From: Acidimicrobiia bacterium | Lineage (GTDB): Bacteria; Actinomycetota; Acidimicrobiia; Spongiisociales; JAHEDJ01 | DNA: 64,000 nt | NCBI GenBank assembly: GCA_035471805.1 | Contig: DATIPS010000023.1 | Span: 152,141-216,140, forward strand | Direction: 5' to 3' | Part shown: in pieces, positions 1 to 64,000 of the stretch | Position numbering within the stretch: position 1 is the stretch's first letter | Layout: the number at the start of each line of letters is the position of its first letter | Notes under the pieces: model-generated | What the model was told of the DNA's origin: nothing | The model's database searches: none | The model's input: the letters and a program-made list of their open reading frames with translations, nothing else | Position numbers and translations under genes: made by a program

Positions 1-1
1 C

Positions 2-1792
2 TTCGGCGTGGACAGATTCGTGCATTCCGGAGAGGCCCTTCGAAACGTCACGGTGGCGGGCGTCGACCTGTCGGGTCTCGATGAAGACGGCGCAGTCCGG
101 GCCCTCTCCGAATATGAAGGTCTCCTCCTGGACCAGACCGCGCCGTTCACGGTCGCCGGAGTCACCGTGGATCTCGACCCTGCTTCGGTCGGATTCGATC
201 TGAACGAGGCGGCAGCAGTCCGGGCTGCCATGGAGACCGGACGCACAGGAAGTGTCTTCAGTCAGTTCGGATGGTGGCTGCGACACCTGTCGGCGACGGT
301 CGAGTTGCCGATCGAGGGAGGGATCGATGATGCTGCGCTCGATCAGGTTCTCGCCGATTGGGACACGACGCTCATCGCCGAACTGCCCTACCCCGGTGAT
401 GTGATCCTCATCGACGGGATACCGGTGGCCGACTATCCGACTGCCGGTACCGTTCTCGATCGAGAACAGTCCGCCGGGGTGATCGTTGCCTCACTTCTCT
501 CGACTCCGCGGGAAACGCAGCCGCTGCCGACCGTCCACGTTGACGCCCCGCTCACCGGCACCGACATCGACGCCGCTGCGGCACTTGCCGCACGGATGCT
601 GTCCGCCGGAGTCACCTTGAGACGAGACAACCCGCCCGTCGAGGTCGTCTTCAGCACGTCCGACCTGGCCGAAGCATTCGAGACGGAGTTTGTGTCGGAG
701 CCGCGCCCCGCGCTGCTGGTCCGCTTCTCGGCCGAGAAGGTCGCCGTGATACTCGAACCGCTGCGAGCACAGCTGGAGGTTCCTCCCGTCGACGCGACAT
801 TCGAGTTCGGAGAAGACGACAGCATCACCGTCGTACCGGGTCGATCGGGAACGATCATCGATCCGGCACTCGCGGCAACAGCCCTGGAAGAGGCGGCGAT
901 GACCGTCAGCCGCATCGGGGTCATGCCCTTCGAAGACGGTGCCGAACCGCAAGTCACCACCGAATACCTCGAATCGCTCGGGATCACAGGCCTCGTCTCG
1001 AAAGCGAGTACCAACCATCCCTGTTGTCAGCTGCGGGTCGACAACATCCATCTCTTCGCCGACATCGTGGACGGCGCGATCGTGCTGCCCGGCGAAACAT
1101 TCTCCCTGAACGAACACGTCGGGCAACGCACGACCGATCGTGGATTCAAACCTGCTCCAACCATCATCGGCGGAAAGATCGTGGATACCGTCGGCGGCGG
1201 TGTCAGCCAGTTCGCAACCACCTTCTACAACGCGGTGTTCTGGGGCGGCTACGAAGACGTTACCCATACCCCGCACAGCTATTACTTCTCCCGGTATCCG
1301 GAAGGCATAGAGGCGACGATCTCGTGGCCGCTCCCGAATCTCGTATTCCGCAACGACACCGCAGCAGCCGTGCTCATCAAGACCGAATACGACGACACGA
1401 CCATCACGGTGAAGTTCTACGGGGACAGCGGCGGTCGCAAAGTCGAGGGAAGCACGTCCGGACGATTCGACTTCACAGAGCCACCCACCGAATACATAGC
1501 CAACGACGAACTCGTGCCGGAAGAAGAGCTCGTCAACGTCGAAGGCCGGGAAGGCTGGTCTGTGACCGTCACGCGGGTAATCACCGAGTCAGATGGAACG
1601 GTGCGGGAGGAATCCTGGTTGGTCCGGTACAAGGCCCAGCCCCGGGAGATCGAGGTGCACTCGTGCATGATCCCGGAAGAAGAGGAGGGCTACACAGGCG
1701 AAGAGTGCCCGATACCGGAAACGACCACCACCTCGGAACCGCCGCCGACAACTTCGACCACCGGCCTCACCACTACCACCACGGTCCCCTAG
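2..1792 (+). CDS. VanW-family surface protein (5' end cut by window)
   Basis: Extracytoplasmic protein of the VanW/YoaR type, probably cell-wall associated; the biochemical role of VanW domains is unknown. The reading frame is open to the window edge, so the signal peptide or membrane anchor lies upstream; GTG at 8 is only the first in-window start codon. The first ~310 residues look like two copies of the peptidoglycan-binding-like module that precedes VanW (two similar VDLDPASVGFDL / FEFGEDDSITVVPGRSG-type blocks). The VanW domain follows at about residues 325-465, with the recognisable runs KASTNHPCCQLRVDNIH, LPGETFSLNEHVGQRT and TVGGGVSQFATTFYNA. The C-terminus is a Thr/Pro-rich tail (TTTTSEPPPTTSTT), like a wall-spanning linker. 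The gene is convergent with the next one. Confidence 0.85.
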   Translation, partial: FGVDRFVHSGEALRNVTVAGVDLSGLDEDGAVRALSEYEGLLLDQTAPFTVAGVTVDLDPASVGFDLNEAAAVRAAMETGRTGSVFSQFGWWLRHLSATVELPIEGGIDDAALDQVLADWDTTLIAELPYPGDVILIDGIPVADYPTAGTVLDREQSAGVIVASLLSTPRETQPLPTVHVDAPLTGTDIDAAAALAARMLSAGVTLRRDNPPVEVVFSTSDLAEAFETEFVSEPRPALLVRFSAEKVAVILEPLRAQLEVPPVDATFEFGEDDSITVVPGRSGTIIDPALAATALEEAAMTVSRIGVMPFEDGAEPQVTTEYLESLGITGLVSKASTNHPCCQLRVDNIHLFADIVDGAIVLPGETFSLNEHVGQRTTDRGFKPAPTIIGGKIVDTVGGGVSQFATTFYNAVFWGGYEDVTHTPHSYYFSRYPEGIEATISWPLPNLVFRNDTAAAVLIKTEYDDTTITVKFYGDSGGRKVEGSTSGRFDFTEPPTEYIANDELVPEEELVNVEGREGWSVTVTRVITESDGTVREESWLVRYKAQPREIEVHSCMIPEEEEGYTGEECPIPETTTTSEPPPTTSTTGLTTTTTVP

Positions 1793-1810
1793 CGGACGTC
1801 GCCGGAATCG

Positions 1811-2104
1811 CTAGTAGAACAAGAAGAAGTCGCTGATGAGCCTTCCGGCTTCGGTGATCGACTCCTCGTCCCAACCGCCCCGTCGTTCGATCGTTACGAC
1901 GTTCGAGGTGATGTACACGCTCTGCACTGCACCGTCGCCCGACAGGATGGCCCTGGCGACACCGGCCGGATAGGTTGTCCGTCCTTCCGTCTCATCCAGG
2001 GACCGATAGCGCTCGCCGTCCTGACCGCTCAGCGTGCGGTCGGTGTCGAACACGGCTACGTCGCCGATGGTCGTAGAACTCGCAATCTCGATCTTCTGGC
2101 CCAA
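1811..2104 (-). CDS. Stand-alone NifU/Nfu N-terminal-domain protein
   Basis: Small 97-residue protein. Its second half (GAVQSVYITSNVVTIERRGGW, then a short helix) resembles the Nfu N-terminal domain, whose hallmark is a GV-x-x-VF-x-x-x-x-VTV strand pair followed by W. Nfu proteins carry Fe-S clusters, but the cluster ligands lie in the C-terminal domain, which is absent here; a separate C-terminal-domain protein is encoded at 53917-54195. No cysteine is visible, so this protein cannot itself hold a cluster. The start is a TTG preceded by GAGGAG about seven bases upstream; no better ATG exists. The family assignment is by eye and moderate. It lies just downstream of pyruvate kinase on the same strand. 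Confidence 0.6.
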   Translation of the reverse strand: MGQKIEIASSTTIGDVAVFDTDRTLSGQDGERYRSLDETEGRTTYPAGVARAILSGDGAVQSVYITSNVVTIERRGGWDEESITEAGRLISDFFLFY

Positions 2105-2139
2105 ACGAATGCTCCTCGGAAAGGTGGGGCAGTCTAACG

Positions 2140-3609
2140 CTAACGTTCCCGGCGTCTATGCCGATCGCCGATCACGTGCAGCTTCATGAGGTTGGTCGAC
2201 GCCTGCTGGTTCGGCGGAGTTCCCGCCACGACGACGACGCCCTCCCCCTCTTCGCACAAACCGGACCGTTCGAGGCGTTTCTCCGCCCAGGCGATCATCA
2301 GGTCGGTGGAGTCGCGACGATCGGATGCCATCGGAGTCACGCCCCACATCAACGCCATCCGCGACAGTGTCGCCGGCTCGGGCGAGAAGGCGATGATCCG
2401 GGCGTGGGGCCTGTACTTGCTGAGCAACAAGGCGGTATTGCCGGATTCTGTGAAGGCCGCGATCGTCTTGATCTTGAGGTTGGCGGCCGTGTCGACGGCC
2501 GCTTTGGCGGTCGCGCTGGGAAAAGTCGGCTGGCTTTCGAGGAATGCTATGTCGACGACGCCCTCCGACTCGCGCAAGCCGGCCTCCACCTCGCGACAAA
2601 TCGCATCCATCATCTGAACTGCGCGCACCGGATAGCGTCCGACGGCGGTCTCGGCCGAGAGCATCACCGCGTCGGTGCCACCGATTATCGCCGATGCCAC
2701 ATCTGTCACCTCTGCGCGCGTCGGTCGAGGTGACTCGGTCATCGATTCGAGCATCTCGGTAGCGGTGATCGAGATGATTCCGGCCCTGTTGGCGCGCCGG
2801 AGGATGTCCTGCTGAATCAACGGGACCCTCTGCAAAGGGAGTTGCACTCCGAGGTCACCCCTGGCGACCAGCGCTCCGTCGGCTGCTTTCAGGATCTCGT
2901 CGAGATTGGACAGAGCAGCTGCCAGTTCGATCTTGGCGATGATCGGAGTGCCGGGTTCGACCAGGGAGGCCACCTCGGCGACATCAGCAGCAGAGCGGAC
3001 GAAAGAGGCCGCTACGAAGTCGACACCCAGTTCGCGCCCGAAGAGAAGATCTGCACGATCCTTTTCGGTGACCGCCGGCACCTGGAGCTGCGTGTCGGGG
3101 AAGGCAACACCCTTCTGACCGAACAGAACGCCACCCTCGATCACCCGGGACCGCAGCCCGTCCGGCATTCGCTCGACGACCTCGAGGCGAATCAATCCGT
3201 CGGCCAGCAGCACCGGTTCACCGACCTCCACGTCGTTGAGCAGGTACGGGTAGTCGATCGGGATAGTCCCCGGAGTCGCCTCCTTGTCGGCTGAGACCAA
3301 GACGACTTCGGATCCGGTCGGGAGATCACACGATCCGCCGGGAAAGCTGCCGACACGCAGTTTGGGTCCCTGTATGTCCTGCAAGATGGCAACGGGGCGG
3401 CTGTGCTCGGCGGCGGCGGCCCTCACCCACTCGACGAATCTCCGGTGATTCTCGTGGTTTCCGTGCGAGAAGTTGAGCCGGGCCACATTCATCCCGGCTC
3501 CTACCAGTGCCGAGATCGCTTCGCCCGAGGCTACGGCGGGCCCGAGCGTTGCAATGATCTTGGTCTGGCGTATGGGACTGATCTCTTCCGGGCTCGCGCT
3601 GGTGGTCAT
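2140..3609 (-). CDS. pyk: Pyruvate kinase
   Basis: Catalyses the last step of glycolysis, phosphoenolpyruvate plus ADP to pyruvate plus ATP, in the cytoplasm. The 489-residue length is normal. Visible motifs are RQTKIIATLGPA near the N-terminus, LNFSHGNHENH, the catalytic KIE, ARGDLGV (Mg-binding Asp) and DAVMLSAETAVGRYP, followed by the C-terminal regulatory domain. I start at ATG 3609 because AAGGAGAG lies five bases upstream; an in-frame ATG at 3660 would add 17 uncharacteristic residues. Odd points: the usual GVE-IP-x-E and ATQMLES segments read GVQLPLQ and ATEMLES, so this is a divergent member, though the metal and phosphate ligands look intact. Confidence 0.93.
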   Translation of the reverse strand: MTTSASPEEISPIRQTKIIATLGPAVASGEAISALVGAGMNVARLNFSHGNHENHRRFVEWVRAAAAEHSRPVAILQDIQGPKLRVGSFPGGSCDLPTGSEVVLVSADKEATPGTIPIDYPYLLNDVEVGEPVLLADGLIRLEVVERMPDGLRSRVIEGGVLFGQKGVAFPDTQLQVPAVTEKDRADLLFGRELGVDFVAASFVRSAADVAEVASLVEPGTPIIAKIELAAALSNLDEILKAADGALVARGDLGVQLPLQRVPLIQQDILRRANRAGIISITATEMLESMTESPRPTRAEVTDVASAIIGGTDAVMLSAETAVGRYPVRAVQMMDAICREVEAGLRESEGVVDIAFLESQPTFPSATAKAAVDTAANLKIKTIAAFTESGNTALLLSKYRPHARIIAFSPEPATLSRMALMWGVTPMASDRRDSTDLMIAWAEKRLERSGLCEEGEGVVVVAGTPPNQQASTNLMKLHVIGDRHRRRER

Positions 3610-3694
3610 TGCTCTCCTTCTCACTGTGAAGCGTAGGGCAGGACCGCACAAAGACGGCATCGGGGCGCGGCAGCTTACCTGCCACTCCCTGAGT

Positions 3695-3973
3695 TCAGGC
3701 TTGGACCGAGACGCCCCTCCAGAAGGCGACGGAGTCGCGGATTGGGCCGGCCGCCGGCTTCGGATCCGGGTAGAACCATGCAGCTCGGGGGTTCACCCGT
3801 CCGTCCACAATCAAGTCGTAGTAGCTCGCCGTGCCTTCCCACGAAGTATGCACGTCCGACTTACGAAAGTACTCCAGGTTGAGCGACCCGGGAGGGAAGT
3901 ATTGATTGCCTTCCACAGTGATCGTCATTTCGCTCTCCGCCGGTACTGCACCGTTCCACGAGGCCCCGGCCAT
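3695..3973 (-). CDS. DUF427-domain protein
   Basis: A 92-residue single-domain protein of the DUF427 family, whose function is not established. The family pattern is clear: WNGAVPAESEMTITVEGNQY at the N-terminus, YFRKSDVHTSWEGTASYYD in the middle, and AAWFYPDPKPAAGPIRDSVAFW at the end (family members typically end in YP-P-AA--I-D-VAF). Start ATG 3973 has GGGAGG seven bases upstream and matches where the family normally begins; the same frame continues open to 4369 only by chance. It is divergent from cofC. Confidence 0.85.
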   Translation of the reverse strand: MAGASWNGAVPAESEMTITVEGNQYFPPGSLNLEYFRKSDVHTSWEGTASYYDLIVDGRVNPRAAWFYPDPKPAAGPIRDSVAFWRGVSVQA

Positions 3974-4078
3974 CGATGATCCTCCCGTCGGGTTCGGAAC
4001 CAGCCAACACCGGGGGCGGCCCGAATAGTCCCGACCTGCATGAACGGCGACGACCCGGTTCGCTCTAGCCTCCGGGTC

Positions 4079-4672
4079 ATGGAGATTGCGGCAGTTCCCC
4101 TCAAACAGTTCGACCTCGCCAAGGCGAGGATGGCTGTGGGCTTCGATGCGACGCAGCGAGAGAAGCTGGGCCGGGCCGTCGCGGCTCATACGCTGGATGT
4201 GGTAGCAGGGGCCCTGGGTGCAGTATGGGTCGTCACGAGCGACGCGGCGGTGGCCGATTGGGCCGGAGAGCGCGGTGCCCGGATCATCCTCGAACGGCGG
4301 ACCGGCCTCAATGCTGCGGCGAGTCGGGTAATCGAACTCGCCGGAGCGGGACGATGGATGATTCTGCATTCCGATCTCCCGCTGCTCACGTCCGAGGACG
4401 TGAGCTCAGCCTGGAACGGAGTACCCCGGGACGGGTTTCTGCTGGCTCCGTCGCGCGACGGAGGCACCAGCGTCTTCGCAGGGGAAGCGCCCGCCCCGTC
4501 GCTTGCCTACGGCCCCGGCTCTTTTCATCGTCATCTCGCCGGTGTCCGGCGATACCCGGTGCAAGTCATCACCAGGACCGGCTTCCTCCTCGACGTCGAT
4601 GCTCCCTCGGACTACGCGGCGGCAGCCCGCCATCCGCGCGGATCCTGGCTCGACAGGGCAATCGGCCGGTAG
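4079..4672 (+). CDS. cofC: 2-phospho-L-lactate (or phosphoenolpyruvate) guanylyltransferase
   Basis: Cytoplasmic nucleotidyltransferase of coenzyme F420 biosynthesis: joins GTP to 2-phospholactate or phosphoenolpyruvate to give the guanylated precursor used by CofD. The 197 residues show the CofC features: VPLKQFDLAKARM near the N-terminus, HSDLPLLTSEDV, APSRDGGTSVF and YGPGSFHRHL, ending in LLDVDAPSDYA (nucleotidyl-transferase fold with the Asp that binds metal). The start at ATG 4079 gives the usual family N-terminus; ATG 4040 is possible. Neither has a strong ribosome site. The gene implies the organism makes F420, which fits an actinomycete. The PIG-L gene follows after nine bases. Confidence 0.88.
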   Translation: MEIAAVPLKQFDLAKARMAVGFDATQREKLGRAVAAHTLDVVAGALGAVWVVTSDAAVADWAGERGARIILERRTGLNAAASRVIELAGAGRWMILHSDLPLLTSEDVSSAWNGVPRDGFLLAPSRDGGTSVFAGEAPAPSLAYGPGSFHRHLAGVRRYPVQVITRTGFLLDVDAPSDYAAAARHPRGSWLDRAIGR

Positions 4673-4681
4673 GCTCCCGGC

Positions 4682-5440
4682 ATGAGAAGCGGTATCCATC
4701 CCGACGCCCGTGATGATCATCGACCCGAAGGCATCCCGGCGCGAGCCCTGACCATCGGTGCCCACCCCGACGACGCCGAGTTCGGAGCGGGAGGAACCCT
4801 GGCGGGCTGGGCCGCCGCCGGGTGCGAGATCACCATGCTCGTCGTTACCGACGGTTCGAAAGGTTCCTGGAATCCCGATACCGACCACCGGACACTCGTC
4901 GATCAGCGCCGCGACGAACAACACGCCGCCGCGGCAGCTCTGGGAGCGACCACCTCGATAATGCTCGGCCACACCGACGGCGAACTCGAATACTCGATGG
5001 CACTGCGACGAGAGATGTGCCTGTGGGTCAGGAGAATCCGGCCCGACGTCGTGCTGACACACGACCCCTGGCAGAGATATCAGCTGCACCCGGATCACCG
5101 CATCACCGGAATCGCCGCCATCGACGGGGTCGTGGCGGCGCGCGACCATTTGTTTTTTCCCGATCAACTCGTCGATGGCGTAGAGAAACACCGGCCCGAT
5201 TGGATCTATCTGTGGGGCGCGGACGAAGCAGACCATTGGATAGACATCGCCGACACATTCGACATCAAGCTCGAGGCACTGCTCGCCCACTCGTCCCAGG
5301 GGACGACCACTATGGGGGATGCGCACAGGGGACGGGCGGAACGAGAAGCATTCAGGTCCCGCATGGAGGCCCGGGCTCGCCGGCTGGCACAGCCTGCCGG
5401 ACTCGACCTCGCCGAGTCGTTCAAGGTGTTGAGCCCGTAG
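4682..5440 (+). CDS. PIG-L / LmbE-family deacetylase
   Basis: Zinc-dependent N-acetyl-sugar deacetylase family that includes MshB and Mca of mycothiol metabolism. The 252 residues carry the zinc motif GAHPDDAEFGAGG at about residue 27 (H, DD), TDGSKGSW, LGHTDGELEY, and a distal HPDHR supplying another metal ligand. The substrate cannot be read from sequence: mycothiol-pathway and antibiotic/glycan deacetylases all share these motifs. It follows cofC by nine bases and is probably co-transcribed, and it ends three bases before the convergent ABC ATPase gene. Confidence 0.82.
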   Translation: MRSGIHPDARDDHRPEGIPARALTIGAHPDDAEFGAGGTLAGWAAAGCEITMLVVTDGSKGSWNPDTDHRTLVDQRRDEQHAAAAALGATTSIMLGHTDGELEYSMALRREMCLWVRRIRPDVVLTHDPWQRYQLHPDHRITGIAAIDGVVAARDHLFFPDQLVDGVEKHRPDWIYLWGADEADHWIDIADTFDIKLEALLAHSSQGTTTMGDAHRGRAEREAFRSRMEARARRLAQPAGLDLAESFKVLSP

Positions 5441-5443
5441 GAC

Positions 5444-6652
5444 CTACCAGATGGCGGAGCCGGTCTCCTTGTCGAAGAAGTGGAGTTTCGTCGTATCGAC
5501 GAGCAACTCGGCCCGCTCGCCCGTCTTCGGGGCGAAATCGGGGTTGATGCGCGCCGTGAATGCGGTGGTGTGGCCGAGGGTCGAAGCATCTGCGCCTTGA
5601 TCTGCAAGCAGTTCCTGAATGTCGGGTGTGATCACCGGCGGGAGCGGTTGCTCGAAATGGATGAATGCTTCGGAGCCCAACTGCTCCACGAGATCGACGT
5701 TCACCGTCATCACGCGTTGAGCGTCGAACTCACCCGTCACCGCGGCCTTCGCCTCGAAACCCTCGGGACGCAAGCCGACCACGATCTCCTTGCCGGAATA
5801 GCCGGCCAAACCAGGACGGGCATCGAGGGTCGATCGGTCGACCCGTAGTTTCGTGTCGGCCCATGTCACATAGGTCGAATCGCCGTCCGCCACCACGGTC
5901 CCGAGGACGAAGTTCATCGAAGGCGATCCGATGAAACCTGCCACGAAGAGGTTGTCCGGACGATCGTAAAGAGTGCGAGGGGTATCGACCTGCATCAAGT
6001 TCGGGATCTCTTTGCCGGAGATGGACTTGAGCACTGCGACACGGTCGCCCATCGTCATCGCTTCGACCTGATCGTGGGTCACGTACAGGGTCGTCGTCTT
6101 CAGCCGGCTGTGGAGAATCCCCAACTCGGAACGCATCTGCACACGCAATTTGGCATCGAGGTTGGAGAGCGGCTCATCCATTAGAAAGGCGGCCGGCTCA
6201 CGGACAATCGCTCGACCCATCGCCACCCGCTGCCGTTGACCTCCGGACAGAGCTTTGGGTTTGCGGTCCAGAAACTCGGTTATCTCGAGAATCGCAGCAG
6301 CCTCTCCAACCCGCCGGTTGATTTCCTCTTTGGGCATCTTGCGCAGCTTGAGACCGAACGCCATGTTGTCGAACACACTCATGTGCGGATAGAGCGCGTA
6401 GTTCTGAAAGACCATCGCGATATTGCGGTCTTTGGGCGGCACCTCGTTGACCACCTGATCACCGATGGTGATCTCACCTTCGGTGATGTCTTCGAGACCG
6501 GCGACCATTCTCAACAACGTCGATTTGCCGCAGCCGGAGGGACCCACCAGAACAACGAACTCACCGTCCCCGATCTCGAGATCAACGTCGTATATGGCAC
6601 GTGTCCCACCCGGATAGACCTTGCCCACCGACCTCATTGTGATGGCAGCCAT
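5444..6652 (-). CDS. ugpC: Sugar ABC transporter ATP-binding protein (UgpC/MalK/MsiK type)
   Basis: ATPase subunit for carbohydrate importers. 402 residues: Walker [10 protein letters not shown] (about residue 37), Q-loop [13 protein letters not shown], signature [10 protein letters not shown], Walker [12 protein letters not shown], switch THDQ, then a C-terminal TOBE/OB regulatory half of about 170 residues ([12 protein letters not shown]). No permease or binding protein lies next to it, so it is probably a shared ATPase serving several sugar permeases elsewhere, as MsiK does in Streptomyces; that is inference. Start ATG 6652 has GAGGCACC just upstream. Confidence 0.92.
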
Positions 6653-6728
6653 TGGTGCCTCCTCGTTGCTCGTGATGACCCGCTCGAATGTACCACAGAG
6701 CGCCTATGCTTGCCGCCAAGGAGGTTCG

Positions 6729-7439
6729 ATGACCGATCAGCGTGTTGCAGTGCTAACGGGGGGAACCGGCGGTTTGGGAACGGCTCTCGCCAGACGCCTT
6801 GCTGCCCAGGGCCACCGCCTGGCCGTTACCTATGTGCGCCCCGAGGAGTCAACGGCTTTCGAGTCGGTCCTGGACCTCGATGAGGAGCAACTGCTCCTGA
6901 GGCGCGTCGACGCCTCGAACCCGGAAGAGATGGAAGCTTTCCTCAACGAAGCCAAAGAGCGTTTCGGGTCGGTCGACATCGTCTGCTCACTCGTCGGCGG
7001 TTGGGCGGGTGGACGCGACATCGAAGAGACATCGGACGTCCGGTTCGAACGAATGCTCGACCTCAATCTGGTGTCGGCCTTCAACACCCTGCGCGCATCC
7101 ATACCTCATCTGCGCTCTTCCGAAGCCGGTCGCGTGGTCCTCGTGGGAAGTCGCGCCGCGATCGACACCCCGGCCGGTCAGGCAGCCTTCAACGTGGCCA
7201 AAGCCGGCGTGGTGGCTTTGGCGAAGTCGGCGTCGGTGGAACTCGACGACACAAACATCACCGTCAACGTCGTCATGCCCTCCGTCATCGACACTCCCGC
7301 CACCCGCGAGGCCCTGCCTTTTGCCGACTACGTCCACTGGCCGACTCCCGACGAGATCGCCAAGGTGATCGAGTTCCTGGTATCGCCCGAGTCGGAAGTG
7401 GTCTCGGGCGGCGTGATCCCCGTGTACGGGAAGACCTGA
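6729..7439 (+). CDS. Short-chain dehydrogenase/reductase with Tyr-to-Phe active site
   Basis: Classical-length SDR (236 residues) with Rossmann fold: cofactor motif TGGTGGLG at about residues 9-16, and later SVIDTPATR. In classical SDRs catalysis needs Ser, Tyr and Lys (S-x12-Y-x3-K). Here Ser141 and Lys158 are present but the Tyr position (residue 154, codon TTC at 7188-7190) is Phe: GQAAFNVAKAG. It may be catalytically altered or a binding protein. Start ATG 6729 has a perfect AAGGAGG six to ten bases upstream; the longer in-frame ATG at 6621 lacks this. It is divergent from the ABC ATPase gene. Confidence 0.88.
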   Translation: MTDQRVAVLTGGTGGLGTALARRLAAQGHRLAVTYVRPEESTAFESVLDLDEEQLLLRRVDASNPEEMEAFLNEAKERFGSVDIVCSLVGGWAGGRDIEETSDVRFERMLDLNLVSAFNTLRASIPHLRSSEAGRVVLVGSRAAIDTPAGQAAFNVAKAGVVALAKSASVELDDTNITVNVVMPSVIDTPATREALPFADYVHWPTPDEIAKVIEFLVSPESEVVSGGVIPVYGKT

Positions 7440-7521
7440 CAGTCCGCCGCCGAGACTCCGTTCGTCCTTACACAGGCCGGGCTTTCTCCGGCCACGCTCC
7501 CCGAAACAGCCCCGACCAGGC

Positions 7522-7541
7522 GTGCCGGCTCACGCCGGCAC
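7522..7541. terminator. Hairpin after the SDR gene
   Basis: Perfect eight-base inverted repeat GTGCCGGC / GCCGGCAC with loop TCAC, about 80 bases after the SDR stop. It has no T tract, so if it terminates transcription it would need Rho or another aid. The remainder of 7440-7585 shows nothing I recognise. Confidence 0.3.
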
Positions 7542-7585
7542 AATGCAGAACACTCCATGCTCTGCGATCCGTTCAAACCAAACCA

Positions 7586-7618
7586 ACAAGAAACCCGCCC
7601 ACAGGGCGGGTTTCTTGT
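7586..7618 (-). terminator. Intrinsic terminator of the tRNA-Glu/tRNA-Gln unit
   Basis: Perfect 15-base inverted repeat (ACAAGAAACCCGCCC and its complement) with a three-base loop. On the minus strand it begins four bases after the tRNA-Glu gene, and its descending arm plus following bases read TTTCTTGTTGGTTTG, a U-rich end. On the plus strand the arm also ends TTTCTTGT, so it may act in both directions and stop the SDR transcript. Confidence 0.85.
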
Positions 7619-7621
7619 CGG

Positions 7622-7694
7622 CAGCCCCGACCAGATTCGAACTGGCGTTACCGGCTTGAGAGGCCGGCGTCCTAGGCCGCTAGACGACGGGGCC
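7622..7694 (-). tRNA. tRNA-Glu (anticodon CTC)
   Basis: 73-base cloverleaf read on the minus strand: acceptor GGCCCCG pairing with CGGGGCT (a G-U at the first pair), discriminator G, anticodon stem CCGGC/GCCGG with loop CTCTCAA giving anticodon CTC, and T arm around GTTCGAATC. CCA is not encoded. A second Glu tRNA (TTC) lies at 14597-14669 with nearly the same acceptor and D arm. Confidence 0.97.
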
Positions 7695-7717
7695 GTTATT
7701 GCCCGTTACCGGGCTCG

Positions 7718-7789
7718 CTCGGGGGGAAGGACTCGAACCCTCAATGACAGGACCAGAACCTGCTGTGTTGCCAATTACACCACCCCCGA
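7718..7789 (-). tRNA. tRNA-Gln (anticodon CTG)
   Basis: 72-base cloverleaf on the minus strand: acceptor TCGGGGG pairs with CCCCCGA, discriminator G; anticodon stem GCAGG/CCTGT with loop TTCTGGT gives CTG; T arm GAGGG-TTCGAGT-CCTTC. CCA is not encoded. It lies 23 bases upstream of tRNA-Glu(CTC) and is probably co-transcribed with it. With gatCAB present at 28.6-31.8 kb, this tRNA is likely charged first with Glu and then amidated. Confidence 0.96.
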
Positions 7790-7856
7790 ATGGGCGCGCT
7801 GGCCCGACGGGCGGACGGCATCATACCGCACCGCATGTTGAATCCTGCAAGCGAGC

Positions 7857-8477
7857 TCAGGCGCCGGCCGCCAGTGCCACGAGTTCCTCGAACTGCTCAA
7901 CGGTAATGCCGCTGGCGACCCGTTGAACGACCACGTTGTCGCTACCCACGACGACCCACGCAGGGACATTTGGCATTCCCAGCGCAGAATGAATCGAATC
8001 GGTCCGATCGTCCACGATCACCGGCGGTGTCCACCCTTCCCGCTCGAACCAGGCGCCGGGCGGATAGTTGACCCTGGAAGGCTCGACGAGGATCGACGTC
8101 GAGTAGAGGTCGACTTCTGTCGGCAGACCGTTTTCATCGAAGTACCGCTGCAAGTCCGAGACCTCGGACTGGCAGACGGGTCACCAATGCGCCAGGTTGA
8201 GAATCAGCTTGGGTCTACCGTCGGCGGAGATCGCGATGGGATTGCCGTCGAAATCAGCACCCTCGATCGTCGGAAGTGCGAGACCTATCGCAGCATCCGG
8301 AGCACCGGGAACGAACGCCGGCAACTCCTCGCCCCGCACCGTGACATCACCGTAGACCGAGGCCTCGTCCGTGCTCAGCATCGTGGCAACAACCGCGAGC
8401 AGAGCGAAAGCCCCAACCGCACCCAGGACCAGCGGCAGCATGCTCTGCTTGCGCTTGCGCGACTTGTACTTCGCCAT
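7857..8477 (-). CDS. Selenocysteine-containing membrane-anchored TlpA/thioredoxin-like protein (copy A)
   Basis: Predicted 206-residue selenoprotein. It has a basic N-terminus (MAKYKSRKRKQ), one membrane helix (about residues 14-34) and an outward thioredoxin-like domain. Codon 99 is TGA at 8181-8183, in the context LILNLAHW-U-PVCQSEVSD. Related thioredoxin-fold proteins have Cys here (HWCPxC), so Sec replaces the attacking Cys of CPxC. The frame continues through YFDENGLPTEVDLYS and VDDRTDSIHSALGMPNVPAW (cis-Pro region) to a second TGA, the true stop. A SECIS-like hairpin lies at 8148-8175. Start ATG 8477 has GAGGAA about five bases upstream. Gene callers would split it at 8181. Role: probably a thiol-disulfide or peroxide-linked redox enzyme; direction unknown. 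Confidence 0.88.
8148..8175 (-). promoter_or_regulatory. SECIS-like hairpin in selenoprotein gene A
   Basis: On the minus strand, beginning six bases after the in-frame UGA: CTGC - CA - GTCCG - loop AGGTCT - CGGAC - TT - GCAG. That is a five-pair upper stem, an internal CA/TT mismatch and a four-pair lower stem. The loop starts 16 bases after the UGA. The loop AGGUCU is, as I recall it, that of the E. coli fdhF SECIS recognised by SelB, at nearly the same distance. Confidence 0.85.
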
Positions 8478-8533
8478 CAGTTCCTCGTTTCGCACAGTCA
8501 CACGTACAATCTGCCCGCATACATTAGGGGAAC
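8478..8533. promoter_or_regulatory. Divergent promoter region of the two selenoprotein genes
   Basis: Only 56 bases separate the two start codons, so both promoters must overlap here or extend into the coding ends. A TACAAT box (8505-8510) is a possible -10 for the plus-strand gene; I see no convincing -35. The sharing of one short control region suggests the two genes are expressed together. Confidence 0.4.
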
Positions 8534-9202
8534 ATGACGGACCAGAACACCTCAAGAACTCGATCTCTGCTCATCTTCGGAGTTGCAGGCGCTCTAGTGC
8601 TGCTGCTCGGGGTAGCCGCCGTGCTGCTGACGGGCTCCGAAGACCCCGGGATCGTGTCCGACGGCGGACCCGGAGAAGATGCCACCGCGGTGGCATCTAT
8701 CAGTGAGACCCGCCCGGTGACGGTCGTCGGGAGTGGCCTTGTGCCGATGCCCGAGCAGGGCGCGGACACGGCCCTCGGCTTGCCGATGCCGGAGTTGACC
8801 GGTCAGTCGTTCGACGGAACACCGGTGGAGATCAAGAACGACGGCAGACCGAAGATCATCATCTTCCTAACCCACTGGTGACCGCACTGCCGGTCCGAGG
8901 TCTCGGACTTGCAGAGTTACTGGTCCAGCAACGAACTGCCGACAGATATCGATATCGTCAGCGTCTCGGGCAGCAATAGGCCCACCGAAACCGGGTACCC
9001 ACCCAGCGAATGGCTCGCCGATTGGCCGATTCCAGTGCTGGTCGACGATGAGAACGGAACGGCGATGAAGAGTTACGGTCTCGTCTACTTCCCGTTCTCC
9101 GTCATCGTCGACGGATCCGGCAAGGTCGTTACCCGCCATGTCGGAGCGTTGACGGGTGCAGACCTCGAAAACGCATTCGGTTTCTTGCGAGGTGCGGGCT
9201 GA
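8534..9202 (+). CDS. Selenocysteine-containing membrane-anchored TlpA/thioredoxin-like protein (copy B)
   Basis: Predicted 222-residue selenoprotein, a divergent paralog of copy A. It has an N-terminal membrane helix (about residues 11-33), a low-complexity linker, and a thioredoxin-like domain containing LGLPMPELTGQSFDGTPVE. Codon 116 is TGA at 8879-8881 in IIIFLTHW-U-PHCRSEVSD, again the first Cys position of CPxC. The frame stays open through WPIPVLVDDENGTAMKSYG and VYFPFSVIVDGSGKVV (cis-Pro strand and beta hairpin typical of TlpA) to TGA at 9200. A SECIS-like hairpin sits at 8887-8914. Start ATG 8534 follows AGGGGAAC. The single Cys is the partner in UPHC. Without Sec decoding the protein would be truncated before its active site. 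Confidence 0.9.
8887..8914 (+). promoter_or_regulatory. SECIS-like hairpin in selenoprotein gene B
   Basis: Beginning six bases after the in-frame UGA: CTGC - CG - GTCCG - loop AGGTCT - CGGAC - TT - GCAG. The architecture and 16-base UGA-to-loop spacing are identical to copy A; the two hairpins share every base except one in the internal mismatch, while the codons on either side have diverged. Confidence 0.87.
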
Positions 9203-9229
9203 GGCACCCGGGTTCTGCGCCGTGGGTTT

Positions 9230-9817
9230 CTAATCGATACCGGGAACCGGCGAACCCGATTCTTCTGCCGGCTCCCGCGCCTCCGTGCCCGCGACGTAGA
9301 GCAGCACGAAGATCAGCGCGAATCCGACCAGCGACATGAACGGGAACGAGATGAACCCGAACTGCCAGATGTAGCGCTCGGTGCACGAAGCATCGACCCC
9401 GCAGAAACCCGACTCGAGGCCGGGCCTCAACTGCAGCACGTACTGATACAGGGCGATAACCGCACCGACAACCACCAGGGGGTATGAGTAGCGGCGAACC
9501 CCAAGGTCCTTGCGATACGCGGCGATCGCCAGGATGATCGCCAGCGGATACATGGCGATCCGCTGATACCAGCACAAATCGCACGGGGCGAAGTCGGCCA
9601 CCTCCGAGTAATAGAGGCTCCCAGCCATGGAAACCGCCGCGACGAACGAACCCAGCCACAGAGCGGCCGGCGACACGAGTTCAATGGCGGAGTCTCGGAA
9701 ACGGGCCACAGCCGGCGACCAGCGCGCCGCAAGCATTACCACAAGCACACCTATCACACCGGCCATCGCGGCGAGCGTGAGAAGGGCGAAGAACTTGGAA
9801 ACGGTTTCGATACTCAT
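9230..9817 (-). CDS. dsbB: DsbB-type disulfide bond formation membrane protein
   Basis: Integral membrane quinone-linked oxidase that regenerates disulfide-donating thioredoxin-fold proteins outside the membrane. 195 residues with an extra N-terminal helix followed by the usual four-helix bundle. The first redox pair is in CDLCWYQRIAMYP (CxxC in the first outer loop); the second is the FCG...SC pair in the second loop (SGFCGVDASCTERY), followed by FPFMSLVGF. ATG 9817 is preferred because GGAAGA lies nine bases upstream; ATG 9826 is possible. It is convergent with selenoprotein gene B, 27 bases apart. The clustering suggests, but does not prove, that DsbB is the electron sink for one of the Sec proteins. 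Confidence 0.9.
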   Translation of the reverse strand: MSIETVSKFFALLTLAAMAGVIGVLVVMLAARWSPAVARFRDSAIELVSPAALWLGSFVAAVSMAGSLYYSEVADFAPCDLCWYQRIAMYPLAIILAIAAYRKDLGVRRYSYPLVVVGAVIALYQYVLQLRPGLESGFCGVDASCTERYIWQFGFISFPFMSLVGFALIFVLLYVAGTEAREPAEESGSPVPGID

Positions 9818-9888
9818 TCCGGTCATTCTTCCACAGCCCCGGGCCCGGGATGACATCCGACCTCTGCAGGTCAGTTAGCCTGAGATCG

Positions 9889-10947
9889 ATGCGAGCGGTC
9901 GTCAAAACTTCATCCGGTCCTGGACTTGACATGATCGATATGCCGATGCCGGAACTCGGACCGGATGAGGTTCTCCTTCAGGTAAAGGCCACGTCCATCT
10001 GCGGCACCGACCTGCACATTCGCAACTGGGACCCCTGGGCTCAAACACACGTTGTTCCCCCCATCGTCGTCGGACACGAGATGTGCGGAGTCGTTGTCGA
10101 CAAGGGCCCGAAGGCGGACGGGCCGGAGATCGGGCAACTCGTTTCAGTCGAATCGCACGTCGTGTGCAATCGCTGTGCGTTCTGCCGCACAGGCAAGGGC
10201 CATCTCTGCGAGAACACGAAGATCCTCGGAGTCGGCAGGGACGGTGTCTACGCCGAGTTCGTTGCGGTTCCCGCGGTGAACGCCTGGCCGGATCCGCCCG
10301 ACATGCCCTATTCAATCGCTTCGCTTCAGGAGAACTTCGGTAACGCCGTGCACACCGCCTCGGTTCCGCTGGTGTCGGGCCGGAAGGTGCTGGTCACCGG
10401 TTGCGGGCCGGTGGGCGTGATGGCGGTTGCCGTTGCACGCGCACTTGGAGCGCGACTGATCATTGCTAGCGACGTGAGCGACTACCGGCTCGGAATGGCG
10501 AAGCAAATGGGTGCCGATATCACGGTCAATCCGAGCAAAGAGAATGTGATCGACACGATCATGGACGTAAGCGAAGGTGAGGGCATCGATGTCCTGCTCG
10601 AGATGTCGGGCGCGCCTTCGGCAATCAACGAGGGATTCTCTTCTCTCAAATCCGGCGGCGAGGCTGCGTTGCTCGGCCTGACCTCTGCGCCACTCGAGCT
10701 GAACCTGGACGACCACGTCATCTTCAAAGGCGCCAGCGTCTACGGCATAGTGGGACGCCGGCTTTGGATAGATTGGTATCAGATGAGGGGACTACTGCGA
10801 TCGGGCGCAGTCGATCTATCGCCCGTCGTCACTCACCGGTTTGCCCTCGATGACTTCGATCGAGCTTTCGAGACTATGGCTTCCGGTGAGTGCGGCAAGG
10901 TCATCATGTTCCCGGACCCCGACGACGCCGACGGACCTCTGGAGTGA
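9889..10947 (+). CDS. tdh: L-threonine 3-dehydrogenase (zinc, MDR family)
   Basis: Oxidises L-threonine to 2-amino-3-ketobutyrate with NAD+. 352 residues: catalytic zinc site [10 protein letters not shown] and GHEMCG, structural zinc cysteines [15 protein letters not shown], nucleotide-binding [12 protein letters not shown], and the Tdh-typical [11 protein letters not shown] and LEMSGAPSA. Start ATG 9889 matches the family N-terminus; the upstream in-frame ATG at 9850 overlaps the dsbB 5' region. Its stop overlaps the region just before kbl, and the two genes form the classical threonine-to-glycine operon. Confidence 0.93.
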
Positions 10948-10949
10948 CG

Positions 10950-12137
10950 GTGGACAAGGTCGAATACCTGCGTGAGCAACTCGTCGAGTTGGAAACGGCG
11001 GGACTCAAGAATCAGATCCGCCACATCGACGGACCACAGGGGGCGTGGATCGAAGTCGACGGCCGGAGAGTCCTGAACTTCTGCTCGAACAACTACCTCG
11101 GCCTGGCCGACGATGAGAGACTGATCGCCGCCGCCAAGGCAGCTCTCGACCGGTACGGCATCGGTCCGGGTGCTGTTCGCACCATCGCGGGCACGATGAC
11201 CATCCACGACGAGCTCGAACGAAAGCTCGCCGACTTCAAAGGCGTTGAGGCCGCCATCTCCTTCCAGGCCGGGTTCGTCGCCAATGCAGGCGCCATACCG
11301 GCGCTGGTGGACGCAGGCGACGTAATCGTGACCGACGAGCTGAACCATGCATCGATAATCGACGGGGTGCGACTGGCCAAGGCGAGCAGGAAGATCTACA
11401 GACACGCGGATGTCGGCGATCTGGACGCCCAGCTCGCGGCAGCCAGGGCGGAGGGAGCGAGGAGAATCCTCGTCATCACCGACGGCGTGTTCTCGATGGA
11501 CGGCGACGTTGCCCCTCTCGACGAAATCGTGGATACAGCCGATCACTATGAGGCGATGGTGATGGTCGACGACGCCCACGGCGAAGGCGTGCTCGGCCGC
11601 GGAGGCAGGGGCATCGTCGATCACTTCGGACTCGGCGGGCGGGTCGAAGTGGAGGTTGGAACGATGTCGAAGGCGTTCGGAGTCGTCGGAGGCTATGTCG
11701 CCGGGCCTCAACCGGTCGTCGACTGGCTCCGCCAGCGCGCTCGCCCGTTTCTCTTCTCATCGGCGGCTACTCCACCCGACGTCGCCGCCTGTATCGCGTC
11801 GGTGGAGATCCTCTCCGCATCGACGGAGCTGGTCGATCGCCTCTGGATGAATGCCCGTCGCTTTCGTGAGGGTATGCAGAGCCTGGGATTCGATACGGGT
11901 TTCACGCAGACGCCGATCACACCGGTGATGCTGGGCGATGAGAAGGTTGCCCGAGAGTTGTCACAGCGCCTATTCGAGGTTCACCGGGTGTTCGCACAGG
12001 CAATCGCCTATCCGACCGTGCCGATGGGAAAAGCCCGTATCCGGGTGATGATATCCGCAGCACATGACGGCGATGACCTGGATCACGGACTCGAAGCTTT
12101 CGCCGCGGCCGGCAGGGAGATGGGGATAATCGAATAA
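10950..12137 (+). CDS. kbl: 2-amino-3-ketobutyrate CoA ligase (glycine C-acetyltransferase)
   Basis: PLP enzyme that cleaves 2-amino-3-ketobutyrate with CoA into glycine and acetyl-CoA, removing the unstable Tdh product. 395 residues, normal length: [42 protein letters not shown], and the PLP-lysine motif [13 protein letters not shown]. The chosen start is GTG 10950, five bases after GGAG; GTG 10944, which overlaps the tdh stop, is the alternative. Downstream malic enzyme is 58 bases away. Confidence 0.95.
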
Positions 12138-12195
12138 CGCGTAACGCGACTCGCCGGCGGGGGATCGAAAGGCCACTGAAGCAAGGAAGTGCAGA

Positions 12196-14502
12196 ATGAG
12201 CGACGGTAAAGGATTCAGCGAAGCCCTCGACTACCACTCACGGGGCCGGCCGGGCAAGATCGAAGTCCGCCCGACGAAACCAACGGCCACTCAAGCCGAC
12301 CTGAGCCTCGCCTATACCCCGGGCGTAGCGGAGCCCTGCCTGGCGATCCATGAGGACCCGGCCAACGCGTTCGAGTACACGAACAAAGGCAACCTGGTGG
12401 CCGTCGTCAGCAACGGGTCGGCCGTACTGGGTCTCGGGAACATCGGCCCGCTGGCCGGCAAGCCGGTGATGGAAGGCAAGGGCGTCCTGTTCAAGCGATT
12501 CGCCGACATCGACGTGTTCGACCTGGAGATCGCGGCCGAGGATCCCGACGACATCGTGCGATTCTGCGAGATGCTCGAACCGACGGTCGGAGGTATCAAC
12601 CTCGAAGACATCAAGGCCCCCGAGTGCTTCTACATCGAAGAGACCCTGCGTGAGCGCCTCGACATCCCGGTGTTCCATGATGACCAGCACGGCACGGCGA
12701 TCATCGCCGGAGCCGGGTTCCTCAACGCCCTCGACATCACCGGACGCTCGATCGAGGAGACCACGGTCGTTTTCAACGGGGCCGGCGCGGCCGGAATCGC
12801 CTGTGCTCGATTCTTCAAGGAACTCGGCGTCAAACACGAGAACATACTCCTGTGCGACTCGCGGGGGGTCGTATACCAGGGCCGCGACGAGAAACCCACC
12901 AAAGAGAAGGCCGAGTTCGCCCAGGTCACCGACAAGCGGACCTTGGCGGATGCCCTGGCAGGTGCAGACACCTTCGTCGGAGTGTCGGTCGCAGATGCCG
13001 TGACACAAGACATGGTGCGGTCGATGGCCGACCAGCCGATCATCTTCGCCCTGGCCAACCCGAACCCGGAAATCACCTACGACGCGGCCAGGGAAGCACG
13101 GCCGGATGCCATCGTCGCGACCGGACGAAGCGACTTCCCGAATCAGGTCAACAACGTGCTCGGATTCCCGTTCATCTTTCGCGGGGCGCTCGACGTACGC
13201 GCCTCGGGGGTATCGGAGAAGATGAAGGTCGCCGCCGCGCATGCCTTGGCCGACCTGGCCAGAGAACCGGTGAGCGAGGTCGTCCTCAAGGCGTACAGCC
13301 TCGATCACCTCACGTTCGGTCCGGACTACATCATTCCCAAACCGTTCGACCCGCGCGTTCTCTGGTATGTGGCGCCGGCGGTGGCTGCAACTGCCTGTGA
13401 GGAAGGACTCGCCAAGGCGCCGTGCGAAGACATGGAACAGTACGCCGAGGAGTTGCGTTCCAAGTTCCAATCCACCTACGGCCTGATGCAAACGATCACG
13501 GTCAAGGCGAAAGAACGCGCGATGCGAGTCGTCTACCCCCAGGGTGCCGACCCTCGCATCATTCGGGCGGCCCGCCGGGTCGCCGATGACGGCATAGCCA
13601 CACCCACGATCCTGGGGAACCTGGTTGCCATCGAGAAAACCGCCGCCGAGTTGGAGATTCCGCTCGAAGGGATCGACTTGCTCGACCCGCGCAGCGCGGA
13701 TGAGCACCGCGCCCGTTACGCGCAGCGCCTCTTCGAAACACGACAACGGAAGGGCATGGCGCTGGACGACGCTACCAAAGCGATCTTCGAGCCCAACCTC
13801 TTCGCGGCGATGATGCTCAAGATGGACGATTCCGACGCGATGCTCGGGGGTCTGACTACCTACTACGCGGACACGCTCCGCCCGGCGCTCCAGGTGCTGC
13901 CGCTGGAACACGGCCGCAGCATCGTCAGCGCGCTCTACATCGTCATGATCAAAGGCAGGCCGTACTTCTTCGCGGATTGCGCCGTGAACATCCACCCGAC
14001 GGCCGAGCAACTCGCCGAGATCGCTTTGTCGGCGGCCGCCACCGCCCTCCACGATTTCGATGTTTCGCCCCGGGTTGCGATGGTCAGCTACTCGAACTTC
14101 GGTAGTGCGGGCGGAGAGGAGCCCGAACGAGTCCGGAAGGCGGTGCGCATCTGCAACGAGAAAGCACCGGACCTGCCGCTCGACGGCGAGATGCATGCGG
14201 ACACTGCGGTCAGGGCAGACCTCCTGGCGCGCAGGCACCCGTTCAACAAGCTCGGTGGCCCGGCCAACGTGCTCGTCTTCCCGGATCTGGCCGCCGCCAA
14301 CGCCGCGTATCAACTGCTCCACCATCTTGCCGATGCCCAGGTGATCGGACCCATCCTCACCGGCGTCTCGAAATCGGTGCACGTGGTACAACGCGATGCC
14401 GAGGTGGGCGACATCGTCAACCTCACCGCAATCGCGGTGCTCGATGCTCAGCGCAAGAGCCGCAACTCTGCTTTGGCCGCGGAGATAGAAAGGAGTTTCT
14501 GA
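12196..14502 (+). CDS. maeB: NADP-malic enzyme fused to phosphate acetyltransferase-like domain
   Basis: 768-residue MaeB-type fusion. Residues 1-~430 are malic enzyme (malate to pyruvate and CO2 with NADP+): [41 protein letters not shown] and the nucleotide motif [13 protein letters not shown]. Residues ~440-768 are a phosphotransacetylase-like domain ([49 protein letters not shown]) that in characterised homologs mainly regulates the enzyme by acetyl-CoA binding. AAGGAAG lies seven bases before the ATG. It may form a unit with tdh-kbl; the acetyl-CoA product of Kbl is the usual allosteric signal for MaeB. Confidence 0.94.
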
Positions 14503-14561
14503 GCGGCAACCGGTCTCACACAACCGGCCGCGGCCGGTCAGACCGGCGACCCGGCAGTACG

Positions 14562-14591
14562 ACGAGGCCCCCACGTTGGTGGGGGCCTCGT
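14562..14591 (-). terminator. Hairpin between maeB and tRNA-Glu(TTC)
   Basis: Perfect 13-base inverted repeat (ACGAGGCCCCCAC and complement) with loop GTTG, five bases beyond the tRNA-Glu 3' end and 60 bases after maeB. It is very GC-rich and has no long T tract on either strand; probably a shared, bidirectional terminator. A further perfect 16-base palindrome (ACCGGCCG and its mirror) lies at 14523-14538. Confidence 0.7.
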
Positions 14592-14596
14592 TCTGG

Positions 14597-14669
14597 CAGC
14601 CCCGACGGGATTCGAACCCGCGTTACCGGCTTGAAAGGCCAGCGTCCTAGGCCGCTGGACGACGGGGCC
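14597..14669 (-). tRNA. tRNA-Glu (anticodon TTC)
   Basis: 73-base cloverleaf on the minus strand: acceptor GGCCCCG/CGGGGCT with discriminator G, anticodon stem CTGGC/GCCGG, loop CTTTCAA giving TTC, T arm GCGGG-TTCGAAT-CCCGT. CCA is not encoded. It lies 137 bases downstream of the gltX stop codon on the same strand; the 14670-14806 interval between them shows no other feature. Confidence 0.97.
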
Positions 14670-14806
14670 GGGTGTGCGGCTAGATCTTAGGCGAAGAAGC
14701 GCGGCTCGAAATCGGGGTGGACGGCTCTTCCCCCGGAAAGACGGGAGCCGGAGCCGCGAGCGACATCGGAGCCTCTCCAGTTTCCGCAATCGGTCGAGCC
14801 CTGCGC

Positions 14807-16243
14807 CTACATCTCCGGTTCTTCCCCCAGGAGACTCAATGCACGCGAGAGGCGGCGCAGCGTGCTCCCCCTGCCCAGTGCCGCCATAGACTCAAACAGC
14901 GGGGGCGACACTTGCGACCCGGTGACGGCCACCCGCAGAGGCTGCCAGCCCTTGCGAGGATTGAGTTCGGTCTCTTCCAGAACTGCACGCAAGGCCGCCT
15001 CGATAGCCGCAACCGTCCAATCTCCGAGGTCCGTCAAGTGCCGGATCGCAGCCGACAGCGCCAATGCGGATGTCTCACCGCTCATCACCTTTGACCACGA
15101 CTGCTCATCGAAGTCGACATCATCGACGAACAGGAACCGGCTCATCTCCCCTACCTCGGTGATGAGCCTAACTCGTTCCTGGAGGAGCGGCGACATCTCG
15201 CGAAACAGCGACCATTCGCTCTCGCTGGGCGGGTGTCCGAGCTCGGCTTCGACCAGCGGCCTGGCTCGCTGCGCGAAATCCTCGGCCGGAATGGCGCGGA
15301 TGTACTCGCCGTTCATCCATTGCAGCTTGTCGACATCGAAGACCGCCGGATTCTTGGACACTCCGTCGAGATCGAACCGCTCGACCGCCTGGCTCACGGA
15401 AAAGATCGTGGTCTCGGAGTCGTACGACCACCCGAGGAGGCTCAGGTAGTTGAACATCGCCTCGGGCAGGTAACCGCCGGCACGATAAGCCTTGAGAGAC
15501 GTGTCACCATGACGTTTCGACAGTTTCTTCCCGTCCGGTCCGAAAAGCAGCGGCAGATGTGCATACGTAGCCGGATCGGCGCCCATCGCCCGGGTCAGGA
15601 GAATGTGTTTCGGGGTCGAAGAGAGGAGGTCTTCTCCCCTGATCACATGGCTGATCTCGTAGTCGACATCATCGACGACGGACGCGAGGTGGTAGGTCGG
15701 AGTGCCGTTCGACCGAAGGATCACGAAGTCATCGACGACCCCCGCCTCGAAACGCATTTCGTCGCGCACCAGGTCCAGGAACTGGATCGGTGCGTTCTGT
15801 GGAACCGAGAAGCGAACAACACCTGAGGTGGCTTCGGATTCGGGACGACGAATGTAGACGTTGGGGTGTTTGCCTTCTTTCTGCGCCTTGTTGCGGAGTT
15901 CGTCGAGGAGTTCGGGCGGACGGTCGTCGTAGTAGGCGTGGCCGGCACCGATCAAGTCATCGACTACTGCGCGATACCGATCGAACCGATCCGACTGGCG
16001 GTAGCTGCCGTGCGGTCCTCCAGCGTCAACACCTTCGTCCCAATCGAGGCCCAGCCACCGCAATCCGGTCTTGATGTCGTCCTCGTATTGCTGCTCGCTC
16101 CTATCGACGTCTGTGTCATCGATTCGCAGCAAGAACTTGCCGTTGTGATGGCGAGCGAACAGCCAGTTGAACAGGGCCGAACGGACGTTGCCGACGTGCA
16201 GGAACCCCGTCGGCGAGGGAGCAATCCGAACTCGGACGGTCAT
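14807..16243 (-). CDS. gltX: Glutamyl-tRNA synthetase
   Basis: Class I synthetase charging tRNA with glutamate. 478 residues: the HIGH-type motif within APSPTGFLHVGNVRSALFNW (HVGN), RIDDTDVDRSE, and the KMSKS-type motif KKLSKRHGDTSL. Because gatCAB is encoded in the window and a tRNA-Gln is present, this enzyme is probably non-discriminating and also makes Glu-tRNA(Gln); I see no glnS here, though one could lie elsewhere. It is the last gene of the ilvE operon, its ATG overlapping the stop of the FAA-hydrolase gene (ATGA). Confidence 0.96.
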   Translation of the reverse strand: MTVRVRIAPSPTGFLHVGNVRSALFNWLFARHHNGKFLLRIDDTDVDRSEQQYEDDIKTGLRWLGLDWDEGVDAGGPHGSYRQSDRFDRYRAVVDDLIGAGHAYYDDRPPELLDELRNKAQKEGKHPNVYIRRPESEATSGVVRFSVPQNAPIQFLDLVRDEMRFEAGVVDDFVILRSNGTPTYHLASVVDDVDYEISHVIRGEDLLSSTPKHILLTRAMGADPATYAHLPLLFGPDGKKLSKRHGDTSLKAYRAGGYLPEAMFNYLSLLGWSYDSETTIFSVSQAVERFDLDGVSKNPAVFDVDKLQWMNGEYIRAIPAEDFAQRARPLVEAELGHPPSESEWSLFREMSPLLQERVRLITEVGEMSRFLFVDDVDFDEQSWSKVMSGETSALALSAAIRHLTDLGDWTVAAIEAALRAVLEETELNPRKGWQPLRVAVTGSQVSPPLFESMAALGRGSTLRRLSRALSLLGEEPEM

Positions 16244-17001
16244 GCTCTCACCACCGGATTGGTGAGCACCCCGATCGACTCGACTTCGACCTCAACCACA
16301 TCTCCATCGACGATCGGTCCCACCCCCGACGGCGTCCCGGTGAGAATCACATCACCCGGCAGCAGCGTCATGACCCTCGATACATACTCGATCAGCTCCG
16401 CGACCCCGAAAACCATGTCGGTCGTCGGCCCGGATTGCCTGATTTCACCGTTGACGCGACAGATGACTTCGGCACCCTCGAGCGGATCGAATTCGGTCTC
16501 GATGGCCGGCCCGAGCGGGCAGAACGTGTCGTAACCCTTGCCCCTGGTCCATTGGCCGTCCGCACGCTGGATGTCACGCGCCGTCACGTCGTTGGCCGCC
16601 GTGTACCCGAGAATGACGGAGGCGGCATCCTCGGCAGCTATGTTCCGCGCCACGCTGCCGATGACCACGGCCACTTCTGCCTCGTGATGGACTTCCTTCG
16701 AGTCCGGCGGGATGACGATCGGCGCTCCGGGGCCGATGACAGATGTCGCAGGTTTCAGAAAGAGAATCGGTGCATCGGGGATGCCGGATCCCATTTCGGC
16801 GGCGTGGTCGGCATAGTTCCTGCCGACCGCAACCACCTTCGTCGGAAAGACCGGCGCGAGGAGTTGAACCGAGTCGAAGGGCGCAACGACCTCCGTCGAC
16901 TCCCACTCGAACAGCGGAGAACCCCTGTACAAACGGATGCCTTCGGGTTCGACTGCCCCGTAGACGATGCCCTCGTCGTTTCGCACACGTACGATTCTCA
17001 T
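16240..17001 (-). CDS. Fumarylacetoacetate-hydrolase family protein
   Basis: 253-residue FAH-fold enzyme; members hydrolyse or decarboxylate 2-oxo or acylpyruvate substrates using a divalent metal. Seen are the KVVAVGRNYADHAAEMG entry, FLKPATSVIGPG, the metal-ligand pattern VHHEAEVAVVIG (E, E) and DVTARDIQ, and LLPGDVILTGTPSGVGP. The exact substrate cannot be deduced. Both ends overlap neighbours by four bases (ATGA), so it is translated together with the thioesterase and gltX. Confidence 0.88.
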   Translation of the reverse strand: MRIVRVRNDEGIVYGAVEPEGIRLYRGSPLFEWESTEVVAPFDSVQLLAPVFPTKVVAVGRNYADHAAEMGSGIPDAPILFLKPATSVIGPGAPIVIPPDSKEVHHEAEVAVVIGSVARNIAAEDAASVILGYTAANDVTARDIQRADGQWTRGKGYDTFCPLGPAIETEFDPLEGAEVICRVNGEIRQSGPTTDMVFGVAELIEYVSRVMTLLPGDVILTGTPSGVGPIVDGDVVEVEVESIGVLTNPVVRA

Positions 17002-17543
17002 GGGTAGTACTCGTCTCTCTCGTACCTGGAGAGCTTGGCAGCGTGCCCCGGGTCCATGTATTTCATCGTGTCCGCGAAGTGCTCCGCCATCACCGGCAAG
17101 AACAGCGCCTTCGCTTCTACATAGCGTTTGCCTTGTTCGTCCTCACCGACCGCCTCTGCCCACATCTTGCGGCCCTCCTGATCCGACAACCAGGCTTGCC
17201 CGCGCAACGTGACGCCGAGGGGGATCGGCCTGAGGAAATTAGTCTCCAGCCTGGCCGTCACGGCCGGCCGCTGATGCGCCATCATGACAAATCCCATCAG
17301 ATCGTCAAAGAAAGCGGAGACCGCACCGCCGTGAACCAGACCCGGTCCTCCCTGAAATCGGGGAGCGAACCGGATCTCGGCCTCTACGCGATCATCGACG
17401 AACCGGGGGCGCAAGCCGAGCCCTTCGCGGTTGTCGGGGCCGCAACCGAAGCACCAGGGAAGATGCATGGTCGGAACTTGCAGGAGCGCCTCGCGATCGG
17501 GCACGGGGAGCACGGTCCCCGTGATGTAACGATACGGTTCCAT
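16998..17543 (-). CDS. PaaI-like hotdog-fold thioesterase
   Basis: 181 residues with one hotdog domain (about 60-165). The core motif GLVHGGAVSAFFDDLMG, followed by TARLETNFLRPIPLG, is typical of acyl-CoA thioesterases of the PaaI/THEM4 type. An N-terminal CFGCGPDNREGLGL segment is also common in this group. The physiological acyl-CoA is unknown; location after ilvE hints at branched-chain or aromatic acyl-CoA turnover, which is inference. It overlaps the upstream unknown gene (TGATG) and the downstream FAH gene (ATGA). Confidence 0.8.
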   Translation of the reverse strand: MEPYRYITGTVLPVPDREALLQVPTMHLPWCFGCGPDNREGLGLRPRFVDDRVEAEIRFAPRFQGGPGLVHGGAVSAFFDDLMGFVMMAHQRPAVTARLETNFLRPIPLGVTLRGQAWLSDQEGRKMWAEAVGEDEQGKRYVEAKALFLPVMAEHFADTMKYMDPGHAAKLSRYERDEYYP

Positions 17544-18040
17544 CAGGCGGCTTGTTCGACTATTCCACGGCGTATCTCGTCGAGGGACCGATGCAAGAAC
17601 TCCCGGTCGATATCGTCGAGGACCGACCGGCCCGGCACGACTTCATGAGGAACCTTGCCGAGCCAGGTCGACCGCCGACGGGCCAGAAGCTCCTGTGTTT
17701 CGGCGGGCATTCCTTCGGTACGCAATCCGAGAACGATCAGCGCGGCCTCAACGTCATCCGGAACGGGACCGCGCCCGAACACCGAAGCGCGGACGGAGGC
17801 GATCGTGGCTACCACGCTGTTCAGCGCGTTCGACGAACGATCGAAATCAGCCTGCTCGACGAGTTTGACCACCCACCCCGTATCGGGGCTGGGATTGCCG
17901 AAAACGCCTCCGGTCGGCATGTCGTCCGGCGAGGTGATCTCTCCGGGCCGGTTCGGTCTCCATCCGCGGGCGGCACCGGGTTCGGGCGAGGGCCGGGGAG
18001 AACGGTCGGCGTCGAGTTCGATATTGGGCTGTTGACCCAT
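17543..18040 (-). CDS. Unknown protein in the ilvE operon
   Basis: 165 residues, no family recognised. The first ~55 residues are polar and Pro/Arg-rich, probably disordered (SPRPSPEPGAARGWRPNRPG). The remainder looks like a compact helical domain (WVVKLVEQADFDRSSNALNS, VIVLGLRTEGMPAETQELLARR, SVLDDIDREFLHRSLDEIRR). There is no signal peptide, membrane helix or cysteine. Start ATG 18040 has AGGAGA seven bases upstream; the frame is open to 18064 but would then overlap ilvE. Eleven bases after ilvE and overlapping the thioesterase start, it is clearly part of the operon. Confidence 0.72.
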   Translation of the reverse strand: MGQQPNIELDADRSPRPSPEPGAARGWRPNRPGEITSPDDMPTGGVFGNPSPDTGWVVKLVEQADFDRSSNALNSVVATIASVRASVFGRGPVPDDVEAALIVLGLRTEGMPAETQELLARRRSTWLGKVPHEVVPGRSVLDDIDREFLHRSLDEIRRGIVEQAA

Positions 18041-18050
18041 TTGTGGTCTC

Positions 18051-18965
18051 CTAGACGAAATCAAGCCAGTTCAGGTACGCGTCGAGTTTGCCGGTAACCG
18101 CCTGCCGGAACAAGTCCTGGGCGCGCAGAGTGATCGGGCCCGGGTGCCCGTTCCCGACTTGTCGATGGTCGACCGACCGGATGGGAGTCACCTCTGCGGC
18201 GGTCCCGGTCAAGAACATCTCGTCTGCGTAGTAGAGGTCGCTACGCGATAGCGAGGCTTCCTTGACTTCGATGCCGTCATCTGAAAGAAGTCGCATAATC
18301 GAACGCCTGGTGATCCCGTCCAGAATCCCTGCCGTCACAGGCGGAGTCAGGACGGCGCCGTCGCGAACCAGGAACAGGTTCTCACCGCTGCCCTCGGCAA
18401 CGAGTCCGTCGGTGTTCAACATGATCGCCTCGTCGAAACCGGCGCGCAGAGCTTCGAGCTTCGCCTGCACCGAGTTCAAGTATCCGCCCGTTCCCTTGGC
18501 GTTTGCGATCAGCGTGGACTCGGAGAAGCGCCTCCAGGAGGAAACACCCACGGTGATACCGTTCTTGACCCCTTCGTCGCCGAGGTACGCACCCCACTGC
18601 CAGGCGGCGATGACCGTAACCGTGGAACAGGTCCTCGGATCCAGGCTCAGCGAACCCGTTCCGAGCGACACCAGCGGCCTTATGTATGCCGAGGGAAGAG
18701 CGTTGACCCCCACCAACTCCCTTGTCGCCTCGACCAGTTGTCCAACCGACCATTGGAGTGGAATGCCGTAGGCGCCCGCCGACCGATGAAGCCGTTCCAT
18801 GTGCTCGGTCAGGCGGAACACACCGGGGCCGCCGGCCGTCTCGTAGGCGCGGATCCCTTCAAACACCCCGGTGCCGTAGTGGAGTCCGTGACTGAGCGCA
18901 TGCACTTGCGCGTCATCCCAAGCCACCATCTCCCCGTCCATCCATATGAACCGCGATTTCTCCAT
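18051..18965 (-). CDS. ilvE: Branched-chain amino acid aminotransferase
   Basis: Fold-type IV PLP enzyme exchanging amino groups between Leu/Ile/Val and 2-oxoglutarate. 304 residues: WMDGEMVAWDDAQVHALSHGLHYGTGVFEGIRAY, YIRPLVSLG, the ANAKGTGGYLNSVQAK block containing the PLP lysine region, EAIMLNTDGLVAEGSGENLFLV, and FLTGTAAEVTPIRSVD. It heads a five-gene minus-strand operon ending with gltX; only 18 bases separate it from the S9 peptidase gene upstream, so that gene may also belong. Confidence 0.95.
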   Translation of the reverse strand: MEKSRFIWMDGEMVAWDDAQVHALSHGLHYGTGVFEGIRAYETAGGPGVFRLTEHMERLHRSAGAYGIPLQWSVGQLVEATRELVGVNALPSAYIRPLVSLGTGSLSLDPRTCSTVTVIAAWQWGAYLGDEGVKNGITVGVSSWRRFSESTLIANAKGTGGYLNSVQAKLEALRAGFDEAIMLNTDGLVAEGSGENLFLVRDGAVLTPPVTAGILDGITRRSIMRLLSDDGIEVKEASLSRSDLYYADEMFLTGTAAEVTPIRSVDHRQVGNGHPGPITLRAQDLFRQAVTGKLDAYLNWLDFV

Positions 18966-18983
18966 CGGCCTATCTTCGCAGGT

Positions 18984-20903
18984 CTATCCGGCGGAGGTCA
19001 GTTTGCGCCCGTGCCAGTCGAGGATCGCATCGAATCTCTCCTGCCGGTGTTTCGGCTTGCCGGAGCGGGACAACTCGTGGCCCTCACCGGGGAAGCGAAG
19101 GAACTCGGTTTCGACTTCCTGGCGTTTCAGGATCATGAAAAGCTGCTCCGCCTGCTCGATCGGACAGCGGAAGTCGTTCTCGGAGTGGAGGATGAGTGTC
19201 GGAGTCTGGATCTGGTCTGCAACCGCCAGCGGGCTCTTCTGCCAGAGAATGTCGGGATCCTCGACGAGATCGACTCCCGCGTAGGACTTCGGGAACGTGG
19301 CACCGATATCGGACGTCCCTGCGAACGATGTGAACGAGAGCAGCGCTCGCTCCACCACTGCGGAGGCGTAACGATGGTCCCTGGCGATCAACCAGGCGGT
19401 GAGAAACCCGCCGTAGGAACCCCCCATCACACCGATCCGCTCCGGGTCGAGGCGCGGGTACCTGCGGAGGGCCTCCTCGATCGTGCTGGTGACGTCCTCC
19501 ACATCGACAACCCCCCACCCGTCTCCCACAACGGCCCTGACATGATCGAGGCCGCGACCCGTGGATCCTCGTGGGTTGCAGGCAACAACCGCGTACCCGG
19601 CGCCTGCATACACCTGAAACTCGTCGAAGAAACCCCATCCGTACTGGCTGGCGGGACCGCCGTGGATGTTCAGGAGCACCGGGACGCGCTCCTCCCCCGG
19701 CGGCACGTAGGCCCATGCATCTACTTCGATACCACCGGAGACGACCTGGAAGTGCTCGGGGTCGACCATCGGCACCAGCGCACGGAACTCGGCGTTCAGG
19801 TCGGTCAGGCAACGCTCCTCGCCGTCTTCCCAGAGATAGACCTCACCCGGATCGGTTGGGCTGCTGATGATCATGGCGAGGCGCCGACCGGAGCCGTCGA
19901 CGGTCAAGCCCTTGACCGCTCGGTCGCCGTCGACGAGATGGTCGACCGCCCCATTTTCATGGACTCTGACGACACCGACACGCCCGGCGTCCTCGATTAC
20001 CGAGAAGAACGAGGTGCCGTGCCATTGAGGGCCGCGCGGGGCCACGCCGAGAGTCATCGAGTAGACGTTACGGTCGAGGTGACCGGTCAGATCCACGGGT
20101 TCGGAATCGAATCTCCAGACGGAGATCAAGTGCGGCCAGCTGCCGGGAACCGGATCACCGACTGCATGGAGCCTTCCGTCCGGCCTGAAGGTCGGAAAGG
20201 CCCAAGAACCTCGATCGGCGATTCTCCTCAGCTCTCCGGTCTTGACATCGACCTCGAACAGGTCGGAGCCGTCCTCGAACGCTCGGCGCGGAGATCTATC
20301 GGTGTAGAAGGCGACGGCAGAGCCATCGGGCCGCCAGGCAATGAACCGTTCATCATGCTCGCCCTCGGTCAAACAGCGTGGCCCGGTGTCTCCATCGGCA
20401 CCGACCAACCAGACGTGCCGTCTGCGATCGTGTGTCCAACCCATGTTGTCGAATCGAAACGGCACATCGGTCAGCCGGCGAGGCTTGCGGGCGCGCTCTT
20501 CGTCGCTCAGATCTGCCCACTCACCGACATACGTGACCCCGACTACCGCAAGTGCGGAACCATCGGGGGACCACTCCAACTCCTCACATCCCAGAGGAAT
20601 TTCGGTGAGTGTCCTGCCCTCGCCGCCCCCGGCCGGCATGACTGCCGCCTGTGGTCGCTGTTCAGCGGTCTCTCCGCCGCGCAGAAACGCCAGGTACTCA
20701 CCGTCGGGAGACCAGCGCGGATTGGAATCGGAGGGACCGTGCGTGAACGGTCGGGCCGATTCTCCATCCCAGATCCAGATCGATCGGTTGTAGCGATCCT
20801 GCTCGAAAGAGGGGCGGGACACCACGAACGCAACCCGAGTGCCGTCCGGACTGATTTGCGGGTCCGAAGGAACGGCGAGCCGGGCGAGATCAGAAGCCTG
20901 CAT
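18984..20903 (-). CDS. S9-family prolyl-oligopeptidase-like serine peptidase
   Basis: 639 residues: an N-terminal seven-bladed beta-propeller built of WD/PD40-like repeats (PQISPDGTRVAFVVSRP, NPRWSPDGEYLAFLRG, ELEWSPDGSALAVVG) and a C-terminal alpha/beta hydrolase domain from ~400. The nucleophile is in GVMGGSYGGFLTAW (GxSxGG); the Asp and His come in HSENDFRCPIEQAEQ and GEGHELS. This architecture is that of acylaminoacyl peptidases (S9C), which remove residues from short or N-blocked peptides. No signal peptide is apparent, so it is probably cytoplasmic peptide turnover. Confidence 0.92.
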   Translation of the reverse strand: MQASDLARLAVPSDPQISPDGTRVAFVVSRPSFEQDRYNRSIWIWDGESARPFTHGPSDSNPRWSPDGEYLAFLRGGETAEQRPQAAVMPAGGGEGRTLTEIPLGCEELEWSPDGSALAVVGVTYVGEWADLSDEERARKPRRLTDVPFRFDNMGWTHDRRRHVWLVGADGDTGPRCLTEGEHDERFIAWRPDGSAVAFYTDRSPRRAFEDGSDLFEVDVKTGELRRIADRGSWAFPTFRPDGRLHAVGDPVPGSWPHLISVWRFDSEPVDLTGHLDRNVYSMTLGVAPRGPQWHGTSFFSVIEDAGRVGVVRVHENGAVDHLVDGDRAVKGLTVDGSGRRLAMIISSPTDPGEVYLWEDGEERCLTDLNAEFRALVPMVDPEHFQVVSGGIEVDAWAYVPPGEERVPVLLNIHGGPASQYGWGFFDEFQVYAGAGYAVVACNPRGSTGRGLDHVRAVVGDGWGVVDVEDVTSTIEEALRRYPRLDPERIGVMGGSYGGFLTAWLIARDHRYASAVVERALLSFTSFAGTSDIGATFPKSYAGVDLVEDPDILWQKSPLAVADQIQTPTLILHSENDFRCPIEQAEQLFMILKRQEVETEFLRFPGEGHELSRSGKPKHRQERFDAILDWHGRKLTSAG

Positions 20904-21067
20904 GATGTCCTTTCGAGTTTCTGCATCCGGGAATCTAGTGGCAGGCGGGGGCGGAGCCGATCTGTGTAGTCCGGCGCTGCCGGTCTGCAGCTTTGCCCGG
21001 CCGCAGCCGGACCGATTGATTGCACTTGGCGGGGCGATGCGCGCACACGGTCCCAGGCCGCCGACTG

Positions 21068-21535
21068 ATGGCGATTAGCCTCCCGCCCATGCCACGACTA
21101 ATCGCCTCATGGTTCGGATCCGGTCTGCTATTGCGGGCAATGCGTGGTTCCGACACAGGATCCGGCACCGTCGGCGCCGCATTGGCGCTGGTGATGTCCG
21201 TCGGTCTCGGTCTGATGGGATGGTGGGTCCAGGCGCTGGCTGCGGTCACCGTGGCGGCAGTGTCGGTCTGGGCTGCCGGCCATTTCACCGAAGAGGGCGA
21301 TCCGGCCTGGGTGGTCGTGGACGAAGCCGCAGGCATGTTCCTTGCCACCATCGGGCTGATCGGTTGGTCCGCGGCCGTCGCCTTCGTCGTCTTTCGCATC
21401 GCCGACATCTTCAAGCAAACCCCCGGCGTCGGTGTAGCGGAGCGATTCCACGGCGGCTGGGGGGTCACGGCGGACGACCTGGTCGCCGGCCTCTACGGGC
21501 TGGCTGCGGGATGGGCCTTCCAGATACTCGCGTAG
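21068..21535 (+). CDS. pgpA: Phosphatidylglycerophosphatase A-like protein
   Basis: Membrane phosphatase converting phosphatidylglycerol phosphate to phosphatidylglycerol. About 155 residues with several hydrophobic helices and the PgpA pattern: LIASWFGSGLLLRAMRGSDTG and GTVGAA near the start, then DPAWVVVDEAAGMFLA (the conserved Asp-Glu), FRIADIFKQTPG and GGWGVTADDLVAGLY. The start is uncertain: ATG 21068 and ATG 21089 are both possible and neither has a good ribosome site. It is divergent from the S9 peptidase, with 164 bases between them that show nothing clear. Confidence 0.82.
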   Translation: MAISLPPMPRLIASWFGSGLLLRAMRGSDTGSGTVGAALALVMSVGLGLMGWWVQALAAVTVAAVSVWAAGHFTEEGDPAWVVVDEAAGMFLATIGLIGWSAAVAFVVFRIADIFKQTPGVGVAERFHGGWGVTADDLVAGLYGLAAGWAFQILA

Positions 21536-21566
21536 CAAGTGGAACGACCGGCGGCTACATGCGTCG

Positions 21567-23153
21567 CTAGATGGGGAGTTCCACCTGCTGCGCCTCTTCG
21601 ACACCTTCGAGCGCTCTGAGCCCAGCCATCTGCTCTTCATCGAGTGCCTTGTCGAGGCTGAGGCCCATCATCGCCGCGCTACCCGTCTCGGGTGACTGGC
21701 CGACTGCCATGTTGGCGATGTTTACGTGAATGTCGCCCAGATAGGTACCGACCCGTCCGATCACGCCCGGCACGTCCGAGTTGCGGATCAGCAACATGTG
21801 GCGAGACATCAGCAGCTCGACGTCGTGTCCGAAGATCGATACCAGGTGCGGACCTTTTCGCCCCATCGTCCCCGCGATCGACACCGCCCGGCCGGCAACG
21901 ACACCTGAGAGGCGCAGCAACGAAACGAACTCATCGGATTCCGTCGATGCCTCTTCCTCCACTGCCAGGCCGCTCTCGGCAGCCAGGGATTCGACGTTCA
22001 CGAACGAGACGGGTGCCGAGCTGATGACGTTGAACGCACCTTTCAGCGCCGACATCCGCAACGGCCTGATCGGGAACCCTGCGATCCGGCCCTCGGTTCG
22101 CACCACCAGGCGGTCGGGAAGACCGTGGGCAACCCGACAGAAGATCGCCCCCAGGTACTCGGCGACACCGAGAAACTCGCGGGTCTCGTCCGCCACGTTC
22201 CGACCGAGATCCACGTTGACGGCGGAGAGGACGAGTTCGCCCCGCAAGGCGGCGCCTACCGCATCCGCCACATCTACCCCTGCTTTGTCCTGCGCTTCGA
22301 CCGTCGACGCCCCCAGATGGGGAGTCAGGACGATCTCGGGGACGTCCCGCAAAGGGCTGTCGGCCAGAGGTTCCCGGTGGAACACGTCCAGACCGGCGCC
22401 CGCCACCTTGCCGGACAGCACGGCGTCCACCAGGGCCTGCTCGTCGACGATGCCACCGCGCGAGGTGTTGATGATTCGCACACCGTCTTTCATCTTGGCG
22501 ATGCTCTCGCTCCCGATCAGCCCGAGGGTCTGCTTGTTCAGCGGAAGATGGACGGTGATGAAGTCGGCCTCCGCCAACAAATCGTCCAGGTGCCCGGCGA
22601 CTTCGACGCCGAGCCGGCGACCGCGTTCCGACGAAACATACGGATCGAAGGCGATGATGCGCATACCGAACGACAGTGCCCGTTGGGCAACAAGCGACCC
22701 GATCCGGCCGAGACCGACCACACCGAGTATCTTGCCGTGCAGTTCGATGCCCTGGTACTTCTCCCGATCCCAGCGGCCCGCCCGCATGCTGGCATCTGCC
22801 GGCGCCACGTTGCGAGCCTGGGCGAGCAGCAGTGCCATCGTGTGCTCTGCGGCGCTGATTATGTTGGCCTGAGGAGCGTTCACCACCAGGATTCCGGCGG
22901 CCGTCGCAGCTCGCAGATCGATGTTGTCGACCCCCACCCCGGCTCGGCCCACCACACGGAGGATCGGAGCAGCTCGAATCAACTCGGCATCGACATTCGT
23001 TTCCGACCTGACTATCAAACCGTTGGCGTCTGCCACGCTCTCCAGCAAGTCGGCCCGGGAAACCCCGGCCGCCACGTGCACGTCACAGTGCTCACCGAGA
23101 GCATCGATTCCGGTCTGCGAGATGGTCTCGGCAATCACAACTTTGGGCCGCAT
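21567..23153 (-). CDS. serA: D-3-phosphoglycerate dehydrogenase
   Basis: First enzyme of serine biosynthesis, 3-phosphoglycerate to 3-phosphohydroxypyruvate with NAD+. 528 residues, the long actinobacterial type: substrate/NAD domains (VVGRAGVGVDNID, GVVGLGRIGSLVAQRA, NTSRGGIVDEQALVDA, TPHLGASTVEAQ), then the intervening ASB domain and a C-terminal ACT domain (MLLIRNSDVPGVIGRVGTYLG) that normally senses serine. Start ATG 23153 has AGGAGG eight bases upstream; the frame stays open for 113 more codons without meaning. It is divergent from the universal stress protein gene. Confidence 0.95.
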   Translation of the reverse strand: MRPKVVIAETISQTGIDALGEHCDVHVAAGVSRADLLESVADANGLIVRSETNVDAELIRAAPILRVVGRAGVGVDNIDLRAATAAGILVVNAPQANIISAAEHTMALLLAQARNVAPADASMRAGRWDREKYQGIELHGKILGVVGLGRIGSLVAQRALSFGMRIIAFDPYVSSERGRRLGVEVAGHLDDLLAEADFITVHLPLNKQTLGLIGSESIAKMKDGVRIINTSRGGIVDEQALVDAVLSGKVAGAGLDVFHREPLADSPLRDVPEIVLTPHLGASTVEAQDKAGVDVADAVGAALRGELVLSAVNVDLGRNVADETREFLGVAEYLGAIFCRVAHGLPDRLVVRTEGRIAGFPIRPLRMSALKGAFNVISSAPVSFVNVESLAAESGLAVEEEASTESDEFVSLLRLSGVVAGRAVSIAGTMGRKGPHLVSIFGHDVELLMSRHMLLIRNSDVPGVIGRVGTYLGDIHVNIANMAVGQSPETGSAAMMGLSLDKALDEEQMAGLRALEGVEEAQQVELPI

Positions 23154-23262
23154 GGGCTCCACCTCCTGCACGGACATTCTTGCCCCGCAGTGCGACGCAT
23201 ACCAAACCCGCCGATCGAGGCCGGCACGACGTAGAGTGATAGAGGTAGATAGGAGGTCGAAG

Positions 23263-23703
23263 ATGGTCTGGGCACCGAATGTGATCGTAGCCGCGGTCGA
23301 TGGTTCGGACCGCAGCATCGAAGCCACCCGCCTGGCAGCAGAAATCGCCAGACGCAACGGATCCAAGCTGCACATCATCACAGTGGTGCGCCCACCTGAG
23401 GGCTGGTGGGGCATCGGTGGAGCGCCACCGCCCGCCAGAGCATTGTCGGAATCGTTGGTCGAAGCACAGAAAGAGGTTCTCGACCGCACCATCGCCGAAG
23501 TCGACCTCCAGGGTATCGACTACCAGGTGAGCGAGGAACTGGGCGATCCGGCCGGAGCAATCGTGCACTTCTGCGACGAGGTGGACGCCGACCTGCTCGT
23601 CATCGGCCGGCGCGGCGCCGGGTTGATAGAGCGCTTCGTCATGGGATCCGTTGCCGACCGACTCGTCCATTACTCCAACTGTCCTGTGGTAGTGGTCCCC
23701 TAG
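23263..23703 (+). CDS. Universal stress protein (UspA family)
   Basis: 146-residue single Usp domain: VIVAAVDGSDRSIEATRLA at the N-terminus and the ATP-binding signature GRRGAGLIERFVMGSVADRLVHYSNCPVVVV (G-2x-G-9x-G-S/T) at the C-terminus, so it is an ATP-binding type member. Start ATG 23263 has AGGAGG six bases upstream. Its TAG stop is followed directly by the GTG of the thioesterase gene, so the two are translated together. Its exact stress role is not deducible. Confidence 0.92.
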   Translation: MVWAPNVIVAAVDGSDRSIEATRLAAEIARRNGSKLHIITVVRPPEGWWGIGGAPPPARALSESLVEAQKEVLDRTIAEVDLQGIDYQVSEELGDPAGAIVHFCDEVDADLLVIGRRGAGLIERFVMGSVADRLVHYSNCPVVVVP

Positions 23704-24501
23704 GTGACGTTCGAGTTCGATCGCGATACGGCGGTGACGTCGCTGGGCGACGGCGCCTGGTCGGCCGTTATTTCGCCCGGGTGGAACATTGGAACCATCC
23801 CCAACGGCGGCTATCTCTCTGCGCTCGCTCTGGCGGCGGTCGGCCGGGAGCTGCCTCATCCCGATCCGCTGACGGTCACGAGCCATTACCTCGGGCGCGT
23901 CGGTTCGGGAGCGCCGGCCACCGTCGAGGTAGAAGTCCTGAGGCGCGGCCGGACCCTGTCGACCGCCTCCGCACGATTGCTCCAGGATGGTCGCGAGAGA
24001 CTCAGAATGCTGGCCACTTTCGGAGACCTCGATGCTTCGGAGGGACCCACCTTCGTGACCGCGGCACCTCCTCCCATGCCGCCTCCGGACGCCTGCGTTC
24101 GAAACGAAGACGGCCCGGCAGCACTCGAGCTTCACAACCGCCTGGACGCCCGGCTCGAGCCGAGCGTTGCCGGCGGAGCAGTCGGCGAACCCGTGGGGCG
24201 TCCCGAGATCGGAGGATGGATTCGTTTCGCAGATGGACGCCCGCCCGACCTCCTTTCGCTTGCCCTGTTCGCCGATGCCTTCCCCCCTACTGTTCTCAAC
24301 CTCGATCGGTATGGCTGGGTCCCTACAATCGAACTAACGATCCACTTTCGTGCGAAGCCGGCACCTGGTTGGCTGCGTGCATGGTTCGTCTCCCGCTTCC
24401 TGGTCGAGAGTCATGTCGAGGAAGACGGCGAAATCTGGGATTCAGAGGGAAACCTGGTCGCGTTGAGCCGACAACTGGCGCGCATACTCCCGAGGAGCTG
24501 A
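23704..24501 (+). CDS. TesB-like acyl-CoA thioesterase family protein
   Basis: 265 residues with a double-hotdog layout: N-terminal half SPGWNIGTIPNGGYLSALALAA and SHYLGRVGSGAPATVEVEVLRRGRT, C-terminal half ELTIHFRAKPAPGW and VEEDGEIWDSEGNLVALSRQ. The WD-x-x-G-x-LVA-x-SRQ ending is characteristic of the thioesterase-like superfamily protein group. The substrate is unknown. Start is GTG 23704, directly abutting the Usp stop codon. Confidence 0.82.
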   Translation: MTFEFDRDTAVTSLGDGAWSAVISPGWNIGTIPNGGYLSALALAAVGRELPHPDPLTVTSHYLGRVGSGAPATVEVEVLRRGRTLSTASARLLQDGRERLRMLATFGDLDASEGPTFVTAAPPPMPPPDACVRNEDGPAALELHNRLDARLEPSVAGGAVGEPVGRPEIGGWIRFADGRPPDLLSLALFADAFPPTVLNLDRYGWVPTIELTIHFRAKPAPGWLRAWFVSRFLVESHVEEDGEIWDSEGNLVALSRQLARILPRS

Positions 24502-24536
24502 GCCGGCCGCCGCCCGCGCGCTATTAGTGTGCCGGC

Positions 24537-25145
24537 GTGCCTCGGGAAATCATCATTGCCGGAATCGTCGGGAGCCTGCGGGAGGACAGCAAGACTCGAG
24601 TTGCAGTAATGGCCGCTCTGGAGGGAGCTGCGGAGTCGGGGGCGGAAACCCGGCTCGTGGACCTGCGTGAATACGATCTCCCGTTCTGCAACGAAGACGA
24701 CACGAACTCTCCGCCCGATGTTGTCCGCCTCCGCGCGGATGTGGGAACGGCACATGGGCTGATCATCGGCACCCCCGAATATCACGGCGGATACAGCGGC
24801 CTCTTGAAGAACGCCATCGACCTGATGGGATTCGACGAGTTCGAAGGCAAGATCGTCGGACTGGTCGGTGTGTCGGGCGGCTCGACGGGAGCGTCCCATG
24901 CCCTCCAGGGTCTGCGTGCGATCGGCCGGGCACTTCACGCGTGGGTGATCCCCCAGCAGGCCGCCGTTCCGGATGCTTCGACCGCCCTCGCCGCCGATTC
25001 TCCGACCCGTACTCGCCACCTCGAACGCCTTCGTGATATTGGAGTTCAGGTCGCCCGCTTCGCAGCTCTGCACAATTCCCCAGAAGCAGCCGCGTTCCTT
25101 CGTGCCTGGGAGGAAGCACCCAGCAACCCCGGCGCCGGGACTTGA
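24537..25145 (+). CDS. NADPH-dependent FMN reductase family protein
   Basis: 202-residue flavodoxin-fold protein. The FMN phosphate loop is GSLREDSKTR; GTPEYHGGYSGLLKNAIDLM is the classic family motif that contacts the flavin, followed by VGVSGGSTGASHALQGLR. Members reduce FMN or quinones and metal ions. Start is GTG 24537 without a convincing ribosome site. It is 35 bases after the thioesterase gene and convergent with the tungstate transporter operon, and carries a C-terminal tail of ~30 residues beyond the usual family end. Confidence 0.87.
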   Translation: MPREIIIAGIVGSLREDSKTRVAVMAALEGAAESGAETRLVDLREYDLPFCNEDDTNSPPDVVRLRADVGTAHGLIIGTPEYHGGYSGLLKNAIDLMGFDEFEGKIVGLVGVSGGSTGASHALQGLRAIGRALHAWVIPQQAAVPDASTALAADSPTRTRHLERLRDIGVQVARFAALHNSPEAAAFLRAWEEAPSNPGAGT

Positions 25146-25204
25146 GCCCGTCCGTTCTCGCCCAGGGATCGACGTCGGTTGCCGGGCGATTGGGGGAGGC
25201 TCGA

Positions 25205-25981
25205 TCAACCGGCGGGCTCGTAGACGACACGATCGAAGAGCTCGAGGTTCACCCGTCTGATTGCTTCCCGGCCGTCCGGCCCGAGTAGCCAGTCGAGAAA
25301 CAGCTCGCCCGCCGCCCGTACCGGCGAGGTCGCCACCACGATGAGGTGATACGGATTCTGCGGGAGGTCGCTGACCTCGACCGGTTCGAGGGAGAGGGAA
25401 CCCGAGGCTGCCAGGAACGTCCCCAACTCGCTCAGCGTGTACGCCTTCCGCTGGTCGGCGACCTGCAGAGTCAGGCCCATCCCCTGCCCGGTTTCGAGAT
25501 ACCAAGGTTGTCCGTCCGGCTCGATACCGGCCGCCGCCCACAGAAGGCGCTCCACCTCGTAGGTTCCGCTTCCATCGGCGCGACTCACGAACGGAGACCC
25601 ACTTGCGGCCAGAGCACCGAGCACGTCCGAGGCGGCTCCGAAAGGAGCCTCACCCGGCGGGCCGACCAACACGAACGTACTGGACAGAACCAGCTCGTAG
25701 CGAGCCGCCAGACCATCTTCGACGAACTCCGCTTCCAGTTCCGGGGCATGGACGATCATCACATCAGCGGCGCCGCGCCTCCCCAGTTCGAGGACCTGGG
25801 CGGTAGCCTCCCCGACAACACTCAGGTCGATGTCGGGATGCTGGGTTTCGAAGATTCTTGCGGCTGCATCGAGCAGGCCGCTGTCGACCAGAGTGGTCCC
25901 GGCGGCGACTATCACGCGCTCATCCCCGCCGCCGGAACAGGCCGCCAGCACCAGGAACAGGGCCGCCAGAAACCGCTTCAT
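25205..25981 (-). CDS. tupA: Tungstate ABC transporter substrate-binding lipoprotein
   Basis: Extracellular binding protein for an oxyanion, most likely tungstate. 258 residues with a lipoprotein signal (LFLVLAACS, Cys as lipid anchor). The TupA signatures are GTTLVDSGLLDAAARIF, ATAQVLELGRRGAADVMIVHAPELEAEFVEDG and SRADGSGTYEVERLLW; molybdate protein ModA and phosphate protein PstS lack this combination. It is the last gene of the operon, overlapping the ATPase by four bases. Vanadate or molybdate cannot be strictly excluded. Confidence 0.88.
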   Translation of the reverse strand: MKRFLAALFLVLAACSGGGDERVIVAAGTTLVDSGLLDAAARIFETQHPDIDLSVVGEATAQVLELGRRGAADVMIVHAPELEAEFVEDGLAARYELVLSSTFVLVGPPGEAPFGAASDVLGALAASGSPFVSRADGSGTYEVERLLWAAAGIEPDGQPWYLETGQGMGLTLQVADQRKAYTLSELGTFLAASGSLSLEPVEVSDLPQNPYHLIVVATSPVRAAGELFLDWLLGPDGREAIRRVNLELFDRVVYEPAG

Positions 25982-26967
25982 CTCAGATTGACTCTCACTG
26001 CGGTCGCTTTCACCGTCAAAGTGACGTCGGCCCCGGGCCCGAGCTGAAGCACCTCTTGTGAACCGGGCGTGACCAGAGCGACGACCCGGCTGCCTGCGTC
26101 GATGACAACCTCCACCAACCTGCCGAGATCACGGAACTCGGTCACCGTGCCGATCCACCGGTTGCGTGCACTGCCCGCCGCTCCGTCACGGCCCCGGAAC
26201 AGGGTCACAGCTTCCGCCCCGAACACGGCCCGCGCGGTTCGTCCCGGCTCAACGTCGCCGACCCCCCAGATGGTCATTTCCCCTGCTCGCAGTGAGGCCA
26301 ACGGGCCGTCGGTGTCTACGGCCTCGCCGTCGATGACGTTGCCGATGCCGACGGCTGCGGCGACCTCGTCGCCGGCCGGAAGCGAGAACACCTCGCCCAC
26401 CGGTCCCTCCTGCAGCACTCGCCCGCCGACCAGCACCGCCATCCGATTGCCGAGGAAGGCTGCTTCCTGTCGATCGTGGGTGATGATCACCGCCCCCCTG
26501 TCGCCGATCTCGCCGATTATCAGAGCGGCAACTTCAAATCGGTCTCGCTCGTCCTGCGCCGACAGGGGCTCGTCGAGCAACACCCAGGGCCGGCGTCTCG
26601 CCAGGACCCTGGCAATGGTCAGGCGCTGCGCTTCGCCACCGCTCAGCGAGGAAGCTTCGAACCCAAGAAGGTCGCCCACGCCGATCCGATCGGCCAAATG
26701 GCGAGCCCGCACTGCCTCTTCGGCCGTCAGGCCCAAACCCATGTTGAACCCGGCACTTCCCCGAAACAGATACGGATGCTGCGGCAGGTAGGTCGAGTCG
26801 AGGGCGGGACCTCCGGGGAGTGTCCCGGCCATGAGCCGGAGCAGCGTCGACTTCCCCGAACCATTGGGTCCAAAGACGACCAATCGATCGCCCTGCCGCA
26901 CCTCGAGGCCCTCGACTGACACAACGGAGCCGTCCGCCGGATAACGGAGGTCCAGCTTCTCATGCAC
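25978..26967 (-). CDS. tupC: Tungstate ABC transporter ATP-binding protein
   Basis: 329 residues: Walker A FGPNGSGKSTLL (about residue 33), signature SLSGGEAQRLTIARVL, Walker B WVLLDEPLSAQD, switch His in ITHDRQEA. The C-terminal ~110 residues form a Mop/TOBE-like oxyanion-sensing domain (NRWIGTVTEFRDLGRLVEV, LGPGADVTLTVKATAVRV), which in related transporters allows feedback by the bound anion. It overlaps the permease gene by eight bases and tupA by four. Confidence 0.88.
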   Translation of the reverse strand: MHEKLDLRYPADGSVVSVEGLEVRQGDRLVVFGPNGSGKSTLLRLMAGTLPGGPALDSTYLPQHPYLFRGSAGFNMGLGLTAEEAVRARHLADRIGVGDLLGFEASSLSGGEAQRLTIARVLARRRPWVLLDEPLSAQDERDRFEVAALIIGEIGDRGAVIITHDRQEAAFLGNRMAVLVGGRVLQEGPVGEVFSLPAGDEVAAAVGIGNVIDGEAVDTDGPLASLRAGEMTIWGVGDVEPGRTARAVFGAEAVTLFRGRDGAAGSARNRWIGTVTEFRDLGRLVEVVIDAGSRVVALVTPGSQEVLQLGPGADVTLTVKATAVRVNLR

Positions 26968-27661
26968 GGCGCGCCTCCCTGATCTGCATCCAGGTGAGGA
27001 ATCCGTTGACGACGGCCGCCAGCAGGATCAATACCGCGGCGAGAGCCAGTGCTTCTCCGAAGTTGGCCTGGCGGGTCTCCTGGACGATCGCAGTCGTGAG
27101 AACTCGCGTCTCTCCGACAATATTGCCACCGACGACCAGCACTGCCCCCACCTCGGAAGAGACACGGCCGAAGGCGGCGGCCACGGCAGCCAGAACGCCG
27201 GGCCAGACCTCCACGAGGACGACGCGCCCGCGCTGCCACCCGGGCAGGGACAGCGCAGCCAGTTGCTCGGAAGCCGACGGCGGGAGTCCCTTTATCGCAC
27301 CGGCGGTAACGCCCGCCGCGATGGGAATTGCCAGCAGCGTCTGCGCGGCCACCATCGCAGTGGGGGTGAACAGCAGATCGAGTCCGCCCAGGGGTCCGGT
27401 ATCCCAGATCACCAAGAGCAGTGCCAGGCCGGCCACAACCGGCGGCATGCCCATGCCGATATTCACCGCGATCAACCACGCGGTTCGAACCCGGGTCCGA
27501 CCCAAACCGATCCACGCGCCGAGCGGGACACCGATGGTCACACCCATCGCCGTCGCGAGCAGCGACACGATCAGGGTCAGCCCGATTACTCGCCGGAGTT
27601 CGACTCCGAAACCGGCAAGCGAGCTCAGCGCGTCGCCGACGACCTCAAAGAGGAAGTCCAT
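26960..27661 (-). CDS. tupB: Tungstate ABC transporter permease
   Basis: 233-residue inner-membrane permease with about five helices. The EAA-type coupling loop reads AASFG/FGRVSSEVGAVLVVGGNIVGETRVLTTAI, matching TupB/ModB permeases. Early residues LTLIVSLLATAMGVTIGVPLG form the first helix pair typical of the family. Operon order is permease, ATPase, binding protein, all overlapping. Confidence 0.88.
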   Translation of the reverse strand: MDFLFEVVGDALSSLAGFGVELRRVIGLTLIVSLLATAMGVTIGVPLGAWIGLGRTRVRTAWLIAVNIGMGMPPVVAGLALLLVIWDTGPLGGLDLLFTPTAMVAAQTLLAIPIAAGVTAGAIKGLPPSASEQLAALSLPGWQRGRVVLVEVWPGVLAAVAAAFGRVSSEVGAVLVVGGNIVGETRVLTTAIVQETRQANFGEALALAAVLILLAAVVNGFLTWMQIREARRA

Positions 27662-27670
27662 ACGATCCGA

Positions 27671-27808
27671 TCAAGACTGGAAATAGAAGTACCAGGCAGC
27701 GACGCCGACGATCCCGGCATAGAGCGCCAGCTTGAAGAGCTTCTTGAAGATCCACCACCCGACGAGAGCAGCCGCCGCGATGCCGATGTACAGCGAGAGG
27801 TTTTCCAT
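27671..27808 (-). CDS. Small two-helix membrane protein
   Basis: 45 residues, too short for usual ORF lists: MENLSLYIGIAAAAL then WWIFKKLFK then ALYAGIVGVAAWYFYFQS. Two hydrophobic segments flank a positively charged turn (FKKLFK). It lies nine bases upstream of tupB on the same strand. I see no good ribosome site before the ATG, which lowers confidence, but the hydrophobic-basic-hydrophobic pattern is unlikely by chance. Function unknown; it may be an accessory of the transporter or independent. The 27809-27968 stretch upstream shows nothing recognised. Confidence 0.5.
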   Translation of the reverse strand: MENLSLYIGIAAAALVGWWIFKKLFKLALYAGIVGVAAWYFYFQS

Positions 27809-27968
27809 GCGGGGAGGTTAGCGCCACCCGGGCCGAGAGCGCGAGAAGCAAGCAGGAGACATCAGGCAGCAGCAGCCGAGGCCCCATGGGGCTCCACCCG
27901 GGAGCCACTCGACCAATGCCCGACTCGGCTCACCGCCTACGGCCCGGTGCCCATCGCCTGTCGGCACC

Positions 27969-28598
27969 CTACATGAGCGCGGCAGGGGTGAGCCGGGGGA
28001 CGATCAGGTCTGCCTCGCCCAACTGGTCGGGGGCGTACCCGCCCCGCAACACCGCTACCACCCTCATTCCGGCGGCCTTTCCGGCGGATATCCCGGCGGG
28101 AGCGTCCTCCACCGCCACGCATTCGCCGGGCTCAACACCGAGTCCGGCCGCGGCAGCCAGATAGATGTCGGGCGCCGGTTTGCCGTTCACCACCTCATCA
28201 CCGGCGACTACAACGTCGAAGAAGCGGTCCAATCCGGTCGACCGCAACGACAGATCGAGTCGCTCCCTCGGACTGCTCGATGCCACCGCGATCGAGCGAC
28301 CCTGCGCGTGGAGGACCTCCAGCGTGTCTGCGGCATCCTCGAATGCCTCCAGGTACTGCTCGAACAGCGTGCGCACACGATCGGCCAGAAGCGGCCAGAA
28401 CTCCTCATAGGGAGGCAGGTCGCCCCGCCCGGAGAAGTGGCGGAAGGCGTCCTGTTCGGTCCGGCCCGAAAGGAAAGCAACCTCTTCATCGAGTATCTCT
28501 ATGCCGTGCGGGGCGAGCGCCTCCCGCCAGGCCGACCAGGCGAGCTCCTCGGAATCCACCAGCACGCCGTCACAGTCGAAGATGATCGGGCGGCTCAT
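27969..28598 (-). CDS. HAD-superfamily hydrolase, beta-phosphoglucomutase-like
   Basis: 209 residues, HAD subfamily IA. Motif I IFDCDGVLVDSEELAW gives the nucleophilic Asp and the second Asp; motif II is ASSSPRERLDLSL; motif III/IV are around VNGKPAPDIYLAAAAGLGVEPGECVAVEDAPAGISAGKAAGM. Members dephosphorylate sugar phosphates or isomerise beta-glucose-1-phosphate; the helical cap is too variable to tell. It overlaps the gatB stop by four bases and is the last gene of the gat operon. Confidence 0.9.
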   Translation of the reverse strand: MSRPIIFDCDGVLVDSEELAWSAWREALAPHGIEILDEEVAFLSGRTEQDAFRHFSGRGDLPPYEEFWPLLADRVRTLFEQYLEAFEDAADTLEVLHAQGRSIAVASSSPRERLDLSLRSTGLDRFFDVVVAGDEVVNGKPAPDIYLAAAAGLGVEPGECVAVEDAPAGISAGKAAGMRVVAVLRGGYAPDQLGEADLIVPRLTPAALM

Positions 28599-30043
28599 CG
28601 GGCCGCCCGCTCTCGCAGGATCTCGTTGACGACCTTCGGGTCGGCTTTACCCCCGGTGGCGCGCATGACTTGCCCCACCAGGAACCCGAACGGCTTCATG
28701 TCGCCTCCACGCAGCTTCTCCAGAGCATCCGGATTCGACGCCAGCACGCCGTCGACCGCAGACTCGATGGCACCGGTGTCCGACATCTGGATGAGGTCTC
28801 TGTCGGCCGCCACTTCCTCCGGCGATCCATCGCCCTCGAGCACACCGGCCAGTACCTCCTTGGCGGCTGATGACGACAGCCTTCCCTCGGTCAACATTCC
28901 CGTCATCTGCACCAGGTGAGCGGCGGTCAGGGCAGTCCGGTCGATCGTTGTCTCCTGTTTGCGCAGGTAGGCGGTCGTTTCACCGGTCAACCAGTTGGCA
29001 ACCTGTTTCGGATCGGCACCGTTGTGGACGGCTTCCTCGAAGAGGGCTCCCAATCCCATCTCCCCCGACACCAGCACGGACGCCGCGTGCGAGTCCAGCC
29101 CGGACTCGATGTACCTGGCGATACGCTGATGGGGCAGCTCGGGCAGTGTGGCGCGTATCTGCTCGCGCCTCTCCTCCGAGATGACGATTGGAACCAGGTC
29201 GGGCTCGGCGAAGTAGCGGTAGTCCGAGGAAACTTCCTTCGAACGCATACTCTGAGTGACCCCGGCCGCTTCATCCCAGTGGCGTGTCTCCTGGGGAACT
29301 TCCCGACCGGATTCGAGTACTTCGGTCTGGCGATCGATCTCATAGGCCAGAGCCCGTTCGAGCGATCGGAAAGAGTTCATGTTCTTCACCTCGACCTTCG
29401 CTCCCAGCTCCTCTTCGCCGGCCGGTTTGATCGAAACGTTGGCGTCGAACCTCATGGAGCCTTCCTCGAGCTTCGCATCGGAGACGCCGAGGCTCTCCAC
29501 CAGAGAACGCAGCTGCTGGGCATAGGCGCGAGCTTGTGCAGGGCTGTGGATATCGGGTTCGCTGACGATCTCGACCAACGGCACCCCTGCTCGATTGAAG
29601 TCGAGCAAAGTCGCCTCGGCGGAGTGAATGCGGCCCCCTCCACCCACGTGGATGCTCTTGCCGGTGTCCTCTTCCTGGTGCACGCGGTTGATCGCCACCC
29701 GGGCCGTCTCACCGTCCAGATCGACGTCGAGATACCCTGCGGTGCAAACCGGGAGGTCGTACTGCGAGATCTGGTAGTTCTTCGGCAGATCCGCGTAGAA
29801 GTAGTTCTTCCGATGGAAGATGCTCTCCGGCGCAATCGTGCAGTTCAGTGCGAGGCCGATCCGCACGATCCACTCGATTGCCTGCTCGTTCGGGACCGGC
29901 AGCGCTCCCGGCAAAGCCAGGCAAACCGGGCAGATGTTCGTGTTGGGGGCTGCGCCGAAATCGGCACGACACCCGCAGAACATCTTCGAGTCGGTCTTCA
30001 GTTCGACATGGACCTCGATCCCGATCACCGGTTCCCAACTCAT
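28595..30043 (-). CDS. gatB: Aspartyl/glutamyl-tRNA amidotransferase subunit B
   Basis: Kinase/tRNA-binding subunit of GatCAB, which turns Glu-tRNA(Gln) (and often Asp-tRNA(Asn)) into the amidated form. 482 residues: GIEVHVELKTDSKMFCGC, FHRKNYFYADLPKNYQISQYD, the GGGRIHSAEATLLDFNRAGVPLVEI block, then the YqeY-like C-terminal tail domain. Of two ATGs six bases apart, 30043 is preferred because GGAGG lies seven bases upstream; it overlaps the gatA stop codon (ATGA). Confidence 0.96.
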   Translation of the reverse strand: MSWEPVIGIEVHVELKTDSKMFCGCRADFGAAPNTNICPVCLALPGALPVPNEQAIEWIVRIGLALNCTIAPESIFHRKNYFYADLPKNYQISQYDLPVCTAGYLDVDLDGETARVAINRVHQEEDTGKSIHVGGGGRIHSAEATLLDFNRAGVPLVEIVSEPDIHSPAQARAYAQQLRSLVESLGVSDAKLEEGSMRFDANVSIKPAGEEELGAKVEVKNMNSFRSLERALAYEIDRQTEVLESGREVPQETRHWDEAAGVTQSMRSKEVSSDYRYFAEPDLVPIVISEERREQIRATLPELPHQRIARYIESGLDSHAASVLVSGEMGLGALFEEAVHNGADPKQVANWLTGETTAYLRKQETTIDRTALTAAHLVQMTGMLTEGRLSSSAAKEVLAGVLEGDGSPEEVAADRDLIQMSDTGAIESAVDGVLASNPDALEKLRGGDMKPFGFLVGQVMRATGGKADPKVVNEILRERAAR

Positions 30044-31503
30044 GCCCATGCCTCCAGCATCGGGGGGCGATGTTCGAAGCCGGCCAACTGCTCCACGGTG
30101 TGAGCAACACGGAACATGACGGCCTCGCCCAGGGCCGGCGCCATGATCTGGAATCCGATCGGCAAGCCGTCCCCGTCCCGACCGACCGGCACCGAGATCG
30201 CAGGATCGCCGGCCAAGTTGGATGGGATCGTACAGACATCGGACAAGTACATCGAGAGCGGGTCCTGGGTCTTGGAACCGATCTCAAAAGCCGTGGTGGG
30301 GGTGGTCGGCGACACCAGAGCATCGACCCGGCGGTAGGCGGACTCGAAGTCACGGATGACCAGAGTTCGGACCTTCTGCGCCTGGCCGTAGAAGGCGTCG
30401 TAGTAGCCGGCCGACAACGCGTAGGTGCCGAGCAGAATCCGGCGTATGACCTCCTGACCGAACCCGTCGGCCCTGGTTGCCGTCATCATCTCTTCGACCG
30501 TTGCGCCGTCGTGGCGCGACCCGTATCGGACACCGTCGAACCGGGCGAGGTTGGCCGAGCACTCGGCCGGGGCGATGAGGTAGTAGGCACTCAGCGAAGT
30601 CTCCATCGACGGCAGCGAGACCTCGACTATCTCGGCACCAGCCTCACTCAACAGATCGACGGTACGGCGGAAGGCAGCCTCCACATCCGCGTCGAAACCC
30701 TCACCGCTCAACTCGCGCACGACGCCGATTCGCAGCCCTCCCACACCACCGTCGAGTCCCGTCCGAAAGTCCGGCAGGTCACCCCGATAGGAAGTCGCAT
30801 CCAGCGGATCGTGGCCGGCCAACGACTCGAGCGCGGTCACAGAATCCTCCACCGTCCTGGTGAAAGGACCGATCTGATCGAGTGATGAGGCAAAGGCGAT
30901 CAGCCCGTACCGGCTCACCAGGCCGTAAGTTGGCTTCATTCCGACCACACCGCACAGGGCCGCCGGTTGCCGGATCGAGCCGCCTGTGTCGGATCCCAGT
31001 CCGACGATCGCAGACCCGGCCGCCACCGCGATTGCCGAACCCCCCGACGATCCTCCGGGAACCCGATCGGTGTGCCAGGGGTTGCGGCTCGAACCGAACG
31101 CGGAGTTCTCGGTGGATGAGCCCATCGCGAACTCGTCCATGTTGGTCTTGCCGACGATCACCGCGTTCTGTTCCTTGAGCCTCGCCACGGCTGTGGCATC
31201 GTAGGGCGGGACGTAGCCTGCGAGAATTTGTGACGCAGCGGTCGTCTCGATGCCCCGGGTCACCATGTTGTCTTTGACGGCTACCGGAATGCCCTGCAGA
31301 GGCCCGGCATCGCGACCCGCCGCGAACTCTGCGTCGGCGGCGTCGGCCGCCCGGCGGGCACCATCGTGATCCAGCGTCAGAAAGGCATGGAGTTCGGCCT
31401 CGGTCTTCGCTGCTCTGTCCAGTGCGGCATCGGTCAACTCGCGGGCCGAGACCGACCCGTCGCGAAGGGCCGTCCGGGCCCCTGAGAGCGTGTATTCGCT
31501 CAT
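30040..31503 (-). CDS. gatA: Aspartyl/glutamyl-tRNA amidotransferase subunit A
   Basis: Amidase subunit that releases ammonia from glutamine for GatB. 487 residues with the amidase Ser-Ser-Lys triad: AVKDNMVTRGI (Lys), GSSGGSAIAVAAG (Ser) and GLGSDTGGSIRQPAALCGVVG (Ser and nucleophile). Both ends overlap by four bases with gatC and gatB, giving a tightly coupled gatC-gatA-gatB operon. Confidence 0.97.
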   Translation of the reverse strand: MSEYTLSGARTALRDGSVSARELTDAALDRAAKTEAELHAFLTLDHDGARRAADAADAEFAAGRDAGPLQGIPVAVKDNMVTRGIETTAASQILAGYVPPYDATAVARLKEQNAVIVGKTNMDEFAMGSSTENSAFGSSRNPWHTDRVPGGSSGGSAIAVAAGSAIVGLGSDTGGSIRQPAALCGVVGMKPTYGLVSRYGLIAFASSLDQIGPFTRTVEDSVTALESLAGHDPLDATSYRGDLPDFRTGLDGGVGGLRIGVVRELSGEGFDADVEAAFRRTVDLLSEAGAEIVEVSLPSMETSLSAYYLIAPAECSANLARFDGVRYGSRHDGATVEEMMTATRADGFGQEVIRRILLGTYALSAGYYDAFYGQAQKVRTLVIRDFESAYRRVDALVSPTTPTTAFEIGSKTQDPLSMYLSDVCTIPSNLAGDPAISVPVGRDGDGLPIGFQIMAPALGEAVMFRVAHTVEQLAGFEHRPPMLEAWA

Positions 31504-31790
31504 TGCGTCTCCAGGTGGGGCGGAACCCGGAAGTAGCCGTCCTCGTGCTCCGGGGCCTGCTCGAGGACCTCGGTCCGGTCCAGGGACGGCCGGACTTCGT
31601 CCCTCCGAAAGGCGTTCACCATCGACAGGGGATGCGCGGTCGGCTTGACACCTTGGGTATCGATTTCCTGAACGCGCGCGGCATGATCGAGGATCACGGC
31701 AAGCTGGGCCTGGTAGTGGGACAACTCTTCGTCGCTCAACCCGAGTCGGGCAAGCCGCGCAACATGGGCTATGTCAATATCGATGGGCAT
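31500..31790 (-). CDS. gatC: Aspartyl/glutamyl-tRNA amidotransferase subunit C
   Basis: 96-residue bridging subunit: HVARLARLGLSDEELSHYQAQL, then VQEIDTQGVKPTAHPLSMVNAFRRDEVRPSL and a C-terminal FRVPPHLETQ, all typical of GatC. Start ATG 31790 matches the family; the upstream frame to 31838 does not. No clear ribosome site is seen. It is the first gene of gatCAB, divergent from the GH57 gene. Confidence 0.95.
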   Translation of the reverse strand: MPIDIDIAHVARLARLGLSDEELSHYQAQLAVILDHAARVQEIDTQGVKPTAHPLSMVNAFRRDEVRPSLDRTEVLEQAPEHEDGYFRVPPHLETQ

Positions 31791-31873
31791 CCACTGAGTG
31801 TAGGGGCGTTGCCGGCACGGTCGTAGGCTCCGGGTCACCCGGCTAGCTTTGGCTACGAGAGAGGAGCGAGACC

Positions 31874-33754
31874 GTGCAGCTCATATTCGCAGTTCACTGC
31901 CACCAGCCGTTCGGACAGCTGGAAACCGTTCTCGATCAAGCTATCGATCGTGCCTACCTGCCCTTCCTCGACGTCCTTCAACGCCACCCGGGCATCTCGG
32001 TCAACGTGCACTATTCGGGAACGCTTCTCGAACAACTCGAGACAAGTGGACCCCGTTTGCTCGAGGTTCTCACCGGGTCGGGTGAGCAAATCGAATGGAT
32101 GGGCGGAGCGATGTATGAACCGATCCTTCCGGCGATTCCTCCGCGTGATCGGATCGAACACCTGAAACGGATGCGCAGTGCAATCAACGAGCGCTTCTCC
32201 CAAGATCCAGTCACAGCCTGGGTTCCCGAGCGGGTCTGGGAGCCGTCCCTGGTCGAGACCTTCGCTGAATCCGGCTACGACGCGATACCGCTCGACGACG
32301 TCCACTTCGAACGAGCAGGCCTCGAGCACCTCGACCGCAACTATCTGGTCCACTACCTCGACCGGCTCATAACCGCATATCCGATCTCCGTCGATCTTCG
32401 GTACGCCGCCCCCCGGGAAGATCCCGAGACACTGGTTGAGAGCCTGCGTCACCTTCATGAGGCAAACCCCGACGCGGTCGCGGTGCTGGTCGACGACGGC
32501 GAGAAGTACGGGCTGTGGCCGGGCGGCAGTCAACGGGCGTACGGCCCGGACGGCTGGCTCGATCGATTCTTCACCGCCGCGGAAGCCGCCGACTGGGTCG
32601 ATCTGACCACTTTCGAACGGCACCTGGCCGACCACCCGGCGACCGAGCGAACTTCGCTGCCTCCCGGTTCCTATCAGGAGATGACCGACTGGTCCGACGG
32701 GCGCTGGGAGCACTTCCTGGATCGGTACCCGGAAGCCGACGTCCTCTACCGCAAGATGTTGAACGCATCCAAGCGGGCAAGCCGCGACAAAGCACCAGCC
32801 GAGGCGCTCACAGAGGTGCTGCGCGGACAGGGCAACGACTCCTACTGGCACGGAGTGTTCGGGGGGCTGTACCTGCCACACCTGCGTGCCGAGACACACC
32901 GACGGTTGCTTGCCTCCAGGATGGCAGTCGACGAGGCGAAGAGGTCGGGTCGATCGTGGGCGAAACTCGAAGTTCTCGACTGGGACGCCGACGGACGCGA
33001 CGAAATCCACGTCGAGCTGCCCGACCAGTCGTGGGTGCTCGACCTCGACGACGGCGCACTCGCCTACTACGACGACAAGCCCTCGATGTGGATGGTCCCG
33101 GACGTAGTGGCGGCCCGTGCCGTGGGTTACGACACCGATCAAAGTCCGGTCAGGACTCATCGGTGGATGACGACCAGGACACTCCCCCTCGATGCCTCAC
33201 CCGGTTCCCTGGCGTCGATGGATCCCGACCAGCTCTCCCAGTACCCCCTCGAAACAGGAGAGTTCGAAAAGGGCAAAGGCTGGGTCAGTGTCGGTTCGAC
33301 TTCCCACCACGGACGGGTCCGCCGGTTGCTGCGCGCAGAGAACCGCTCGTTCGACATCACCTATGAGATCGACGACCTCCCGGAGTGTCGATTCGGCCCT
33401 GAGTTCCCGATCGCCGTGTGGCGAGAAGCAGGATCCCTGCGGGTCGACGGCGGTGCTTGGCAGGCTATCGACAAGCCGAAGGCCGTTTCGGGCCATCGAT
33501 TCAGATTCCGCCACGAGCACAGGATGAGGGAGATCCTGATCGCTCTCCGCCAGCCCGGTGAGTTGTTCGTCCTCCCCCTCACGACCACTATTCGCAACGA
33601 AACAGGAGAAGAAGACTTGCAACAGGGAATACTGTTGTGGCCCCATTGGATACGTCCGAGGTCGGGGCTCTATCGACTGACGGTCGAGGTTCTCGATGTG
33701 GCTCAAGAGCCGCCGGTCGAACCACCAACCGCCCTCGAGGCCGGTCTGGAATGA
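31874..33754 (+). CDS. GH57 alpha-amylase / 4-alpha-glucanotransferase
   Basis: 626-residue cytoplasmic alpha-glucan enzyme of glycoside hydrolase family 57. The N-terminal barrel starts FAVHCHQPFGQ; AWVPERVWEP (E119) holds the probable nucleophile and VDDGEKYGLWPGG (D207/D208) the acid/base region, as in Thermococcus litoralis glucanotransferase. TSLPPGSYQEMTDW and a C-terminal half with the DUF1925/1926-type beta domains follow. It lacks a signal peptide. It is translationally coupled to glgA (ATGA), so it probably remodels glycogen or maltodextrin chains made by GlgA. Amylase and transferase activities cannot be separated by eye. Confidence 0.88.
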   Translation: MQLIFAVHCHQPFGQLETVLDQAIDRAYLPFLDVLQRHPGISVNVHYSGTLLEQLETSGPRLLEVLTGSGEQIEWMGGAMYEPILPAIPPRDRIEHLKRMRSAINERFSQDPVTAWVPERVWEPSLVETFAESGYDAIPLDDVHFERAGLEHLDRNYLVHYLDRLITAYPISVDLRYAAPREDPETLVESLRHLHEANPDAVAVLVDDGEKYGLWPGGSQRAYGPDGWLDRFFTAAEAADWVDLTTFERHLADHPATERTSLPPGSYQEMTDWSDGRWEHFLDRYPEADVLYRKMLNASKRASRDKAPAEALTEVLRGQGNDSYWHGVFGGLYLPHLRAETHRRLLASRMAVDEAKRSGRSWAKLEVLDWDADGRDEIHVELPDQSWVLDLDDGALAYYDDKPSMWMVPDVVAARAVGYDTDQSPVRTHRWMTTRTLPLDASPGSLASMDPDQLSQYPLETGEFEKGKGWVSVGSTSHHGRVRRLLRAENRSFDITYEIDDLPECRFGPEFPIAVWREAGSLRVDGGAWQAIDKPKAVSGHRFRFRHEHRMREILIALRQPGELFVLPLTTTIRNETGEEDLQQGILLWPHWIRPRSGLYRLTVEVLDVAQEPPVEPPTALEAGLE

Positions 33755-35139
33755 GAATCCTGCTCGCCGCGTCCGAATTCTCGCCGCTGGTCCGGACCGG
33801 TGGTCTTGGTGAAGCAGTCGCCGGCATTGCCGGAGCTCTGGCCGCAGCCGGGCACGATGTGTCTGTGGCGCTCCCCCGTTATCGCCACCTGACGGCCCTC
33901 GGGGTCGAAGGCGAACCGGCCGGTCCGGCCCGTGCAACCTACCGGCACGAGGCCGGCGGTATCGAAGTGATCCTCGTAGATGATCCTTCTGCTTTCGACC
34001 GCGCCGGCATCTATGGCGACTCCCACGGCGAAGGTTACGAAGACCAGTGGCTGCGCTTCGGCGGTTTCTCGGCTGCGGTGCGAGCCATCTCCCACGATTA
34101 CGACCTGGTCCACCTGCACGATGCCCACGCCGGCCCGGCAGCCCTCGACAACCCGACTCCAACGGTATTCACCATTCACAACTCGGCCTACGGCATCTTC
34201 GGCCCTCTGGTGGAGACCGCAGCCGTGGTTGGAGTCGATGTCCGCCACACGGCGCCCGGGGCCGATCTGGAGTGGTGGGGCCAGGCCAACTTCTTGAAGG
34301 CCGGAATCGCCGCCTCCGACCGGGTAACGACGGTGAGCCCTTCCTTCGCCAGGCAGCTGACAGAGGACGCCTCCATCTCCGGAGGCCTCGACGGAGTCCT
34401 CCGCTCGCTCCCCCATCCGGTGGCCGGGATCGTCAACGGTCTCAATCCGGACGAGTGGAACCCCCGAACCGACACCGCCGTGACAGCCCCGTTCACGCCA
34501 AACCGGCCGTACCCGCGCAAAGCCACTCGCCAGGCCCTCCTGGCCGAAGCAGGGCTGGCCGACGGAATCGTGTTCGGCAATGTGGGCCGCATGGCAGAGC
34601 AGAAGGGCCTTCACCTGCTCGACCCGGCAATCGACCTGCTGGTCGGTGAGGGTCTGCGCCTCGTGCTGGTGGGAGACGGCGAATTGAACCCGATGGTCGA
34701 CGGCTGGGTAGAACGTCATCCTCATGCGATCTGGCACGCCCCTTACGAGGAACGACTGTCCAGAGTTGTCTCGGCCGGGGCGGATTTCTACTTGATGCCT
34801 TCGCGTTTCGAACCGTGCGGGATCGGCCAGATATACGCGATGCGCTACGGAGCGCCGCCGGTTGTGCGCCTCACAGGAGGCTTGAACGACACCGTCATCG
34901 ACCTCGACGAGAGCCCGGCCGACGCCACAGGATTCGGGTTCCGCGATTTCAGGCACGAGGAGCTGATCAAGACGGTTCGCAGGGCAATGCGGATCTTCAG
35001 GCAGTCGAGAGGCGAATACCGGAGACTGCAGCGCAACGGCATGCTGACCGACTTCTCCTGGGGAGCGGCGGCGCAGCACTACCTGGTCGCCTACGAACAG
35101 GCGATGCTCTACCGTCGGGAACGATCGAGCGGCGGATGA
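33751..35139 (+). CDS. glgA: Glycogen synthase-like glycosyltransferase (GT5)
   Basis: 462-residue GT-B enzyme adding glucose from ADP- or UDP-glucose to alpha-1,4-glucan. Seen are MRILLAASEFSPLVRTGGL, LVHLHDAHAGPAAL, VFTIHNSAYGIFG, NGLNPDEWNPRTD, GNVGRMAEQKGLHLL, and PSRFEPCGIGQIYAMRYGAPPVV with TGGLNDTVID. Odd: the family's N-terminal KTGGL, whose Lys contacts the sugar nucleotide in E. coli GlgA, is R15-TGGL. ATG 33751 overlaps the GH57 stop. Confidence 0.92.
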   Translation: MRILLAASEFSPLVRTGGLGEAVAGIAGALAAAGHDVSVALPRYRHLTALGVEGEPAGPARATYRHEAGGIEVILVDDPSAFDRAGIYGDSHGEGYEDQWLRFGGFSAAVRAISHDYDLVHLHDAHAGPAALDNPTPTVFTIHNSAYGIFGPLVETAAVVGVDVRHTAPGADLEWWGQANFLKAGIAASDRVTTVSPSFARQLTEDASISGGLDGVLRSLPHPVAGIVNGLNPDEWNPRTDTAVTAPFTPNRPYPRKATRQALLAEAGLADGIVFGNVGRMAEQKGLHLLDPAIDLLVGEGLRLVLVGDGELNPMVDGWVERHPHAIWHAPYEERLSRVVSAGADFYLMPSRFEPCGIGQIYAMRYGAPPVVRLTGGLNDTVIDLDESPADATGFGFRDFRHEELIKTVRRAMRIFRQSRGEYRRLQRNGMLTDFSWGAAAQHYLVAYEQAMLYRRERSSGG

Positions 35140-35152
35140 CGTATTTCAGGTC

Positions 35153-36646
35153 ATGAGGAAGGTCGCGTTCTACATAGCCATCGTCGTCGCCGCGAGCGCT
35201 TGCTCAACCGGTGGAACGACGACCACGGTTCGGTCCACCACCACCGATACTCGACCACCGTCACAGACGACGACCACAACCCCGCAGACCACATCGACAA
35301 CGCCCGCGGTTCGATTGGATGTGTCCTTGATAGTTTCGCGCCTCGGAGGAGTGACCCTGCTCGATGACGGACCGACGCGGGACCTTCCCGGCGACGCCGA
35401 CTATGCGATTGCGGTCGCTTTCGACGACCTCTCCGGGGGCCTCGTCTACCAGTACCAGACCACTCCCGAGCAGTTCCCACCGCACAGCGTGCTCCGCATC
35501 GCCGCCGGTGGTTCGACACCCGAGGTGGTTCTCTTCGCGGATCCGGGCCGGGAGATCCGACTGCTGGACGTCGAAGAGGTCGACGGCCGAACGACTCTGC
35601 TGTTCCTCGAAGGAGCAGAGGGAACGGAGTCTGACACGCTCCTCATAGCCGATATCGCCGGTGGCGCCCCGAAGCCGATCGTGCACACCGATGCGAGCGC
35701 CGCTCCGGGTGCCGCCGGGGTGAACCCGACGGTCATTCTGGGAGGCTCGCTATCCGGCAACTCCGCGGCGGTCGTGTGGGGGTACGGAGATCTCGAGACG
35801 CAGTGCAGCTACGTCGAGGTCGTGAGCTTCGAGGGTGCCACGGTCTTCGGACCGATCCCCGACCTGTGCGGAGAACGGGATCTGACTCATGCGGCGCTCT
35901 CGGCGGACGGATCGCAGCTGGCCTATGCCGGCGACGGCGCGGTCGGGATCGTCGATGTCACCTCCGGGGAGATCCTCGGTGAGTGGCAGACGGCATCGGT
36001 CGCCGGACTCGACTTCGATGGAACGACCGCGCTGGTGACCGGAGTCGGCGAGTACTCGGCGATATCGCCTTCCGATCCCTCGGCGGCACCTCGGCCGCTG
36101 CCGCCGAACGCCACGCATGTGATAGCCGGCAGAGGCCCGATCGACATCGCCGACGGGACCTTTCTCGGCGGCGTGCGGACACTGTCGGCCAACTGCTCGG
36201 CGGCAGGAATGCCGAGGATTCCGGAACGTCAGGGAGGCCTGCCGGAAGTCGTAGCCGCGCGGCGGGATGGCATCGTGGCAGCCGCCGCCTCTTGCGACGT
36301 CGACTCCCTGACGGCGCTAGGCGGAGACACGGTGGCGTTCAGTTTCGGTGGAGATCCGGACGCAGGGCGTTTCTGGAGGTGGAGCGAACAGGAGGGATAC
36401 GGTCCGCTCGCCCGCATAGTCGATGTGCTCGCGCTTCCGTTCGTCATCCAAGATTCGCCGGGAGGCCGGATCTACACGTGGCCGTCTGCGTTTCAGGAGT
36501 TTCCGACCGAAGACGACTGGCAAGCCCTCTCCGGCGTCTTCAACGAGGAGGACATCGATCTGTTCAAGGAGTACGGGGCATACATCGGGATGCGCGTTGG
36601 TATCACGGAAGACGGGACGTGGCTGTTCGCGATAGAAGGCGACTGA
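35153..36646 (+). CDS. Thr-rich secreted lipoprotein with beta-propeller-like body
   Basis: 497 residues, no named family. The lipobox reads IVVAASACSTG (Cys at ~17), followed by a ~35-residue Thr/Pro linker (TTTTVRSTTTDTRPPSQTTTTT) like others in this genome. The body has repeated strand motifs with acidic turns (LLDDGPTRDLPGDADYAIAV, HAALSADGSQLAYAGDGAVG, IVDVTSGEILGEWQ) that suggest WD40/PD40-type blades. It starts 13 bases after glgA, so it may be co-transcribed, but no functional link to glucan is evident. Confidence 0.75.
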   Translation: MRKVAFYIAIVVAASACSTGGTTTTVRSTTTDTRPPSQTTTTTPQTTSTTPAVRLDVSLIVSRLGGVTLLDDGPTRDLPGDADYAIAVAFDDLSGGLVYQYQTTPEQFPPHSVLRIAAGGSTPEVVLFADPGREIRLLDVEEVDGRTTLLFLEGAEGTESDTLLIADIAGGAPKPIVHTDASAAPGAAGVNPTVILGGSLSGNSAAVVWGYGDLETQCSYVEVVSFEGATVFGPIPDLCGERDLTHAALSADGSQLAYAGDGAVGIVDVTSGEILGEWQTASVAGLDFDGTTALVTGVGEYSAISPSDPSAAPRPLPPNATHVIAGRGPIDIADGTFLGGVRTLSANCSAAGMPRIPERQGGLPEVVAARRDGIVAAAASCDVDSLTALGGDTVAFSFGGDPDAGRFWRWSEQEGYGPLARIVDVLALPFVIQDSPGGRIYTWPSAFQEFPTEDDWQALSGVFNEEDIDLFKEYGAYIGMRVGITEDGTWLFAIEGD

Positions 36647-36651
36647 TCCGG

Positions 36652-36679
36652 AGGTTCTAAGTTCCAGTTCCTAGGTTCT
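36652..36679. repeat. Degenerate heptad repeat at the dapE 3' end
   Basis: Four seven-base units on the plus strand: AGGTTCT, AAGTTCC, AGTTCCT, AGGTTCT. They span the dapE stop codon (minus strand, 36657-36659) and encode its last residues. The same heptad AGGTTCT occurs four times, nearly perfectly, on the minus strand at 53893-53920, again over a stop codon. Confidence 0.6.
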
Positions 36680-37724
36680 GAGTCAGGAATCTCTTCAGGT
36701 TCTCGAACGCAACGGTCAGGTTGGCGATCGGGACGTGCTCGCTCACCTGGTGGGCTTGGGCGACGATTCCCGGACCGTAGTTGACTGCCGGCACGCCGTA
36801 CTCGGCAAGGCGCGCAACGTCCGTCCAGCCCTGTTTGGCGGCCCGTTCGGCTCTGGTGACCTCAATGAGCCGGTCCAGGTAGCGATTGTCTTCCGGTACC
36901 GGCGCGGCCGGCGCACGATCGACTATCTCGACTTCGTCCGCGGCCAGGGCGAGCAGTCGCAGACGGCCCACCGCCTCTTCGACGCTGAACACGGGCGGGA
37001 ATCGATAGTTGAGATTGAGGGAGAAGGACGGGGGGAGGATGTTGTTGGCGATTCCGCCCGACGCTTTCGTCACCGAGAAGACCTCCCGGTATTCGAGACC
37101 GTCGATATCGAACAACTCCGGCGGGCGGCCGTGGAGTTCCGCCAGCCAGGCCCCCGCCTTGGTTATGGCATTCTCACCGAGCCAGGGTCGTGCGCTGTGA
37201 GCGGACTTGCCGATGAACCTCACCGTGGCGTTGATCGCTCCATTGCACCCGATTTCGATTCGCAGATCGGTTGGCTCCATCACGACGCCGAACTCGGCGC
37301 CTCTCAGCCACGGAATCGCCTGGAGCACCTGTTCGAGATGGTTTCCGACGGCCGGGCCTTCCTCGCCGTCGTAGAACACCCCGACAACGTCGAAGGGACC
37401 GTTCGTGACCTCCGGGTCCTCCAACAGGTGGACCATCACCGCCAAGCCCGACTTCATGTCGGACGTCCCGAGACCGTAGAGCATCCCGTCCCGCACAAAA
37501 GCGGGAGGTTGGCCCTGCGCAGGGACAGTGTCGATGTGGCCGACGAGGAGCACCAAGGGTTTTCCGGTCGAACGTCCGATGACGACGCTGTTGCCCAGCC
37601 GAACGACCGAGTCTCCGTCGTAGCGAGCCGAGAGACGATCGACGATGGAAGAGCAGATGGCTGCTTCGTTGCCGAGTTCCGACGGTGTGTCCACCAGCCA
37701 CACCAGCGTTTCGAGGATGCTCAT
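36657..37724 (-). CDS. dapE: Succinyl-diaminopimelate desuccinylase
   Basis: M20-family zinc peptidase of the lysine/peptidoglycan pathway: N-succinyl-LL-diaminopimelate to LL-diaminopimelate plus succinate. 355 residues: GHIDTVPAQG (His, Asp), YGLGTSDMKSGLAVMV, FYDGEEGPAVGN (catalytic Glu-Glu), EPTDLRIEIGCNG, SAHSARPWLGENAI dimerisation domain, and HQVSEHVP supplying the last metal His. Start ATG 37724 overlaps the dapD stop (ATGA). The frame upstream of it, through dapD, is a shadow. The 3' end runs into the heptad repeat. Confidence 0.93.
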   Translation of the reverse strand: MSILETLVWLVDTPSELGNEAAICSSIVDRLSARYDGDSVVRLGNSVVIGRSTGKPLVLLVGHIDTVPAQGQPPAFVRDGMLYGLGTSDMKSGLAVMVHLLEDPEVTNGPFDVVGVFYDGEEGPAVGNHLEQVLQAIPWLRGAEFGVVMEPTDLRIEIGCNGAINATVRFIGKSAHSARPWLGENAITKAGAWLAELHGRPPELFDIDGLEYREVFSVTKASGGIANNILPPSFSLNLNYRFPPVFSVEEAVGRLRLLALAADEVEIVDRAPAAPVPEDNRYLDRLIEVTRAERAAKQGWTDVARLAEYGVPAVNYGPGIVAQAHQVSEHVPIANLTVAFENLKRFLTQNLGTGT

Positions 37725-38527
37725 ACCGTCAACCCGAAGGTGCGCAGAGCTTCGTTCAGCGAGGTCCGATCGTCCGTTGCCTCGGACCGATGACCGATGA
37801 TGTAGGCGCACTGAAGATCGACGACCCCGGCCGGGAACTCCTTTGGCCGCGTGCCGGGCACCACCACCGATCGAGCGGGCACCCGCCCTTTGTAGGTCAC
37901 GGGCTCGCGGCCGGTCACATCGATGATCGGAATCGTCGCCGTGATCGTTGTATTGGCGCCGAGAACGGCACCCTCTTCGATGATGGCTCCCTCGGTGACG
38001 ATGCATCGACTGCCTATGAAGGCCCCGTCTTCGACGATCACCGGTCGGGCGTTGGGTGGTTCCAGGACGCCACCTATGCCGACACCGCCGGAGAGATGCA
38101 CGTCTCTGCCGATTTGGGCGCATGAGCCGACCGTTGCCCACGTGTCGACCATCGTCCCGGCTCCCACCCGGGCGCCGATGTTCACGTACCCGGGCATCAC
38201 GACTACGCCGGGCTCGCAGAATGCTCCGTAGCGGACGGTCCCGGGTGGAACCACACGCACCCCGAAAGCCGCCAGGTTCTTCTTGGTCGGGATCTTGTCG
38301 TGATACTCGAAGGGCCCCGCCTCCATGGTCGTCAGTTCCCGGATCCGGAAATACAACAGGATGGCTTCCTTGACCCACTCGTGAACGATCCATTCACCGT
38401 CGGTCTTCTCGGCCACGCGCAACTCCCCGCGATCGAGTGCTCCGATCGTCCGCTCGATTGCCTGGCGCGCCTCGGCGAGGCGGTCGAGATCGGCGTATAC
38501 GGCTTCTATCAGTTCCCGGTCAGACAC
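37721..38527 (-). CDS. dapD: Tetrahydrodipicolinate N-succinyltransferase
   Basis: Adds a succinyl group to tetrahydrodipicolinate using succinyl-CoA. 268 residues: an N-terminal helical domain and a left-handed beta-helix of hexapeptide repeats (YVNIGARVGAGTMVDTWATVGSCAQIG, VHLSGGVGIGGVLEPPNARPVIVEDGAFIGSRC). The GVLEP-Q/N segment is diagnostic of DapD. Start is GTG 38527, overlapping the dapC 3' end by 19 bases. Confidence 0.95.
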   Translation of the reverse strand: MSDRELIEAVYADLDRLAEARQAIERTIGALDRGELRVAEKTDGEWIVHEWVKEAILLYFRIRELTTMEAGPFEYHDKIPTKKNLAAFGVRVVPPGTVRYGAFCEPGVVVMPGYVNIGARVGAGTMVDTWATVGSCAQIGRDVHLSGGVGIGGVLEPPNARPVIVEDGAFIGSRCIVTEGAIIEEGAVLGANTTITATIPIIDVTGREPVTYKGRVPARSVVVPGTRPKEFPAGVVDLQCAYIIGHRSEATDDRTSLNEALRTFGLTV

Positions 38528-39654
38528 GTTGTCAGCACCTCCACCGCGTGTTCGGACTCCTCGAGCGTAGGAACCAGCGCCAGCCGGATGAAACCTTCAC
38601 CTCCAGCGCCGAATGCGCGCCCGGGCGAGACGAGCACCCCTCCCCGGAGCAGTCGTTCCGCGACGGCCACGTCGTCACCGACACTCACCCAAAGATACAA
38701 ACCGGCGCGCGACGCCACCACCTCGTGACCGAGCTGCTCGAACGCGGCCCGCAGGACGGCCCGTTTGCGGGCGAAGATCCCCCGCCGTTCGGCCACATGA
38801 TCGTCGTCGGCCCAGGCTGCGATCGCCGCGCCCTGTACGAACTCGGGGGAAGCGGTCCCGGTAGACGTACGCAGAGCCCGCAGAGCTGCGATCGCAGTTG
38901 CATCTCCCACGATCGCGGCCGACCGGTAGCCGGTCATTCCCGATCGTTTGGAGAGGCTCAGATACGAGAGGACACCTTCAAGGCTGTCGTCTGCAACCTG
39001 CAGAACCGATGGTGGAAGGACGTCCTCGTAGACATCCACATAACACTCGTCTGCCATGAACCAGGTGTTCGTGCTGCGCGCTTTCTGATACATCGCCTCG
39101 ATATCGGCGCGCGATGCCAGCGCGCCGGTGGGATTGTGGGGGTAGTTGGTCCAAACGATGGCGGCGCTATCCCACACCGGGTCGGGAATCTGATCAGGGC
39201 GCAGAACGAAATCGCCCGAGAGGGTCACGGCGTGGCCTCTGGCTCCGGCGAGGAGGGCCCCGCGCTCGTAGATCGGATAGCCCGGCGTTGCCCAGATCAC
39301 CGCGTCGCCGGCCGACCGGTCGACGAAGGCGAGCGGAGTCGAGAAGATCGCTTCCTTGGAACCGGCCGTGGGCAGAACATTGCGATCCGGATCGACGCGG
39401 ACCCCGAACCTGCGTTGCACGTAGTCGGCAACGGCCCGGCGCAGTTCGGGGAGTCCGCTGGTGGTCGGATACTGAGAAACGGCCGGTACGGAGCCCTTGA
39501 GAGCCTCGGGGATGAATCCGGGTGTCGGTTCGCGGGGATCCCCGACCGAGAAGTCGATGAGAGGGCGGCCTTCGGCTCGCATCGAGCGGGCCTTCTCCTG
39601 GAGCTCCGCGATGGGGTAGGAACCGAGACGATCGAGCACAGGATTCGTATGCAT
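38509..39654 (-). CDS. dapC: N-succinyldiaminopimelate aminotransferase
   Basis: PLP class I aminotransferase making N-succinyl-LL-diaminopimelate; operon position beside dapD and dapE decides the substrate. 381 residues: PLIDFSVGDPREPTPGFIPEAL, VLPTAGSKEAIF, TNYPHNPTGA, MADECYVDVYED, and the lysine motif LSLSKRSGMTGYRS. Start ATG 39654 gives the usual N-terminus; no strong ribosome site. It is first in dapC-dapD-dapE and divergent from the TGS GTPase gene. Confidence 0.93.
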   Translation of the reverse strand: MHTNPVLDRLGSYPIAELQEKARSMRAEGRPLIDFSVGDPREPTPGFIPEALKGSVPAVSQYPTTSGLPELRRAVADYVQRRFGVRVDPDRNVLPTAGSKEAIFSTPLAFVDRSAGDAVIWATPGYPIYERGALLAGARGHAVTLSGDFVLRPDQIPDPVWDSAAIVWTNYPHNPTGALASRADIEAMYQKARSTNTWFMADECYVDVYEDVLPPSVLQVADDSLEGVLSYLSLSKRSGMTGYRSAAIVGDATAIAALRALRTSTGTASPEFVQGAAIAAWADDDHVAERRGIFARKRAVLRAAFEQLGHEVVASRAGLYLWVSVGDDVAVAERLLRGGVLVSPGRAFGAGGEGFIRLALVPTLEESEHAVEVLTTCLTGN

Positions 39655-39762
39655 GCGGGCAACGGTAGTCGCCGTCGCCGCTTGCGTAGGTAGGCTCAGA
39701 CCCGTGCAGAGGAACGGCGAATACCCGAGAGGCGGAGCGGACTTGCAGAGAAGGGGGCGGCG

Positions 39763-40776
39763 ATGCCGGCCAACCTGACCCCCGCCTACAAATCGGCGGA
39801 ATCCGCCTACAAGAAGGCACGTGACCCCAAGGAGCGGCTGGAGTTGCTTCGGGAGATGCTGCGCCTGATACCGAAGCACAAAGGGACCGACCATCTGCAG
39901 GCAGACATCAAATCAAAGATCAAAGAGGTCACAGAGTCGCTCACCGGACCGAAGAAAGGTGGCTCGAGAGGCGGACCCCCGACCTCGTTCAGACCGGAGG
40001 GCGCCGGACAGATAGCGCTGGTGGGACCCCCGAACACGGGCAAATCCACTCTGCATGCTCGTCTGACCGGATCGCAGACCGAGACCGGGCCGTACCCTTT
40101 CACCACGCAGTTCCCCCAGCCGGGAATGATGCCGCACCTCGACATCGCCTTCCAGCTGATTGACCTACCGCCGATATCCGACCAGCACCCCATATCCTGG
40201 ATCGGCAATACCCTCCAATCGGCAAACGGGTGCCTGCTCGTGGTGGATCTGGGTCACCCCGAATGCGTGGAAGAGGTCCTCACGGTTCTCGAGATCCTCT
40301 CCGCCAAGAAGGTCGTACTGACCGAACGATGGCCGTCCGATGGAGGAACCGTCGGAGATCCGGACGATCCTTTCACCTTTCACCTGCCGACGCTCCTCAT
40401 CGGCACGAAGGCGGATCGGAGCAGCGACCCGGAGGCCGACCTCGAGGTCTTCGAGGAACTGACCGGTTGCAGGTTTCCCTATCTGGCCATCTCAATAGAA
40501 CGTGAGCAGGGACTAGACGCGATCGGATCCGCCCTCTTTGACCGGCTCGAGGTGGTGCGGGTGTATTCGAAAGCACCGGGCAAGCCGCCCGACATGGACA
40601 AACCGTTCACGCTCCGCAAAGGGCAGACGGTTGAGCAACTCGCCGAGCTGGTGCACCGGGACTTTGCGACGGGCCTCCAGTTTGCGCGTGTTTGGGGCGC
40701 CACCAGCTTCGACGGCCAGCACGTCGGACGCGATCACCTCCTCGTCGATGGTGACGTGATCGAACTCCACATGTAG
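39763..40776 (+). CDS. TGS-domain GTPase (Obg/DRG family)
   Basis: 337 residues. An N-terminal helical stretch (residues 1-65) is followed by a G domain with P-loop VGPPNTGKSTL, switch II DLPP (Asp, where most have DTPG), and NKxD-like GTKAD. A C-terminal TGS domain (KPFTLRKGQTVEQLAELVHRDFA...DGDVIELHM) ends the protein. This is the DRG-like layout of small GTPases that interact with ribosomes or RNA; the exact role in bacteria is not established. AGGGGG lies six bases before the ATG. Confidence 0.88.
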   Translation: MPANLTPAYKSAESAYKKARDPKERLELLREMLRLIPKHKGTDHLQADIKSKIKEVTESLTGPKKGGSRGGPPTSFRPEGAGQIALVGPPNTGKSTLHARLTGSQTETGPYPFTTQFPQPGMMPHLDIAFQLIDLPPISDQHPISWIGNTLQSANGCLLVVDLGHPECVEEVLTVLEILSAKKVVLTERWPSDGGTVGDPDDPFTFHLPTLLIGTKADRSSDPEADLEVFEELTGCRFPYLAISIEREQGLDAIGSALFDRLEVVRVYSKAPGKPPDMDKPFTLRKGQTVEQLAELVHRDFATGLQFARVWGATSFDGQHVGRDHLLVDGDVIELHM

Positions 40777-40811
40777 CCGGTTGGCCGGGAAGCACCGTAC
40801 AATCGCCCAAC

Positions 40812-41237
40812 GTGGGACTTGATCGCCGGATTGTGGGTTTGCTGATTACGGCCGCGCTGGTCGTCGCGGCGCTGGCCATTTCGTACGGCAGGGTCGATCC
40901 GGATTCGGTCGAGACGAACGCGGATGGTGTGGTCGAGAACGTTGAACCGGCACCCGGCGACCTCGTACCCCGCCAGTCGATGATCGAGGTCGACCTTCGA
41001 TCCGGTTATCGAGCCGAGTTGTGGGTTCTGGTCAACCCCTCGGCCGGCACATGGCAACGGATACCGGACTCCGAGCTGTCGTTCATCGAGGGAACCGGTG
41101 TATACACCTGGGCTCCAGGAGCCGGACGGATCGTGGAGGAGTGGACGTCGGGCGAACACACCCTCCGGATAGTCTGGGACACCGTCACCGGCTTGCCCGA
41201 CGTCGGCGAGTATGAATGGACGTTCCGCACCTACTGA
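40812..41237 (+). CDS. Membrane-anchored hypothetical protein
   Basis: 141 residues, family not recognised. One N-terminal membrane helix (IVGLLITAALVVAALAISY), then an extracytoplasmic domain of about 110 residues rich in beta strands (QSMIEVDLRSGYRAELWVLV, WQRIPDSELSFIEGTGVYTW, GEHTLRIVWDTVTG, VGEYEWTFRTY), suggesting a single immunoglobulin-like or jelly-roll fold. Start is GTG 40812. A palindromic element begins five bases after its stop. Confidence 0.7.
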   Translation: MGLDRRIVGLLITAALVVAALAISYGRVDPDSVETNADGVVENVEPAPGDLVPRQSMIEVDLRSGYRAELWVLVNPSAGTWQRIPDSELSFIEGTGVYTWAPGAGRIVEEWTSGEHTLRIVWDTVTGLPDVGEYEWTFRTY

Positions 41238-41242
41238 CGAAG

Positions 41243-41291
41243 TTTCTCAGCAATACTGTGGCTCCACAGGCACAACAGCATTGCCGAGAAA
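41243..41291. repeat. Palindromic element, copy 1 of a tandem pair
   Basis: 49 bases: left arm TTTCTCAGCAAT, right arm ATTGCCGAGAAA (one mismatch), with an inner hairpin CTGTGG-CT-CCACAG. The first 16 bases and last ~20 match copy 2 except one base, while the centre differs but can also fold. Confidence 0.8.
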
Positions 41292-41302
41292 CTCCACGTA
41301 CT

Positions 41303-41351
41303 TTTCTCAGCAATACTGATGTTGTGGGAGGACAACAGCATTGCTGAGAAA
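41303..41351. repeat. Palindromic element, copy 2 of a tandem pair
   Basis: 49 bases, offset exactly 60 bases from copy 1. Arms TTTCTCAGCAAT / ATTGCTGAGAAA are perfect; the centre carries TGTTGT-GGGAGG-ACAACA. It ends 19 bases before the phosphatase-superfamily start codon, so it lies in that gene's leader. Confidence 0.8.
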
Positions 41352-41369
41352 CCAGATAGCCTCCAGGGC

Positions 41370-42455
41370 ATGCGTGCTCCCGATTACTCCGGAGGAGGCC
41401 TGGTCAATCTGGCCGCCGAACTCGAGTTCCGGCTGCGCGGCGACAACCTAGCGCCGCGCCTCTATCCGGACCTCGCCGCCACCATTCCCGACGCGGCCAC
41501 CTACGTGGTGACGCTATTCGACGGCCTCGGTGACCTCCAGCTTTCTCACCCGAACGCAGCCGAACTCCGTCGATACAGAAAGGCTGCGCTGGACGCCGCC
41601 TTCTCCACTCAGACGACCGTCAATCTGGCGACTCTGGCGACCGCTACTCCCCCATCGGTTCACGGACTGGTGGCCTATCTGCTTCGCATGTCTGACCGCG
41701 TCGTCAACACCATCTGGTGGTTCGACCTCGACGGCTCACCCGTGAACACCGATTTCACTGCGTTTCTGCCTGGCCCCAACCTGCCCGAGCGGCTGGCGGG
41801 TGACGGTATCGAGACCTTTGTGATCCAGCCGGACGGTTACCAGGGATCTCCGCTTTCCGAGGTTCTCTTTCGCACGGGAACGGCCCTCTCCTATCAGAAC
41901 GACGAAGAGGCGATACCCCTGGCCCTCGAGGCAGCCTCCGAACCGGGACGCTTCGTGTTTCTCTACCTCCCCCATGTCGACGCGGCCGGACACGCCGAAG
42001 GCCAGGACTCCGACTCGTACTCGGCGATGATGAAACTGGTTGCTGCCGGCTGGGCCGAACTCGCTGCCGCACTTCCCGATCACGCCGTTGCGATCGGGAC
42101 TGCCGATCACGGTCACGTCGACGTGCCGCCGGAGGGCAAGTTGCATCTCACTCCACCCGAAGGGGTCATTCTCCACGGCGACTCACGTTGTGTGTGGGTC
42201 GCCGGCGACCTGGAGACGGCCCGGCGCATGGCGGCCGACCTGCCGGTCAAGTGGGTCGATCGGACCGAGATGACCGGTTGGTGGGGTCCGGAGCCCGTCA
42301 CCGGCCCGGCCGCCGCCCGGTTGCCGGGGGCGGCCATGCTGGCCGAACACGAGGTGGCCCTCCACTATCCCGGCAACGATGTCGAACTGGTCGGTTACCA
42401 CGGCGGCATCACGCCGCAGGAACTACACGTCCCGCTGCTGGTCGCTCAACCCTGA
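41370..42455 (+). CDS. Alkaline-phosphatase-superfamily phosphodiesterase/phosphatase
   Basis: 361 residues of the type I phosphodiesterase / nucleotide pyrophosphatase group. The N-terminal metal site is VTLFDGLGD, the nucleophile Thr is in FSTQTTVNLATLATATPPSVHGLVAY, and further metal ligands are in LPHVDAAGHAEG and GTADHGHVD. No signal peptide is visible, so it is probably cytoplasmic. Start ATG 41370 is chosen because the frame upstream reads through the palindrome. It overlaps the convergent M50 gene by ten bases. Confidence 0.83.
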   Translation: MRAPDYSGGGLVNLAAELEFRLRGDNLAPRLYPDLAATIPDAATYVVTLFDGLGDLQLSHPNAAELRRYRKAALDAAFSTQTTVNLATLATATPPSVHGLVAYLLRMSDRVVNTIWWFDLDGSPVNTDFTAFLPGPNLPERLAGDGIETFVIQPDGYQGSPLSEVLFRTGTALSYQNDEEAIPLALEAASEPGRFVFLYLPHVDAAGHAEGQDSDSYSAMMKLVAAGWAELAAALPDHAVAIGTADHGHVDVPPEGKLHLTPPEGVILHGDSRCVWVAGDLETARRMAADLPVKWVDRTEMTGWWGPEPVTGPAAARLPGAAMLAEHEVALHYPGNDVELVGYHGGITPQELHVPLLVAQP

Positions 42456-43141
42456 GCGCGGGCCGCCGAGAACTCCTGGAAAGCGAACAGCAGAAAGATG
42501 ATGGGAGCGAACAAATAGCCGCGGTCGTAGAACCACCAGGCTGCCGCGATCGCGACTATCAGCCCGATGAGTGCGGCATGGAAACGCCCGCGACCTGGCA
42601 AGACTTTCTCCAGGACCGAAGCCAGCATGTGCGACCCGTCCAGTCCGCCGATCGGCAGCCAGTTCAGCAGCCCCCAAACGACGCTGATCCAGATGAACGT
42701 CCCCAAGAAGAACGACGACCAGTGCTCCAGCAAGAGCGAATCCCCCAGATACACGGTGAAGGGAGACTCGACAACGAGGGCGGTTATCTCTCCGAACAAT
42801 CCGGCCCTCACCAGCCCGAATACGCCCAGCGCGAAAGCAACCTCCAACCCTGATCCGGCGGCCGCCACCAGGAAACGCTTGGCGAGAGACCGATTCATCC
42901 ACGGCGCGCTCCAGAAGGTCGTCCCGCCGATGCCGTGGATCATCACCTTGTCCACCGTTCCTCCGAGCAGCCTGGCCGTGAACGCATGCCCGAGTTCGTG
43001 AATCAGGACCGAGAGAAACGCAGCCGCCATCCACAGAGTGACTCCGATTCCACCGAACCCGGCGTCGAGCACGAAGAGGGCGAGAATCAGGAATGTTGCG
43101 TGGATATGAAGCGTGAAACCGAACAGACGGGTTTTCAACAT
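42446..43141 (-). CDS. M50-family intramembrane metalloprotease (site-2 protease type)
   Basis: 231 residues, about six membrane helices. The zinc site is FLSVLIHELGHAFTARLLGG (HExxH) in an early helix, and the third ligand motif is NWLPIGGLDGSHM (family NPxPxxxLDG; here N-W-L-P). There is no PDZ or CBS domain, so it is a compact SpoIVFB/YydH-like member. Such proteases cleave membrane-bound regulators; the target is unknown. It is 20 bases upstream of the region ending ligA and may share a transcript with no obvious partner. Confidence 0.85.
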   Translation of the reverse strand: MLKTRLFGFTLHIHATFLILALFVLDAGFGGIGVTLWMAAAFLSVLIHELGHAFTARLLGGTVDKVMIHGIGGTTFWSAPWMNRSLAKRFLVAAAGSGLEVAFALGVFGLVRAGLFGEITALVVESPFTVYLGDSLLLEHWSSFFLGTFIWISVVWGLLNWLPIGGLDGSHMLASVLEKVLPGRGRFHAALIGLIVAIAAAWWFYDRGYLFAPIIFLLFAFQEFSAARAQG

Positions 43142-43161
43142 GCGACCGGCAGCCTAGAGCC

Positions 43162-46096
<2,935 letters not shown>

Positions 46097-46100
<4 letters not shown>

Positions 46101-47155
46101 GTCGCCACGATCGTCCCGCCACCGACCACCTCATCTCCACGGTAGAACACGGCGGCCTGCCCGGGGGCGATGGCTGCCTGCGGTTGCGCGAACTCGACGG
46201 TGGCACCGCCGGGAGTAGCCACCACCGTTCCGGCTACCGCCTGGGTCTTGTAGCGAACCTTGATGTCGAAGAGCCCGGCGGGCGGTGGCACACCGGCGAC
46301 CCATCCGACGGATTCGACGGTGAAGCCTGCCGTCTCCAGATCCTCTTTGCGACCGAGCGTTATCGTGGCGGTCGACGGCTCGATATCGACCACGTAGCGC
46401 GGTTCGCCGAGCGCGACGCCCAGCCCCTTCCTCTGCCCGATCGTGAAGTCGATCACCCCGGCGTGGGTTCCGAGTTGCCGGCCGTCGGTATCCACGATCA
46501 CGCCGGGCTGCACGGCTTCCACTGCCCGGCCCCGGAGGAAGTCGCGGTAGTTGCCGTCCCCTACGAAACAGATGTCCTGACTGTCGGGTTTGGCGGCCGT
46601 CCGCAAACCGAGTCGCTCCGCGAAGAGGCGCGTCTCGGCCTTGGTCTGTTCCCCGACCGGGAATCGCACCCGCTCGAGTTCCGCCTGTCCCAGCATGTAG
46701 AGAACGTAGGACTGGTCCTTGCCGGGATCGACTCCCTTCAGGAGATGCCAGCCTGATTCATCCTGACGGGTGCGGGCGTAGTGTCCGGTCACGAGTACGT
46801 CGCAGTCGAACTGAGCGGCTTGCTCGAGGAATCGAGAGAACTTCACTTCCCGGTTGCATTCGATACACGGATTCGGGGTGAGCCCGCTGAAGTAGTCACC
46901 GATGAAGCGGTCGACGACGCCGGACATGAACTCCTCTGTGTAGTCGAGCACGTAATACGGGATATCGAGCTGGGCTGCCACCCTCCTGGCATCCTCGCTG
47001 TCGCTCACGGTGCAGCACCCGGCGGTCGGCGCCTCCCCGTTGGGGCCGGCCCACAGCTTGAGGGTGGCTCCGATGACTTCGTGTCCCTGCTCGACCATCA
47101 TGGCCGCCGCGACCGATGAGTCGACGCCGCCGCTCATGGCGACCATCACCCGCAT
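46097..47155 (-). CDS. mnmA: tRNA 2-thiouridylase
   Basis: Transfers sulfur to U34 of tRNA-Lys, Glu and Gln. 352 residues: PP-loop MVAMSGGVDSSVAAAM, catalytic Cys in GCCTVSDSEDARR and the persulfide Cys in DSQDICFVGDGNYR, NPCIECNREVKF between them, and the C-terminal beta barrel. ATG 47155 follows GGGAG. The sulfur donor is probably the cysteine desulfurase encoded just upstream. A palindrome lies between the two genes. Confidence 0.95.
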
Positions 47156-47171
47156 CGTGGCGCTCCCTGAT

Positions 47172-47223
47172 CGTTTTCGCGCGACATTGTGCACCTATGA
47201 GGGCCGAATGTCGCGCGAGAACG
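47172..47223. repeat. Large palindrome between iscS and mnmA
   Basis: 17-base arms CGTTTTCGCGCGACATT and AATGTCGCGCGAGAACG (one wobble pair) around an 18-base loop, filling most of the 82-base gap between the cysteine desulfurase and mnmA. No T tract follows on the minus strand. Confidence 0.75.
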
Positions 47224-47237
47224 GTTGTTTGTGGTGG

Positions 47238-48371
47238 TCATCTGAGAGTCTCCACCGCATCGGCGACCAGCGCGGCGGCCGAATCACCGTCTTCCGGTCT
47301 GGTGGTCCAGCCGAAGGAGAACCGGAGGCATTCACGAGCCCGCCGATCGTCGAACCCCATGGCGGCCAGAACGTGTGAAATCGTCGCGGCACCAGATTGA
47401 CAGGACGATCCGGTCGCCACGGCGAGCCCCCGTTGATCGAGTCGGACCAGAAGCGTCTCGTTGCGGACACCGGGGATCCTCAGGTGAGAGTGCTGGACAA
47501 GCCGGCCGTCGAGCGGTGCGTTGACCTCGAGCTCGGGGATCCTCCGCCGGAGCCCTTCTTCGAAGGACTGCCGGGCCGCCCCGACATCCGCATTGAACCG
47601 CGGGCGGTCAGCGGCAGTCAGTTCCATCGCAGTTGCCAGCCCGACCGCTCCCATGACGTTGTGCGTGCCGGACCGCCGGCCGAGTTCCTGGCCTCCTCCG
47701 TGCAGCACCGGTTTGAGTCCCACACCCGATCTGACATACAGCAGGCCGGCGCCTTTCGGACCTCCGAACTTGTGTGCTGCCAGCGAGAGCATGTCCACAC
47801 CGAGATCATCGACTTTGAGTTCCTGTGAAATGAACGACTGAACGGCGTCTGTGTGAAGTAACACGGAGCTTCGTCTCGTCCGCACGGCCTCTGAGACTCT
47901 CCGGATCGGTTGAACTACACCGGTCTCGTTGTTCGCCGCCATCACCGAGACGATCGCCGTGTCCTCGTCGACGGCCGCCGCCACCTCCTCGGGGTCAACG
48001 ACGCCCATGACATCGACGCCGACGATTCGAACCGGACAACCGAGCTCCGCCAGGAACGCTGCCGTCTCGAGAACGGCCTCGTGTTCGACGGCGGTCGTCA
48101 CGATGCCGCCGCGCCCGCCACCGGCGAGTGCCGCCCCCTGGACGGCCAGATTGTCGGATTCCGTCCCGCCGCCGGTGAACACGATCTCCAGAGGCTGCGC
48201 CCCGAGCACGGCGGCGACGCGCTCACGTGCCTCCTCCAGGGCGTTCTTGGCCGACCTGGCCGCCGCGTGGCTCCCCGATGCGTTGCCGTAGATGGTTCCG
48301 GCATATGGCGACATCGCTTCCCAGACTTCGGGACGCATCGGCGTTGTGGCGGCATGATCGAGATAGAGCAT
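47238..48371 (-). CDS. iscS: Cysteine desulfurase (IscS/NifS family)
   Basis: PLP enzyme releasing sulfur from cysteine as a persulfide for tRNA thiolation or Fe-S clusters. 377 residues: MLYLDHAATTPMRPEV, FTGGGTESDNLAVQG, TTAVEHEAVL, VMAANNETGVVQPI, the PLP lysine in AAHKFGGPKGAGLLY, RSGTHNV, and the persulfide Cys in ATGSSCQSGAATISHVL. Start ATG 48371 is the family start; 10 residues upstream in frame are not. It heads the minus-strand unit iscS-mnmA-metE-like-ligA. Confidence 0.94.
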   Translation of the reverse strand: MLYLDHAATTPMRPEVWEAMSPYAGTIYGNASGSHAAARSAKNALEEARERVAAVLGAQPLEIVFTGGGTESDNLAVQGAALAGGGRGGIVTTAVEHEAVLETAAFLAELGCPVRIVGVDVMGVVDPEEVAAAVDEDTAIVSVMAANNETGVVQPIRRVSEAVRTRRSSVLLHTDAVQSFISQELKVDDLGVDMLSLAAHKFGGPKGAGLLYVRSGVGLKPVLHGGGQELGRRSGTHNVMGAVGLATAMELTAADRPRFNADVGAARQSFEEGLRRRIPELEVNAPLDGRLVQHSHLRIPGVRNETLLVRLDQRGLAVATGSSCQSGAATISHVLAAMGFDDRRARECLRFSFGWTTRPEDGDSAAALVADAVETLR

Positions 48372-48470
48372 TACCCAACGATTGTGCCACGAGTCGACCA
48401 CTTCACGCCCGTCGATGCCGCGGCAAGAGAAGTGCGCCGCCTATCCACCCCGGTTGCCTAGCCTGTGGCC

Positions 48471-48905
48471 ATGGCCGCCATCACAGTCTCGATCGATATC
48501 GCAGCAACCATCGACCAGGTGTGGAGGCACGCGTCGGACCTCGGCTCCCATGCCGAGTGGATGACCGATGCCGAGACGATCGAGTTTCGGACGGAGCAGC
48601 GATCGGGTGTCGGGACGCAGATGGAAGTCTTGACGCGAGTCGGACCGCTGCACACCACGGATCTCATGGAAGTGACCGAGTGGGTCGACCGGAGGACCAT
48701 CGGCGTCAGACATGAAGGGCTGGTAACCGGCGAGGGCAAGTTCTCCCTCGAAGCCACCGCTACCGGCACCCGTTTCACCTGGTCGGAGCAGTTGTCGTTC
48801 CCCTGGTATCTAGGAGGAGCGATCGTCGGGCAGTTAGCGAGCCCCATCCTGAGATGGGTATGGCGGCGCAACCTCGAGAGCCTGCGCAACCGGATCGAGT
48901 CCTAG
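48471..48905 (+). CDS. SRPBCC-family (START-like) protein
   Basis: 144 residues, one helix-grip domain: ITVSIDIAATIDQVWRHASDLGSHAEWM at the N-terminus, GVGTQMEVLTRVGPLHTTD in the middle and a long C-terminal helix (LRWVWRRNLESLRNRIES). Members bind small hydrophobic ligands or act as cyclases; the ligand is unknown. Start ATG 48471 is chosen over GTG 48465. Its end overlaps the convergent zinc-peptidase gene by four bases. Confidence 0.82.
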   Translation: MAAITVSIDIAATIDQVWRHASDLGSHAEWMTDAETIEFRTEQRSGVGTQMEVLTRVGPLHTTDLMEVTEWVDRRTIGVRHEGLVTGEGKFSLEATATGTRFTWSEQLSFPWYLGGAIVGQLASPILRWVWRRNLESLRNRIES

Positions 48906-49774
48906 AGGTCGACGCTGAAGGTATCGCAAGCGTTCGGATCACCGGACTCGTAGCCGGTGGTGAACCAGCCGACCCGCTGATCGGAAGATCCGTGAGTCCA
49001 AGATTCCGGCGCTACACCGCCCTGAATTGCCTCCTGGATGCGATCGTCTCCGACTGAGGCCGCCGCGTCGAGCCCTTCCTCGATGTCCCCCGGCTGCAGG
49101 ACACCGTCCCGCTGATAGATAGAGTTGGCCCACACCCCGGCGAGACAATCGGCTTGCAGTTCGATCCGAACCGAGAGGTCGTTGGCGTCGTCCGGATGCT
49201 GCTGCTGCATCTGCTGCACGTCGGAGGTGATCCCGAGCAAGTTCTGCACATGATGAGCAACCTCATGCGCAATCACATAGGCCTCGGCGAAGTCCCCTCC
49301 TCGAGCGCCGAACCTCGCCTGCAACTCTGCAAAGAAGTCCAAGTCGATATAGACCGTCTGGTCCGGAGGGCAGTAGTGCGGACCGACCTGCGCATCGGCT
49401 CCGCCACAAGCAGAACTGGTCGATCCACTGAAGAGTACGAGATCGGCAGGTACGTAGGCTGTGCCGGAACCGGCGAACAGGTCGTTCCACAAAGTCTCTG
49501 TCGAGCCCAGCACCGCTTCGACGAACTCACGCTCCTCAACGCTTTCAGGATCCGACGGGACCGTTCCCACCTCCTGTGGATCTGCGGCCGGCGCCTGCAG
49601 TCCCTCGAGCATCGGTGCGAGTTGACTCAGATCGGCTCCGCCTCCACACATGCCGAGGACGACGGCCAGAACCGCCACTATCCCTGCGCCGCCTCCGCCG
49701 ATCGTCGTTCGACGCGACGGCATGCCACGCCGGTCTTGGACGTTCGGACTTCTTTCGAGCCTGCGCCAGCGCAT
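48902..49774 (-). CDS. YpfJ-type neutral zinc metallopeptidase
   Basis: 290 residues, with one N-terminal membrane helix (GIVAVLAVVLGMCGGG) and an exposed catalytic domain: GSTETLWNDLFAG, CGGADAQVGPHYCPPDQTVYIDLDFF, zinc motif AYVIAHEVAHHVQNLLG, RIELQADCLAGVWAN and WFTTGYESGDPNACDTF. This is the putative neutral zinc metallopeptidase family; physiological substrates are not known. The start at 49774 is uncertain; ATG 49723 (MPSRRTTIGGGG) is equally plausible. The 49775-49897 gap shows nothing clear. Confidence 0.9.
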   Translation of the reverse strand: MRWRRLERSPNVQDRRGMPSRRTTIGGGGAGIVAVLAVVLGMCGGGADLSQLAPMLEGLQAPAADPQEVGTVPSDPESVEEREFVEAVLGSTETLWNDLFAGSGTAYVPADLVLFSGSTSSACGGADAQVGPHYCPPDQTVYIDLDFFAELQARFGARGGDFAEAYVIAHEVAHHVQNLLGITSDVQQMQQQHPDDANDLSVRIELQADCLAGVWANSIYQRDGVLQPGDIEEGLDAAASVGDDRIQEAIQGGVAPESWTHGSSDQRVGWFTTGYESGDPNACDTFSVDL

Positions 49775-49897
49775 CGCTCCGCCCTTTCCAGATCGTGAAC
49801 GGGAAGAGCATAATCAGGTGACCGAGCGGTCGATCAGAACCACTACACTTCGCCGGTAGGTTCTCGACTCTATGTCGGAATCTGCAAGAGGTGACGG

Positions 49898-51556
49898 ATG
49901 GCATCGGACCGAAGGCGATGGTTTGGGCTGGCAATGCTGAGCCTCGGCGTTGCGCTCATCATCATGGACGCAACGATCGTGAACGTGGCCATTCCGTCGA
50001 TCATTCGCGACCTCGGCATTCAACTGGTCGACGCCGAGTGGATAACAACCATCTATTCACTCGTCTTTGCCGCTTTGCTGATCACCGTCGGCCGGATCGG
50101 CGACCAGTACGGGCGCAAACACCTCTTCCATGCCGGTCTGGCCATATTCATGCTGGCGTCGCTCCTCGCCGGGCGGGCCCCGAGCGGAATCGCCCTCGTC
50201 GGGGCACGCTCCCTGCAAGGAGTCGGCGCGGCGATGATCCTCCCCTCAACTCTGTCGATAGTGAACGCAACGTTCCGAGGACGCGACCGGGCGATCGCCT
50301 TCGGGGTGTGGGGCTCGGTCATCGGAGGAATGGCAGCCATCGGCCCGCTGGTCGGAGGCTGGTTGACGACCGATTTCTCGTGGCGCTGGGCGTTCTACAT
50401 CAACATCCCGATCGGGATCTTCGTCCTGATCGGATCAACTCTCTGGATCAACGACAGCCGGGACGACACCGTCCAGCGTGGCTTCGATCCCGGGGGGATC
50501 GTCACCGTCTCGCTCGGGCTTCTCGGCCTGATATTCGGCCTCATCGAAGGGTCGCGCTACGGATGGTGGACGCCCACCAAACCCTTCTCGATCGGATCAT
50601 GGAGCTGGCCCACCGAAAGCGTCTCCCCCGTCGTACCGGCGCTCGCAATCGCGCTGGTCGGGGTGGCTCTGTTCGTCTCCATAGAGAAGCGCCGCACGGC
50701 GGCCGGCAAAGCAGTCCTGTTCAAGCTCGAGCTGTTTCGATTGTCCAGCTTCTCGAACGGCAACGTGACCGCCGCCATCCTGAGCCTCGGCGAGCTCGGC
50801 TTGATCTTCATTCTCCCGCTGTTCCTCCAGGCGGTTCTCGGCTATACGGCTCTCCGTACCGGGGTGCTGTTCGCCGCCCTGGCCGCCGGAGCCTTCGTGG
50901 GTGGACCATCAGCGGCCGCCCTGGCCCACCGTTTCGGCCCAAGGAGGGTCGTGACGACGGGAATGGGCATCGAGGCGTTGTCCATCGCCACATTGGCGAT
51001 CCTCATTTCTCCGACCGTGCGCGGATGGAGCCTTGCGCCGGTTCTGTTTATCTACGGGATCGGAGTCGGGCTGGCGACGGCGCAGCTGACGAGCGTGATC
51101 CTCGGTGAAGTCCCGCCAGCCGACTCCGGCCAGGCGTCTGGGATGCAGAGCACCTTCCGCCAGGTCGGATCGGCGCTGGGCATCGCTCTCATCGGGACAC
51201 TTCTGGCGGTCAATCTGGGCACACTGACCGAAGACGAACTCGGCAGCGTCGCCTTCTTGCCGGAGATCGCTCGGTCCGGGATCGCCGACGCAGTGAGCGC
51301 CTCTGCGGGACAGCTGCTCCCTGCCTTGCGCGCAGGATCCTTCCCGGTCGTCGGTGACATGCCGCCAATGGAGTTCGAGGCCGGAACCCTGGACCCGGTC
51401 ATCACGGCAATAGAGAACGCATTCGCACAGTCGGCGTCGCGCGCCGCGTTCACCGCCTCGCTATTCGTTCTGTTTGGATTCCTGTTGAGCTTCCGAATTC
51501 CCGAACTGGACTTCGACGCCGAAGATCGGGCGCTGCCCGAGAGCGATTCCGGCTAG
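49898..51556 (+). CDS. DHA2-type MFS drug/solute exporter
   Basis: 552-residue major facilitator with about 14 membrane helices. Motif D1 is LIIMDATIVNVAIPSI, motif A is GRIGDQYGRKHLF, motif C is VIGGMAAIGPLVGGWL (the antiporter GPxxGG). These mark the proton-coupled H+:drug antiporter 2 family. An extended soluble-looking insert near the C-terminus (residues ~440-510) precedes the final helix. The substrate is unknown; there is no regulator gene beside it. Confidence 0.9.
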   Translation: MASDRRRWFGLAMLSLGVALIIMDATIVNVAIPSIIRDLGIQLVDAEWITTIYSLVFAALLITVGRIGDQYGRKHLFHAGLAIFMLASLLAGRAPSGIALVGARSLQGVGAAMILPSTLSIVNATFRGRDRAIAFGVWGSVIGGMAAIGPLVGGWLTTDFSWRWAFYINIPIGIFVLIGSTLWINDSRDDTVQRGFDPGGIVTVSLGLLGLIFGLIEGSRYGWWTPTKPFSIGSWSWPTESVSPVVPALAIALVGVALFVSIEKRRTAAGKAVLFKLELFRLSSFSNGNVTAAILSLGELGLIFILPLFLQAVLGYTALRTGVLFAALAAGAFVGGPSAAALAHRFGPRRVVTTGMGIEALSIATLAILISPTVRGWSLAPVLFIYGIGVGLATAQLTSVILGEVPPADSGQASGMQSTFRQVGSALGIALIGTLLAVNLGTLTEDELGSVAFLPEIARSGIADAVSASAGQLLPALRAGSFPVVGDMPPMEFEAGTLDPVITAIENAFAQSASRAAFTASLFVLFGFLLSFRIPELDFDAEDRALPESDSG

Positions 51557-51561
51557 AACGA

Positions 51562-52332
51562 TCAGCGCCCCTGGAACTCTGCCTTCCGCTTCTCGATGAA
51601 GGCTGCGACGCCCTCTTTGGCGTCTTCCGTCCAGAAGCAATCCTCGAACGCCTGGGCCTCGACCTCCATCGCCTCGTCGATCGGCTTGCCCCAACCCTCG
51701 TTCATGGCTCTGCGCGCCGCGCCGAGGGCCACGGTGGGACCGCTCGCGTACTTCTCTGCCTCCGCCATGGTCGCCTGCAGCAGGTGGTCGACCGGGAACA
51801 CCTTGTCTGCCAGACCGATGGCAAGCGCTTCCTCCGCACCGATGTGGCGCCCCGAGTAGTTGAGTTCCTTGGCCTTCTGGAATCCCACGATTCGGGGAAG
51901 TCGCTGAGTCCCACCGGCTCCCGGAATGATGCCGAGCTTGATCTCGGGCTGACCAACCGACGCATCCTCGGACAAGTACCGGAAGTCGGCGCCCATGGCC
52001 AGTTCGAGGCCACCGCCGAGCGCATAGCCGTGCACGGCCGCGAAAGTCGGCTTGGCGAGTCGCTCGAGGGCGCGAACGGCTCCGGCCAGCACGGTCGCAA
52101 GTCCGTCACGGTCCGACTCTCCGTCGTATGCCTTCTGGAAGCCCTTGATGTCGGCTCCTGCTGCGAAGTGCGGCTGGCCGGTCACAACCACCACTCGCAC
52201 CGCTGGATCGGCCGCAAGTTGAAAGGCTTCCAGCAACTCGGTGGACAGTTGCGCGGACAGGGCGTTTACCGGAGGGCGGTTCAGCCGGACCAGCGCCAGG
52301 CCGTTCGTGACGGAATACTCGACCAACTCCAC
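51562..52332 (-). CDS. Enoyl-CoA hydratase / isomerase family protein
   Basis: 256-residue crotonase-fold protein. The oxyanion-hole segments GADIKGFQKAY and HGYALGGGLELAMGADFR are present, and both catalytic Glu positions of true hydratases are found (in GLELAMG and in QPEIKLGIIPGAGGTQRLPR), so hydration of 2-enoyl-CoA is likely. It lies 60 bases downstream of the unknown gene after meaB and may be in that operon. Confidence 0.9.
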   Translation of the reverse strand: MELVEYSVTNGLALVRLNRPPVNALSAQLSTELLEAFQLAADPAVRVVVVTGQPHFAAGADIKGFQKAYDGESDRDGLATVLAGAVRALERLAKPTFAAVHGYALGGGLELAMGADFRYLSEDASVGQPEIKLGIIPGAGGTQRLPRIVGFQKAKELNYSGRHIGAEEALAIGLADKVFPVDHLLQATMAEAEKYASGPTVALGAARRAMNEGWGKPIDEAMEVEAQAFEDCFWTEDAKEGVAAFIEKRKAEFQGR

Positions 52333-52392
52333 AACCAGACTCCTTGCTCGCTGGCTTCCCAGGCTACCGATCGAAAGGAGCCGTTTGACCGG

Positions 52393-52860
52393 TCAGGAGC
52401 CTTCGAGCCATTCCCGGGCGACGTGGGTCGTCTCGATTCGATCGTCTTCCTCCAGTTCGGCCCCGGTAGCCAGGTAGTCCGCCACGAGTCCATCGATCTT
52501 CGCCGCCACGCCTTGTGCCAAAGCCGTCAGTTTCTCGAGGAGACGGTTTCTCTCCGCCGCGTCGAGGTCCACGTCCCAGTCGGCCGCCCATCCGGTGCCG
52601 TCGACGGATCTCCACAGGGTCACGACCGGACCTTCCTCTGCATAGACGGTCACAGGAGATCCTCCCACCGGCGAATCCAGCGTGACGACCGCGTCGAGCT
52701 GCGCCCACAGCGAGTCGCGCTCATCCCAGTCGAGGTTGACCAGGAGACCGGCTTCGATCAGATCGTCTGGTGCGAGCTCATAGGGCAGGTGGTAATAGTG
52801 GCGGCGCAGTTGCACTGCTAGTTGGGCCAGCGCCGTACCGGTTTTCGCTTCAATGTCCAC
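52393..52860 (-). CDS. Unknown acidic protein downstream of meaB
   Basis: 155 residues, no family recognised. It is acidic and looks like one alpha/beta domain: ALAQLAVQLRRHYYHLPYEL, EAGLLVNLDWDERDSLWAQL, DSPVGGSPVTVYAEEGPVVTLWRSVDGTGWAADW, and a C-terminal helix AERNRLLEKLTALAQGVAAKI. No cysteine, signal peptide or membrane helix. GTG 52860 is a strong start: GAGGAG lies seven bases upstream inside the end of meaB, and the two genes overlap by 11 bases, so they are translationally coupled. Confidence 0.75.
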   Translation of the reverse strand: MDIEAKTGTALAQLAVQLRRHYYHLPYELAPDDLIEAGLLVNLDWDERDSLWAQLDAVVTLDSPVGGSPVTVYAEEGPVVTLWRSVDGTGWAADWDVDLDAAERNRLLEKLTALAQGVAAKIDGLVADYLATGAELEEDDRIETTHVAREWLEGS

Positions 52861-53818
52861 GATTGTTCTCCTCTGCAAGGTCGGCCACGATCCGGCGCGC
52901 CGCCGTCCATGGGTCGATCGCTCTGGACGTGATCTCCTCCAGGAGCGCCGTGAGCGTACGACGTCCTGCGGAAGCCTCCGCACGGGCGGTGAACTCGTCG
53001 ATCATCGCCCGCCGGAACTCCAGTTCGAGCCGGTGCCGGCGGGTGACGGCCAGTTCGCCGGTGGACTCCAGGTGCCCCCTGTGCTCGAGGATCGCCCGCC
53101 AGGTCTCGTCGACCCCCTCGCCGGACGTGGCGACGCTCGGAATTACCGGCGGTTCCCAGGTTCGATCCCCACCAAGTTCGAGCATCTGCCTCAGGTCTCG
53201 CATGGTGTCGCTAACACCCGGCCGATCGGCTTTGTTGATCACGAAGACGTTTCCGATCTCGAGTAGGCCGGCCTTGTTCGCCTGGACGCTGTCCCCCCAA
53301 CCGGGGTTGACGACGACGATCGTCGTATCGGCACTCTCGACGATCTCGACCTCTGCTTGCCCGACGCCGACCGTTTCGACGATCACAAAGGGGAACCCGG
53401 CGCCGTCGAGGACGCTGACGATGCGAGGGGTGGCGGCGGCCACCCCACCGAGATGGCCGCGACTGCCCATCGAGCGGATGTAGACGCCCGGGTCGCCGGC
53501 GTGATCCTGCATGCGGATACGGTCGCCGAGGATCGCTCCACCGGTGAAAGGACTGGACGGGTCGACCGCCAGCACGGCAACTTCGAGGCCTGAGGCCCGG
53601 ATCAGAGTGATCAACCGGTCGGTCAGCGTGCTCTTTCCCGCACCGGGTGCACCTGTGAGGCCGATCACGTAGGCATTACCGCCCCGGGCAAACAAGGCTG
53701 CCAGCAGGTCGGGGGCAGATTGGTGACCGTCCTCGACCCGGGTGATCGTTCGCGCGAGTGCACGGCGGTCGCCGCCGAGGGCAGCCTCGATGAGTTCTTG
53801 GGGAGTGGTCCAAGCCAT
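52850..53818 (-). CDS. meaB: Methylmalonyl-CoA mutase-associated GTPase MeaB
   Basis: G3E P-loop GTPase that guards B12-dependent methylmalonyl-CoA (or related acyl-CoA) mutases, loading and ejecting cofactor. 322 residues: P-loop GLTGAPGAGKSTLTDRL, DPSSPFTGGAILGDRIRM, FVIVETVGVGQAEVEI (switch/Walker B), FVINKADRPG (NKxD). The mutase genes are not in the window. Followed by an overlapping unknown gene and an enoyl-CoA hydratase, suggesting acyl-CoA metabolism. Confidence 0.94.
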   Translation of the reverse strand: MAWTTPQELIEAALGGDRRALARTITRVEDGHQSAPDLLAALFARGGNAYVIGLTGAPGAGKSTLTDRLITLIRASGLEVAVLAVDPSSPFTGGAILGDRIRMQDHAGDPGVYIRSMGSRGHLGGVAAATPRIVSVLDGAGFPFVIVETVGVGQAEVEIVESADTTIVVVNPGWGDSVQANKAGLLEIGNVFVINKADRPGVSDTMRDLRQMLELGGDRTWEPPVIPSVATSGEGVDETWRAILEHRGHLESTGELAVTRRHRLELEFRRAMIDEFTARAEASAGRRTLTALLEEITSRAIDPWTAARRIVADLAEENNRGH

Positions 53819-53892
53819 GAAGGCCAGGATATCGGTAGGGCGCCCGACTTCTAAGTCATGACCCGGCGGGACTTGTCACCGTTGCAATGACG

Positions 53893-53920
53893 AACCTAGA
53901 ACCTAGAACCTAGAACCTAG
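53893..53920. repeat. Four-copy heptad repeat at the nfu 3' end
   Basis: AACCTAG repeated four times without error on the plus strand (AGGTTCT phase on the minus strand). The TAG stop codon of the Nfu gene (53917-53919, minus) lies inside the first minus-strand unit. Confidence 0.9.
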
Positions 53921-54195
53921 GAAGCATTCACTATTTCGACGCCGGGTACGCGGTCGGTGAGGATGCGCTCGATTCCGGCTTTGAGGGTCATGGTCGAGAG
54001 AGGGCAGCCGCCGCACGCACCGACCATTTGCAGGTTGACCGTTCCGCCTTCGACTCCGAGCAGCACCAAATCCCCACCGTCTGCCTGCAGGGCGGGGCGG
54101 ATGTACTCGAGGGTTGCCTCGAGAGTGGGCATGTCGATCACGGCCTCGGGGGACGGGGTCGGATCGCCGTGCTGCTGTTCAGTGTCTTCCATCAT
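53917..54195 (-). CDS. NifU C-terminal-domain (Nfu) iron-sulfur carrier
   Basis: 92-residue stand-alone Nfu domain that holds a [4Fe-4S] cluster between two subunits and delivers it to target enzymes. The core is TLEYIRPALQADGGDLVLLGVEGGTVNLQMVGACGGCPLSTMTLKAG, with the ligand motif CGGCPLS. The N-terminal Nfu-like domain is missing and may be supplied by the separate protein at 1811-2104. Two adjacent ATGs begin the gene, with GAGGTG eight bases upstream. Confidence 0.94.
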   Translation of the reverse strand: MMEDTEQQHGDPTPSPEAVIDMPTLEATLEYIRPALQADGGDLVLLGVEGGTVNLQMVGACGGCPLSTMTLKAGIERILTDRVPGVEIVNAS

Positions 54196-54240
54196 GTGCT
54201 TTCACCTCGGCCGGCACAGTGTAGAAACACCGCCGGACTA

Positions 54241-55794
54241 TCAGGGCAACATCTGCAAAGTGGAGAACACGGAATCCCTCCCCTCAGCCGAGCGCGCCTC
54301 CATCATGACCCGATAGATCCCGGCCGGCGCTACTCGATTGCGCATGATTCCATCCCACACCGAGACCACCGTGCCGGCGTCGCGCACTCTCCACTCGGTC
54401 GTCCCGACCACTTCGGCTCCCCTGAAGACCACGACGCGCACCTCCGCCGGAGCCGACAACGTACCGGTGAAGGTGACCGCCCGGCCGGCGAACGCAGTCG
54501 AAGGCTCAAGCCCTGCAAGAGTCGGAGGCAGGCCGATTCCTTCGGGCGGGTTGGCGGCGATCCGGCGCCCGGCGGTTTCGAACAACCACGACCCGAGCAC
54601 CTCCTCGGCCACGGGCCGGCCGTCTGCAATCACGGTGAACGGGCCGTCTGCCGAAATCACCAGATCGGCGGACCCCCACGCCAGTCCGACCACTATCTGA
54701 TCCGGGAGAATCGACGAAACCTGCGGCTCGAGCCCTGTGTAGTAGTGAGAAAGGATCTCGTCGTAGGTGGCACCTGCCTCAGCCATGGCCCTTGCCCCGT
54801 ACTGACTCATGCCTACCAGGTGGCCCCATCCATTCCCGCGAACAACCCATTCGAGGCCCAGCCATGTGGCGTCCGGCTCGAAGGAGGGAAAGACGATCTC
54901 GAAATCAACCGCGAAGGTCGGCGAGAGGATGGTCTGCGGGAAGTTGCGGCCGTCCGGGCGCGGGCCCGGGAAGCGGTCCGGATACAGTCGGGGCGCCCAA
55001 CGATTGACGGCCGATCGGAACTCCCAGGTCGTGAGTTGTGCTTTCGAGCTGCCCTCGACATCCACCAGCCACGGTCCGTCACCATCTTCGGTCCGGATGA
55101 CCCTGATGTTCTGGAAGCTTCCTTCGATGAGACCGGCGGCCTTGAGAACCTCCCTCAACTGGAAGACGTCGAATCGGACTTCCCACTCGACGAACGGCGA
55201 CCGTTCGTCGGGGCTCGGTACCGCCTGGAGATAAGGAATCGAATCTCCTCCGAAGACGTCCTCGACCGAGCGGGTCCGACCACCGGAAGTGCTGCTGTAG
55301 AGAGCCTGAGCCGGCACGCCGTTGCTGAGGAGCATCTCGGCTTCCGTCGACCTCACGGCCTCCGCCCATCTCTCTCCTTCCGGGCCTTCCACCTGGCCGA
55401 CCCCCCCGTAGACCTGGCACTGATCACTGGCGCAGATGTCGAATCCGTAGGTGGAACCGGCGCCGACTCTCCCCCTTCGCAACGTCCAGGCGAGGTAGGT
55501 ACGTGCTGCAACGGCCTGTGCCTTCAAAGACTCGGAGTGCCAGCTGAACGGAACCTCCTGGATTCCGAGCAAGTAGTCCTCGGGCTCAACGAGTTCGGTC
55601 AACACCAAACCATCGCCGGCTCCGCGCACCTCCAGGATGCCCGCGTAGCGCCCGTCCCTCCACTGGAGAACGGTTCCTTCGGATGGCACGATGACCACAG
55701 AGTCGTATACGGACGGCGGGTCCTCCTGGGACATGGCCGGAGTCGCCGGCACGAGCAGAGCCGCCGTCAGTACGGCTACAGCGAACTCACGCAC
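54241..55794 (-). CDS. SpoIID/LytB-domain secreted protein
   Basis: 517 residues with a signal peptide (FAVAVLTAALLVPATPAMS). The SpoIID domain at about 60-380 contains ELVEPEDYLLGIQEVPFSWHSESLKAQAVAARTY, ALYSSTSGGRTRSVEDVFGG, GNGWGHLVGMSQYGARAMAEAG and ILSHYYTG, the pattern of SpoIID-type lytic transglycosylases acting on peptidoglycan strands. A beta-rich C-terminal third (FAGRAVTFTGTLSAPAEVRVVVF, GIYRVMMEARSAEG) may bind wall or self-associate. Start GTG 55794 overlaps the murA stop by eight bases, linking wall synthesis and remodelling. Confidence 0.88.
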   Translation of the reverse strand: MREFAVAVLTAALLVPATPAMSQEDPPSVYDSVVIVPSEGTVLQWRDGRYAGILEVRGAGDGLVLTELVEPEDYLLGIQEVPFSWHSESLKAQAVAARTYLAWTLRRGRVGAGSTYGFDICASDQCQVYGGVGQVEGPEGERWAEAVRSTEAEMLLSNGVPAQALYSSTSGGRTRSVEDVFGGDSIPYLQAVPSPDERSPFVEWEVRFDVFQLREVLKAAGLIEGSFQNIRVIRTEDGDGPWLVDVEGSSKAQLTTWEFRSAVNRWAPRLYPDRFPGPRPDGRNFPQTILSPTFAVDFEIVFPSFEPDATWLGLEWVVRGNGWGHLVGMSQYGARAMAEAGATYDEILSHYYTGLEPQVSSILPDQIVVGLAWGSADLVISADGPFTVIADGRPVAEEVLGSWLFETAGRRIAANPPEGIGLPPTLAGLEPSTAFAGRAVTFTGTLSAPAEVRVVVFRGAEVVGTTEWRVRDAGTVVSVWDGIMRNRVAPAGIYRVMMEARSAEGRDSVFSTLQMLP

Positions 55795-57043
55795 TGCGCC
55801 GCTCGATGACCGCACCGAGAGAGGCCAATCGGTCGACGAACCCTTCGTATCCACGGTCGATGTGCTGGATGTCGGAGACGATTGTGTCTCCATCGGCCCG
55901 CAAGCCGGCCAGCACCAGCGCGGCTCCGGCCCGAATGTCCGGAGCCAGGACGGGGCATCCGGACAAACGCTCGGAACCTCGAATCACCGCGTGCTGCCAC
56001 TCTGTAGTCACGTCCGCACCCATGCGCATGAGCTCGCCGAGGTAGCGGAAACGGGCGTCGTAGAGGTTCTCGGTCACGACCGAAGTACCGTCGCCGAAAG
56101 CGAGCAATGCGACCATCTGTGGTTGCATATCGGTGGCGAAACCGGGAAACGGGAGGGTGGCGAAGTCGATTGGACGCGGCCGGTCGGGCCCCTCGACTTC
56201 GAACCAGTCGTCACCCCGTTTGACCGCGCAGCCGGCCTCGGCGAGCTTCTTCAGTTCCATGCGCAGGTGATCGGGGAGGCAGTGCTCGACCCGGACCCGG
56301 CCACGGCTTATCGCTCCCGCAATCGCGTAGGTTCCGGCCTCGAGGCGGTCCGGCACAACGGGATGATCCACCGGATGAAGCTCACCCACACCTCTGATGA
56401 CCATCCGCGAGGTCCCTGCGCCGGAGATCTCCGCTCCCATCGCGCTGAGCTGTGCGACGAGATCCTGGACTTCCGGCTCTCTGGCCGGATTACCGAGCAC
56501 CGTTTCGCCTCTTGCCAGAACCGCGGCCAGGAGTATGTTCTCGGTGGCTCCGACGGACGGAAACTCGAGGTCGATCTCTGCACCGGTCAATCCGTTGGGG
56601 GCTCGGCCGACAACCGTCCCGTGCTCGAGTTCGAACTCTGCTCCGAGAGCACGAAGGCCTGCCAGGTGCATGTCGATCGGCCGTGCCCCGAGGTCATCAC
56701 CCCCTGGGAATGCCACGCTGGCGGTCCCGTTGCGTGCGAGCAGTGGTCCTAGAACGATGATCGATGCCCGCATCTGGCGAACCAGCTCGAGTGGCGCTTC
56801 CGGACGCAGGTCGTCGGGAATCTCAACCACGAGGTCGTGGCCGTCCGGCTTGCACTCCGCGCCTATGTGGTCGAGAACCCTTCCCATCAGCTCGACGTCG
56901 AGGATCCCCGGTACGTTCGTCAAACGGTGACTTCCCGGAGCGAGAAGCATCGCGACCATCTGTTTGAGCACCGCGTTCTTCGCTCCGAGCACGGGAACGG
57001 AGCCCTCGAGGCGCGTTCCCCCCGTTACGACGATCTGGTCCAT
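55787..57043 (-). CDS. murA: UDP-N-acetylglucosamine 1-carboxyvinyltransferase
   Basis: First committed step of peptidoglycan synthesis, transferring enolpyruvate from PEP to UDP-GlcNAc. 418 residues: VPVLGAKNAVLKQMVAMLL (Lys-Asn), RQMRASIIVLGPLLAR, LGARPIDMHLAGLRALGAE, TENILLAAVLARGET, DFATLPFPGFATDMQPQM, and IRGSERLSG. The loop that holds the fosfomycin-reactive Cys115 in E. coli (GGCTIG) reads GGDDLG here, with Asp at 56696-56698, as in mycobacteria. Start ATG 57043 is the family start; no strong ribosome site. Confidence 0.95.
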   Translation of the reverse strand: MDQIVVTGGTRLEGSVPVLGAKNAVLKQMVAMLLAPGSHRLTNVPGILDVELMGRVLDHIGAECKPDGHDLVVEIPDDLRPEAPLELVRQMRASIIVLGPLLARNGTASVAFPGGDDLGARPIDMHLAGLRALGAEFELEHGTVVGRAPNGLTGAEIDLEFPSVGATENILLAAVLARGETVLGNPAREPEVQDLVAQLSAMGAEISGAGTSRMVIRGVGELHPVDHPVVPDRLEAGTYAIAGAISRGRVRVEHCLPDHLRMELKKLAEAGCAVKRGDDWFEVEGPDRPRPIDFATLPFPGFATDMQPQMVALLAFGDGTSVVTENLYDARFRYLGELMRMGADVTTEWQHAVIRGSERLSGCPVLAPDIRAGAALVLAGLRADGDTIVSDIQHIDRGYEGFVDRLASLGAVIERRSA

Positions 57044-57212
57044 ACGGGATTGTACGTCCGAACCGCCTCGACGGCACCCACCCGCGGACACGGCCGGGGT
57101 GAGGCCCGACTCGGACGGCCCGACCCGTTGAACCGGTCGCAGCCGGGCTACTCTGCAGCCTCCTGTCCGGAAACGCCGGACGGAGCCCGCCCTTCCTGAT
57201 TATCGAGAACCC

Positions 57213-59000
57213 ATGAAGATCTCCGACGAACGTGCGATCGAGCAGCTCATCCGGGAAATGACTCCGGCCGAGAAGATCGGCCAGATGACCCAGGTCTCCG
57301 CTAAGAGCATCTCGCCTGCTGAGACGGCCGACTACTTCATCGGCTCCATCCTCAGTGGCGGCAACGACAACCCGGCTCCGAACACACCTTCGAGGTGGGC
57401 AGACATGGTCGGCTCGTTCCTGGAGGCAGCAGCCGGCACCCGGCTCGGCATCCCGCTCGTCTACGGTGTCGACGCCGTCCACGGCCACGGCAACGTAGGC
57501 GGCGCCACCGTCTTTCCTCACAACATCGGACTGGGGTCGGCAGGAGACGAGGACCTCGTCCGACGGATCGGCCAGACCACGGCCACCGAGATGCTGGCGA
57601 CGGGAATCCATTGGACTTTCGCGCCGACGATTGCAGTACCTCAGGACATCCGATGGGGCAGAACCTACGAAGGCTACGGCCGCGACCCGGAGCTGGTGTC
57701 CAGACTCGGAGCGGCGCTGGTGGACGGCCTTCAGAATCCCCCGAAGACGGGATTCGGCGTGCTCGCCTGCGCCAAACACTTCGTCGGCGACGGTGCAACC
57801 TCATGGGGCACGGTGGTGCGCGGCGAGATGCCCAACTGGTGGGACGATTGGGGTGGGAACTGGCAGATCGACCAGGGAGATGCACGGACCTCCGAGGTCG
57901 ACCTCCGATCGGCGCATCTCTTGCCCTATGCAGCCGCGGTCGAGGCGGGAGCAATGACCGTCATGGCGTCGTACAGCTCCTGGAACGGTATCAAGCTTCA
58001 CGCCCACCGCCGCCTGCTCACGGAAGTCTTGAAAGGAGAGCTCGGCTTCTCCGGCTTCGTGGTGTCGGATTGGATGGGCGTCGACCAGGTGGCGACAGAT
58101 TATGAAGACGCCGTTGTCACCGCGGTCAACGCCGGGGTCGACATGGTGATGGTCCCAATCGACTACCGCCGCTTCATCGACGTCATGATTCGAGCAACAT
58201 CCACGGGCCGGATTCCCCTGCAACGCCTCGACGAGGCGGTGCGACGGATCCTCCGCACCAAGTCCTTCGCGCAACTCGCCGATCCGGACGAGCAACCCCC
58301 TCCCCTGAGCGTCGTGGGCTCAGCGGAGCACCGCTCTCTGGCGGCGGAGGCCGTCCGGCGCAGCGCCGTCCTGCTCAAGAATGACGGCGCGCTACCGCTT
58401 CCTGCTTCGGTTCGATCCATCGAAATAGCAGGGCAGGCGGCCGACGACATAGGCCTCCAGTGCGGAGGCTGGACCGTGGGTTGGCAAGGTGGCACGGGTC
58501 GCACCACCGCAGGCACCACACTGCTAGACGGACTGCGAGCCACGGCTCCCTTGGACATCGCGTACGACCCGATGGGGTGGTTTCCGGAGAGCGGTCACAG
58601 CGATGTCGGTATCGTTTGTATCGCCGAGCCGCCCTACGCCGAAGGGCCGGGAGATTGCGCCGAGCCCACGGCGAGCAACGAGGACCGGGCCGTATTCACG
58701 CGAATGCGGGAACGCAGCAAAGTCCTGATTCTCGTGGTCTATTCGGGCCGGCCGCTGGTCATTCCCGATCTCATCGCCCGCGCCGACGCCGTCGTCGCTG
58801 CCTGGCTACCCGGAACCGAAGGTGGTGCTCTGGGAGAGTTGCTGGCTGGTGTCCATCCGTTCGCGGCACGAACATCACAGCCGTGGCCGAGTTCATTCGA
58901 TGCCCTCGCAGAACCAGGCGTTTCCCCGCTATTCGCGCAAGGTCACGGGCTCAGCCTTTCAGGAGCAGCCGCTCACCGAGGATCCGGATCGGGACAATGA
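57213..59000 (+). CDS. GH3-family beta-glucosidase
   Basis: 595 residues, no signal peptide, so probably cytoplasmic. N-terminal barrel: GVDAVHGHGNVGGATVFPHNIGLGSA, FAPTIAVPQDIRWGRTYEGYG, CAKHFVGDGAT, and the nucleophile Asp in GFSGFVVSDWMGVDQ. The C-terminal domain begins AVRRSAVLLKNDGALPLP. The layout matches bacterial ExoP/cellobiase-type enzymes acting on beta-glucosides. ATG 57213 follows CGAGAA. Its 3' end reads into the frame leading to the next gene; the two form a pair. The 57044-57212 divergent gap must hold promoters for murA and this gene, but I cannot assign boxes. Confidence 0.9.
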   Translation: MKISDERAIEQLIREMTPAEKIGQMTQVSAKSISPAETADYFIGSILSGGNDNPAPNTPSRWADMVGSFLEAAAGTRLGIPLVYGVDAVHGHGNVGGATVFPHNIGLGSAGDEDLVRRIGQTTATEMLATGIHWTFAPTIAVPQDIRWGRTYEGYGRDPELVSRLGAALVDGLQNPPKTGFGVLACAKHFVGDGATSWGTVVRGEMPNWWDDWGGNWQIDQGDARTSEVDLRSAHLLPYAAAVEAGAMTVMASYSSWNGIKLHAHRRLLTEVLKGELGFSGFVVSDWMGVDQVATDYEDAVVTAVNAGVDMVMVPIDYRRFIDVMIRATSTGRIPLQRLDEAVRRILRTKSFAQLADPDEQPPPLSVVGSAEHRSLAAEAVRRSAVLLKNDGALPLPASVRSIEIAGQAADDIGLQCGGWTVGWQGGTGRTTAGTTLLDGLRATAPLDIAYDPMGWFPESGHSDVGIVCIAEPPYAEGPGDCAEPTASNEDRAVFTRMRERSKVLILVVYSGRPLVIPDLIARADAVVAAWLPGTEGGALGELLAGVHPFAARTSQPWPSSFDALAEPGVSPLFAQGHGLSLSGAAAHRGSGSGQ

Positions 59001-59031
59001 CATCAGTCGATCGACACAGGGGCCTCAGCGA

Positions 59032-62000
59032 ATGACTCGGTCACCGGCCGGTGCCGCCGAACAGCCGTCGGGCGAAGGTCTCGTCGAAATCGGTGGAGCC
59101 GGTTACTACGCCGTTCCGGACGTCGACCAGATTCCGCCTTTTCTGATGAGCGTGGTCAGCGACGGTGACCGCTGGATGTTCATTTCGAGCACCGGAGGCC
59201 TGACCGCCGGACGGGTCGATGCCTCCGATGCCTTGTTCCGATACGAGACGGATGATCGTTTGCACGACGCGGCCGGCGTCGTCGGGCCGGTGACTGCGAT
59301 CCGAGTTGTCGGCGAAGGCGGTAGCCGATTGTGGAGTCCATTCGGCCGGAAGTCGCATCCGGATGTCCGCCGATTCCTCTACAAATCGGTTGTCGGGGAT
59401 TCGATCATCTTCGAGGAGATCCATCACGGCCTCCAGCTGAGATTCCGTTACCGCTGGGCGAGCAGCGACCGGTTCGGCTTCGTTCGCACGGCCACACTCG
59501 TCAACGAAGCCACCCGCTCCATTCGAGTTGAGTTGATGGACGGGTTGCTGAACGTCCTCCCCCACGGGCTCGACCCGAAGTTCTACGCCGGCATGAGCAA
59601 TCTCACGAACGCCTACAAGCGGAGTGAGCTCATAGACACGGACGGTCGCCTCGCCGTCTTCTCGCTCGAATCACAGGTCGTCGATCGTCCCGAACCGGCG
59701 GAGTCGCTCCGCTGCTCTACCGTCTGGTCGATCGGCCTCAACCATGCCTCGGTGACGGTCACCCCCGATGCCCTGGCGGGATTCGAGGCAGATCACCCGA
59801 ATGAACCCGTCCGATTGCTCACAGGGCGACCCGGTTCGTATCTGCTGCACACGACCATCGAGCTGGACCGGCGGGAGGAGAAGTCGTGGCACATAGTGGC
59901 CGACGTCGCCAGGGATCAGATCGACGTCGCCGAACTGCGGCACCTGCTCGACGAGGAGGACGAACTCGAAGCCGGAATCGAGGCTTCGCTGCGAGGGACT
60001 GCCAAGGCGCTCGTCGACATCATGGCTCCTGCCGACGCGCAGCAGCGGACCGGCGATCGCGTCGCAACTGCCCACCATTTCTCCAACGTGACGTACAACG
60101 TCATGCGCGGGGGGATCCCACTCTCCGGGTACCGGATCGCCGCGGGCGATTTCGCGAAGTTCGCACGGGACCGGAACCGCCTGGTGGCGGATCGTCACCA
60201 GGCCTGGATCGAGTCGCTTCCGGACACAATCGAGCGGAACGTCCTGCTGGATCGGATCAGGCGGACGGGCGACGCACACCTCATGCGGCTCGGTCTCGAG
60301 TACTTGCCGTTCAGCTTCTCTCGCCGTCACGGTGACCCGAGCAGACCATGGAACGCTTTTTCCATTCGCGTGCGCGATGAAGTAGGCCGGCCGATCATGT
60401 ACTACGAGGGGAACTGGCGTGACATCTTCCAGAACTGGGAGGCGTTGTGCGCCGTTTTCCCCGGGTACCTTCCCGGCGTGATATCCGTTTTCGTCAACGC
60501 GTCGACGCCCGACGGATTCAACCCCTATCGCATCACTCGTGACGGCTTCGACTGGGAGGTCCCGAACCCGGACGATCCGTGGAGCAACATCGGATACTGG
60601 GGCGACCATCAGATCGTGTACCTGCTCCGTCTGCTCGATGCCGCCGACAGGTTCCTGCCCGGTGAAGTGAACCGGATGCTCGGAGAGAGGTTGTTCACAT
60701 ACGCCGACGTCCCCTACCGGATCGCTCCGTACGAGGATCTGGTGCGCGACCCGAAGTCGACGATCGGCTACGACGACTCCGCCGCGGCGAGCTCCTCGAG
60801 TCACGTCGACCGGGTAGGTAGCGACGGGAAACTACTCCGGGGCAGGGACGGCGAGCCGTATCTCGTGACCCTGGTCGAGAAACTGCTGGTAGCGGCGCTC
60901 GCCAAGCTGTCCAACTACGTGCCCGGCGGCGGTATCTGGATGAACACGCAGCGGCCTGAATGGAACGATGCGAACAACGCTCTGGTCGGGTTCGGCCTTT
61001 CGATGGTGACGCTCAGCCATCTACGCAGCTACCTCGAGCACATGAGGTCGCTCTTCCGCCGGGCCAACATCGAAGAGGTTGCGATATCCCGCGAGGTAGC
61101 CGCCTGGTTCTCGGCGGTCTCCGCGGCTTTCGACGAGGCGCCTGCCGAGACCACCGACCGATCCCGTCAGGCGCTCATGGACGAACTCGGTCGCGCGTTC
61201 TCCCGATACCGGCTCAGGATCTACGAATCGGGGTTCTCAGGGGCCACTCCGGTCGCCCTCGAGGCTCTCGTCGGGCTGTGCGATCGCGCGATCGGCCATC
61301 TCGACCACACGATCCGGGGGAGTCGCCGCCCAGATGGCCTCTACCACTCGTACAACCTGATCCGCTTCGCCCCGGACGGGTCGGGAGTCTCCGTCGAGCA
61401 CATGCACGAAATGCTCGAAGGCCAGGTGGCGGTTCTCGAATCGGGAGTCCTGACCTTCGAGGAGCGAGCCGATTTGATCGATGCGCTGTACTCCAGCGCC
61501 ATGTACAGGGCCGACCAGCGGAGTTTCATGCTCTACCCGGCCGGGGCGCTTCCATCCTTCCTCGACAAGAACGTGGTGCCGGCCGAATCCGTCACGGCCA
61601 ATCCTCTGCTCGAGGCACTGCTCGAGGCCGGCGACGGTTCGGTGGTGGCCGTCGATGCCGACGGCCGCTTCCGCTTCAACGCCGGCTTCGCCAACCGGGC
61701 CGATCTCGAAGAGCGGCTCGATCGCCTCACCGATGATCCGCACTGGAGCAGCCTCGTAGCCGCACAGCGTGAGAACACCCTGGATGCCTATGAGAAGGTC
61801 TTCCGCCACCATGCCTACACCGGCCGCTCCGGATCGATGTACGGCTATGAAGGAATCGGATCCATCTATTGGCACATGGTCGCCAAGCTGCTCGTCGCCG
61901 TCCAGGCGTCCGCATTCGAGGCGGCAACCGGCGGTGCGCCTGCGGCGACGGTCGAGCGACTGACGGACGCCTATCGGCGGGTCCGGTCGGGACTCGGGTT

Positions 62001-62520
62001 CAACAAGACCGCCCGGGAGTTCGGTGCCGTCCCCATCGACCCTTACTCGCACACGCCCGCTCATGCCGGGGCACAGCAACCCGGCATGACCGGACTGGTC
62101 AAGGAAGAGCTGCTCACTCGCAATGCGGAAGTCGGCGTCCGTGTTGTGAACGGCGAGATCCGGTTCGACCCCTTGTTGCTGAGGACGCATGAGCTGCTGG
62201 GACATCCGGAGCAATGGAGCGTGTACGACCTTGCTCTCGAGCCATCGGTCGTGGATCTCCATGAGGGTTCTCTGGGCGTGACGATCTGTGGGGTTCCCGT
62301 CGTCGTGTCGGTGACACGAGCAGACCCACACGTCGAGGTGGTCTTTGCCGATGGGAGGACGGAACGGCAATCCGACCTGGGCGTGAACGGGGAGAACAGT
62401 GCCAAGGTCTTCAACCGCTCAGGCGAGATCACGCGAATCCACGCATTTCTGCCCGGCGGGCAAGCCCAACCCGGAACTCACGGCGACCCGGCCTCCCCTG
62501 CGGGATCCCGCGGGCGGTAG
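59032..62520 (+). CDS. Giant (1162-residue) CAZyme-like protein of unassigned family
   Basis: Very large cytoplasmic protein, no signal peptide. The N-terminal ~330 residues are beta-rich (GYYAVPDVDQIPPFLMSVVS, DRWMFISSTGGLTAGRVDAS), as in sugar-binding beta-sandwich domains. A long helical centre has several W-rich, sugar-site-like motifs: GNWRDIFQNWEALC, DGFDWEVPNPDDPWSNIGYWGDHQIV, and GGIWMNTQRPEWNDANNALVGFG, where WND recalls GH94 phosphorylases. HAYTGRSGSMYGYEGIGSIYWHM and a small beta C-terminus end it. I infer an (alpha/alpha)6-barrel glycoside phosphorylase or hydrolase acting with the GH3 enzyme; family not assigned. Start ATG 59032 is the best of several weak choices. Confidence 0.7.
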   Translation: MTRSPAGAAEQPSGEGLVEIGGAGYYAVPDVDQIPPFLMSVVSDGDRWMFISSTGGLTAGRVDASDALFRYETDDRLHDAAGVVGPVTAIRVVGEGGSRLWSPFGRKSHPDVRRFLYKSVVGDSIIFEEIHHGLQLRFRYRWASSDRFGFVRTATLVNEATRSIRVELMDGLLNVLPHGLDPKFYAGMSNLTNAYKRSELIDTDGRLAVFSLESQVVDRPEPAESLRCSTVWSIGLNHASVTVTPDALAGFEADHPNEPVRLLTGRPGSYLLHTTIELDRREEKSWHIVADVARDQIDVAELRHLLDEEDELEAGIEASLRGTAKALVDIMAPADAQQRTGDRVATAHHFSNVTYNVMRGGIPLSGYRIAAGDFAKFARDRNRLVADRHQAWIESLPDTIERNVLLDRIRRTGDAHLMRLGLEYLPFSFSRRHGDPSRPWNAFSIRVRDEVGRPIMYYEGNWRDIFQNWEALCAVFPGYLPGVISVFVNASTPDGFNPYRITRDGFDWEVPNPDDPWSNIGYWGDHQIVYLLRLLDAADRFLPGEVNRMLGERLFTYADVPYRIAPYEDLVRDPKSTIGYDDSAAASSSSHVDRVGSDGKLLRGRDGEPYLVTLVEKLLVAALAKLSNYVPGGGIWMNTQRPEWNDANNALVGFGLSMVTLSHLRSYLEHMRSLFRRANIEEVAISREVAAWFSAVSAAFDEAPAETTDRSRQALMDELGRAFSRYRLRIYESGFSGATPVALEALVGLCDRAIGHLDHTIRGSRRPDGLYHSYNLIRFAPDGSGVSVEHMHEMLEGQVAVLESGVLTFEERADLIDALYSSAMYRADQRSFMLYPAGALPSFLDKNVVPAESVTANPLLEALLEAGDGSVVAVDADGRFRFNAGFANRADLEERLDRLTDDPHWSSLVAAQRENTLDAYEKVFRHHAYTGRSGSMYGYEGIGSIYWHMVAKLLVAVQASAFEAATGGAPAATVERLTDAYRRVRSGLGFNKTAREFGAVPIDPYSHTPAHAGAQQPGMTGLVKEELLTRNAEVGVRVVNGEIRFDPLLLRTHELLGHPEQWSVYDLALEPSVVDLHEGSLGVTICGVPVVVSVTRADPHVEVVFADGRTERQSDLGVNGENSAKVFNRSGEITRIHAFLPGGQAQPGTHGDPASPAGSRGR

Positions 62521-62605
62521 CCCGACCCGAACGGCCGGCGGATCGTACGTCCGGGTCCGCTCGCCGACGTGACTACGCTGTCATCGGCCTCGAGAAGGAT
62601 TGAGT

Positions 62606-63070
62606 GTGCGGGTAGGAATCGGCGCGGATCATGCGGGCTACGGGCTGAAAGAGACCCTGGCGCGCACCCTTGCAGAAAAGGGCGTGGCAGTTACGGACTT
62701 CGGTACTCACTCCGAGGATCCCGTGGACTATCCCGACTACGCGGCGGCGGTCGGGCGGGCCGTGCGTGATGGCCGCATCGAACGGGGAATCGTCGTGTGC
62801 GGCTCCGGGGCGGGAGCGGCCATCGCCGCCAACAAAGTCCGCGGGGTTCGTGCAGCCCAGGGGACCGACACCTACACGGCACACCAATGTGTGGAGCACG
62901 ACGACGTCAACGTGCTGTGCCTGGGCAGCCGGGTCACCGGCATCGCGCTGGCCCTCGAAATAGTCGATGCCTTTCTGGGCGCCGCGTTCACCAGGGAAGA
63001 ACGTCACGTCCGCCGCCTGAACAAGGTGTTGACTCTGGAAGACGAGGAATCCGGAACACCCCGTAACTGA
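62606..63070 (+). CDS. rpiB: Ribose-5-phosphate isomerase B
   Basis: Interconverts ribose-5-phosphate and ribulose-5-phosphate in the pentose phosphate pathway. 154 residues: [33 protein letters not shown], the catalytic Cys in [18 protein letters not shown], and [19 protein letters not shown] 62606 is preferred over TTG 62600 because AAGGA lies seven bases upstream of the former. It is 85 bases after the giant CAZyme-like gene, possibly in the same transcript. Confidence 0.93.
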
Positions 63071-63082
63071 ACGGCCTGCCGG

Positions 63083-64000
63083 TCAGAGCGTGCCGAGGAT
63101 GGCCGAGATCTCCATCTTGGCTCCGGCCCTCTCGATCTCCAGTTGGACCGGGTCCCCTCCTCCCAGGCGTCGCAGAGCGGCGATCAACTCCTCCATTGTG
63201 TCTACGCCGATCCCTTGCACCGCGGTGATGACGTCGCCGGTTCGCAGTCCTGCCGAATCGGCGGCCGATCCGGGCTCGATCGCCTCGACCACAACGCCGG
63301 TCGGCCGCCACCCACCGTCCGACATCTCAATGAAATCGGTCGATCCGTTGATGCCCAGCAAGCCGTTTGCAGCCGCGCCTTCGGCGAGAATGTCGGCGAC
63401 GACTCTCTCAACGATCTCGATGGGCGTCGCGAAACCGATCCCCTCGATACCTACCGCGCTGACGCCGACGGCCGTGGTGATGCCTATCAGGCGCCCGTCC
63501 TCATCGACCAGCGCCCCGCCGCTCGATCCCTGCGTTATCGGGGCGTCGGTCTGGAGCATTCCGTAGAGGATCGAAGTTGAGCTCGTCCGCACTTCCCGCC
63601 CGAAGGCCGACAGCACTCCGACGGTCAACGAAGGACCACCGTTGAGGCCCAGGGGGCTGCCGACCGCGATCGCAGTGTCGCCGACGTTCATTCCGTCGGT
63701 GGATCCGAAGTCGACGGCGGTGAGGTCGCCGGCGTCGATATCCAGCACTGCGAGATCCGTGACGGGATCCGTTCCCACCAGGGTCGCTTCGTAGATCCGT
63801 CCGTCGGACAGAACGACGCGCAGCGAGTCGGCATCACCGGCGACATGGTCGTTGGTGACGATGTGGCCCGACTCGTCGATGATCACTCCCGATCCGGACC
63901 CCTGGGTGATGACGCCCCCGGCCGTCTGGGCACCGATCTGCACCGTGACGACCGCCGGAACGACCGCTTCACCGACCGCGGCGGGCGAGAGAGTGTCTCC
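63083..64000 (-). CDS. DegP/HtrA-type serine protease with PDZ domain (5' end cut by window)
   Basis: Extracytoplasmic quality-control protease, S1C family. The reading frame runs open off the right edge (GDTLSPAAVGEAVVPAVVTV in the last codons), so the membrane anchor lies beyond 64000. The visible 305 residues hold the complete triad: His in HIVTNDHVAG, Asp in TDLAVLDID, Ser in TQGSSGGALVDEDG. A C-terminal PDZ domain follows (TGVVVEAIEPGSAADSAGLRTGDVITAVQG). It is convergent with rpiB, 12 bases apart. Confidence 0.92.
   Translation of the reverse strand, partial: GDTLSPAAVGEAVVPAVVTVQIGAQTAGGVITQGSGSGVIIDESGHIVTNDHVAGDADSLRVVLSDGRIYEATLVGTDPVTDLAVLDIDAGDLTAVDFGSTDGMNVGDTAIAVGSPLGLNGGPSLTVGVLSAFGREVRTSSTSILYGMLQTDAPITQGSSGGALVDEDGRLIGITTAVGVSAVGIEGIGFATPIEIVERVVADILAEGAAANGLLGINGSTDFIEMSDGGWRPTGVVVEAIEPGSAADSAGLRTGDVITAVQGIGVDTMEELIAALRRLGGGDPVQLEIERAGAKMEISAILGTL

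Follow-up and report, generated by a model that had tools for sequence, protein, structure and literature searches.

The window analysed here, a stretch of 64,000 nucleotides from an Acidimicrobiia bacterium, carries two divergently oriented redoxin genes and a gene of the DsbB family. Gene B (8534-9202, plus strand) codes for a TlpA/ResA-like redoxin of 222 aa, a predicted membrane-anchored selenoprotein on the basis of its translation, Pfam match, dN/dS and structural model. It starts with ATG at 8534 and ends with TGA at 9200-9202, and the TGA at residue 116 (8879-8881) is its sole internal stop. This putative selenocysteine (Sec) codon occupies the first position of a UxxC motif in the context FLTHW-U-PHCRSEVSD and is aligned with Cys in the homologs. 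Translation thus bore out both the TGA in HW-U-PHC and the open frame to 9202 that had been described in the initial annotation. A hydrophobic segment (8564-8629, plus strand; residues 11-32) follows a basic N-terminus and is likely a membrane anchor; the model places a helix at residues 11-31, with low confidence there. Gene A (7857-8477, minus strand, ATG at 8477) is a divergent homolog, also predicted to contain Sec in a HW-U-PVC motif, and shares 40% identity with gene B. Its single internal TGA (8181-8183, minus strand), located by translation and homolog alignment, lies in the context LAHW-U-PVCQSEVSD. The two divergent starts are separated by 56 bp (8478-8533). The earlier claim of a second Sec paralog, encoded on the opposite strand with UGA at the same structural position as in copy A, is therefore upheld.

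The dsbB gene (9230-9856, minus strand) codes for a DsbB-family membrane protein of 208 aa with the Cys pairs C92/C95 and C152/C158, matches PF02600 at 50.4 bits (cut-off 22.1), and is the sole PF02600 match in the genome. It is convergent with gene B, tail to tail, beginning 27 bp after the gene B stop, and lies upstream of gene A on the strand of A. The six neighbours in an NCBIfam scan are a pyruvate kinase, a PIG-L-type deacetylase, an ABC ATPase, an SDR protein, a threonine dehydrogenase and a glycine C-acetyltransferase, some of these names coming from models below their cut-offs; all six are ordinary genes of metabolism or transport. In addition, tRNA-Glu (ctc) and tRNA-Gln (ctg) genes lie at 7620-7789, just downstream of copy A. 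The PIG-L-type deacetylase at 4682-5440 (plus strand) is nearest to the bacillithiol enzyme BshB1 (106 bits against a cut-off of 182.5), and given this likeness a low-molecular-weight thiol pathway may be encoded near the locus.

Of 138 genomes searched across the order, 107 gave a match with an E-value of 1e-22 or better. All but two of them (G041 and G119) entered the counts, and 131 homologs from these 105 genomes were aligned. At the UGA column, 119 of the 131 have Cys (TGC or TGT), 11 have TGA, and the remaining row breaks off at a contig end. The 11 TGA genes are A and B of the window's genome (G000) and of G001, G002 and G003, together with single genes in G060 (family f8), G047 (f4) and G108 (f2). 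Class-wide, 143 of 395 genomes gave a match at E 1e-30 or better; among the matches listed, the one row outside the order with a TGA (G304) has it as its terminal stop only, and its motif is HWCPHC. A contig scan of genomes turned up three relatives, two of them close and one distant, and plasmid records gave five distant TlpA-like matches. The metagenome protein P0005 reads HWWQHCQSEVSDY, with Trp at the UGA site followed by the residues that the hairpin described below encodes in Sec genes. P0005 is likely a further Sec member in which TGA was translated as Trp.

The initial annotation had held that purifying selection should continue past the UGA, and that neutral decay of the downstream frame in close relatives would speak against Sec. 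Codon-level comparison of G000-G003 (six genome pairs) showed that purifying selection does persist, with downstream values about as low as those upstream. For gene B, dN/dS was 0.092-0.200 downstream of the UGA and 0.124-0.409 upstream; for gene A, the ranges were 0.073-0.167 and 0.069-0.189, respectively. In several of these pairs dS exceeds 1; the cleaner pair G000-G003 gave downstream values of 0.092 (B) and 0.073 (A). Both genes keep the TGA and an open downstream frame in all four genomes, with no frameshift and no lost frame. Neither gene was found in G004, the fifth genome of the window's genus, which is 56% complete. These values bear on the reading that the UGA is a true stop, in which case gene B would be a pseudogene or yield a truncated product of 115 aa, and the frame beyond the UGA would be a relic. 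Mechanical ORF calling, which splits gene B at the UGA, agrees with such a stop, but a downstream dN/dS of 0.09-0.20 with no frameshift across four genomes argues against it.

A SECIS-like hairpin follows each UGA. In gene B it spans 8892-8909 (plus strand), with a 7-bp stem and the loop GGUC at 8899-8902, 17 nt after the UGA; in gene A the same 7-bp stem and GGUC loop are found at 8153-8170 (minus strand; R1 match G000:C23:160276-160323). The bacterial SECIS criteria given in PMC13188914 include a loop of 3-9 nt, a stem of 4-16 bp, G in the first two loop positions, a spacing of 16-37 nt and a minimum free energy (MFE) of -7.5 kcal/mol or lower. Both hairpins fit the bSECIS model as given there (loop 4 nt, 7 bp, spacing 17), and their MFE values, taken over 51 bases from the UGA, are -22.3 (B) and -22.4 (A). 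The 7-bp stem and GGUC loop occur at identical spacing in 11/11 TGA genes, and the 16 bases GTCCGAGGTCTCGGAC stand 11 nt past the UGA in nine of them; the exceptions, gene A of G001 and of G002, have one base changed with the pairing kept as U-G. Across the seven stem pairs all 77 cells pair, the first pair being A-U in 8 genes, G-C in 2 and G-U in 1. Two tests were weak: synonymous shuffles attained the stem length in 11-17% of cases, and column shuffles attained the covariation score in 24/500. The case for the hairpin lies in the genes taken as a set. Among the Cys genes, the letters GGTC stand at the loop site in 22/119, and the closing pair is formed in 0/119. When the hairpin model R1 was run on the window's genome, A and B were recovered at E 4.6e-20 and 1.7e-19, and the next match was at E 0.004; R1 is blind to some SECIS elements, since the SelD UGA region is missing from its rows. 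The Cys gene of G018 keeps the 5' arm, with 12/16 core bases matching; among the 97 Cys genes (out of 119) that were scored, three others reach the same value, so that a decayed SECIS in this relative is only a hint.

Judging from codon use, four residues of the protein seem to be set by the hairpin. Codons +5 to +8 are invariant in the Sec genes, whereas of the other 29 invariant residues, 28 are encoded by two to four different codons each. At position +8, Pro is found in 108/119 Cys relatives and Ser in 11/11 Sec genes; with a Pro codon the loop could not be closed, so the protein consensus seems to yield to the RNA element here. Position +13 also differs, with Trp in 104/119 Cys genes and Tyr in 10/11 Sec genes, but this codon is not part of the hairpin, and the difference may reflect descent alone.

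The window's genome (2.85 Mb, 97% complete) has a tRNA-Sec (75.2 bits, anticodon tca), SelB with SelA beside it, and SelD. Its SelD gene (L020; G000:C31:62529-63458) has one TGA within the frame, and SelD is likely itself a selenoprotein. SelB was present in 9/10 genomes checked, among the TGA genomes in G001, G002, G003, G060 and G108; in the TGA genome G047 (77% complete), neither SelB nor tRNA-Sec was found. As tRNA-Sec is present in 61/79 relatives, most Cys genomes also have the machinery, and the machinery alone does not bring Sec into the redoxin gene. In G007, whose completeness is put at 100%, SelB was found but, at E 1e-10, no tRNA-Sec. Both redoxins of G007 use Cys, and the genome is possibly losing Sec. 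A true stop is further opposed by the full Sec machinery of the window's genome, by the invariant hairpin codons and by the recurrence of the UGA in both genes and in three other genera; in addition, a truncated product would have neither the resolving Cys nor the cis-Pro half of the fold. We therefore regard a true stop as extremely unlikely. A chance UGA or pseudogene was likewise rejected on selection, hairpin and Sec machinery. Reading of TGA as Trp genome-wide was rejected as well, because TGA also terminates genes A and B and the site is occupied by Cys, not Trp, in the homologs. The view that selection keeps Sec in both genes is supported by dN/dS past the UGA, by the machinery and by the SECIS-like hairpin after each UGA.

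In a tree built without the motif columns, A groups with G108 (support 88/89, not strong), and B groups with G047, G060 and Cys members of G018, G007 and G014 (support 99/92). Recent duplication of A into B is unsupported, A and B falling in different clades of the order-wide family. The tree forces at least three Sec/Cys changes, and as it is midpoint-drawn, gains and losses of Sec are indistinguishable in it. Within one genus, the Sec gene of G060 and a Cys gene of G018 are sisters in the tree. The near-identical hairpin in both Sec groups suggests an old common Sec form followed by losses; transfer or conversion is a possible alternative.

Gene B matches the Pfam family Redoxin (PF08534) at 39.9 bits against a cut-off of 26.6, and gene A scores just under it at 25.8. 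The predicted fold of gene B is TlpA/ResA-like, and the best structural neighbours of the model include ResA, CcmG and TlpA. A single-sequence search returned 20 solved structures at E 0.001 or lower, and a profile of 31 sequences returned none at E 1e-15 or lower. The protein stays below the NCBIfam cut-offs for StoA (56.9 vs 210), DsbE (32.8 vs 123.15) and ResA (27.7 vs 170), and neither PF01323 (DsbA) nor PF13462 matched it up to E 0.01. Thiol exchange and peroxide reduction had both been offered as its chemistry. The former fits the UxxC motif, the TlpA/ResA-like predicted fold and the DsbB neighbour; the latter fits less well. The motif given for Sec peroxiredoxins is PxxxTxxU (PMC13188914), which is absent here: the 11 Sec genes have A, S or T at position -3, and gene B is without Pro at -7. 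Moreover, HWUxxC forms a thioredoxin-type pair, its Cys following Sec at a distance of three residues, and all 31 sequences of alignment A4 share Pro187. Although the predicted fold is compatible with it, a peroxiredoxin-like Sec peroxidase that clears peroxides outside the membrane is thus very unlikely.

The redoxin family is linked to dsbB. In the order, dsbB stands beside the redoxin gene at 102/112 loci and in 102/105 genomes. In the three genomes without an adjacent dsbB (G002, G023 and G067), the contig ends 21-215 bp from the redoxin gene, and for the remaining seven loci the same genomes have dsbB at another redoxin copy. The dsbB gene is upstream on the same strand in 99 of the 102 cases, the exceptions being G000, G001 and G003 of the window's genus, where B is inverted and lies between dsbB and A. 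The Cys pattern of both pairs is matched in 88/102 DsbB rows. In other orders of the class, dsbB was found at 19/20 loci sampled from the better matches, and the remaining gene starts 284 bp from its contig start; a small control gave dsbB at 0/5 other thioredoxin-like or UGA loci. A 482-aa protein elsewhere in the window's genome (L164:1216-2664, plus strand; G000:C33), likely a lipoprotein, has two DsbA-like Thioredoxin_4 domains, each with CPxC, and is a possible competitor or alternative partner for DsbB.

Taken together, gene B probably codes for a selenoprotein that is predicted to act as a membrane-anchored extracytoplasmic UxxC thiol-disulfide oxidoreductase and would be re-oxidised by the neighbouring DsbB. 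This reading draws on the observed UGA in register with Cys, selection past the UGA, conserved pairing, selA-selB, selC and selD, and dsbB linkage, and on the modelled TlpA/ResA-like fold and N-terminal helix. SelB and tRNA-Sec would read the UGA of gene B as Sec, and the N-terminal helix would anchor the redoxin domain outside the membrane. Sec116 would then attack substrate thiols or disulfides and Cys119 would resolve, after which DsbB would restore the UxxC pair to the selenenylsulfide and pass the electrons to quinone. Copy A would do the same work on other substrates. Relative to the Cys enzymes in the rest of the order, Sec would speed exchange and resist over-oxidation.

Gene B might instead code for a selenoprotein that is a reductant or repair enzyme similar to ResA, CcmG or TlpA, acting on disulfides of cytochrome c apoproteins, on CuA centres or on damaged secreted proteins, with the dsbB linkage reflecting a shared redox theme. 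The structural neighbours of the model favour such a role, and Sec in a UxxC motif thermodynamically favours reduction. The dsbB adjacency within and outside the order, mostly upstream on the same strand, speaks against it, as do the lack of any cytochrome c maturation gene among the six neighbours scanned against NCBIfam and the commonest motif of the Cys relatives, CPHC (59/119), which is called DsbA-like in the title of PDB 3c71. We consider this role rather unlikely, while still giving it some weight. Under DsbB-coupled oxidation, the genus might have a selenium-based oxidative protein-folding pathway, in which both redoxins of the dsbB locus use Sec and DsbB charges selenenylsulfides rather than disulfides, Sec and Cys having switched at least three times across the order and the SECIS having displaced Pro at +8; we hold the chances of this wider picture to be about even.

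Sec in a redoxin is already known. A UxxC "Redoxin family protein" (PF08534) is listed as a selenoprotein (PMC13188914, Table 1; PMC9312934), and it is probably the "Prx-like 3" with UxxC and PF08534 of a 2008 marine survey (PMC2398784). As listed, the protein (representatives HEU0032618.1 and MBA3499694.1) is like gene B in Pfam family and UxxC motif; unlike the window locus, it has no dsbB neighbour or divergent Sec pair mentioned in the available text of these accounts. DsbA-like UxxC selenoproteins (PF01323) are listed as well (PMC13188914; PMC9312934). The window locus resembles these and the DsbA-DsbB system in its CPHC or UPHC motif and in the DsbB-family protein encoded beside its oxidoreductase, whereas gene B differs from the DsbA-like proteins in its TlpA-type predicted fold. 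StoA, ResA, TlpA, Etrx2, SdbA, Mt-DsbE and Mt-DsbF use Cys where gene B has Sec, and Mt-DsbE and Mt-DsbF are thought to be partnered by DsbD or Rv2877c rather than by DsbB as proposed here. In the open-licence literature, judged mostly by titles and abstract openings, we found no dsbB-linked selenoprotein, divergent Sec pair or Sec/Cys switching across one order, and no paper combining selenoproteins, Actinobacteria and DsbB.

If the proposed role is correct, selenium would take part in an extracytoplasmic disulfide-forming pathway, where the more reducing residue is unexpected. The order offers a natural experiment, as matched pairs such as G060 (Sec) and G018 (Cys) within one genus bear on why Sec is kept, and the hairpin set against the protein consensus would be a clean case of conflict between RNA and protein constraints. 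Such genes are probably under-counted, because ORF calling splits them and because the database entry P0005 has Trp where the same UGA probably stands.

Sec-like codons were also seen in other families. A second, distant thioredoxin-like family has TGA in AEW-U-P[AT]C-RRELPV in G036, G020 and G054 (loci L067, plus strand, base 4050; L068 and L069, minus strand), with its own conserved bases after the UGA; the P0001 search did not list this family in the window's genome. In G064 (L066, minus strand, base 345 of the reverse strand), a TGA is found in VTW-U-PLC-ATAMVHRREINGEE, and the protein presumably resembles the DUF3179 selenoprotein. A DUF3179 selenoprotein is listed in Table 1 of PMC13188914.
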